Assembly: GCA_025056745.1 (NCBI GenBank)
Contig: JANWVQ010000070.1
Coordinates: 1 to 36,098 of the forward strand
Reading direction: 5' to 3'
DNA: 36,098 bases
Origin: Ignavibacterium sp.
GTDB taxonomy: Bacteria > Bacteroidota > Ignavibacteria > Ignavibacteriales > Ignavibacteriaceae
The notes under the pieces: generated by a model
The model's input: only the letters and a program-made list of their open reading frames with translations
The model's database searches: none
Told to the model about the DNA's origin: nothing
Shown here: one piece after another, positions 1-36,098 of the stretch
Layout of the letters: each line of letters begins with the position of its first letter
Position numbering within the stretch: the first letter of the stretch is position 1
Position numbers and translations under genes: made by a program

Positions 1-339
1 TTTCAGATTATGACTGTTGTTTTGGCATTAGGTTTTATGGTTAATAAATATTTTGAATGGGGTGCTAAATTTAGTCACGGTCTTTATCCAGGCTCAGAAA
101 CAATGTTGTCAATGCCTGCTGGCGAGGTAATATTCTTTGGATTGTATTATGTTATGACTGGTTTACACGGTTTACACGTTCTTATTGGAATGGGTTTAAT
201 ATTATTAATGACTTATTACACTGCAAAGGATGTTATAACTCACGATAATTATATGAAATTGGAATCTGCAGGACTATACTGGCACTTGGTCGATATTATA
301 TGGATATTCTTATTCCCATTATTTTATTTGATCACTTAA
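1..339 (+). CDS. coxC: Cytochrome c oxidase subunit III, C-terminal part (5' end outside window)
   Basis: This is the membrane subunit III of a heme-copper terminal oxidase, which binds lipid and stabilises the catalytic subunit I. The frame is open from base 1, so the true start lies upstream and only about the last 112 residues are seen. Family signatures are clear: GLHGLHVLIG in one helix and the closing GLYWHLVDIIWIFLFPL helix, with the conserved Tyr-Trp-His. Three hydrophobic segments are visible. Subunit IV follows after 16 bp and subunit II after that, so this is the middle of an oxidase operon; subunit I probably lies upstream. The first in-frame ATG at base 10 is internal and should not be taken as the start. 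Confidence 0.93.
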   Translation, partial: FQIMTVVLALGFMVNKYFEWGAKFSHGLYPGSETMLSMPAGEVIFFGLYYVMTGLHGLHVLIGMGLILLMTYYTAKDVITHDNYMKLESAGLYWHLVDIIWIFLFPLFYLIT

Positions 340-355
340 TCATACTGAGGTATTT

Positions 356-661
356 ATGACAGAAAATCATTCAACTAATGAACATAGCTCACACGGATAT
401 GGAGTTTATTTCTTAGTATGGTTTGCATTATTGGCACTAACAGGGATTACGGTTGCAGTCGCTGGAATAAATTTTGGCGGTTTGACTGTCGCTACAGCTT
501 TGATTATTGCTTCGATTAAAACATATCTTGTGCTTACTATATTTATGCATTTACGAAGTGAAACGATGGTATTTAAGATTTTCATTGCAGTTGCAATGTT
601 TTTTCTTATAATTTCATTTGTTTTATTATTTACTGATTATTCTTTCATCGTAAGGAATTAA
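356..661 (+). CDS. Cytochrome c oxidase subunit IV (prokaryotic type)
   Basis: A small 101-residue accessory subunit of the heme-copper oxidase. A His-rich, soluble N-terminus (about residues 1-15) is followed by three transmembrane helices near residues 17-37, 43-67 and 72-96. The second helix ends in the FMHLR motif typical of the prokaryotic COX4 family, where the helix-end His and Arg are conserved. A GAGG ribosome-binding site sits just before the ATG. It lies between subunits III and II, the usual place for this subunit in caa3/aa3 operons. It has no catalytic residues; the family is thought to help assembly or stability. Confidence 0.85.
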   Translation: MTENHSTNEHSSHGYGVYFLVWFALLALTGITVAVAGINFGGLTVATALIIASIKTYLVLTIFMHLRSETMVFKIFIAVAMFFLIISFVLLFTDYSFIVRN

Positions 662-664
662 ACT

Positions 665-1324
665 ATGTTTGATGGAGCTTCAAATTTTTCTTACGCTACT
701 GATTTTACTTTTTTATTTACAATTATAGTTTCTGGTTTTTTCTTACTTCTTATTACATTTTTAATGATTTACTTTGTAATTAAGTATAATAGAAAAAGAA
801 ATCCAGTAGCTGAGAATATATCACATAATACGACTCTCGAAATTGTTTGGACTGTCGTTCCTTTGATTCTTGTTTTAACAATGTTCTGGCTAGGATGGAG
901 AGACTATCTCAAACAAGAGGCAGTTCCTAAAAATGCTTATGCTATTGATGTTACAGCTCAAATGTGGATATGGTCTTTCAAATATCCAAATGGAAAGCAG
1001 ACAGATACTTTATATGTTCCAGTTGAAACAGATATTGTGCTAAACTTAAAGTCAACTGATGTTAATCACGCTTTTTATGTACCTAAATTCAGAATAAAAA
1101 AAGATGTTTATCCAAATCAGTCAAGGAAATTATGGTTTAATGCTAAAGAACTAGGTTCTTTTGAAATAGCTTGTGCTGAGTATTGTGGACTTAATCATTC
1201 ATATATGTATAATAAAATTGTGGTTATGCCTAAAAATGATTTTTATGCGTGGGTTAATTCAGAATATAAATATCCATCTGAAATAAGTTTAGCTCAAAAG
1301 ACATCAGAGGCAATAAAAAATTGA
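665..1324 (+). CDS. coxB: Cytochrome c oxidase subunit II (CuA subunit)
   Basis: Subunit II accepts electrons from cytochrome c at the dinuclear CuA centre. The 219-residue protein has two N-terminal membrane helices (about 15-40 and 58-82) and a periplasmic cupredoxin domain. All CuA ligands are present: His135, then Cys170, Glu172, Cys174, His178 and Met181 in CAEYCGLNHSYM. An aromatic stretch, QMWIWSFKYP (residues 99-108), matches the electron-entry region of the family. It lacks the C-terminal cytochrome c domain of caa3-type subunits. A separate c-type cytochrome is encoded two genes downstream, which may do that job. The stop overlaps the TTG start of the heme O synthase gene by 4 bp. 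Confidence 0.95.
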   Translation: MFDGASNFSYATDFTFLFTIIVSGFFLLLITFLMIYFVIKYNRKRNPVAENISHNTTLEIVWTVVPLILVLTMFWLGWRDYLKQEAVPKNAYAIDVTAQMWIWSFKYPNGKQTDTLYVPVETDIVLNLKSTDVNHAFYVPKFRIKKDVYPNQSRKLWFNAKELGSFEIACAEYCGLNHSYMYNKIVVMPKNDFYAWVNSEYKYPSEISLAQKTSEAIKN

Positions 1325-2184
1325 AAGAGAAAATCAAAATATTTTTAGAGTTAGTAAAGTTTAGAATTACATTCTTTGTAATGATTACAACTGGTTTTGG
1401 TTATATATCAGCCTCAGATCAATACGATTCTAATTTATTGTTTGTTCTTTTAGGAACATTAATTCTTGCATTTGGAAGTGCTGCTTTGAATCAATATCAA
1501 GAACGAAATACTGATTCTTTGATGGATAGAACAAAATCAAGACCAATCCCAGCAGGAAAAATTTCAGAAAATAATGCATTAATCTTATCATTTTTACTGA
1601 TTGTTTCGGGTAGTATCATTTTAATACTGGGAGTTAATTTATTAGCATTTGCTTTTGGAATATTAAACTTATTCTGGTATAATTTTATTTATACGCCACT
1701 GAAAAGAAAAACTGCTTTAGCAATAATTCCGGGTTCATTAGTTGGAGCTATACCTCCAATTATAGGTTGGGTTGCTGCTAACGGTGATTTATTTGATTTC
1801 AGAATCATAGTAATATCATTTTTCTTTTTCATTTGGCAGATTCCTCACTTTTGGATTTTATTGTTAAAACTTGATAAAGATTATCAATTAGCAAAGTTTC
1901 CAACGATAACTTCAAATTTTTCCAAACAGCAATTAGCAAGAATTATTTTCTCCTGGACTGTTGCAACTGGTCTATGTAGTATTTTAATACCATTATCATT
2001 GAAATTAACTAATACATTGACAATGTCTTTGATAATATCGTTAGTGCTTTTTATAATTTTTAGTTCTATAAAACTTTTGAAGTTTTCTGAAAATAATTTT
2101 TCGACAATTAGTTCATTTAGAACTATTAATCTTTTTGTTCTCTCTGTCATTATTGTAATATCAATCAACAAAATGGTTTTTTAA
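1321..2184 (+). CDS. ctaB: Protoheme IX farnesyltransferase (heme O synthase)
   Basis: This UbiA-family integral membrane prenyltransferase adds a farnesyl group to heme b to give heme O, a cofactor or precursor for the adjacent oxidase. It has 287 residues and about nine hydrophobic helices. The first Asp-rich motif is N57-Q-Y-Q-E61...D65...D69-R-T...R74-P, which binds Mg-diphosphate. The second is in DKDYQLAKFPT (about residues 183-194). The start is a TTG overlapping the subunit II stop as TTGA, implying translational coupling. The family also includes other UbiA enzymes, but the NQYQERNTD..MDRT..RP signature and the operon context make heme O synthase secure. Confidence 0.94.
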   Translation: MKEKIKIFLELVKFRITFFVMITTGFGYISASDQYDSNLLFVLLGTLILAFGSAALNQYQERNTDSLMDRTKSRPIPAGKISENNALILSFLLIVSGSIILILGVNLLAFAFGILNLFWYNFIYTPLKRKTALAIIPGSLVGAIPPIIGWVAANGDLFDFRIIVISFFFFIWQIPHFWILLLKLDKDYQLAKFPTITSNFSKQQLARIIFSWTVATGLCSILIPLSLKLTNTLTMSLIISLVLFIIFSSIKLLKFSENNFSTISSFRTINLFVLSVIIVISINKMVF

Positions 2185-2202
2185 CAAAGGGAATAATTAA
2201 TT

Positions 2203-3546
2203 ATGGAATTTCTTGATAAATTAGTTCTACCACAATCAGCAGAACATTTGAATTTGTTGCATTACATATCAATTTTGTTATTAACTATTCTTATTCCTTA
2301 CTTATGTATAATATTGGGCGGAGTTCTTTTATCTTTAAAATATTTTAGAAAATCTTATACTAAAAACGAAGTAATGTTTTTGAGATATGCCAAAGATGTG
2401 CTTCAAATAGTTAGTGTAAATAATTTCACTGCACTTGCTTTAGGAATACTTCCACTTTTTACTTTGATTCTTGTTTATGCACAAATATTTCATAAAACAA
2501 ATACACTTTATACCTCTGACCTCTTTCTTTCATTTTTGTTTGTTACAATAGGTATTTTATTCATTTATACATTTAGATTAACTTTTTCTTTAGATTTAAT
2601 TTTAAAGAATATTGATAATAATCAAATTCCAGAATTTTCAGTTGAAGACTTAAAAAAACTTAAAAGCAGTTCTGCAAAAATTCTTCCCAGATATGGATAT
2701 TTTGGTATTGTGTTTTTAATAGTTGGTATATGGATTTTATGTGGTGTCTTAGCTGCAGCTTCTAATTTTACACATTGGCAACCCTCATCTTTCATTTCAA
2801 TGATTTTCTCAATTAAAACTTTGTTATATCTTCTGATTTTCCTATCATTCTCTTTCGTGTTGACTAGTGCATATATTTTATTCTATATATTTTTCTGGAA
2901 CAAAGAAAAATATAACATCGATAATTCTTACAGAGAATTTATTATTAATGATAATAGTAAGAGATTTTACAATTATTCAATTTTAATTCCACTTCTTTTA
3001 TTGTTTGATATTTATCTTATTCCAAAGTTAAATTTGAGCGGCAATGTATTCACATTCTCTTTAATAATTTTAATTTTAGTTTTAATCGCTATCTCTTTGA
3101 ATTACTATATCCTCCACAAAAATAAAATCAATTACAGTCCTTTAGTATTTTTCTTTACATTTTTATCATTATTCTCTTTTGTAACTCAAAAAGAAATTTT
3201 AATTCAGAATGCTACAGAATCAAATGCTTTAGTTTTAAGTGCTGAGTATGATAAGATTCTAGCTGAATTAAAAGGAGCCGGTAAAGAAACAGTAATTAAT
3301 GCTGCAGAAATATATCAAGTAAAATGTGCAGCTTGTCATCAATTTGATAAAAAATTGGTCGGTCCAGCACACTTAGAAGTCTTACCAAAATATGAGGGCA
3401 AATTAAATCAACTAGTAGCTTTTATAAGAAATCCAGTTAAAGTTAATCCAGCATATCCACCAATGCCTAATCCTGGCTTAAAACCAAATGAAGCAGAAGC
3501 TGTTGCAAAATACTTATTAGATGAATATCAAAAACAAAAAAAATAA
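2203..3546 (+). CDS. Polytopic membrane protein with C-terminal c-type cytochrome domain
   Basis: This is a 447-residue protein with about nine or ten hydrophobic segments over residues 15-335, followed by a short cytochrome c domain (about 365-447). The heme attachment site is C375-A-A-C378-H379, and the likely axial methionine is M421 in YPPMPNPG. The membrane part is not a family I can name. It has polar loops between helices and no obvious heme-copper oxidase or bd-oxidase ligand set. It lies 18 bp after ctaB. The cox subunit II upstream has no fused cytochrome, so this protein is a good candidate for a membrane-anchored electron donor to CuA, or a link to a quinol-oxidising complex. That role is inferred from context. 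Confidence 0.75.
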   Translation: MEFLDKLVLPQSAEHLNLLHYISILLLTILIPYLCIILGGVLLSLKYFRKSYTKNEVMFLRYAKDVLQIVSVNNFTALALGILPLFTLILVYAQIFHKTNTLYTSDLFLSFLFVTIGILFIYTFRLTFSLDLILKNIDNNQIPEFSVEDLKKLKSSSAKILPRYGYFGIVFLIVGIWILCGVLAAASNFTHWQPSSFISMIFSIKTLLYLLIFLSFSFVLTSAYILFYIFFWNKEKYNIDNSYREFIINDNSKRFYNYSILIPLLLLFDIYLIPKLNLSGNVFTFSLIILILVLIAISLNYYILHKNKINYSPLVFFFTFLSLFSFVTQKEILIQNATESNALVLSAEYDKILAELKGAGKETVINAAEIYQVKCAACHQFDKKLVGPAHLEVLPKYEGKLNQLVAFIRNPVKVNPAYPPMPNPGLKPNEAEAVAKYLLDEYQKQKK

Positions 3547-3594
3547 GTTAAAGATTTGATGTTGCAACTGGATTTAATTTAACTTATCTTTAAC
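3543..3594 (+). terminator. Possible hairpin after the oxidase operon (two alternative stems)
   Basis: Two overlapping, mutually exclusive inverted repeats follow the cytochrome gene. One is a 10-bp pairing of 3543-3552 with 3578-3587; the other is a 9-bp pairing of 3547-3555 with 3586-3594. Both are AT-rich, have long loops, and lack a following T-tract, so a classical intrinsic terminator is doubtful. The position between two plus-strand operons is suitable. Confidence 0.25.
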
Positions 3595-3623
3595 ATAGAC
3601 TTAAAACCAAATTGAGGTATTAA

Positions 3624-6503
3624 ATGAAAAAAACAATACTAATACTTGTTCTTTTTATTTTCAACATTTCATCATTTTTTGCCCAAATTAGCTATCAGGG
3701 ACCGGCTGTAGGTAATTCTCCAAGTGGCGTTGTAGTCAATACAAACAATTTCCCTGAAGCTCCAATTAATATTGATCCTCAAATTGTAAGAGACCGAATT
3801 ACTGAATCACCTTATAATGAACCATTTATCGCACAATTTAATGAACCAATCACACCAACAATTTACGTTGAAGATCCATTAATAAATGGTTCAAAGAATA
3901 ATTCAATTGGTGCAAATACAATGTTATTGAAAAAATTTCCGGGAATTCCACAAACTAACTCAATCCCACCAGACCCAACTATTGCTGTTGGGCCTAACCA
4001 CGTTGTTGCTTGTGTTAATTCAAGATTTTCAATTTGGGATAAAAACGGAAATTTATTAAAATCAATTGATGCGGATCAGTGGTGCACACCAGTATTAGCG
4101 AATCCAGGTGCTTTTGATCCTCAAATAATTTATGACCATTTTGAAGGCAGATGGTTTATGCTTTGGGATAATGTAAACAACACTGCACAAACCGCATTTT
4201 TCCTTGTGTTTATTTCAGATGATAATGACCCTCTCGGAGTTTGGTATGGATATAGACTCGATGCGAGAACAAATGGAAATACAGTGACATCAACTTGGGG
4301 AGATTATCCTCAAATCGGCTTTGATGATAAAGCAATCTACATAAATTCTCGTCAATTTAATTTTACCGGTGGAAAAGTTTATGATAAAATTAGAATTATA
4401 ATAAAATCAGAACTTTATGCTGCAAACGGTGCTCCTTTCACCTGGAAAGATTTATGGGGGATAACTATTCCCGGAACTTCTTCTATGGCTGATGTTGTCC
4501 ATCCATCTATTCAATATGGTATATCAAATGAACATTATTTTGTATGGGCTGCTAGGTCTGGCGGTAATTTTTATGGATTTTATGTTTTAAGTAACGTATT
4601 AACAAATCCAACTTTAACTGGTAGACAAATTCCTACTCAGTTTTATGGAATGGCCCCTAATGCAAATCAGTTAGGGGGTGGGTCATTACTTATTGAAACC
4701 AACGGAAGCCATATTAAAACTGCACCCGTGCTAAGAAATGGATTTTTACATTTCACTCACTCTATAAGAAATACTAACTTCCCATCTTATGCTAGTGTTA
4801 GATATGTAAAAATGAACGTAGGAACTGGTACAATAACAGAATCTTATGAATTAGGTGCTGACAGATACTGGTATTTTTATCCTACTGTTGCAGTTGATCC
4901 TGAAGGAAATGTAGCAATTACTTGTTCCCGCTCTGGATTAGATGAATATATTGGTTCATTTTATATAACAAGAAAAGCAAATGATCCTCCTGGATTAAGT
5001 GGGGCAAAATTAATATCACCTGGTTTAGGAAATTATGTTAAGGATTTTGGTTCTGGAAGGAATAGATGGGGAGATTATTTAGGAATATATAGCGATCCGG
5101 TGGATGAGTATAATTTCTGGATGTTTCCTGAACACGCAGCTGCTACCAATACGTGGGGAACTACTGTCGCACTTGTAAGAGTAAGACCTTTCTTTGGTGT
5201 ATATCCATTTACTGATTCTACAAATATTAATTTTGGCAATGTTGAAGTAGGTTTCAGAAGTGATACAATCGGGGTTATTATTAGTAACTATGGTGACTCT
5301 CCATTGATTATCAATAGTATCCCAGATTCAGTAAATGACTTTAGAAGAGTATCTGTTCATTCATTTCCATTGACATTAAACTCGTTCGATTCAATTACAG
5401 TAAAGTTTATATTTCGTCCTCGTAGTGCTGGACTAGTGACTGTAAATTATCCAGTTAACAATAATTCAACAACTTTTACCGGTTTTACTTTTATAGCAAG
5501 AGGATTTGTAATTAATCCTGCTCAACAAGGAGTTTTATATTCTATATCTGGTACTAATAACAATGGAAATTTATCTACTGTAAATGTTAATACTGGTGCC
5601 GGAACTAATATTGGTGTGTCAAACTTTACAGATATTATTGACTTAGCAATTCATCCTACTACAAATGTAATCTATGGTTTAAGAGCATTTTCAAATTACT
5701 CAGAATTATTGAGAATAAATGCTAATGGTGGTGATGCATATAGATTTATTAATTTACCCGTACCTGATTTATATTCAATTGAGTTTGATAGAAATGGATT
5801 ATTTTATGGCGTAAAAAGAACAGGTGAAATCTACAGATTTAATTTACCAACAGGGGATAGTATTTTTATTTCAAGAATGCCTACTGGATTTGTATCAATT
5901 GCATTTGACCCTACGAATAATGAATTATTTGGTACAGTTAGAAATATTCTTGGCTCAGTTCGTGATAGAATTATAAAAATCAATTTACAAACCGGAGATA
6001 CAATTCACGTTGGAAGAACAGGATTTGGTGTTAATACTGTCGGAATTGCTTTTAATAACTCAGGTATTCTCTATGGTATCAAAGGATTATCAACACAAAT
6101 TTCTGATTTATTTACAATTGATAAAACTACTGGAATTGGTACTCTAATAGGACCTATTGGACTCGAAGGACTTCAAGGAATTGCTTTTTCAAGAATATTA
6201 ACTGATGTTAATGATAATTCATTTATACCAAATGAATTTACTTTATTCCAGAACTATCCAAATCCATTCAATCCATCGACAATAATCAGATATCAGATAC
6301 CGAAGAGTGGGTTAGTGAAGTTAAAGATATATGATGTATTAGGGAAAGAAGTAGCGACATTAGTAGATGAATACAAAGAAGCAGGGCGATACGAAGTAGA
6401 ATTAAACGTAGGACAGAGTAATAGTCTGTCAAGTGGAGTTTACATATACAGATTAACCTCAGGGAATTACACAGCCAGCCGAAAGATGATGATAATAAAG
6501 TAA
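3624..6503 (+). CDS. Secreted multidomain protein with T9SS type A sorting domain
   Basis: A 959-residue exported protein. It starts with a Sec signal peptide (Lys-Lys, hydrophobic core, cleavage near FFAQ). Residues about 90-520 form a beta-rich, Trp/Gly-rich region that looks like a propeller or sialidase-like fold. Residues about 536-632 resemble an ASH/HYDIN-type immunoglobulin fold (FGNVEVGFRSDT...ISNYGDSPLIINSI). Residues about 635-855 hold five or more propeller-like repeats of the type xLYGxx..G.....INxxTGxx. The last ~90 residues are a T9SS sorting domain starting near NYPNPFNPST and ending MMIIK. It should cross the outer membrane by T9SS and be released or anchored. The substrate or ligand is unknown. 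No catalytic motif was recognised. It is monocistronic, with convergent transport genes downstream. Confidence 0.85.
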   Translation: MKKTILILVLFIFNISSFFAQISYQGPAVGNSPSGVVVNTNNFPEAPINIDPQIVRDRITESPYNEPFIAQFNEPITPTIYVEDPLINGSKNNSIGANTMLLKKFPGIPQTNSIPPDPTIAVGPNHVVACVNSRFSIWDKNGNLLKSIDADQWCTPVLANPGAFDPQIIYDHFEGRWFMLWDNVNNTAQTAFFLVFISDDNDPLGVWYGYRLDARTNGNTVTSTWGDYPQIGFDDKAIYINSRQFNFTGGKVYDKIRIIIKSELYAANGAPFTWKDLWGITIPGTSSMADVVHPSIQYGISNEHYFVWAARSGGNFYGFYVLSNVLTNPTLTGRQIPTQFYGMAPNANQLGGGSLLIETNGSHIKTAPVLRNGFLHFTHSIRNTNFPSYASVRYVKMNVGTGTITESYELGADRYWYFYPTVAVDPEGNVAITCSRSGLDEYIGSFYITRKANDPPGLSGAKLISPGLGNYVKDFGSGRNRWGDYLGIYSDPVDEYNFWMFPEHAAATNTWGTTVALVRVRPFFGVYPFTDSTNINFGNVEVGFRSDTIGVIISNYGDSPLIINSIPDSVNDFRRVSVHSFPLTLNSFDSITVKFIFRPRSAGLVTVNYPVNNNSTTFTGFTFIARGFVINPAQQGVLYSISGTNNNGNLSTVNVNTGAGTNIGVSNFTDIIDLAIHPTTNVIYGLRAFSNYSELLRINANGGDAYRFINLPVPDLYSIEFDRNGLFYGVKRTGEIYRFNLPTGDSIFISRMPTGFVSIAFDPTNNELFGTVRNILGSVRDRIIKINLQTGDTIHVGRTGFGVNTVGIAFNNSGILYGIKGLSTQISDLFTIDKTTGIGTLIGPIGLEGLQGIAFSRILTDVNDNSFIPNEFTLFQNYPNPFNPSTIIRYQIPKSGLVKLKIYDVLGKEVATLVDEYKEAGRYEVELNVGQSNSLSSGVYIYRLTSGNYTASRKMMIIK

Positions 6504-6551
6504 GAGTTGAATGCTAAGTCTTAAATGTTAAATGAATAGAAATTTATATTG

Positions 6552-6591
6552 GAGACACGCCACGTTTACCCGACTTGGCGGGGCGTGTCTC
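6552..6591. repeat. GC-rich inverted repeat, possible bidirectional terminator or REP-like element
   Basis: A perfect 10-bp inverted repeat, GAGACACGCC (6552-6561) and GGCGTGTCTC (6582-6591), encloses a 20-bp loop. Within it CGCCA (6558-6562) could alternatively pair with TGGCG (6576-6580). It is much richer in GC than its surroundings and sits between two convergent genes. A terminator role is plausible, although no T-run follows on the plus strand. The contrast in composition also fits a dispersed REP-like palindrome. Confidence 0.6.
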
Positions 6592-6601
6592 TAGAATAAT
6601 C

Positions 6602-6641
6602 CAATCATTCAATCACCCAATCAAACATTCATCCAATCAAG
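6602..6641. repeat. Degenerate 8-bp tandem repeat (CAATCANN x5)
   Basis: Five consecutive 8-mers read CAATCATT, CAATCACC, CAATCAAA, CATTCATC and CAATCAAG. The first four or more bases are nearly constant and the last two vary. It is non-coding. Confidence 0.7.
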
Positions 6642-6649
6642 CCTAAATT

Positions 6650-6670
6650 CTCTGTGTCTTAGTGGCGAAT
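6650..6670. repeat. Short-period repeat of the CTCTGTGTCT...GGCGAAT type
   Basis: On the minus strand this reads as CGCCACTA-AGACACAG-AG, a degenerate 8-bp periodicity. It resembles enigmatic intergenic strings of the form CACAGAGACACAGAG that I recall from unrelated bacterial genomes; the resemblance is from memory. Nothing suggests a protein. Confidence 0.4.
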
Positions 6671-6700
6671 AATATTTTTTCAGCAATAATCAGATTATTT

Positions 6701-6730
6701 GAGCCACTAATTTCACTAATTAACACTAAG
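6701..6730. repeat. Degenerate 9-bp tandem repeat (CCACTAATT-like x3)
   Basis: Three adjacent 9-mers, CCACTAATT, TCACTAATT and AACACTAAG (6704-6730), share the core CACTAA. It lies in the same gene-free interval as the 8-bp repeats. Confidence 0.5.
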
Positions 6731-6815
6731 TTAAATTTTAATAAACCTGTTCTTTTACATTTTATTTGGAAAGACAAGCATCAGCAAGTCTTTGCATAAT
6801 ATTATTACAACAGAT

Positions 6816-8564
6816 TTATTCGTATAATTTTTCCCATCCTTCTTTGGATAAGTTTTTTGAAATCACAATTAGAGCTAAAATTATCAAAACGAAATAAAAA
6901 ATTGATTCACTATAAAATCCAAGAATAATCTTACCAATAGCAAAAAGGGATGAGTAAACTAAAATTACTCCAGCTATCCAATTGACAAACATTGAGATGA
7001 AATTTTGTTGCTTTGGAGCGTCTGGAATCTTTTTAGAAATTGGTAGCCAAAGTTTTCCTCCTGGATAGACTTTCTCATAAAAAATGATCAAAGTTTTTTC
7101 ATCAGTCGGTTTAGTTAGAAAAGTAACTAATAACCAAACAATTGTAGTTGAAGGAACTATTATAAAAAGTGTAGTCGGAAATTGGAACTGAAATAATTTT
7201 AGTATTGGAAGAATTACAAAAGGAGTTATCATCGCACTGATTTCACTCCAAGCATTTATTCTCCACCAGAACCATCTCAAAATCAAAACAAGTCCAAGTC
7301 CTGCACCACATTCAAGTATGAATTCCCAAGCACCTGAAATTCGGTTAATGAAAAGTGTGATAATCACAGAAACTATCATCAGCAACAAAGTAAAAAATCT
7401 TGAAATTAGAACATAATGTTTTTCCGAATTGTCTTTGACTAAAAATCTTCTGTAGAAATCATTTATAATGTAAGATGTTCCCCAATTAAGTTGAGTTGCA
7501 ATTGTGCTCATATATGCGGCGAAAAATGCAGCTATAAGTAGTCCTTTTAATCCAACTGGAAGAAAGTCTTTCATCGCATAAATATAACCAAGTCCTTTTT
7601 GATTTTCAGACAAATCAGGATACAATACGAGAGTAGCTAATCCAACAATAATCCAAGGCCAGGGTCTTAAGGCATAATGAGCAACCTGAAAAAATAAAGT
7701 AGCGAACAAAGAATGCTTTTCATCTTTTGCAGATAGCATTCTTTGAACAACATAACCGCCACCGCCAGGTTCAGCACCCGGATACCAGCTTGCCCACCAG
7801 ATTATTCCGATATAGGCAAGAAATGATGATAATGATAAAACCATTGTCCCTGCTGCATTTCCTGTATCTGAAATTGAAGGAAAAAAATTGAAAACTGATT
7901 GTGGTAGTTTTGATTGAAGTTCTGACATTCCACCAACCTGCGGAGAATTGACAACAAGAATTGCTAATATTATACAGCCAGTCATCGCCATAAAGAATTG
8001 AAATGCATCAGTTACTACTACTCCCCAAAGCCCAGATATTGCTGAATATACTGCAACAATAAACATTACAGCAAACACATAAAAGAAAACAGTTGTTTCA
8101 TTTATTCCAAAAAATCCTATAAGAATTGAAATCATAGCTTTGTTTACCCAGCCAATAATTATTATGTTCATAATGAAACCGAGATAAACAGCTCTGAAAC
8201 CTCTAAGAAATTTTGCTGGTTTTCCAGAGTATCTGAATTCAGCAAACTCAACTTCTGTTATAAGTCCTGCACGACGCCACAATCTTGAAAAAAAGAAGAC
8301 GGTCAGCATTCCACCAAAAGCAAAATTCCACCAGAGCCAGTTGCCTGCAATTCCGTTTCGTGCCACAAGTTCAGTTACGGCTAATGGAGTATCCGCAGCA
8401 AAAGTAGTTGCCACCATTGATAGCCCCGCAAGATACCAAGGCAAGTTTCTTCCTGAAAGAAAAAACTCATTTGTGTCTTTTCCTGCTCTCTTGTAAAAAT
8501 AAAAAGCAATTGAGAAGGAGATTATGAAGTAAAGTATAATAATTAGGTAGTCTAGTAATTCCAT
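6816..8564 (-). CDS. Sodium:solute symporter family (SSS) transporter, 582 aa
   Basis: An inner-membrane, sodium-coupled importer with the LeuT-like SSS fold. About 13-14 hydrophobic helices are visible. Family marks include FFLSGRNLPWYLAGLSM at the loop before the first unwound helix, followed by Ser/Thr/Ala-rich ATTFAADTPL, and GVVVTDAFQFFMAM in the central signature. The C-terminal region (about 480-582) is longer than in the neighbouring symporter. The substrate cannot be read from sequence; relatives carry sugars, amino acids, short carboxylates or nucleobases. It is followed 79 bp downstream of the next symporter gene on the same strand. No catabolic genes are adjacent to suggest a substrate. 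Confidence 0.88.
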   Translation of the reverse strand: MELLDYLIIILYFIISFSIAFYFYKRAGKDTNEFFLSGRNLPWYLAGLSMVATTFAADTPLAVTELVARNGIAGNWLWWNFAFGGMLTVFFFSRLWRRAGLITEVEFAEFRYSGKPAKFLRGFRAVYLGFIMNIIIIGWVNKAMISILIGFFGINETTVFFYVFAVMFIVAVYSAISGLWGVVVTDAFQFFMAMTGCIILAILVVNSPQVGGMSELQSKLPQSVFNFFPSISDTGNAAGTMVLSLSSFLAYIGIIWWASWYPGAEPGGGGYVVQRMLSAKDEKHSLFATLFFQVAHYALRPWPWIIVGLATLVLYPDLSENQKGLGYIYAMKDFLPVGLKGLLIAAFFAAYMSTIATQLNWGTSYIINDFYRRFLVKDNSEKHYVLISRFFTLLLMIVSVIITLFINRISGAWEFILECGAGLGLVLILRWFWWRINAWSEISAMITPFVILPILKLFQFQFPTTLFIIVPSTTIVWLLVTFLTKPTDEKTLIIFYEKVYPGGKLWLPISKKIPDAPKQQNFISMFVNWIAGVILVYSSLFAIGKIILGFYSESIFYFVLIILALIVISKNLSKEGWEKLYE

Positions 8565-8596
8565 AGTTCTATTTTATGATTGTTAAAAAATATTTC

Positions 8597-8623
8597 ACGC
8601 AAAGATGCAGAGTCGCATAAGAG
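8597..8623. repeat. Degenerate 8-bp repeat between the two symporter genes
   Basis: Units ACGCAAAG, ATGCAGAG and TCGCATAA follow each other with an 8-bp period, sharing the core GCANA. It is the same class of short-period non-coding repeat as in 6602-6730, here inside a 79-bp gap between two co-oriented genes. Confidence 0.5.
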
Positions 8624-8643
8624 TTTTTAATTAAGCATAAAGT

Positions 8644-10077
8644 CTATTTTCTGTTTACTATTGTCAAAATATTACCATTGATAATAACAGTTGCGACACC
8701 AATAAACACAAACCAAGTCCAGGCAACAAGTTTAAAGATTATAAATACTGAAACGACTATAATTCCTAAAACGAAAGATATCAAAGCAATTTTTTCATTT
8801 ACTTTTTTATTAAAGATTCCAAGTAAAAATGTTCCAAGCATTCCTCCGAAAGTAAATGATGAAATGCTCAATGCAAGTTCGACGACTGCTTTATCAGTAT
8901 TCATAAAAAAGAATGCTGAACCAGCAAGAATTATCGTCCAGATTATTGTAAATATTCTTGAGTAACGAAGTTTAACCTTTTCATCGAGTATATCTTTTTT
9001 ATTGTTGAGGAAAAGATCAATCATTGTTGAAGATGAAAGTGAACTTATTGATCCAGCAAGAGTTGAAAGAGCTGCTGCAAATACTCCTGCAATAATAAAT
9101 CCTGAAAGACCTTTTGGTAGTTGATTTATAATGAAAGTTGGAAGAACTTCATCAGATTTCATTTCAGTTACTCCATAAAAACTGAAAAGTAAAAATCCAA
9201 TAAAGAGGAAAATTGCAAATTGAAATACAATTATAACTCCAGAAGTTATTATTGCTACCTGACTTTTCTTTAAGTTCTGCAATGCAAGTAATCTTTGCAC
9301 AATCAATTGGTCAGTTCCGTGTGAAGCCATAGACAAGAATGCTCCACCAATTAGTCCGCTTAATAAAGTATATGGTTGTTTGAAAAAATCTCCTAAACTA
9401 TTTTCATAACCAAGATTGACTGTAGCGAATTTCTGATTTAGTAACTCTGTGTTTGAAAAAATATTCAAATCAATATGATTAATTATAAAAATAAGAATTA
9501 CAATTGCACCGCCGAGATAGATAATCATTTGAAATGCATCCACATAAATAATTGATTTGAGTCCACCAGTGTAAGTGTAAATTAAAGCGATCACGCTTAT
9601 TATAAGAATTGCATAAACAGGACTTATATCCAAAAGCAGATACAATGGAATTGCGGCAGCGAAAAGTCTCACACCATCTGAAGCAACTCTCGTAACGAGA
9701 AAAACTATTGAAGCGAAGGTTCTGATTTTTTTACCGAATCTATTTTCAAGAAAAGTATAAGCAGTTGAAATTTCACCTTGATAGTATCTTGGAAGAAGAA
9801 TAACTGCTACTGCAATTCTACCAATTAGAAAACCAAAAGTGAGTTGTAAAAATTGAAAATTTGTTTTGTAAGCTAAACCCGGTATTGAAATAAATGTGAG
9901 AGCACTTGTTTCTGCTGCTATTATTGAAAAACTAACTGCAAGCCAATGAACTTTATCTGCACCAAGAAAATAATCTTTGATTGATTTCTGTTTGCTTGCT
10001 GTAAAAATACCTAATACTGCAATTGAAGTTAGATATACAGTAACTATTATTAAATCTATCGTATGTCCAGAATTCAT
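8644..10077 (-). CDS. Sodium:solute symporter family (SSS) transporter, 477 aa
   Basis: A second SSS-family sodium-coupled importer with about 13 hydrophobic helices. Marks include DYFLGADKVHWLAVSFSI, the Ser/Thr-rich AAETSALTFISIPG in helix 1, and GGLKSIIYVDAFQMIIYL in the central signature. A Ser/Gly-rich helix, AALSTLAGSISSLSSS, probably contributes sodium ligands in the helix-8 equivalent. It is only distantly similar to the neighbouring 582-residue symporter, so the pair does not look like a recent duplication. It is transcribed away from nuoA, with a 174-bp gap to that gene's preferred start that should hold both promoters; no clear promoter motif was found there. The substrate is unknown. 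Confidence 0.88.
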   Translation of the reverse strand: MNSGHTIDLIIVTVYLTSIAVLGIFTASKQKSIKDYFLGADKVHWLAVSFSIIAAETSALTFISIPGLAYKTNFQFLQLTFGFLIGRIAVAVILLPRYYQGEISTAYTFLENRFGKKIRTFASIVFLVTRVASDGVRLFAAAIPLYLLLDISPVYAILIISVIALIYTYTGGLKSIIYVDAFQMIIYLGGAIVILIFIINHIDLNIFSNTELLNQKFATVNLGYENSLGDFFKQPYTLLSGLIGGAFLSMASHGTDQLIVQRLLALQNLKKSQVAIITSGVIIVFQFAIFLFIGFLLFSFYGVTEMKSDEVLPTFIINQLPKGLSGFIIAGVFAAALSTLAGSISSLSSSTMIDLFLNNKKDILDEKVKLRYSRIFTIIWTIILAGSAFFFMNTDKAVVELALSISSFTFGGMLGTFLLGIFNKKVNEKIALISFVLGIIVVSVFIIFKLVAWTWFVFIGVATVIINGNILTIVNRK

Positions 10078-10251
10078 TAGAAATAATTATCCAAAATTTT
10101 CACTCAAACATAAAGCTTTATTTTAGAAAATTAATCTATGAGTAAAGAATTGTTTTGTAATCGATTAAATGTGGATTAGAATTTGGAACAATTAATTTTT
10201 GAATTCACTCATTTTTTCGATAAGTTTGCCAAAAATTTTAAAACAATTTTT

Positions 10252-10620
10252 ATGATAGAACAATATATACCTGTATTCTTAGTTATAGCATTTGCATTAA
10301 TTTTTGCAATTGCAACGGTGTTCTCTTCAGAGATTTTTGGACCTAAAAGACCGAATCCAGACAAGCTTTCAACTTACGAAAGTGGAATGAAACCCATCGG
10401 CTCTACAAATGAAAGGGTATCAGTTAAATATTATCTCGTTGCAATGTTTTTTATAATTTTTGATCTTGAAGTGATTTTCATTTATCCCTGGGCTGTTCAG
10501 TTCAAAAAATTATTTGGAGAAATTGGAATTTCAGTCTTCGTTTCGATGTTTATATTTTTAGTCGTTCTTGAACTTGGTTATTTATATGCATATAAGAAAG
10601 GAGGATTCAAATGGGATTAG
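10252..10620 (+). CDS. nuoA: NADH-quinone oxidoreductase subunit A
   Basis: A small membrane subunit of respiratory complex I, near the junction of the hydrophilic and proton-pumping arms. Conserved features are YESGMKPIG, then [23 protein letters not shown], with the FDxE acidic pair, and three membrane helices. From the ATG at 10252 the protein is 122 residues and begins at the usual point before helix 1. A TTG at 10183 would add 23 residues, mostly amphipathic, which do not match the family; neither start has a convincing ribosome-binding site. The stop overlaps the nuoB start by 10 bp. Confidence 0.93.
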
Positions 10621-11132
10621 AAGCAAAATTGAACACCGATGGTTTCTTAGTAACAAAGTTAGATGCAATAATTGCCTGGGCTAGAAAAAATTCTGTATGG
10701 CCAATGCCGATGGGAATTTCTTGTTGCGCAATAGAAATGATGGCTGTCGGAGATCCCAAATATGATATTGCCCGCTTTGGATCCGAAGTTATGAGATTTA
10801 CACCAAGGCAATGTGATTTAATGATAGTTGCTGGAACAGTCACTTATAAAATGTCTCACGTTGTCAGAAAAATATATGATCAGATGCCAGATCCCAAGTG
10901 GGTTATTGCTATGGGTGCTTGTACATCAACAGGTGGTATGTATCGTTCATATTCTGTTGTTCAAGGGATTGACCAGTTTTTACCTGTTGATGTTTATGTC
11001 GCTGGTTGTCCCCCAAGACCTGATAATCTTTTGAATGCTTTAATTACTATTCAAGAGAAAATTGGTAATACTAAAGCAAAAGATTTTCAAGATATAAAAT
11101 TACCTGACTTAAAAGTAATCCAACCAAATTAA
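10611..11132 (+). CDS. nuoB: NADH-quinone oxidoreductase subunit B
   Basis: This complex I subunit carries cluster N2, the last 4Fe-4S centre before quinone. Ligands are visible as adjacent Cys38-Cys39 in [10 protein letters not shown], Cys104 in MGACTSTGG and Cys133 in VAGCPPRP. At 173 residues it has the normal length. It starts inside the end of nuoA (10-bp overlap), preceded by an AAAGGAGG ribosome-binding site, which fixes the start. It forms the quinone site with NuoD, encoded two genes downstream. Confidence 0.97.
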
Positions 11133-11134
11133 TT

Positions 11135-11623
11135 ATGAGTGTAAAAGAATTAGTAATAGAAAAAGTTAAAAATCAATTTCCAAATTATCAGATAGAATTT
11201 TCTGAATATTTGGATGAGTTATGTCTTAAAATTAATAAAGAAAATATAGTTGAAATTTGCTCATTCTTGAAAAATGATGAGGATTTGCAATTTTTATTAT
11301 GTGAAGACATAACTGCCGTAGATTGGGCAACCCGCAAAAACAGATTTACTGTTGTTTATCATATCTTTTCACTTAAAAATAAATTCAGACTAAAAATTAA
11401 AGCAGATGTAGAAGAATCAGATTGTTCAATAGACTCCGTAACATCTGTTTGGAGAGCAGCAAACTGGCAAGAACGTGAATGTTACGATATGTACGGTATT
11501 ATTTTCAAGAATCATCCTGACTTGAGAAGAATGTATATGCCAGAAGAATTTGAATATTATCCACTAAGAAAAGATTTCCCATTGATGGGGATACCGGGTT
11601 CATTACCATTACCAAAAAAGTGA
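11135..11623 (+). CDS. nuoC: NADH-quinone oxidoreductase subunit C
   Basis: A peripheral-arm scaffold subunit of complex I (30-kDa type), 162 residues, without cofactors. The family signature near the C-terminus is ERECYDMYGIIFKNHPDLRR followed by MPEEFEYYPLRKDFP. It lies 2 bp after nuoB and 4 bp before nuoD. nuoC and nuoD are separate here, unlike the fused nuoCD of enterobacteria. Confidence 0.95.
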   Translation: MSVKELVIEKVKNQFPNYQIEFSEYLDELCLKINKENIVEICSFLKNDEDLQFLLCEDITAVDWATRKNRFTVVYHIFSLKNKFRLKIKADVEESDCSIDSVTSVWRAANWQERECYDMYGIIFKNHPDLRRMYMPEEFEYYPLRKDFPLMGIPGSLPLPKK

Positions 11624-11627
11624 AATT

Positions 11628-12878
11628 ATGGAAAGATTAAAAAAAGAAGACGTTCATCCTAAAATTGTAGAAGCTCTTTTAAGAGATACAGATATAACTA
11701 TTGATGATGCTTTAGAAAATGAAATGATCCTCAATATGGGTCCTCAACATCCTGCTACTCACGGTGTTCTTAGAGTGTTGTTGAGACTCGATGGTGAAAC
11801 TGTTATGAATGCTGTTCCAGAGCTTGGCTATCTTCATCGTGGTTACGAAAAGATGGCTGAGAATATGAGCTACTATGAATATATCCCTCACACAGATAGA
11901 TTAGATTACATCTCTCCAATGGCTAATAATGTGGCTTGGGTTTTAGCAGTTGAAAAATTAGCTGGTATTGAAGTCCCTCTTCGTGCTCAATACATTAGAA
12001 TGATGGTTGCCGAATTAGCAAGAATCGCTTCTCACTTAGTTGCAATTGGTGCATTTGCAATGGATGTTGGTGCTTTAACAGTTTTTCTTTGGACTTTGAG
12101 AGAAAGAGAAAAAATTCTTGATATTTGGGATATTCTTTGCGGAGCAAGATTTACCAATAGTTACACCAGAATTGGTGGAGTCGCAAACGATGCTCAACCT
12201 GAAGCTTTAGCAAAAGTTAAATGGTTTATAGATCAATTCGATGAAAATTTAACAGAATGTGAAAAACTACTAAATTCAAATAGAATTTTTATAGAAAGAC
12301 TCGAGAATATTGGAATTCTCCCAGCTGATTTAGCAATTGATTTAGGTGTTACAGGTCCAAGTCTAAGAGCTTCAGGAGTTGAATTTGATCTCCGCAGGGC
12401 AACACCATATCTACAATATGACAAGATTGATTTTAATATTCCAACTTATACAGAAGGAGATTGCTTAGCCAGATACTTTGTTCGTGTTGATGAAATGCGT
12501 GAAAGTGCAAAAATCGTCCGTCAAGTTTTAGATAAAATGCCGCAAGGTGAAATCTTGGCTAATATGCCTAAAAAAGTTCTTCCTAAGAAAACTGAAATTT
12601 ACACCAGAATGGAAGAATTAATTCACGATTTTATGATTGTTAATTTTGGAATTAATCCACCAGTTGGAGAAATTTATCACGCAATTGAAGGTTCTAAAGG
12701 AGAATTAGGATTTTATTTAGTAAGCAAAGGTGAAGGACATCCTTGGAAGTGTAAGATAAGATCTCCATCTTTTAATAATCTTCAAGCATTACCTTATTTG
12801 GTTAAGGGACATATGGTTTCTGATGTAGTTGCTATTATTGGAAGTATTGATCCGATAATGGGAGAAGCGGATAAGTGA
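11628..12878 (+). CDS. nuoD: NADH-quinone oxidoreductase subunit D
   Basis: The 49-kDa-type subunit of complex I, which with NuoB lines the quinone pocket. The 416-residue protein has NMGPQHPATHGVLR near residue 35, the conserved HRGYEKMAE segment, YTRIGG, and a normal closing SIDPIMGEADK. The C-terminus is therefore intact even though the four-helix-bundle element begins immediately at its stop codon. The stop TGA overlaps the GTG of that gene (GTGA). It was probably followed directly by nuoE before the element arrived (inference). Confidence 0.97.
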   Translation: MERLKKEDVHPKIVEALLRDTDITIDDALENEMILNMGPQHPATHGVLRVLLRLDGETVMNAVPELGYLHRGYEKMAENMSYYEYIPHTDRLDYISPMANNVAWVLAVEKLAGIEVPLRAQYIRMMVAELARIASHLVAIGAFAMDVGALTVFLWTLREREKILDIWDILCGARFTNSYTRIGGVANDAQPEALAKVKWFIDQFDENLTECEKLLNSNRIFIERLENIGILPADLAIDLGVTGPSLRASGVEFDLRRATPYLQYDKIDFNIPTYTEGDCLARYFVRVDEMRESAKIVRQVLDKMPQGEILANMPKKVLPKKTEIYTRMEELIHDFMIVNFGINPPVGEIYHAIEGSKGELGFYLVSKGEGHPWKCKIRSPSFNNLQALPYLVKGHMVSDVVAIIGSIDPIMGEADK

Positions 12879-13333
12879 GTTCACATTCAAGTTTAAGTTC
12901 AGGTTCAAGCTCAAGTTCAAGAGGTGATGGGATTTTATATGCAAATTCTAATTTTAGTCACGAAAAGTTAATTGTTTATAATAGAGCTCTGGACTTTATT
13001 GAATTCGCTGAGCCTTTATTAAAAAAAATTAAAAATGATTCATTCTTACATAATCAACTAGAAAGAAGTTCGTCATCAATAGCATTAAATATTGCAGAAG
13101 GAACTGGTAAATTTACACACAAAGATAAAAACAGATTCTATGATATTGCACGGGGCTCTGCTGTTGAATCAGCTTTTTGTTTGGATATACTATTGAGAAA
13201 AAATCTAATATCAAAAGATGAAAATGAAATTGGTAAAAAAATTTTATATGAGATTGTTTCAATGTTATTTGGCCTTATAAAAAGTAATTCAGATAGGGTA
13301 TATGAAGACTCAGAAAATTACGAAGCAACTTAA
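12875..13333 (+). CDS. Four-helix-bundle protein of the S23 / 23S rRNA intervening-sequence family
   Basis: A 152-residue protein. From about residue 28 it matches the four-helix-bundle family (TIGR02436) first described in 23S rRNA intervening sequences. The hallmark QLERSSSSIALNIAEGTG occurs near residues 62-79, and ARGSAVES near 92-99. The function of the family is unknown; relatives include the avd proteins of retroelements. Residues 2-16 are almost all serine because the frame runs through a TTCAAG-type repeat. The only in-frame start found is a GTG overlapping the nuoD stop; the ATG at 12939 is out of frame. It is foreign to complex I operons and is enclosed by an inverted repeat (12889-12915 and 13351-13377), which suggests a mobile IVS-like unit. 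Confidence 0.85.
   Translation: MSSHSSLSSGSSSSSRGDGILYANSNFSHEKLIVYNRALDFIEFAEPLLKKIKNDSFLHNQLERSSSSIALNIAEGTGKFTHKDKNRFYDIARGSAVESAFCLDILLRKNLISKDENEIGKKILYEIVSMLFGLIKSNSDRVYEDSENYEAT
12889..12915 (+). repeat. Left arm of the inverted repeat (TTCAAG-type hexamers)
   Basis: This 27-bp arm pairs with 13351-13377. It is translated as Ser-rich sequence at the N-terminus of the four-helix-bundle protein. Further TTCAA units continue to about 12920. Confidence 0.85.
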
Positions 13334-13350
13334 TTAAAATAAAATTAAAA

Positions 13351-13377
13351 CTTGAACTTGAACCTGAATTTGAACTT
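13351..13377 (-). repeat. Right arm of the inverted repeat (CTTGAA-type hexamers)
   Basis: This 27-bp arm is complementary to 12889-12915 and lies untranslated between the four-helix-bundle stop and the nuoE start. Confidence 0.85.
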
Positions 13378-13398
13378 TAACATAAAAACTGAATTAAT

Positions 13399-13872
13399 AT
13401 GGAATTCAACTTTACACCTGAAAATCTTGAAAGAATTAACGCAGAAATAAAAAAATATCCGAAGAAGCAATCTGCGGTAATGGCTGCTCTTTATATTGCA
13501 CAAGAGCAAAATGGCTATATTACAAATGAAATAATGGTCAAAATCGCTGAACTATTGGATATGCATCCACACGATGTTTTAAGTGTAGTAACTTTTTATA
13601 CAATGTATTTCCAAAAACCTATGGGTAAATATCACATACAAGTTTGCACAAATGTATCTTGTATGCTTCGAGGAGCTTATGATATTTGGAATCAATTAAA
13701 AGAAAAATTGAAAATAGATAATCTGGAAGTTACCCCTGACGGCAAATTCTCTCTTGAAGAAGTTGAATGTATGGGTAGTTGTGGTACTGCTCCAATGTTC
13801 GCAATAAACGAAGATTATTATGAAAATCTTACCAAAGAAAAAGTTGAAGAAATAATTAACTCATTGAACTAA
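13399..13872 (+). CDS. nuoE: NADH-quinone oxidoreductase subunit E
   Basis: The thioredoxin-fold subunit of complex I that carries the 2Fe-2S cluster N1a. It has 157 residues, with an N-terminal helical part and ligands Cys83 and Cys88 (VCTNVSC) and Cys124 and Cys128 (VECMGSCGTAP). It works with NuoF in the NADH-oxidising module. It lies 12 bp before nuoF but 65 bp after the inserted four-helix-bundle gene, so its translation may now depend on its own weak ribosome-binding site or on processing of the repeat stem. Confidence 0.95.
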   Translation: MEFNFTPENLERINAEIKKYPKKQSAVMAALYIAQEQNGYITNEIMVKIAELLDMHPHDVLSVVTFYTMYFQKPMGKYHIQVCTNVSCMLRGAYDIWNQLKEKLKIDNLEVTPDGKFSLEEVECMGSCGTAPMFAINEDYYENLTKEKVEEIINSLN

Positions 13873-13884
13873 AGAAAAATCAAT

Positions 13885-15207
13885 ATGATAAAAATAGTTT
13901 TACCAGACATACCAAATCTTCATCAACTGGAAGTATATAAGCAAAACGGTGGATATACTGCAATTAAAAAGGCACTTTCTCAATCTCCAGATGATATTAT
14001 TGACCAAGTGAAAAGATCTGGCCTTAGAGGTCGTGGAGGGGCTGCATTTTCAACAGGCTTAAAATGGAGTTTTATGCCAAAGACCACAGATAAACCAAAA
14101 TATCTGTGTGTTAATGGTGATGAAAGTGAACCCGGCTCCTTTAAAGACAGACAAATATTTGAATATAATCCTCATCAACTAATTGAGGGAATACTAATAA
14201 GTTGTTACGCTATTGGTGCTAAGACCTGCTACATTTATATCAGAGGAGAATATCATAAATGGATTAAATTAATGCAAAATGCAATTGATGATGCCTATGC
14301 TGCTGGTCTAGTCGGTGAAGCGATGAAATCCACTTTTAATACGGACTTTTATTGTGATATTTATATTCACAAAGGAGCTGGTGCATATATATGTGGTGAA
14401 GAATCTGCTTTGATGAATTCAATCGAAGGTAAAAGAGGATATCCAAGAGTCAAACCGCCTTTCCCTGCTCAAAATGGTCTCTGGGGTTGTCCAACAACAA
14501 TAAATAATGTTGAAACAATAGCTAATATTCCACCGATAATAAATAACGGTTGGGAATGGTTTGCCTCTATTGGTGAGCCGAAACATCCTGGAACAATTCT
14601 TTTTGGTGTTAGTGGTCACGTTAATAAACCCGGTGTATATGAATTGCCGACAGGAACTCTTTTAACTGATATAATTTACAATTACGCCGGAGGAATTCCA
14701 GGCAATAAGAAAATTTTATGTATTATACCGGGTGGTTCTTCAATGCCTCCTCTTCGTGGTGATCAAATTGAAGGTGTTAAGATGGATGCAGAATCTTTGA
14801 AAGCTGCTGGCTCTGCAATTGGAACAGGTGGAATTATGGTTATGGATGAAGACACAGATTTAGTTAAAGTTTTAGCAAGAATAGCTCATTTCTACCATCA
14901 CGAAAGTTGTGGACAATGTACTCCGTGTAGAGAAGGAACTGGATGGTTAGAAAAAATACTTAAGAGAATTATAGCTGGTAAGGGTTCTGTTAGTGATTTA
15001 GATTTATTAATTACTGTTGCAAATCAAATTGAAGGCAATACTATATGTGCATTAGGTGAAGCTGCAGCTTGGCCTGTTAAATATATGGTTGAAAGGTTTA
15101 GAGATTATTTTGAACAAAGAGTTAGCAAAGAAATAAATCTTGAAGTTGCTAATAAGGTTCATTCAATGAGGCATAGTTCAATAACTGTGGAAGGAATTGT
15201 TCATTAA
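13885..15207 (+). CDS. nuoF: NADH-quinone oxidoreductase subunit F (NADH-binding)
   Basis: This subunit oxidises NADH with FMN and passes electrons through 4Fe-4S cluster N3. At 440 residues it is full length. The FMN/NADH region shows GLRGRGGAAFSTGLKW (residues 46-61) and GAGAYICGEESALMNSIEG. The cluster ligands are Cys342, Cys345 and Cys348 in SCGQCTPCREGT, plus Cys388 in NTICALGE. It is the last nuo gene here; nuoG to nuoN are not downstream, where a ferritin gene converges instead. The remaining subunits must be elsewhere in the genome if complex I is complete. Confidence 0.97.
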   Translation: MIKIVLPDIPNLHQLEVYKQNGGYTAIKKALSQSPDDIIDQVKRSGLRGRGGAAFSTGLKWSFMPKTTDKPKYLCVNGDESEPGSFKDRQIFEYNPHQLIEGILISCYAIGAKTCYIYIRGEYHKWIKLMQNAIDDAYAAGLVGEAMKSTFNTDFYCDIYIHKGAGAYICGEESALMNSIEGKRGYPRVKPPFPAQNGLWGCPTTINNVETIANIPPIINNGWEWFASIGEPKHPGTILFGVSGHVNKPGVYELPTGTLLTDIIYNYAGGIPGNKKILCIIPGGSSMPPLRGDQIEGVKMDAESLKAAGSAIGTGGIMVMDEDTDLVKVLARIAHFYHHESCGQCTPCREGTGWLEKILKRIIAGKGSVSDLDLLITVANQIEGNTICALGEAAAWPVKYMVERFRDYFEQRVSKEINLEVANKVHSMRHSSITVEGIVH

Positions 15208-15218
15208 AGAATTTTACA

Positions 15219-15247
15219 GACGTAGCAACCAGGAATGTTGCTACGTC
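15219..15247. terminator. Hairpin between convergent nuoF and ferritin genes
   Basis: A perfect 11-bp inverted repeat, GACGTAGCAAC (15219-15229) and GTTGCTACGTC (15237-15247), has a 7-base loop. It occupies the 49-bp gap between the nuoF stop and the ferritin stop. This stem is strong enough to act as a bidirectional terminator, though the downstream T-run is poor on the plus strand. It could also be a dispersed palindromic repeat. Confidence 0.6.
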
Positions 15248-15256
15248 ATAAAATTG

Positions 15257-15751
15257 TTAGTCTTCTTTACGCTCGCCTAATTCCTTATCCAACAAATATA
15301 ATCCCTGTTTACTATCACCAATCATCTCAAATTTTGCAATTATCTCTTCTGCAGTGGTGACTTCTTCAATTTGTTCATCTACAAACCAATTCAAAAAATT
15401 AATAGAAGCATAATCATTGTCTTCAATGGCTTGCTTCATAATATTGTTAATCATATTAGTCACTTTTTTCTCGTGATTAAGAGTATCTTGCCATACCTCC
15501 ATAACAGATGACCATTCTGTTTTGGGATCTGGTATTGCCTTGAGAACAACTTTCTTTCCAACGGTTACCAAGTAATCATAAAACTTCATCGCGTGTTCTC
15601 TTTCTTCTTCAGATTGCTTTCGCATCCATTTAGCAAGACCGCGAAGATTTTTATTCTCGAAATATGCAGCCATTGAAAGATAAAGATAAGATGCATTTAA
15701 TTCGGCGTTAACCTGATTAAGCATCAATTCATAAATATTTTCTGAAATCAT
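15257..15751 (-). CDS. ftnA: Ferritin (non-heme, iron storage)
   Basis: A cytosolic iron-storage protein that oxidises Fe(II) and stores it as mineral in a 24-mer cage. The 164-residue sequence is a four-helix bundle with the ferroxidase ligands Glu17, Glu50, His53, Glu94, Gln127 and Glu130; Tyr24 is also conserved. EEEREHAMKFYDYL and LNWFVDEQIEE are typical of bacterial FtnA, and there is no bacterioferritin heme methionine pattern. A GAGGTAATT ribosome-binding site precedes the ATG. It is convergent with nuoF and divergent from the T9SS gene at 15898, with a 146-bp AT-rich gap that should contain its promoter. No Fur box could be confirmed by eye. Confidence 0.95.
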   Translation of the reverse strand: MISENIYELMLNQVNAELNASYLYLSMAAYFENKNLRGLAKWMRKQSEEEREHAMKFYDYLVTVGKKVVLKAIPDPKTEWSSVMEVWQDTLNHEKKVTNMINNIMKQAIEDNDYASINFLNWFVDEQIEEVTTAEEIIAKFEMIGDSKQGLYLLDKELGERKED

Positions 15752-15897
15752 AATTACCTCTTAATTTTTGATGTGCAAATATAATTATTAAGTTAGAATT
15801 TAATTTTTTATAAATAATTAGAACAATTAATTTTTTATTAAACTTTATAAAAAAAATAATTGTCCAAAGCAAACAATAATTTTAGAAAGGGATTAAA

Positions 15898-16728
15898 TTG
15901 AGAAAAATAATTTTTTATATCTTGTTTACTTTTACTATTACTGAGGCACAATGGCAAAATATTTGGACTTCACCAAATATTCCGGGCAGTGCATCTACGG
16001 GTTATTTAAGTTTTCAAAAAATTGGTAATAATTGGGATAAAAGAATTTATTACCTTGATTCAATCAAATTCTATATTTCATCATCCTCAACAAATTTGAA
16101 TCCACAATACACTTATTTTTTTACTCCAGAGGAGAAACTTGCAGGATATCAATTGTATTCGCTACAGACGGATCTAACAGGAGATGGAATTACAGAGTTT
16201 TATGTGATTGGTTATGTTGGAACTTCAACTGATTATCGTCAATATGTTAAAATTTTTAATATTGTAAATAACTCTATTGTATTTCAAGGAAATCAAAATA
16301 ATTACAGTTATTCTTACCCAACTTTGATGGACATTAATTCAGATGGATTGCTTGAATGTATCTTTACCAAGTGGAATTATCCTTACAATAACACTTATTT
16401 TTATGAAATTTACACAACGGGGGTTACCTCCACTGAAGGAAACAACGAGAATATTGGTTTCAACTTAAATCAAAATTTCCCTAATCCTTTCAACAGTGAA
16501 ACAAACATTTCATTTACGATTGAGAAAGCAGGTCACGTTAGACTAAAAATTTATAACGTGAATGGAGAGGAATTAACAACTTTAATTGACAACTACTTAC
16601 CATCCGGTAATCATACAATAAAATGGAATGGCTCGACTAAAGATAAGTTCATAACTTCTGGTGTTTATTTTTATGAATTATCAATTGATGGAAAAAATTC
16701 AGTTAAAAAAATGATTCAATTAAAGTAA
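15898..16728 (+). CDS. Small secreted T9SS-sorted protein with FG-GAP/VCBS-like repeats
   Basis: A 276-residue protein with a TTG start after an AGAAAGGGA ribosome-binding site. Residues 1-18 are a signal peptide ending at about ITEAQ. Two acidic loop motifs, DLTGDGITEF and DINSDGLLEC, match the calcium-loop part of FG-GAP/VCBS repeats. Residues about 185-276 are a T9SS type A sorting domain (NFPNPFNSET...SGVYFYELS...MIQLK). It is predicted to be exported to the cell surface. It lies 19 bp before the PqqD-like gene, so it may be the first gene of the metabolic and transport unit that follows. Its specific function is unknown. Confidence 0.8.
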   Translation: MRKIIFYILFTFTITEAQWQNIWTSPNIPGSASTGYLSFQKIGNNWDKRIYYLDSIKFYISSSSTNLNPQYTYFFTPEEKLAGYQLYSLQTDLTGDGITEFYVIGYVGTSTDYRQYVKIFNIVNNSIVFQGNQNNYSYSYPTLMDINSDGLLECIFTKWNYPYNNTYFYEIYTTGVTSTEGNNENIGFNLNQNFPNPFNSETNISFTIEKAGHVRLKIYNVNGEELTTLIDNYLPSGNHTIKWNGSTKDKFITSGVYFYELSIDGKNSVKKMIQLK

Positions 16729-16747
16729 TTAATAATTGGAGAAGAAA

Positions 16748-17002
16748 ATGAAAGCGTATAGTATTCCGGAAAATATTGCAATAAGTGATTCCGGATTTAT
16801 TTTCCTGCCCACTACTGGGGAGACTTTTACATTAAATGAAACAGGTAAAACCATCTTCAAATATTTTCAACAAAAAAGAAATCTTGATGAAATAATTAAT
16901 AGTCTATTAGATGAATATGAAATTGATAGATTAACTCTTGAAAGAGATTTAGAAGATTTTATTCTTAGATTAAAAAGTTTAAATCTTTTAGTTGAATTAT
17001 GA
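16748..17002 (+). CDS. PqqD-like small protein (RiPP recognition element fold)
   Basis: An 84-residue protein resembling the PqqD family, a winged-helix domain that binds leader peptides or carriers for modifying enzymes. The pattern is family-like: a beta hairpin with SGFIFLPTTGETFTLNETGK, then helices with LDEIINSLLDEYEIDRLTLERDLEDF and a closing hydrophobic segment. The start is the ATG at 16748 because GGAGAAG lies at 16738-16744; a TTG at 16736 overlaps that site. Its stop overlaps the ATP-grasp start as ATGA. No radical SAM partner or obvious precursor peptide is nearby, so binding to a peptide leader is only one possibility. Confidence 0.7.
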   Translation: MKAYSIPENIAISDSGFIFLPTTGETFTLNETGKTIFKYFQQKRNLDEIINSLLDEYEIDRLTLERDLEDFILRLKSLNLLVEL

Positions 17003-18033
17003 AAATTGCTGTAACAGGTCTTAATGCCACTGACAACCCGGGTCCCGGTGTCCCAGTAATCAGAAGTTTATACTATTCGAAAGACTTTGCTGGTGAAATA
17101 ATAGGTTTGATTTACGATGCTTTGGAACCTGGTATTTATATGGATAATATCACCAAACGAAATTATCTTATACCATATCCATCTAGTGGACTTCAAAACC
17201 TTTATGAACGACTCGTATATATTCAACAACAAGAAAAAATTGATGTAATCATTCCCACTTTGGATTCAGAATTGTTTGGCTTTGTAAAATTAGAAGATAA
17301 ACTAAAAAAACTCGGTATCAAAATGTTTTTGCCAACGTTCGAACAACTAAATATAAGAGCCAAGGATAAACTATTTGATTTTTGTAAAGGAAATGAAATT
17401 AATGTTCCTAAAAATATTCTCGTATCTTCTTTAATCGATTTGATGAAAATTCCAGAGGAATTTGAATATCCGGTTGTTGTTAAAGGAATATTTTACGATG
17501 CATACATTGTTAACAATTTCGAAGAAGCAAAGACAGCATTTCTTAAAATATCTTCAAAATGGGGATTGCCTATTATCATTCAAGAATTTCTAAAAGGTGA
17601 TGAGTTTAATGTAGTTGCGCTTGGTGACGGTAGTGGTCAGACTGTTGGTGCTGTAGCAATGAGAAAACTTTACATTACTGAAAAAGGAAAGGGATGGGCT
17701 GGTGTAACTATTTTTGATAATAACTTGATTGAAATTTCAAAAAAAGTTATTGAAAAAATAAAATGGCGTAGTGGAATGGAACTGGAGTTTATCAAAAGTT
17801 CAGAAACAGGGCAATATTATCTACTTGAAATAAATCCACGTTTTCCAGCTTGGGTTTATCTCGCTCCGAATGCTGGGCAAAATCTTCCTTACGCACTATT
17901 GCAATTAGCTTTAGGAAATAATGTTGAGAAATTCGATAACTATAAAGTAGGAACAATCTTTGTTAGATCATCTTGGGATTTAATTACAGATATTTCAACT
18001 CTTGAAAAAATTTCTACTCAAGGAGAAATTTGA
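16999..18033 (+). CDS. ATP-grasp ligase
   Basis: A 344-residue enzyme of the ATP-grasp superfamily, which joins a carboxylate to an amine or thiol through an acyl-phosphate. An N-terminal pre-ATP-grasp domain (about 1-105) is followed by the ATP-grasp fold. YPVVVKGIFYDAY supplies a nucleotide-binding Lys, IIIQEFLKGDEFNVVA is the central strand, and the metal-binding set is E277-I-N279-P-R281. It resembles carbamoyl-phosphate-synthase-like and peptide-ligase members rather than Ddl. The substrate is unknown. Translational coupling to the PqqD-like gene (ATGA) and a 1-bp gap to the decarboxylase gene argue that the three products work on one pathway. Confidence 0.85.
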   Translation: MKIAVTGLNATDNPGPGVPVIRSLYYSKDFAGEIIGLIYDALEPGIYMDNITKRNYLIPYPSSGLQNLYERLVYIQQQEKIDVIIPTLDSELFGFVKLEDKLKKLGIKMFLPTFEQLNIRAKDKLFDFCKGNEINVPKNILVSSLIDLMKIPEEFEYPVVVKGIFYDAYIVNNFEEAKTAFLKISSKWGLPIIIQEFLKGDEFNVVALGDGSGQTVGAVAMRKLYITEKGKGWAGVTIFDNNLIEISKKVIEKIKWRSGMELEFIKSSETGQYYLLEINPRFPAWVYLAPNAGQNLPYALLQLALGNNVEKFDNYKVGTIFVRSSWDLITDISTLEKISTQGEI

Positions 18034-18034
18034 T

Positions 18035-19387
18035 ATGTCAAAAAAAATTTATGAAAGACCAATTATTACTAAAAATCAGGCAGGATTCTTAAATAAATTT
18101 GGTTCAAGTTCAATAGTAAAACCAAAGGTTGAAATCGATGGAATTTTAGTAAAAGATTTAGTTAATCAATGGGGTTCACCTCTTTTTGTTATATCTGAAA
18201 AGAAAATTCGTTCGAATCAGAGAAACGCGTTAAGAATTTTCAAATCAAGATATCCAAAAGTGCAATTTGCCTGGTCTTATAAAACAAACTATTTGAAAGC
18301 TGTATGTGCAGTTTTTCATTCTGAAGGATCTTGGGCTGAAGTAGTATCAGAGTTTGAGTATCAAAAAGCAAGAAGGCTTGGAATACCAGGTGAACACATA
18401 ATTTTCAATGGGCCTGATAAATCCGATAAAGCATTATTAACTGCTATTAAAGAGAATGCTAAAATACATATTGATCACTTTGATGAATTATATAAAATAA
18501 TTGAAATTACAGAAGATAATAACCTTAAAGCAAATGTCGCAATCAGGGTAAATATGGATGTTGGTGTTTATCCAAAATGGGATAGATTTGGATTTAACTA
18601 TGAAAATGGAGAAGCCTGGCAAGCTTTGAAAAGAATTGCTGTGTCGAAAAATCTAAATTTAATTGGACTGCATACTCATATTGGAACTTATATGATGAGT
18701 GCAGATGCTTATCGGATTGCTGCTAATAAGTTAGTTGATTTAGCAAAAGGATTAAAAAATAATTATAACATAGTTTTAGAATATATTGATTTAGGTGGAG
18801 GATTTGCATCTCACAATACTTTACTTGGTCAGTATCTTCCAGCTGAAGAAGTTGTCCCTTCAACAGAGCAATATGCAGATGCAATAGCCTCAAGTTTGTT
18901 TGAACTATCCGCAAATTATGATGAATTACCAACTTTAATTCTTGAAACGGGAAGAGCTTTAATTGATGATGCAGCATATTTAATTACAAAAGTGATTGCG
19001 AATAAACGTCTTTCAACTGGGAAAAAAGCTATTATAATTGATGCTGGAGTTAATATACTTTTTACAAGTTTTTGGTATAAACACAAAATCACTCCAGCAA
19101 ATGAAACAGGAATTCATACAGAAGATTCAGCAATTTATGGCCCTCTTTGTATGAATATTGATTGTATCAGAGAAAGCATAGTTTTCCCAAATGTCAAAAA
19201 GGATGATTTGCTTGTAATTGAATATGTTGGTGCCTATGATATGACTCAATGGATGCAATTCATAAATATGAGACCAAACGTTTTGATGATAATGCAAGAT
19301 GGAACCGTTGAGCTCATAAGAAAAGCTGAGGATATTGATTACATTGAACAACAAGAAATTTTACCAAAAAGTCTTAAACTCTCTTAG
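18035..19387 (+). CDS. Fold-III PLP-dependent decarboxylase (LysA/ornithine decarboxylase superfamily)
   Basis: A 450-residue enzyme with an alanine-racemase-like barrel and a C-terminal beta domain. Lys83 in AWSYKTNY should form the PLP aldimine; GLHTHIGTYM and YIDLGGGFAS line the phosphate site. Cys372 is in GPLCMNID. Diaminopimelate decarboxylase normally has Glu after this Cys; here it is Met, so a different substrate is likely. The ATG at 18035 is preceded by AAGGAGAAA, and earlier in-frame starts lie inside the ATP-grasp gene. It abuts the next gene with no gap. The pairing with an ATP-grasp ligase recalls BtrJ/BtrK of butirosin biosynthesis, where Glu is loaded on a carrier and decarboxylated; this is an analogy, not an assignment. 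Confidence 0.85.
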   Translation: MSKKIYERPIITKNQAGFLNKFGSSSIVKPKVEIDGILVKDLVNQWGSPLFVISEKKIRSNQRNALRIFKSRYPKVQFAWSYKTNYLKAVCAVFHSEGSWAEVVSEFEYQKARRLGIPGEHIIFNGPDKSDKALLTAIKENAKIHIDHFDELYKIIEITEDNNLKANVAIRVNMDVGVYPKWDRFGFNYENGEAWQALKRIAVSKNLNLIGLHTHIGTYMMSADAYRIAANKLVDLAKGLKNNYNIVLEYIDLGGGFASHNTLLGQYLPAEEVVPSTEQYADAIASSLFELSANYDELPTLILETGRALIDDAAYLITKVIANKRLSTGKKAIIIDAGVNILFTSFWYKHKITPANETGIHTEDSAIYGPLCMNIDCIRESIVFPNVKKDDLLVIEYVGAYDMTQWMQFINMRPNVLMIMQDGTVELIRKAEDIDYIEQQEILPKSLKLS

Positions 19388-21526
19388 ATGATATTTTTCA
19401 TTGATTCTGTTTTATACAGCTATGCTCAAATTTTCTTCAGCAATAGAAGATGGTTTGGATTTATCATTCTTCTGGTTTCCTTTTTAACTCCATTGATTGG
19501 AGCTTTTGGCTTATTTGGAGTTATTACCACCAACCTTATTGCCTATTATCTTAAATTCGATTCAAATAAAATTCGCTCAGGATTTTATGGTTTCAATGGA
19601 TTGCTTTTTTCTGCAGCTGTAGGTTTTTTTTATGATCTTTCAATTGAATTAGTTTTATTACTTCCTGTTTTTATTTTAATTACTTTTTTCATAACTACGG
19701 TTTTAGAGCACTATTTAGCAGTTGCATTTAATCTACCGGGACTTAGTTTACCATTTATAGTTTCTTTTTACGTTTTTAGTATTTTTTTGTTCAATTATGA
19801 AGGAATTGAATTAAGCAAACATTTATACAAACTGGATTTTGCATTATCGCTGCCTAAGTCAGTTGTAATTTTTTTTAAGTCTATAGGATTGATTATCCTG
19901 CAACCTTCTGTTTTAGCTGGCTTGATAATAATTATTGCAATACTTTTTTTCTCAAGAGTTCTTTTTATTATTTCAATAATAAGTTTTTTAGTGAATTATT
20001 ATTTCCTCGAAATCATTTTACCACTAAAATCAGATTCATTGGTTATCATATCATCATTAAACTCAATTTTAGTTGGATTTGCTGTTGGGGCAAGTCTTGT
20101 AATTCCATCAAGAAAAAGTGTGATTTTGGTAATCATCTCTGTTATTATGACTATTATTTCAATTGGATTTTTTCAACAGGTTTTTGCTTCAACAAGACTT
20201 CCGATTTTTGTTTTGCCATTTAATTTCATTGTTCTTTTAGTTATTTACAGTCTGAAGTTCAGAAAAGATCATACTGATTTAACTCTTTTATATTTCAAAC
20301 CAGGTTCACCTGAAGAAAATTATTATTATCATCATAATCAAAAAGCAAGATTTGAAAAGTTTAAATACTTTTTCGTTGAACTTCCATTTTTCGGTGAAAT
20401 GAAAGTATCTCAAGGTTTCAATGGTGCATACACTCATAAAGATGATTGGAAATATGCCTGGGATTTTGTCTCTGTTGATGATAATAATAACGAATTCAAA
20501 AATGATGGTTCAAAGCCAGAGGATTATTATTGTTATGATTTGCCAGTTATTGCTCCATTAGATGGGGAAGTTGTAAAAATAGTAGATAAAATTTTAGATA
20601 ATCCAATCGGTGATGTAAATGTTGAAAAAAATTGGGGCAACACAATTGTAATTAAACATTCTGAAGATTTTTATTCGGCTATTTCACATCTCAAAGAAGG
20701 TTCCTTCAAAGTTGGAGTTGGAGAAAAAGTAAAAAAGGGTTCGATATTAGCAAGGTGCGGAAATAGCGGCCGCTCGCCTTATCCTCATATTCATTTTCAG
20801 TTTCAGTTGACTGATAAAATTGGTGAAAAAACTTTTAAATATCCTTTTGGTATTTATATATCTAAAACTGAAAACAAAAAAGAACTCAAGATTTTTGATT
20901 TCCCAAGTGAAAATGAATTAGTAAAGAACATTGAAGTTCACAAAACAATTAAAAATGCTTTTGAATTCAAGTTAGGAAATAAATACTATTTTTCTTATTC
21001 AAAGAATAATAAGATGATTGAAGAAGAATGGGAAGTGAAAATTGATATTTATAACCTGACTTACATTGAAAATAATTCCGGAGATGTAGCTTATTTCTTT
21101 TTAAGAGATAAACTATTTTATTTCACATCCTACATCGGAAATAAAAATTCTGCTCTATATTACTTTTATTTATCAGCTCCACTTGTTCCATTTACTTACG
21201 AAAAAGATTTAAGTTGGGTAGCACCATATTCAATCAGAGATTTGAATAATACAAATTATATTTACTTAAATGAGTTACTTTTGATATATAAGAATTTACT
21301 TAATGCTTATGGTAAGATAAATATCATTGAAAATCCCGAAATAAAGAATAATTTTTCAATTGAAAATGAGATTAATACAAAAGGAATTGGGTTATTTAAG
21401 TTTGTAAACGTTCAAGATAAATCAATAATCTTTATTAATGATTCTGGAATAATTTCGGAGTTAAATTTTTATAGAAATAATAAGCTTATATTTAATGCAA
21501 AAAATCAAAATCAGGAGAACAAATGA
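19388..21526 (+). CDS. Urea-transporter-like channel fused to an M23 metallopeptidase domain
   Basis: A 712-residue fusion. Residues about 1-300 are hydrophobic and show the two-fold repeat of the urea transporter family: GFYGFNGLLFSAAVG with LPGLSLPF in the first half, and SLNSILVGFAVGAS with TRLPIFVLPFNF in the second. Residues about 345-490 are an M23 peptidase domain with His350, Asp359, His434 in ISHLKEG, and H467-I-H469-F. All zinc and catalytic positions seem present. The last ~200 residues are unassigned beta-rich sequence. The product should be an inner-membrane channel with a periplasmic peptidoglycan-active or peptide-binding domain. Start and stop are coupled to both neighbours. 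No urease genes are visible here. Confidence 0.82.
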   Translation: MIFFIDSVLYSYAQIFFSNRRWFGFIILLVSFLTPLIGAFGLFGVITTNLIAYYLKFDSNKIRSGFYGFNGLLFSAAVGFFYDLSIELVLLLPVFILITFFITTVLEHYLAVAFNLPGLSLPFIVSFYVFSIFLFNYEGIELSKHLYKLDFALSLPKSVVIFFKSIGLIILQPSVLAGLIIIIAILFFSRVLFIISIISFLVNYYFLEIILPLKSDSLVIISSLNSILVGFAVGASLVIPSRKSVILVIISVIMTIISIGFFQQVFASTRLPIFVLPFNFIVLLVIYSLKFRKDHTDLTLLYFKPGSPEENYYYHHNQKARFEKFKYFFVELPFFGEMKVSQGFNGAYTHKDDWKYAWDFVSVDDNNNEFKNDGSKPEDYYCYDLPVIAPLDGEVVKIVDKILDNPIGDVNVEKNWGNTIVIKHSEDFYSAISHLKEGSFKVGVGEKVKKGSILARCGNSGRSPYPHIHFQFQLTDKIGEKTFKYPFGIYISKTENKKELKIFDFPSENELVKNIEVHKTIKNAFEFKLGNKYYFSYSKNNKMIEEEWEVKIDIYNLTYIENNSGDVAYFFLRDKLFYFTSYIGNKNSALYYFYLSAPLVPFTYEKDLSWVAPYSIRDLNNTNYIYLNELLLIYKNLLNAYGKINIIENPEIKNNFSIENEINTKGIGLFKFVNVQDKSIIFINDSGIISELNFYRNNKLIFNAKNQNQENK

Positions 21527-22158
21527 AAAATTTTGTTTTAATTAGTTTATCGTTGGTCGTAATACTATTTGTAGTATTTTCAGTTTTAGCCTTTGAACAA
21601 AAAATTGATCCTAAGATAACAGCGTTCAATAAATCTTTAAGTCACGAGACAAACAAAGATTATGAGAAAGCTATAAAAGAATTGCTAAATGTTTATAATG
21701 AGAATAAGGATAATTATCTGATAAATTTAAGATTAGGATGGTTATATTATAACTGGGGCTTATATAATGAATCAAAGATATATTATGAAAATGCGACAAA
21801 AATTTCACCAAATAGTATTGAAGCAAAAATTGGACTAACGTTTCCGTTATCTAAACTTGAAAAATGGGATGAAGTAAAAAAAATCTATGAGCAAATTCTT
21901 ACTTTAGATCCACAGAACTATACAGCAAATCTGAGATTAGGGCAGTATCATCTTTTGCGTGGAAACTATTCAGATGCAAATAAATACTTATCGGTTAGCT
22001 ATAAAAATTATCCTTCAGATTACGAATCAAATTTATCTTATGGTTGGACGCAATATTATATTGGAAATAAAAAGAAAGCAAAAGAATTATTCATTAATAC
22101 GCTTATGCTTTCTCCAAATGACTCCTTAGCTACAATTGGTTATAACCTTTCACAATGA
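21523..22158 (+). CDS. Exported tetratricopeptide-repeat (TPR) protein
   Basis: A 211-residue protein with an N-terminal hydrophobic segment (about 4-24) that is a signal peptide or anchor, followed by four to five TPR units. Examples are YLINLRLGWLYYNWGLYNES and YTANLRLGQYHLLRGNYSDA. TPR units form a helical superhelix for protein binding, so it is probably a periplasmic adaptor between the channel-peptidase fusion and the outer-membrane protein that follows. Both of its ends overlap neighbouring genes as ATGA. No enzyme motif was found. Confidence 0.82.
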   Translation: MKNFVLISLSLVVILFVVFSVLAFEQKIDPKITAFNKSLSHETNKDYEKAIKELLNVYNENKDNYLINLRLGWLYYNWGLYNESKIYYENATKISPNSIEAKIGLTFPLSKLEKWDEVKKIYEQILTLDPQNYTANLRLGQYHLLRGNYSDANKYLSVSYKNYPSDYESNLSYGWTQYYIGNKKKAKELFINTLMLSPNDSLATIGYNLSQ

Positions 22159-22970
22159 TAGTATTTTTTCTTTTTGTTTTTTTTATTACAAATTTGACTG
22201 CACAAGAGTCTATGACAATAATTTCAATTTCACCTTTTTATACTCACGGTAAATATTCAAATGAAATTGACTCGGATTCAAAAGCATTGTATGGAACTCT
22301 AAATCTTGATGGAGATTTAATTTCGACATTTGGAATAGATTTAATTTCATTAAAGCATAATAATTGGGATTATAAGCAAAATACTTATTACTTATCATTT
22401 ACCAAAAAAATTTCAGATTATTATGTAAAGATATCAGGTGCTTTATGTAAAGGAGATTATTTAGACAATAAATTCAGTTTTCTAAATTATCAGGATAAGA
22501 ATTTCTCTTTTACCACTGAATTTATTTACAAATATAATTGGCAGTATTATGGTGTAGGATTCAATTATTTTAATTCATCAAAAGGTTGGCAAATCGTTGA
22601 ATCAGGAAATCTAACTTTAAGATATGAAGCCTTTTTAGATTACTATAATTATTTATCAGTTAGACCAAATATTTATCTTGAGAATAAAGGCAAAAAATTA
22701 ATCTCGATTTCATCAAAATTTATACATTGGTTTAATTCTGATTTTCTAGCAAACATATCCTTAACAATTGGAAAAAGAAAATATTATTTTGATAATGATT
22801 TGTTAACTATTTATAATCAATATGAAACACAAAAATTCGTATTTGGGGTAGCATTAAATTATAGTTTATTTAATTATTTAACTATATCAAGCGGATATCA
22901 ACATAAAAAATTTGAAGAATATAATGTAAATTATTTTTTCCTTGGTTTTCGTTCTGAATTCTTCTTGTGA
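22155..22970 (+). CDS. Outer-membrane beta-barrel-like protein (possibly YaiO-like)
   Basis: A 271-residue protein with a signal peptide ending near LTAQE. The mature part has alternating hydrophobic and polar residues rich in Tyr, Phe, Asn and Lys, as in outer-membrane barrels. It ends RSEFFL, near the aromatic C-terminus typical of barrels. TPR plus barrel is the architecture of YaiO-type proteins, here split into two genes. It is the last gene of the coupled unit; gapA follows after 96 bp. A role in exporting or importing the product of the pathway is inferred from position. Confidence 0.65.
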   Translation: MIVFFLFVFFITNLTAQESMTIISISPFYTHGKYSNEIDSDSKALYGTLNLDGDLISTFGIDLISLKHNNWDYKQNTYYLSFTKKISDYYVKISGALCKGDYLDNKFSFLNYQDKNFSFTTEFIYKYNWQYYGVGFNYFNSSKGWQIVESGNLTLRYEAFLDYYNYLSVRPNIYLENKGKKLISISSKFIHWFNSDFLANISLTIGKRKYYFDNDLLTIYNQYETQKFVFGVALNYSLFNYLTISSGYQHKKFEEYNVNYFFLGFRSEFFL

Positions 22971-23048
22971 AATAGCAATTTTCATACAAATAATTAAATT
23001 GATAATTCCTAAACATTTATCTAATTTTACTTGACAAAAAATTATTAA

Positions 23049-24125
<1,077 letters not shown>

Positions 24126-24137
24126 TTGTTCGTATTC

Positions 24138-24167
24138 AGCTCAGAGAATATTTTAATACTCTGAGCT
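24138..24167 (+). terminator. Hairpin between gapA and pgk
   Basis: AGCTCAGAG (24138-24146) and CTCTGAGCT (24159-24167) form a perfect 9-bp stem with a 12-base AT-rich loop. The following sequence, TTAGTTATAA, is only weakly T-rich. It may be a partial terminator, or an mRNA stability or processing site that sets different gapA and pgk levels. Confidence 0.5.
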
Positions 24168-24194
24168 TTAGTTATAAATAAATCGAGGTTTTTT

Positions 24195-25391
24195 ATGAAT
24201 AAACTAAGTATTGATAAAATTGAACTAAAGGGTAAAAGAGTCTTCGTCCGGGTTGACTTTAATGTCCCTTTGGATGACAACCTGAATATTACTGATGATA
24301 CAAGGATAGTTGAATCATTACCAACCATAAAAAAAATAATCGAAGATGGGGGTAAGGCTATTTTAGCAAGTCATCTTGGAAGACCTAAAGGTGGTCCAAA
24401 TCCAAAATATAGTCTTAAACCTGTTGCTATTAGATTATCAGAATTATTGGGTAAGGAAGTAAAATTGGCTCCAGATTGTGTTGGTGATGAGGTTAAATCA
24501 ATTGTAAATCAGATGGAAGAAGGTGATGTTGTTTTATTAGAGAATGTTCGTTTTCATCCAGAAGAAGAAAAAAATGATCCTGAATTTGCAAAAAAATTAT
24601 CTGAACTTGCAGACATTTACGTTAACGATGCTTTTGGTAGCGCTCATCGTGCTCACGCTTCAACTGAAGGAATTACAAAATATGTCTCTATTTCTGTTGC
24701 AGGATATTTAATGCAAAAAGAACTTGACTATTTGGGTAAAGCAATTTCTAATCCAATCAGACCTTTTACTGCGATTCTTGGTGGTGCAAAAATATCAGGT
24801 AAAATAGATGTTATAAATAATCTGATTGACAAAGTAGATACTTTAATTATTGGCGGTGGAATGGCTTTCACATTCTTCAAAGCTCAGGGAAAAGAAATTG
24901 GTAAATCATTACTTGAAGAAGATAAAATTGATTTAGCTAAGGATATTTTAAGCAAAGTCAATAACTCTAAAGTTAAATTTCTTCTTCCTATTGACGTAAT
25001 AGTTGCTCCTGAGTTTAATAACGATTCACCTTTTGAAATTGTTTCAGTTGATAATATTCCATCTGATAAAATAGGTTTAGATATCGGTCCGAAAACAGTA
25101 GAATTATTCAAAGAAGAAATTCTTAAATCAAAGACTATTGTTTGGAACGGACCAATGGGTGTATTTGAAATGGATAACTTTGCAAAGGGTACATTTGAGA
25201 TAGCAAAAAGTTTAGCTGAGGCTACGGAAAATGGAGCAATTACAGTAATTGGAGGTGGAGACTCAGCTGCAGCTATTTCAAAAGCTGGTTTGAAAGATAA
25301 AGTTTCGCACGTATCAACAGGTGGCGGAGCTTCCTTAGAATTTCTTGAAGGGAAAATTCTGCCCGGCGTTGCTGCATTAAATGATGAATAA
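24195..25391 (+). CDS. pgk: Phosphoglycerate kinase
   Basis: A glycolytic kinase that transfers phosphate from 1,3-bisphosphoglycerate to ADP. At 398 residues it is full length. The N-terminal substrate domain has [14 protein letters not shown] and [10 protein letters not shown]. The C-terminal nucleotide domain has [24 protein letters not shown] and the closing [19 protein letters not shown] ribosome-binding site precedes the ATG. It is co-oriented with gapA and followed 14 bp later by the rhomboid gene. Confidence 0.97.
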
Positions 25392-25405
25392 TTAAAGGAT
25401 TTAAT

Positions 25406-26320
25406 TTGACTAATTACTATCAACCAAGAGGAATTTTTGGATTTAATTTATTTCCGCCAGTAATCAAAAATCTATTGATTATTAATGCAGCGGTGTTTTT
25501 TGTCCAAATAATAATGGAAAATATAATTTTCAATGGAATCCCTGCATCATACATATTGAATAAATGGTTTGCCTTAAATCCAATCTTGGTTCACGATCCA
25601 TTTGGGAGTAGTTTTAATTTTCAAATATGGCAGTTAGTAACATATCAATTTATGCACGGAGATTTTAGTCATATTTTATTTAATATGTTTGCTCTTTGGA
25701 TGTTCGGGGCTGAGATTGAAAATATCTTTGGTTCAAAAAAATTCTTGATTTTTTATTTACTGGCTGGTGTTTCAGCAGGATTACTTCATTTATTCCTTTC
25801 ACCTTTATTAGGAAGTAGTCCTGCATTTACAATTGGTGCTTCCGGATCTGTCTTTGGGGTTATGACTGCATTTGCTCTATTATTCCCTGATAGATATATA
25901 TTCCTTTATTTTTTAATACCAATTAAAGCTAAATATTTAATTGGGTTTTTAATTGTTTTTGAATTCTTAGCAATAAATTCAGCACACAGTAATGTTGCAC
26001 ATATAGCACACTTGGGTGGAGCATTATTTGGTTTAATTTATCTGTTACTTGATAAAAATTTCGATATTGAGTTAAAAAATCTTTTTAGAAAAAAATACTA
26101 TTATAAGAGACAAGAATACGAAGACTACTATACACCTTCATCTAGAATAAGCAGAAATGATGATTTGGATGAGGCTATTTATAAAGACCTAAATGAAGAA
26201 AATTCAATATCTCAGGAAGAAATTGATAAAATTCTTGATAAGATTAGTAAGTATGGATACCAAAATTTGACTGAAAGAGAAAAAAGAATTCTATACGAAG
26301 CAAGTAAAAGAATGAAATAA
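25406..26320 (+). CDS. Rhomboid-family intramembrane serine protease
   Basis: A membrane protease that cleaves helices of other membrane proteins. The 304-residue protein has six or seven helices. The catalytic serine is Ser146 in GASGSVFG, the catalytic histidine is His202 in AHLGGALFG, and the helix-2 motif HILFNMFALW supplies His89 and Asn93. The C-terminal soluble tail (about 215-304) is acidic and ends in a helical segment (EEIDKILDKISKYGYQNLTE) also seen in Bacteroidota rhomboids. Start is a TTG after AAAGGA. The substrate is unknown. The next gene begins 1 bp after its stop. Confidence 0.93.
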   Translation: MTNYYQPRGIFGFNLFPPVIKNLLIINAAVFFVQIIMENIIFNGIPASYILNKWFALNPILVHDPFGSSFNFQIWQLVTYQFMHGDFSHILFNMFALWMFGAEIENIFGSKKFLIFYLLAGVSAGLLHLFLSPLLGSSPAFTIGASGSVFGVMTAFALLFPDRYIFLYFLIPIKAKYLIGFLIVFEFLAINSAHSNVAHIAHLGGALFGLIYLLLDKNFDIELKNLFRKKYYYKRQEYEDYYTPSSRISRNDDLDEAIYKDLNEENSISQEEIDKILDKISKYGYQNLTEREKRILYEASKRMK

Positions 26321-26321
26321 C

Positions 26322-26630
26322 TTGAATAAATTTTTCTTAACGATCTTATTCTTTTTGTTTATCCTATCTTGTAAAGAAAATCCTCCTCTTAAGGAAGATA
26401 AATTCTTAAGAGTTTATGTTGATCTAATTTCCTTTCCCGACACTTTGTTTGATAAACAAGATCTTTTTGAAAAATACAAAGAGAATGTTTTTAAGTCACA
26501 CGGTGTAAGTAAAAACGATTATAAAAAAATGGTTGATTACTATAATTCGAATCCTGAATTGTGGGAGGAGTTTTTTCAAAAAGTAATTAAATATATTGAT
26601 TCTCAGCCTGATTCATTTTTCATTCGATAG
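26322..26630 (+). CDS. Small lipoprotein, DUF4296-like
   Basis: A 102-residue protein from a TTG start 1 bp after the rhomboid stop. The N-terminus is a lipoprotein signal with lipobox FILSC (Cys16 or 17). The mature part resembles DUF4296: a VYVDLISFPD segment, a central KSHGVSKNDYKKMVDYY and a C-terminal helical PELWEEFFQKVIKYI. The family is confined to Bacteroidota-type bacteria and its function is unknown. Its last 11 bp overlap the end of recQ on the other strand. Confidence 0.7.
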   Translation: MNKFFLTILFFLFILSCKENPPLKEDKFLRVYVDLISFPDTLFDKQDLFEKYKENVFKSHGVSKNDYKKMVDYYNSNPELWEEFFQKVIKYIDSQPDSFFIR

Positions 26631-28980
26631 AATTTTTGTGCGATAATTTTGCAACAGCAATTCTTATCTCAGATAAATTCATTTCAAAATTAAATTCATC
26701 TCTTAATTTATTTTTGATTGTTATTAAATCTTTATAACCTTGTCGATAGAGCTTTTCAACTAAATCTATTTTTTCAGATGAAATAATTTTGTCAATGTTA
26801 ATATCCTTATTTAGCGAGATTAATGTTTCTATTTGCATTGAGACTACTGAAACGTCAAGCTTTCTTAATTTAGAAATTTCATCAAGATTGTAGCCTTTTT
26901 TAATTAGTTTATAAGTCTCACTGATATTATCAGGTAATTGTTCAATTGAAATCGAAATTTTAGAATTATAATTGTTTATCTCATTTAATATTTCTTCACC
27001 AATTTTGTTAAACATTCTCAAATTAAATCCTTCAATACTCATTAACTTTAATTTATTGTCTGGCTTTTCTTTAGATATTTTTACCAAAACGTGGTCAGGA
27101 CAAATCATATTTGGAGTCTGTCTTAGTCTTTGTGCAACTTTCAATCTGATCTTATTAAGTTTATTAAAAAGTTCTAAGTAATCAAAGATTTCATCAGACT
27201 CAGTAGATTTTTCAAGTTGTTTTTGTTCAGGTAATTGAAATTTATGAATAAAATTTTTTGTGCAATTATCGCATTTACCACAATTATAACCTTCACAATT
27301 CTGACCAAAATAATTCAATATATATCTGAATCTACAGTATTCGATATCAACTAGATTTTTCATTTTCTCTAGCTTGTCGTAAGCGATCAAGTAGTATTTG
27401 TTTATTTCATCGAAATTTAGCTGCAACTTATCTTTAGGCACTCTTGGTTTTAACATATTAACAGTTTCTTTTCCTTCAAATTGATAATATTCAATTATTC
27501 CTAAATCTTTCAAAAGACTTAATTTATCCTTAATATTATCTTGGCTTAAACCAGTGTTGATTTCAATATCTTTATAGTCTAGATTTATTTTTGATGTAAA
27601 AATTCTATTACCAAATTTTCTAACAAGAAATAATATCAAGATTTTTAACTCATTGTTTAAAGTCCTTTTTACAAATTTTTTAAGATTTTCAGGATTGAAT
27701 AAAAACACCATAGAATCTGATGTTAATAAAACTGAATTGATTTTCAGATATTCAGCTCTTTCTAAATATTTCAATGATGAGTGAATCAATGCAGATGATA
27801 ATTTTATTTTACCATAAGACTTAAGAAAGTCATAGTTAATCTGAATATCATTAGTAATAATGTTTCCTACTGCAACTTGAGCATAATCGCAAATACCATT
27901 ATAGACTGTTTGTATTACTTCTTTAGTTGGATATGAGTTGTTAATAAAAAACCTGTGAACATCTAAATCATTATCTTTGAAAAACAAAAAAACATTTGCA
28001 GGTTTTCCATCTCTACCAGCTCTACCAAATTCTTGATAGTAACTTTCTATTGATGCAGGAATATCGTAGTGTATAACAGTTCTGATATCTTTTTTATCAA
28101 TTCCCATTCCGAATGCATTTGTAGCAACAATTATTGGAATATTACCTTCGAGGAATTCTTCTTGAATTTTTTTCCTAATTATTGAATTAATACCAGCGTG
28201 ATAAAATTCTGATTTAAATTTATTTAGATTTAGAAATTGATTAATAAGCTCCGCTTTTCTTCGAATTGATGTATAAATAAGTGTTGGTGAAGGATTTACT
28301 TTTAAGATTTCCAATAATTTATTTTTTTTATTATCTGTTTTGAAGATATGAATTGAAATATTTTCCCTTTCAAATCCTTTTACTAAAACTTTGGGTTCTT
28401 TCAAATTGAGTTGAGAAATTATATCACTTATAACCTCTGGTGTTGCAGTTGCAGTAAATGCGGACACTTTTTTTATACCAATGAATTCAATGAAATTTTT
28501 GAGTTTTATGTAGCTTGGTCTAAAATTATGTCCCCATTCACTAATACAATGAGCTTCATCAACGAAAAGATATTCTGGATTAAGAGATTTCAATTTTTCT
28601 GCGAAATCTTTTGAGTCAAGTCTCTCTGGTGCTAAATAAAGTAGCTTTATTTTTTTAGAATAAACTTTATTTAATGTATTCTCTATTTCAAACCATTCTA
28701 AAGTGCTATTTATGAATGCGGCGATTTCTTCTTTTTTATTGAGATTATCAACTTGATCTTTCATTAATGCAATAAGCGGTGAAACAATAATTGAAAAGTT
28801 ATCTGCCATCAAAGCTGGAATTTGATAACATATTGACTTACCCGCCCCGGTTGGCATCACTGCAACAACATTTTCTGACATCAGAATTTTTTCTATTATT
28901 TCTTTTTGAGCAGGTCGAAATTCAGAATATCCAAAATATTTGTTTAAGTATGATTGAGCTCTTTCAATTTTATCGGACAT
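26620..28980 (-). CDS. recQ: ATP-dependent DNA helicase RecQ
   Basis: A superfamily 2, 3'-5' DNA helicase for recombination and fork repair. The 786-residue protein has Walker A MPTGAGKS (42-49), the DEAH box FVDEAHCISEWGH, the TATATP motif and a helicase C-terminal domain with ATNAFGMGIDKKDIR and QEFGRAGRDG. A zinc-binding set is visible in CRFRYILNYFG..C..YNCGKCDNC. The RQC winged helix, an HRDC domain and an extra C-terminal helix-turn-helix region (about 690-780) follow, an extension common in Bacteroidota RecQ. It converges with the lipoprotein gene (11-bp overlap) and is divergent from the TPR lipoprotein gene at 29126. Confidence 0.95.
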   Translation of the reverse strand: MSDKIERAQSYLNKYFGYSEFRPAQKEIIEKILMSENVVAVMPTGAGKSICYQIPALMADNFSIIVSPLIALMKDQVDNLNKKEEIAAFINSTLEWFEIENTLNKVYSKKIKLLYLAPERLDSKDFAEKLKSLNPEYLFVDEAHCISEWGHNFRPSYIKLKNFIEFIGIKKVSAFTATATPEVISDIISQLNLKEPKVLVKGFERENISIHIFKTDNKKNKLLEILKVNPSPTLIYTSIRRKAELINQFLNLNKFKSEFYHAGINSIIRKKIQEEFLEGNIPIIVATNAFGMGIDKKDIRTVIHYDIPASIESYYQEFGRAGRDGKPANVFLFFKDNDLDVHRFFINNSYPTKEVIQTVYNGICDYAQVAVGNIITNDIQINYDFLKSYGKIKLSSALIHSSLKYLERAEYLKINSVLLTSDSMVFLFNPENLKKFVKRTLNNELKILILFLVRKFGNRIFTSKINLDYKDIEINTGLSQDNIKDKLSLLKDLGIIEYYQFEGKETVNMLKPRVPKDKLQLNFDEINKYYLIAYDKLEKMKNLVDIEYCRFRYILNYFGQNCEGYNCGKCDNCTKNFIHKFQLPEQKQLEKSTESDEIFDYLELFNKLNKIRLKVAQRLRQTPNMICPDHVLVKISKEKPDNKLKLMSIEGFNLRMFNKIGEEILNEINNYNSKISISIEQLPDNISETYKLIKKGYNLDEISKLRKLDVSVVSMQIETLISLNKDINIDKIISSEKIDLVEKLYRQGYKDLITIKNKLRDEFNFEMNLSEIRIAVAKLSHKNSIE

Positions 28981-29125
28981 AATATAAATCTGATTTTAAA
29001 AATATTTTACTAGGTTTTTTATAAATACTTCTTTACATAATTATAAAAATAAATAATGGGAATGAAAAGCAAAGCGATTATTTCAATCATTTGTTAATAG
29101 AGACTTACTTGAATATATTTCAATT

Positions 29126-30946
29126 ATGAATTCAATATATATCAAAATATTATTTTTAATTTTTATTGCTTTGAACATTTGGAGATGCTCTTCTTCAGTT
29201 GAAAAAATTTCAAAGCAAAACTTTAAACCCTTTGATTTTTACTCTGACGAAGAAAAAAGAGAAAAGGCTTTAGAGAACGTTATCGATGGATCTATTTTTA
29301 TGTCCAAGGGTGATTATAGCTCAGCAGTAAAAAAATTTGAAGCTGCTTTACTTTATGATACATCTTCGGGAATTTATTTCAACTTAGCCAAGGCTTATCT
29401 ATTTAATAACAAATTAAATTTGGCGCTTCAATATGCAAATAAAGCCATTCAAGAAGACTCATTAATAATCGAATATTACATTTTACTATCAGATATATAC
29501 AATTTTGGAAAGCAAAAACAATCAGCAATTGAAGTTCTTGAAAGAGCATTAGAAAAATTTCCGAATGAAAATACTTTACTTTATAAATTAGCAATTTATT
29601 ATCAAGAAAATAGACCATTGAAGGCTGTAGAGTTATATGAAAAGCTATTGAAAATTATAGGATCTGAATGGAGTTTATTAGCAAGAATATCAGATATACA
29701 TAGGCGACTTGGAAATTTGAACGAAGAAATTTTTGCTCTCGAAAGGTTATTAAAAATAGATCCAAGTAACAAAACTCTCATTAAAAGCTTGATTGATTTG
29801 TATTTACTTCAAAAAAGAAATAGCGAAGCGTTGTCTCTGATTGAAGAATTACTAGAATTAAATCCCGATGATATCTCTGCTCGTCAACGTAAAATTGATT
29901 TGTATCTATCTGAAAAAAATTGGATTAAAGTTAATGAAGAAGTAAAATTCATTATCGATTCAAAAGAATTAAATTTTCAAAATAAAGTTGATGTCGGTTA
30001 TTTCTTTTTTGAGAAGTCATTCAGAGATTCATCTGCTTTGCCTATAGCTAAAATGATTTTTGAAAAATTAGATAAAGATTCAAGTGATTGGCAAGTTAAA
30101 TTGATTCTTGGAGCAATTGCAATAAATCAGCACGATGATGACAAAGCCATAGAGTATTTCAAATATGTAACAGAAAATGCTAATTGGGATGTTGATTCTT
30201 GGATAAGATTGGGAGCTCTTCATTTTGATAATAAAAGATATTCAGAAGCAAGTAAAATAATGCTTGAAGCTTTTCAATTATTTCCTAATGAATATTTTAT
30301 TAATTTCATATTAGGTTTATCACTAGCTCAACTCGATAAAAATGATTCTGCAGCAATATTTCTAAAAAAAGCTGTTCTTCTTAATCCTCAGGATGCAAAT
30401 ACCATAAGCGCTTATGCTTATACACTTAATCAGATAAAACAACAAGATTCTGCAATATATTACTTAAATAAAGCATTATTATTGAATCCAGATGATGTAA
30501 ATGTGATTGGTACTTTAGCGCTGATTTATAATGATAAAAAAATGTATGATAAAAGTGATAGTCTATATGAAAGAGCTTTGATGATCAGTCCTGATGATGC
30601 TATAATCAATAATAACTACGCATATTCTCTATCAACGCGTGGACTTCAACTTGAACGTGCTCTTAAAATGGTTGATATTGCTTTAGAGAAAGATTCATTA
30701 AGTTCGGCATTTTTAGATACAAAAGGATGGATATTATTCAAACTTGGTAAATTTGAGCAAGCAAAATTTTATGTCGAGAAAGCAATAAAGTTTGGGACAA
30801 AGAGTGCTGTTATTATTGATCATTTAGGTGATATTGAGTTTAAGTTAGGTAATAAAGAAAGAGCAATTGAACTTTGGAAAGAAGCATTTGAAATTGATCC
30901 ATCAAAAATTGAAATCAAAGAAAAAATAATTAAAGGTGAAATTTGA
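29126..30946 (+). CDS. TPR-repeat lipoprotein
   Basis: A 606-residue protein with a lipoprotein-like signal (hydrophobic stretch ending IWRC, Cys about residue 21) followed by about twelve TPR units over residues 50-595. Examples are SGIYFNLAKAYLFNNKLNLA and NVIGTLALIYNDKKMYDKSD. It should be anchored in the envelope and act as a protein-interaction scaffold. It is first in a three-gene unit with the DUF4292 lipoprotein and the EnvC-like protein, an order I recognise from Bacteroidota genomes. The 145-bp gap to divergent recQ should contain its promoter. No ribosome-binding site of the AGGAGG type precedes the ATG. Confidence 0.85.
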   Translation: MNSIYIKILFLIFIALNIWRCSSSVEKISKQNFKPFDFYSDEEKREKALENVIDGSIFMSKGDYSSAVKKFEAALLYDTSSGIYFNLAKAYLFNNKLNLALQYANKAIQEDSLIIEYYILLSDIYNFGKQKQSAIEVLERALEKFPNENTLLYKLAIYYQENRPLKAVELYEKLLKIIGSEWSLLARISDIHRRLGNLNEEIFALERLLKIDPSNKTLIKSLIDLYLLQKRNSEALSLIEELLELNPDDISARQRKIDLYLSEKNWIKVNEEVKFIIDSKELNFQNKVDVGYFFFEKSFRDSSALPIAKMIFEKLDKDSSDWQVKLILGAIAINQHDDDKAIEYFKYVTENANWDVDSWIRLGALHFDNKRYSEASKIMLEAFQLFPNEYFINFILGLSLAQLDKNDSAAIFLKKAVLLNPQDANTISAYAYTLNQIKQQDSAIYYLNKALLLNPDDVNVIGTLALIYNDKKMYDKSDSLYERALMISPDDAIINNNYAYSLSTRGLQLERALKMVDIALEKDSLSSAFLDTKGWILFKLGKFEQAKFYVEKAIKFGTKSAVIIDHLGDIEFKLGNKERAIELWKEAFEIDPSKIEIKEKIIKGEI

Positions 30947-31725
30947 AATTCGCAAGAAAAATATTTACAATCTTCCTATTGATATTAATAGTCATAAGTT
31001 GTGCACCATCTCAACCGAGTGAGGAATATGAGTCTCTTTCATTTGATAGATTGATAAATCGATTAGAAGCAAATAGAAGGCGAATAGTAAACTTTGAAGG
31101 AAGTGGAATAATAAAAGTATCAACTCCAACATTAGATAATACATCTAACTTTAATGTCATTTTAATAAAACCAGACTCTATTTTTTTAAGTATATTAGGT
31201 CCCTTCGGAATAGAGCTTGGGCAAGCTTTAGTGACGAAAAAGGAATTTACATTTTATGATGCATTATCAAATACAGCTTATAAAGGCTCTGTAGATAGTG
31301 ATGCTCTTCAAAATATTTTCAGAATTGATTTACCATTTGAATTAATTTTTGATGCTTTGACTGGTTCATTAAATTTAACTGACCAACTTTATAAAAATCC
31401 TGATGATTATAAAATAACCAAGACCAATTACACTCTAACTTACAATGACCCAATTAGAAAAAACAACATTAACATAAAAGTTGATAGAAGAAGATTAAGT
31501 GTAATTGATTATGAGTTAAAGTCAATGGATTCAGATTTAATTATTAAAGGTACTTTTTCTAATTTTGAAATAATTGATAATGTACCAATACCTTTTATTA
31601 TTACTATAGAAAATAAGTCCGCAAGACAGAAGCTTGAATTAAATTATAAAAAGATTGTATTAAACAATCGTTCATTAAGCATTAATTTTTCAATTCCCGA
31701 TGATGCTGAAATAGTAAAATGGTAA
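30943..31725 (+). CDS. DUF4292-like lipoprotein
   Basis: A 260-residue lipoprotein with lipobox VISC (Cys about 20). The mature part resembles DUF4292, a beta-rich, LolA/LolB-like half-barrel fold: FEGSGIIKVSTPTLDNTSNF, then VILIKPDSIFLSILGPFGIE. A lipid or lipoprotein carrier role is suggested by that fold but is not established. The TTG start overlaps the stop of the TPR gene as TTGA, and the next gene starts 7 bp before its stop, so the three genes are co-translated. Confidence 0.75.
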   Translation: MKFARKIFTIFLLILIVISCAPSQPSEEYESLSFDRLINRLEANRRRIVNFEGSGIIKVSTPTLDNTSNFNVILIKPDSIFLSILGPFGIELGQALVTKKEFTFYDALSNTAYKGSVDSDALQNIFRIDLPFELIFDALTGSLNLTDQLYKNPDDYKITKTNYTLTYNDPIRKNNINIKVDRRRLSVIDYELKSMDSDLIIKGTFSNFEIIDNVPIPFIITIENKSARQKLELNYKKIVLNNRSLSINFSIPDDAEIVKW

Positions 31726-32936
31726 AGTACTTTAAAATATTTTTCTTTTTAATTTTTATTTCCAGCTTATCCATATCTCAAAATAAAGAACTGGATGTAA
31801 AGAGAAAGGAACTCGAGAATTTACGTAATCAGATAAAATTATTAGAGCAAGAATTATTAGATAACCAGAAGCAAGAGAAAAAATCCTATAATCTTTATCA
31901 AAATCTGACTAAGCAAAAGTTCTATCTTGAAAAAATTATTAGTCAATTAAGAAATGAAGAAAATCAGAAATCTAATCAAATTGAAGAAATTAAGAATAAT
32001 ATTAAGGAATTAGAAAATAAAATTGAAAGGATAAAATCTGATTATTCAAAATACATTGTTTATAATTACAAATATGGTAGATTGAATGAATTAGAAGCAT
32101 TGTTTAATGCAAAGAGTTTAAGTCAAGCATTTTATAGAATAAAATATTTGAGGGACTTTTCCTCGCGTATGAGAAGTGAGATAAAATTGTTAAATGAAAA
32201 TATTTCAGAACTTAATAAAATGCAGAATAATCTTTTGAAAGAGGTTGAAGAAAAAAGATTACTTGCTGCAGAAAAAAATAAAGAAATATCTCTACTTAAT
32301 TCAAAGATAATTTCTGAAGAAAAGCTACTAAGTGATTTGAGAAAAGATAGAAATGTCATTTCAAAGCAAATATCTGATAAAAGAAAATCTGAAATTGCAA
32401 TTAAAAATTTAATAGATAAATTAATAGCAGAATCAGAAAGACCAAAAATTGTATCAAGAGATAATGAAACTTCTGTTTATAAAAAAGAGAGAATTGAAGA
32501 AGAGGTATTTAACAATGAATTTCTATCTAAATCGGTCTCATTTAGTCAACTAAAGGGAACACTTCCTTTTCCTGTTAGTAGAGGAAAAATAATTTCTGAG
32601 TTTGGCAACAAACAAAATGTAAAGTTAAATACAATATCTATCAATTATGGAATTGATATTCTATGTTCAGAGCCAACTGTTAGAGCTGTTTCAAATGGAA
32701 TTGTAAGTGCAATTGAGTGGTTACCTGGCTTTGGTACTGTTGTAATAATCTCACATAATAATAATTTCAGAACTGTCTATGGTCATTTAGAAAATATCCA
32801 AGTTTCAGAAAATCAAAGAGTAAATTCTGGAAGCATAATAGGCTATGTTAGCAATAGTTTAGAAGGAAGAGTTTTGCATTTTCAAATTTGGAATGGTCGA
32901 CAAAGTGTTGATCCAATTAAATGGTTGAAGAGATGA
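31719..32936 (+). CDS. EnvC-like murein hydrolase activator (coiled coil plus degenerate M23 domain)
   Basis: A 405-residue exported protein. A signal peptide ends near SISQN. Residues about 22-250 form long coiled coils rich in Glu, Lys and Leu, and residues about 285-405 form an M23/LytM domain. The first zinc-ligand histidine is replaced by Asn309 (N309-Y-G-I-D313), and the closing HxH motif is V385-L-H387. Asp313, His387 and YGHL remain. Loss of zinc ligands is typical of EnvC-type proteins, which activate cell-wall amidases rather than cut peptidoglycan themselves. It probably controls daughter-cell separation from the periplasm. Confidence 0.85.
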   Translation: MVKYFKIFFFLIFISSLSISQNKELDVKRKELENLRNQIKLLEQELLDNQKQEKKSYNLYQNLTKQKFYLEKIISQLRNEENQKSNQIEEIKNNIKELENKIERIKSDYSKYIVYNYKYGRLNELEALFNAKSLSQAFYRIKYLRDFSSRMRSEIKLLNENISELNKMQNNLLKEVEEKRLLAAEKNKEISLLNSKIISEEKLLSDLRKDRNVISKQISDKRKSEIAIKNLIDKLIAESERPKIVSRDNETSVYKKERIEEEVFNNEFLSKSVSFSQLKGTLPFPVSRGKIISEFGNKQNVKLNTISINYGIDILCSEPTVRAVSNGIVSAIEWLPGFGTVVIISHNNNFRTVYGHLENIQVSENQRVNSGSIIGYVSNSLEGRVLHFQIWNGRQSVDPIKWLKR

Positions 32937-32959
32937 TTAACATACCTTAAAATATTTTG

Positions 32960-34207
32960 ATGGATATTAGCTTTAAAGAATTATTAAATAAATCATTTCA
33001 ATATTATATCTTACAATTTGTAAATATTCTCTTCCCAATTCTTATTGTGCCTTTTATCATAAAAAAAATTGGTATCGAGAAATATGGTATATTAGCATTT
33101 ATCAGCTCAGTAATTGGATTCTTTCAAATACTAATTGACTACGGATTTAATATTTATGGTGTTAAAGAGATTTCAGCTAATATTAGAAATAAAAAAAATA
33201 TCAGCATAATTTTCAATTCAATATTTATAATAAGAACGGTATTATTTGTTTTAAGTATTCTTTTTTTATTTTTATTGAGCCTTATAAACAATCAAGTAAA
33301 AATTCATCTTGTGATATATTTTTTTAGCATATTAAGTATTTTTTCAAGCATTTTATATCCAATGTTTCTTTTTCAAGGTTTAGAGAAAATTAATTTCTAC
33401 TTATTTCCGAATGTTAGTGTAAAGATTTTCTACTTGATGTCTTTAATTTTAATCATTCAAAATAAAAATGATTATTGGAAGGTTCCAATACTTTATTCTG
33501 TAATATCAATAGTAATTAGTATAATAAGCATTATTAGGGTAAGAAAATTATTTTCAATAAGTTTTTTCATACCTGAAATTGATGTTTTGATAAAGTTTAT
33601 AAAAGAAGGATGGTATTATTTTTCTTCAAATCTTGCTATAAGTATTTATACAAACTCAACTACCTTCATATTAGGAATTTTTTCAAATAATATTATTGTA
33701 GGTGTATTTAATGCTTTCGAAAAGTTAATTTCTTTATTACAACATATTGTAAGTCCATTTTATCAGACATTATTTCCTCATTTAACTTTAATAGTAAAAG
33801 AATCTCCTAACCGTGCAAAACTATTTATAAAAAAATTATCTAGATATTTAATACCATTATTTATTTTAATTACAATTATAGTTTGGGCTATATCTAAAAA
33901 TTTATTGCTATTTATTTATGGAAAAGAATTAGCAGATATTAATCTTTATTTTAATATATTCTCATTAAAGTTTTTGTTTGTAAGCGTTGCTTATTTGTAT
34001 GCAAATTTGTTTTTAATAATATTTGGATATAGAGAATTGTGGCAGAGGATTATATTAAAAGCATTTTTAATATTTATTTTATTGTCAATAGTATTTTTAG
34101 GATTCTTGAGATTAGAACTTTTAGGTATGATAATATCAATAGTTTTAACAGAGTTATTTGTTCTCATTGATTCACTTATAAAATACTTTAAACTAAAAGA
34201 TCAATAA
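32960..34207 (+). CDS. Wzx-type polysaccharide flippase / oligosaccharide translocase
   Basis: A polytopic inner-membrane protein of the MOP/MATE superfamily (415 residues, about 12-14 helices) that flips lipid-linked sugar repeat units. The N-terminus has the family pattern FVNILFPILIVPFIIKKIGIE with a Gly-containing loop, and LFQGLEKINFYLFPN follows the fourth helix. The ATG at 32960 is preferred; a TTG lies one codon before. It starts 23 bp after the EnvC-like gene and is followed by a methyltransferase and UDP-galactopyranose mutase, which point to a surface-polysaccharide locus continuing past the window. Confidence 0.88.
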   Translation: MDISFKELLNKSFQYYILQFVNILFPILIVPFIIKKIGIEKYGILAFISSVIGFFQILIDYGFNIYGVKEISANIRNKKNISIIFNSIFIIRTVLFVLSILFLFLLSLINNQVKIHLVIYFFSILSIFSSILYPMFLFQGLEKINFYLFPNVSVKIFYLMSLILIIQNKNDYWKVPILYSVISIVISIISIIRVRKLFSISFFIPEIDVLIKFIKEGWYYFSSNLAISIYTNSTTFILGIFSNNIIVGVFNAFEKLISLLQHIVSPFYQTLFPHLTLIVKESPNRAKLFIKKLSRYLIPLFILITIIVWAISKNLLLFIYGKELADINLYFNIFSLKFLFVSVAYLYANLFLIIFGYRELWQRIILKAFLIFILLSIVFLGFLRLELLGMIISIVLTELFVLIDSLIKYFKLKDQ

Positions 34208-34210
34208 ATT

Positions 34211-34987
34211 ATGAGGGCAGGTAAATACTTAAAAAAAATATATCATAAAAATAAGTTTTACAAATTGATACTAAATACTTTTGGTATTCTAGATTTACAT
34301 ACTCAAATTAGAGTTAAGCCATTATTGAAATTTTTGAAAAAAAATATTGATTTATTCAAGGATAAATTGATATTAGATCTTGGTTGTGGTTCAGGAAACA
34401 ATTGTTTTGAAATTAATTATTATACAAAAACTAAACAATCAATTGGAGTTGACATAAACCAAGAATTAATTGAATATGCCTCTCAACAAGCAGAAGAATT
34501 AGAGTTAAGTCAAATCATCAATTTCTATCACGAAGATATACTGTCATTTAAGAAAAACGAAAAATACGATGTAATTATTTTATTTGATATTTTAGAACAT
34601 ATTAATGATCCGAGCCAAATTTTTAGATTTATTCAGAAAAATATTAGTGAGCAAGGAATTGTATTAGTCTCTGTCCCTACATATTTGTATAAAAAGATGT
34701 TTGGCATCAAATTTCATAATTATGTTGGACACGTAAAGGATGGCTATAGTTTTGAAGAGATTTCTGATTTATTTAAACATTATGGTTTTTATGTTTATTA
34801 CTACAAATATAATACAGGTTTATTCGCAAATCTTGGATGTGCTTTATACTATAGATTTGATTTGAGAAATAAATATTTAATTCTCCTAAAACAGTTAATT
34901 TTTTATCCATTTAGTTATCTAGATTTTTTTAACAATAAATATCTCTCTTGTTCAATTTTTATAGTGTTTAAGCCAATTAAAACCTGA
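34211..34987 (+). CDS. Class I SAM-dependent methyltransferase
   Basis: A 258-residue enzyme with the SAM-binding motif LILDLGCGSGNN (53-64), the acidic end of the second strand in GVDINQELIEYA, and post-I/motif-II DVIILFDILEHIND. These place it in the UbiG/Methyltransf_11-like group. The substrate is probably a sugar, lipid carrier or glycan end-group, given its position 3 bp after the flippase and upstream of glf; that is inferred only from neighbours. The C-terminal hydrophobic segment near residue 225-255 could associate with membrane. Confidence 0.85.
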   Translation: MRAGKYLKKIYHKNKFYKLILNTFGILDLHTQIRVKPLLKFLKKNIDLFKDKLILDLGCGSGNNCFEINYYTKTKQSIGVDINQELIEYASQQAEELELSQIINFYHEDILSFKKNEKYDVIILFDILEHINDPSQIFRFIQKNISEQGIVLVSVPTYLYKKMFGIKFHNYVGHVKDGYSFEEISDLFKHYGFYVYYYKYNTGLFANLGCALYYRFDLRNKYLILLKQLIFYPFSYLDFFNNKYLSCSIFIVFKPIKT

Positions 34988-35017
34988 AAAATTTTATCAA
35001 CAGTCTTTTATTTCTAA

Positions 35018-36098
35018 ATGAAATGTGATTTTTTAATAGTAGGTGCAGGATTTGCAGGTTCAGTTTTAGCTGAAAGAATAGCTTCTCAATTAAACAAAAA
35101 AGTCGTCATAATAGAAAAAAGAAATCATATTGGCGGAAATGCTTATGATGAATATGATGAACACGGAATATTAATTCATAAATATGGCCCGCATATTTTT
35201 CATACAAACAGCAAAGAAGTGTTTGATTATCTTTCTAAATTCACAGAATGGATTCCTTATGAACATAAGGTATTAGCCAAGATAGATAATGAATTTTATC
35301 CAATACCAATAAATCGAATAACACTTAATAAACTTTATAATATGAATTTAGAAACAGATGAACAGGTAAAAGAATATTTTGAAAAAGTAAGAGAGAACAG
35401 ATATCCAATATTAAATTCAGAGGATATCATAGTTAATCAAGTCGGATATGATTTATTCCAAAAATTTTTTAGATATTACACCAAGAAACAATGGAATCTA
35501 GAACCTAGGGAATTAGCTCCAACTGTTTGCGGTAGAATACCCATTAGGACTAATGATGATTGTAGATATTTTGCTGATAAATATCAATTTATGCCCAAAT
35601 ATGGATATACAAAGATGTTTGAAAAGATTTTAGATCACAAGAATATAGAAATAGTACTTAATACTGATTATAAAACAATTATAAGCGATATAGAATATGA
35701 TAAAATGATTTATACAGGTCCAATAGATTATTTTTTTGATTACAAATATGGGAAACTCTCGTATCGTTCAATTAGGTTTGAATTTAAAAATTTTAATGTC
35801 AGATCTTTTCAACCTTCATCAGTTGTAAATTATGTTGAACCTGACGTTCCATATACAAGAGTAACGGAATATAAAAAAATAACATCTCAAGAATCTGAAT
35901 CTACTACTGTTTCTTTTGAATATTCAATAGTAGATGGAGAGCCATATTATCCTATTTTAACAGATTCAAATTTGGAGTTATTAAAAAAATACAACAATGA
36001 AGCTATGAAATTAAATAATTTAATATTATGTGGCAGACTAGCTGAATTTAAATATTATGATATGCATCAAGTAGTTGCAAGAGCTTTGAAATTATTTG
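35018..36098 (+). CDS. glf: UDP-galactopyranose mutase, 3' end outside window
   Basis: A flavoenzyme that interconverts UDP-galactopyranose and UDP-galactofuranose, supplying galactofuranose for surface glycans. About 360 residues are visible and no stop is reached. The dinucleotide fold DFLIVGAGFAGSVLAERIA begins at residue 4, with IEKRNHIGGNAYDE next, then KYGPHIFHTNSKEV, all Glf hallmarks. The conserved KQWNLEPRELAP and the late LCGRLAEFKYYDMHQVV are present, so only the last few residues are probably missing. The ATG at 35018 gives a start directly before the FAD-binding strand. Galactofuranose in an O-antigen or exopolysaccharide is implied. Confidence 0.95.
   Translation, partial: MKCDFLIVGAGFAGSVLAERIASQLNKKVVIIEKRNHIGGNAYDEYDEHGILIHKYGPHIFHTNSKEVFDYLSKFTEWIPYEHKVLAKIDNEFYPIPINRITLNKLYNMNLETDEQVKEYFEKVRENRYPILNSEDIIVNQVGYDLFQKFFRYYTKKQWNLEPRELAPTVCGRIPIRTNDDCRYFADKYQFMPKYGYTKMFEKILDHKNIEIVLNTDYKTIISDIEYDKMIYTGPIDYFFDYKYGKLSYRSIRFEFKNFNVRSFQPSSVVNYVEPDVPYTRVTEYKKITSQESESTTVSFEYSIVDGEPYYPILTDSNLELLKKYNNEAMKLNNLILCGRLAEFKYYDMHQVVARALKLF

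Follow-up and report, generated by a model that had tools for sequence, protein, structure and literature searches.

Seven co-directional open reading frames on the forward strand of an Ignavibacterium sp. contig (JANWVQ010000070.1) behave as one cassette, present or absent as a block. The cassette lies in the window, that is, the whole stretch of 36,098 nucleotides analyzed here, and at a probability of roughly 45% it constitutes a self-contained unit for the synthesis and export of an amine-type small molecule, in which a two-enzyme route is combined with a path through the cell envelope. The first-pass annotation of this DNA had suggested a cytosolic route to an amide or amine, or to a modified peptide, with inner- and outer-membrane parts; the former is still the best reading, and the peptide branch is weakened, as no precursor gene fits.

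Organization and boundaries of the cassette

The seven genes (15898–22970) sit exactly between a ferritin and a GAPDH gene (Table 1), with gaps of 146 bp on the ferritin side and 96 bp on the GAPDH side. Family calls for their products were made with Pfam and NCBIfam profiles, and these bear out the families assigned at first pass, with the exception of the barrel, which has no Pfam or NCBIfam family and for which the support comes from the AlphaFold2 model, with 14 predicted strands. The ORF coordinates likewise agree with the earlier description of six genes (16748–22970) coupled by ATGA overlaps or gaps of 0–1 bp: overlaps occur at 16999 (PqqD/ATP-grasp), 21523 (UT-M23/TPR), and 22155 (TPR/barrel), and the ATP-grasp and decarboxylase genes are separated by 1 bp (18034) and the decarboxylase and UT-M23 genes by 0 bp (19388). 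The PqqD start codon is the ATG at 16748, 19 bp beyond the stop of the T9SS gene, as had been reported; the decarboxylase starts at the ATG at 18035, with a TTG at 18002 also open.

Table 1. Genes of the cassette and its two boundary genes, with positions in the window.
Feature	Position	Strand	Evidence
T9SS-secreted FG-GAP-type surface protein, 276 aa	15898..16728	+	Pfam Por_Secre_tail 3e-7, FG-GAP_3 0.0014
PqqD-like small protein, 84 aa, winged-helix/RRE type	16748..17002	+	PF05402 7.5e-14
ATP-grasp ligase, 344 aa	16999..18033	+	PF15632 (ATPgrasp_Ter) 1.2e-12, PF02655 6e-8, PF21360 2e-4
Fold-III PLP decarboxylase, FigC/FslC type, 450 aa	18035..19387	+	Orn_Arg_deC_N 9.5e-31 and C-terminal sheet domain
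UT-M23 fusion, 712 aa	19388..21526	+	Pfam UT 6.8e-42, Peptidase_M23 8.3e-14
TPR protein, N-terminal hydrophobic segment, 211 aa	21523..22158	+	TPR_2 5e-15
Outer-membrane beta-barrel (predicted), 271 aa	22155..22970	+	AlphaFold2 fold
Ferritin gene, left boundary, outside the unit	15257..15751	-	Adjoins GAPDH in unit-free relatives
GAPDH gene, right boundary, outside the unit	23067..24125	+	Adjoins ferritin in unit-free relatives

In three relatives devoid of the unit (G236, G294, and G140), the ferritin and GAPDH genes are direct neighbors, 219, 378, and 259 bp apart, respectively, and the pair is followed by PGK and then by a rhomboid gene; at another locus (L163), nuoF adjoins ferritin. The existence of empty sites with ferritin next to GAPDH implies that the T9SS gene is part of the present-or-absent block, and the distribution of the unit is patchy inside one genus. 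No mobile element was seen at the cassette junctions. At most Ignavibacteria loci, PqqD is directly preceded by the T9SS gene, and this FG-GAP-type T9SS protein was found at 29 of 115 loci, some of which are cut short. The upstream position of the gene had been noted from the outset, and the empty sites and the copies in a second group of genomes (see below) identify it as a member of the cassette.

Co-occurrence of the cassette genes

The distribution of the unit was surveyed in 296 genomes, sampled evenly in a single draw from the phylum to which the window belongs. UT-M23, the ATP-grasp, and the decarboxylase each occur in 27 of them, the identical 27 for all three genes, and in all 27 neighborhoods the genes are clustered in the order PqqD, ATP-grasp, decarboxylase, UT-M23. 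The ATP-grasp scores 490–595 bits in these genomes, the next match among the 296 reaching only 75 bits, and the decarboxylase scores 704–815 bits, with no other match in the draw at E 1e-60. One UT-M23 copy is split over two ORFs and another has no C-terminal domain, and at one locus (L056) a T9SS-like gene sits between PqqD and the remaining cassette genes.

A separate scan, with one genome per species, yielded 80 named loci labeled as Ignavibacteria, Bacteroidales, Flavobacteriales, Cyclobacteriaceae, Chitinophagales, Saprospiraceae, Rhodothermaceae, and others; its 586 matches are not usable as a species count, as the scanned motif may also occur in stand-alone M23 proteins. PqqD, ATP-grasp, and decarboxylase genes are present in 50 of the 51 named loci with sufficient upstream sequence, and the TPR and barrel genes in 60 and 61, respectively, of the 61 with sufficient downstream sequence. 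The one departure is L100, an orphan locus at which UT-M23 is not accompanied by the enzymes; it comes from a 1.9-Mb, probably incomplete genome with no decarboxylase in the available sequence. Pairwise distances among the ATP-grasp, the decarboxylase, and UT-M23 are correlated at r = 0.86–0.88 (67 loci), as expected for jointly inherited genes. Carriage of the unit on plasmids was rejected, UT-M23 being found on 0 of 72,556 plasmids; the matches there were to M23 proteins without a UT domain and to generic enzymes resembling LysA. Accessory genes, encoding an HGSNAT-like acyltransferase (7 loci), an IF-2B-like protein (4), or an AraC-type regulator (13), lie beside some loci and do not settle the product.

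The decarboxylase is also present in 16 of the 149 genomes of a second group, labeled Marinimicrobia, to which G296 (a locus titled Candidatus Neomarinimicrobiota) belongs, with six copies at 765–775 bits and ten diverged copies at 574–601 bits. The window decarboxylase and ATP-grasp are ~44% identical to the diverged copies, which retain PqqD, ATP-grasp, decarboxylase, and UT-M23 in the same core order where the contig permits. Upstream of PqqD, these diverged loci carry a T9SS/FG-GAP protein homologous to that of the window (hhalign probability 99.8), a barrel homologous to the window barrel (hhalign 99.2), and, directly adjacent to PqqD, a small, conserved secreted protein of 141 aa. Such a recurrence, in every one of the 27 genomes that encode any of the three large proteins and again in a second phylum-level group, lies far outside what chance would produce. 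The genes of the unit, grouped at first from a single stretch of DNA, are found to keep together well outside close strains, as seen in the 27 clustered genomes, in 50 of 51 loci, and in the second group.

The two enzymes and the PqqD-like protein

The best solved relative of the decarboxylase is FigC, an N-citrylornithine decarboxylase (7kh2; 4.7e-87), and the NCBIfam FslC model matches at 1.2e-69, below that model's own cut-off. The PLP lysine (K83), H213, C372, and M373 are invariant across the homologues. According to the published account, M355 in FigC takes the place of the Asp that binds a free distal amine, the FigC pocket holds T327, T330, and Y331, with H357 and R387 modeled as citrate contacts, and FigC, SbnH, and AcsE, which are siderophore enzymes, together with MccE and BtrK, all use conjugated amino acids (PMC7857480). 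Among 26 aligned homologues of the cassette decarboxylase, the M355 position is Met throughout (26/26; M373 in the window, beside the catalytic C372), the T327 position is Thr or Ser, and the Y331 position is Tyr or Phe, so that the Met beside the catalytic Cys and conservation at T327 and Y331 are shared with FigC/FslC, SbnH, and AcsE. The T330 position is Trp, and H357 and R387 are replaced by Ile and Gln, each in 26 of 26 sequences. The presence of Met at M355 and of Ile and Gln at the citrate contacts suggests that the substrate is an amino acid conjugated at its far end to a group other than citrate. The initial assignment to the fold-III PLP family stands, and the accompanying view of a generic amine-making enzyme does not, since the FigC-type pocket points to a pre-conjugated amino acid.

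The E-I-N-P-R motif of the ATP-grasp (E277, I278, N279, P280, R281) is invariant in 18 sequences, and retention of an invariant motif of this type is the behavior of catalytic ATP-grasp enzymes. The N-domain weakly resembles PylC (PF21360), and the closest solved relative is 2pn1, which is not known to have an established function and so offers no guide to the substrates of the ligase. No other ligase is encoded in the cassette and, by analogy with BtrJ, the ATP-grasp ligase of the butirosin route, and more weakly with PylC, the ATP-grasp would be the natural source of the conjugated substrate of the decarboxylase.

All 23 PqqD homologues match PF05402, and the closest solved structures in the PDB are the lasso-peptide B1/RRE proteins TbiB1 and TfuB1. 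Invariant positions comprise G16, F17, F19, G24, N30, and I36, and include no Ser or Cys. The genome has no PqqE above the TIGR02109 cut-off (best 54 bits, against 381), and there is no space in the cassette or its flanks for a precursor-peptide ORF, with gaps of at most ~20 bp inside the cassette and of 146 and 96 bp on either side. The PqqD-like protein may be an adaptor that serves the enzyme pair or its substrate.

Envelope components

The UT-M23 fusion comprises a UT channel (~1–300), an M23/LytM metallopeptidase (~330–500), and a beta-rich C-domain (~505–706), and its AlphaFold2 model (pLDDT 92.2) retrieves dvUT (3k3f; 9e-15, TM 0.82) and a LytM domain (4e-6) in Foldseek searches. The FNxxL motifs are retained in the UT domain. 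Of the dvUT residues Gln24 and Glu187, the two polar ligands of the urea site, the first is Gln in 44 of 52 homologues, and the position of the second is Ala in 32, Leu in 13, another residue in 7, and Glu in none. Judged by sequence and model, the UT domain is a pore fold that has lost one urea ligand. Its assignment to the UT family and fold is sound, but the passage of urea-like molecules attributed to it is not to be assumed, the Glu187 position never being Glu. In the M23 domain, the candidate zinc and catalytic residues H350, D359, H434, H467, and H469 are invariant in the 52 homologues, with an H-to-D spacing of 9, the customary spacing in M23 peptidases being 4. Stand-alone relatives of this domain are found on Thermus and haloarchaeal plasmids, indicating that peptidoglycan is not necessarily its substrate.

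The TPR protein is probably periplasmic. The last gene is predicted to encode an even-stranded outer-membrane barrel of porin type with a signal peptide, its model (pLDDT 93.7) showing a signal helix at residues 2–16 and having OmpG as its Foldseek neighbor (5e-10). The window barrel is homologous to the TPR-barrel of other Bacteroidota loci (hhalign 94.8), and at most loci outside the Ignavibacteria the barrel protein bears an N-terminal segment giving weak TPR-like matches.

Comparison with known systems

The unit fails one defining feature of each known system with which it was compared. PQQ biosynthesis was rejected on the failure to find PqqE above cut-off in the genome, a RiPP pathway with its precursor in cis on the absence of room for the precursor gene, and plain urea transport or uptake on the loss of Glu187 and the strict linkage to two enzymes. 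RiPP clusters and the cassette do share a recognition protein of the RRE/PqqD type, and the lack of room applies to a precursor within the cassette, not to one encoded in trans or to a larger cassette protein acting as substrate. An NIS siderophore system was discarded because neither an NIS synthetase nor an uptake receptor is encoded among the seven cassette proteins, a BtrIJK-like carrier route because PqqD has no conserved attachment Ser, and anti-phage defense because PADLOC gives just two weak matches (E 0.006–0.008), both to the TPR protein.

The likenesses to these and related systems are each partial. The butirosin BtrI/BtrJ/BtrK route also pairs an ATP-grasp with a decarboxylase of the same family acting on an already joined amino acid. 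BtrI, the 87-aa carrier for the BtrK decarboxylase (PMC7857480), is an acyl carrier, whereas the 84-aa PqqD of the cassette is a winged-helix RRE protein with no invariant Ser/Cys attachment site, and the butirosin route is not known to include UT-M23, TPR, or barrel components, all three of which the cassette has. The differences from FigC/FslC lie in the Ile and Gln at H357 and R387 and in a cassette with neither NIS synthetase nor MFS exporter. The UT domain shares the fold, the FNxxL motifs, and, mostly, Gln24 with UT/SLC14 urea transporters, but it is without Glu187, fused to M23 and a beta-domain, and locked to two enzyme genes. PqqD and lasso B1 RRE proteins are alike to the cassette protein in Pfam family, size, and fold signature, but their systems include a PqqE, a lasso cyclase, or a precursor, none of which the cassette carries. 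Graspetide clusters also place an ATP-grasp ligase beside a small RRE-like protein; the cassette ATP-grasp, however, is of another subfamily (ATPgrasp_Ter/CPSase-like), no precursor is present, and decarboxylase and transport genes are added. Because these defining features fail and no description of the cluster was found in the open-licence literature searched, the unit is provisionally regarded as of a kind not previously described, and its initial designation as a candidate new system is to that extent upheld.

A proposed synthesis and export route

In the proposed route, the PqqD-like protein would dock to the enzymes or present the substrate to them. The ATP-grasp would activate a carboxylate and attach it at the side-chain terminus of an amino acid or, alternatively, couple an amino acid via its side-chain carboxyl, in a reaction analogous to that of BtrJ in butirosin synthesis or, with lysine, of PylC. 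The FigC-type decarboxylase would then strip the alpha-carboxylate from the conjugate to leave an amide-linked primary amine, which might pass the inner membrane via the UT domain. The fused M23 domain could trim the product or open its path through the wall, and the TPR protein would pass it to the 14-strand barrel. In the Ignavibacteria and the Marinimicrobia-labeled group, the product may act together with the T9SS-secreted FG-GAP surface protein. Export is preferred over uptake, given that the cassette encodes biosynthetic enzymes but not a receptor. On the other hand, channels of the UT fold conduct small neutral molecules passively, and an aminoacyl-amine may not get through; the TPR protein and barrel could serve uptake.

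More tentatively, the unit may be an undescribed envelope-spanning machine of two phylum-level groups, in which a fusion of a urea-channel fold with a metallopeptidase would have taken on the transport of a novel amide-linked amine, produced by the ATP-grasp and decarboxylase with the help of PqqD, towards the outer-membrane barrel. If the export route is correct, it would define a natural-product family with its own means of export, phylum-wide among environmental bacteria, and would show a urea-channel fold in the service of biosynthesis and PqqD proteins working in a new setting that lacks a precursor peptide. Given how strictly the genes co-occur and how clean the empty sites are, the question lends itself to direct testing.

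Alternative explanations

Among the alternatives, modification of a peptide or protein fares best, though it is unlikely. The PqqD/RRE protein would bind a peptide segment of a cassette protein, for example the T9SS/FG-GAP protein or, in the second group, the 141-aa protein, to which the enzymes would add an amine-bearing group before secretion. The RRE proteins that are the best matches of PqqD are in line with this idea, as are the linkage of the T9SS protein in both the Ignavibacteria and the Marinimicrobia-labeled group and, in the latter, the location of the 141-aa protein just ahead of PqqD; moreover, the related decarboxylase MccE is stated to use a modified peptide-nucleotide (PMC7857480). 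Against it, the overlapping or touching genes from 16748 onward and the short flanks leave no short precursor ORF, the FG-GAP T9SS protein is not universal, as its count of loci (some cut short) indicates, and the UT channel goes unexplained, since T9SS substrates cross as exported proteins.

It is decidedly improbable that the cassette serves the salvage or remodeling of wall peptides, with M23 cutting peptidoglycan peptides, UT importing the fragments, and the decarboxylase and ATP-grasp processing DAP peptides. An M23 domain is usually a wall peptidase, and the one in the cassette keeps its candidate ligands without variation; downstream of the barrel at one locus (L033) lies a gene for an anhydro-MurNAc kinase, with homologues likewise placed at two more. 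However, the acidic residue that stands beside the catalytic Cys in DAP and Orn enzymes is Met in 26 of 26 sequences, relatives of this M23 subtype are found on plasmids of haloarchaea, organisms without peptidoglycan, and neither PqqD nor an outer-membrane barrel belongs to known wall recycling. The common ancestry of the decarboxylase with DAP decarboxylase (PMC7857480) is nevertheless in keeping with such a role.

Production of an exported metal chelator by the ATP-grasp and the FigC-type decarboxylase is less probable still. The role of FigC, SbnH, and AcsE in siderophore synthesis (PMC7857480) would favor it, as would the AraC-type regulator lying just upstream of PqqD at 13 loci, in which a putative N-terminal HMA metal-binding domain was recognized by eye; yet the cassette has no NIS synthetase or TonB receptor, and the citrate-binding residues of FigC are gone in every sequence (26/26). 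Lastly, export of a surface polymer (polyamide or similar), with TPR and barrel acting as in polysaccharide export and UT as the inner-membrane path, is the least probable reading. In its favor, the TPR-like matches of the barrel N-terminus at most non-Ignavibacteria loci include weak similarity to VexE and PgaA; against it, this likeness to exporters is confined to the TPR part, and the core is without polymerase or glycosyltransferase.

Genes accompanying the cassette

An AraC-type regulator lies directly upstream of the PqqD-like gene at 13 loci, on the opposite strand in two of them, and its N-terminal segment appears HMA-like by eye. Seven loci carry, within or adjoining the cassette and at varying positions, a membrane acyltransferase, which belongs to the HGSNAT/Acyl_transf_3 family at the two loci checked; its linkage to the cassette would fit N-acetylation of an amine product. 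At four loci, the interval between the decarboxylase and UT-M23 genes holds an IF-2B-family (sugar-phosphate isomerase-like) gene. A four-helix-bundle ORF, S23-like by eye, precedes nuoE in the window, and ORFs of like appearance occur within cassette gaps at two loci.

Coordinates of features in and around the cassette loci
Feature	Locus	Position
Four-helix-bundle ORF	window	12875-13333
ORF of like appearance	L089	5185-5592
ORF of like appearance	L129	5337-5729
AraC-type regulator	L082, L088, L090, L093, L107, L111, L115, L124, L127, L129, L130, L131, L134	
Membrane acyltransferase	L032	2425-3510
Membrane acyltransferase	L108	2345-3388
Membrane acyltransferase	L130	6934-7977
Membrane acyltransferase	L036, L037, L068, L094	
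IF-2B-family gene	L089	7123-7956
IF-2B-family gene	L091, L101, L102	
Unit, at both contig ends	G124 contig C1	56-4956; 3731467-3736372
Small ORFs	L100	3112-5297
ORFs with NRPWGRPIHQT	L100	3618-3872; 4317-4646

Apparently duplicated and orphan elements

In the single-contig genome G124 the unit appears at both ends with identical scores, and the two copies probably represent an assembly overlap; a stop interrupts UT-M23 in one of them. Upstream of the orphan UT-M23 of L100 lie several small ORFs, two of which share an NRPWGRPIHQT stretch and are reminiscent of the precursor peptides of ATP-grasp-modified RiPPs. The unusual M23 subtype also has stand-alone relatives, found on Thermus and haloarchaeal plasmids (L143, L144 and other plasmid matches), the haloarchaea being organisms without peptidoglycan.
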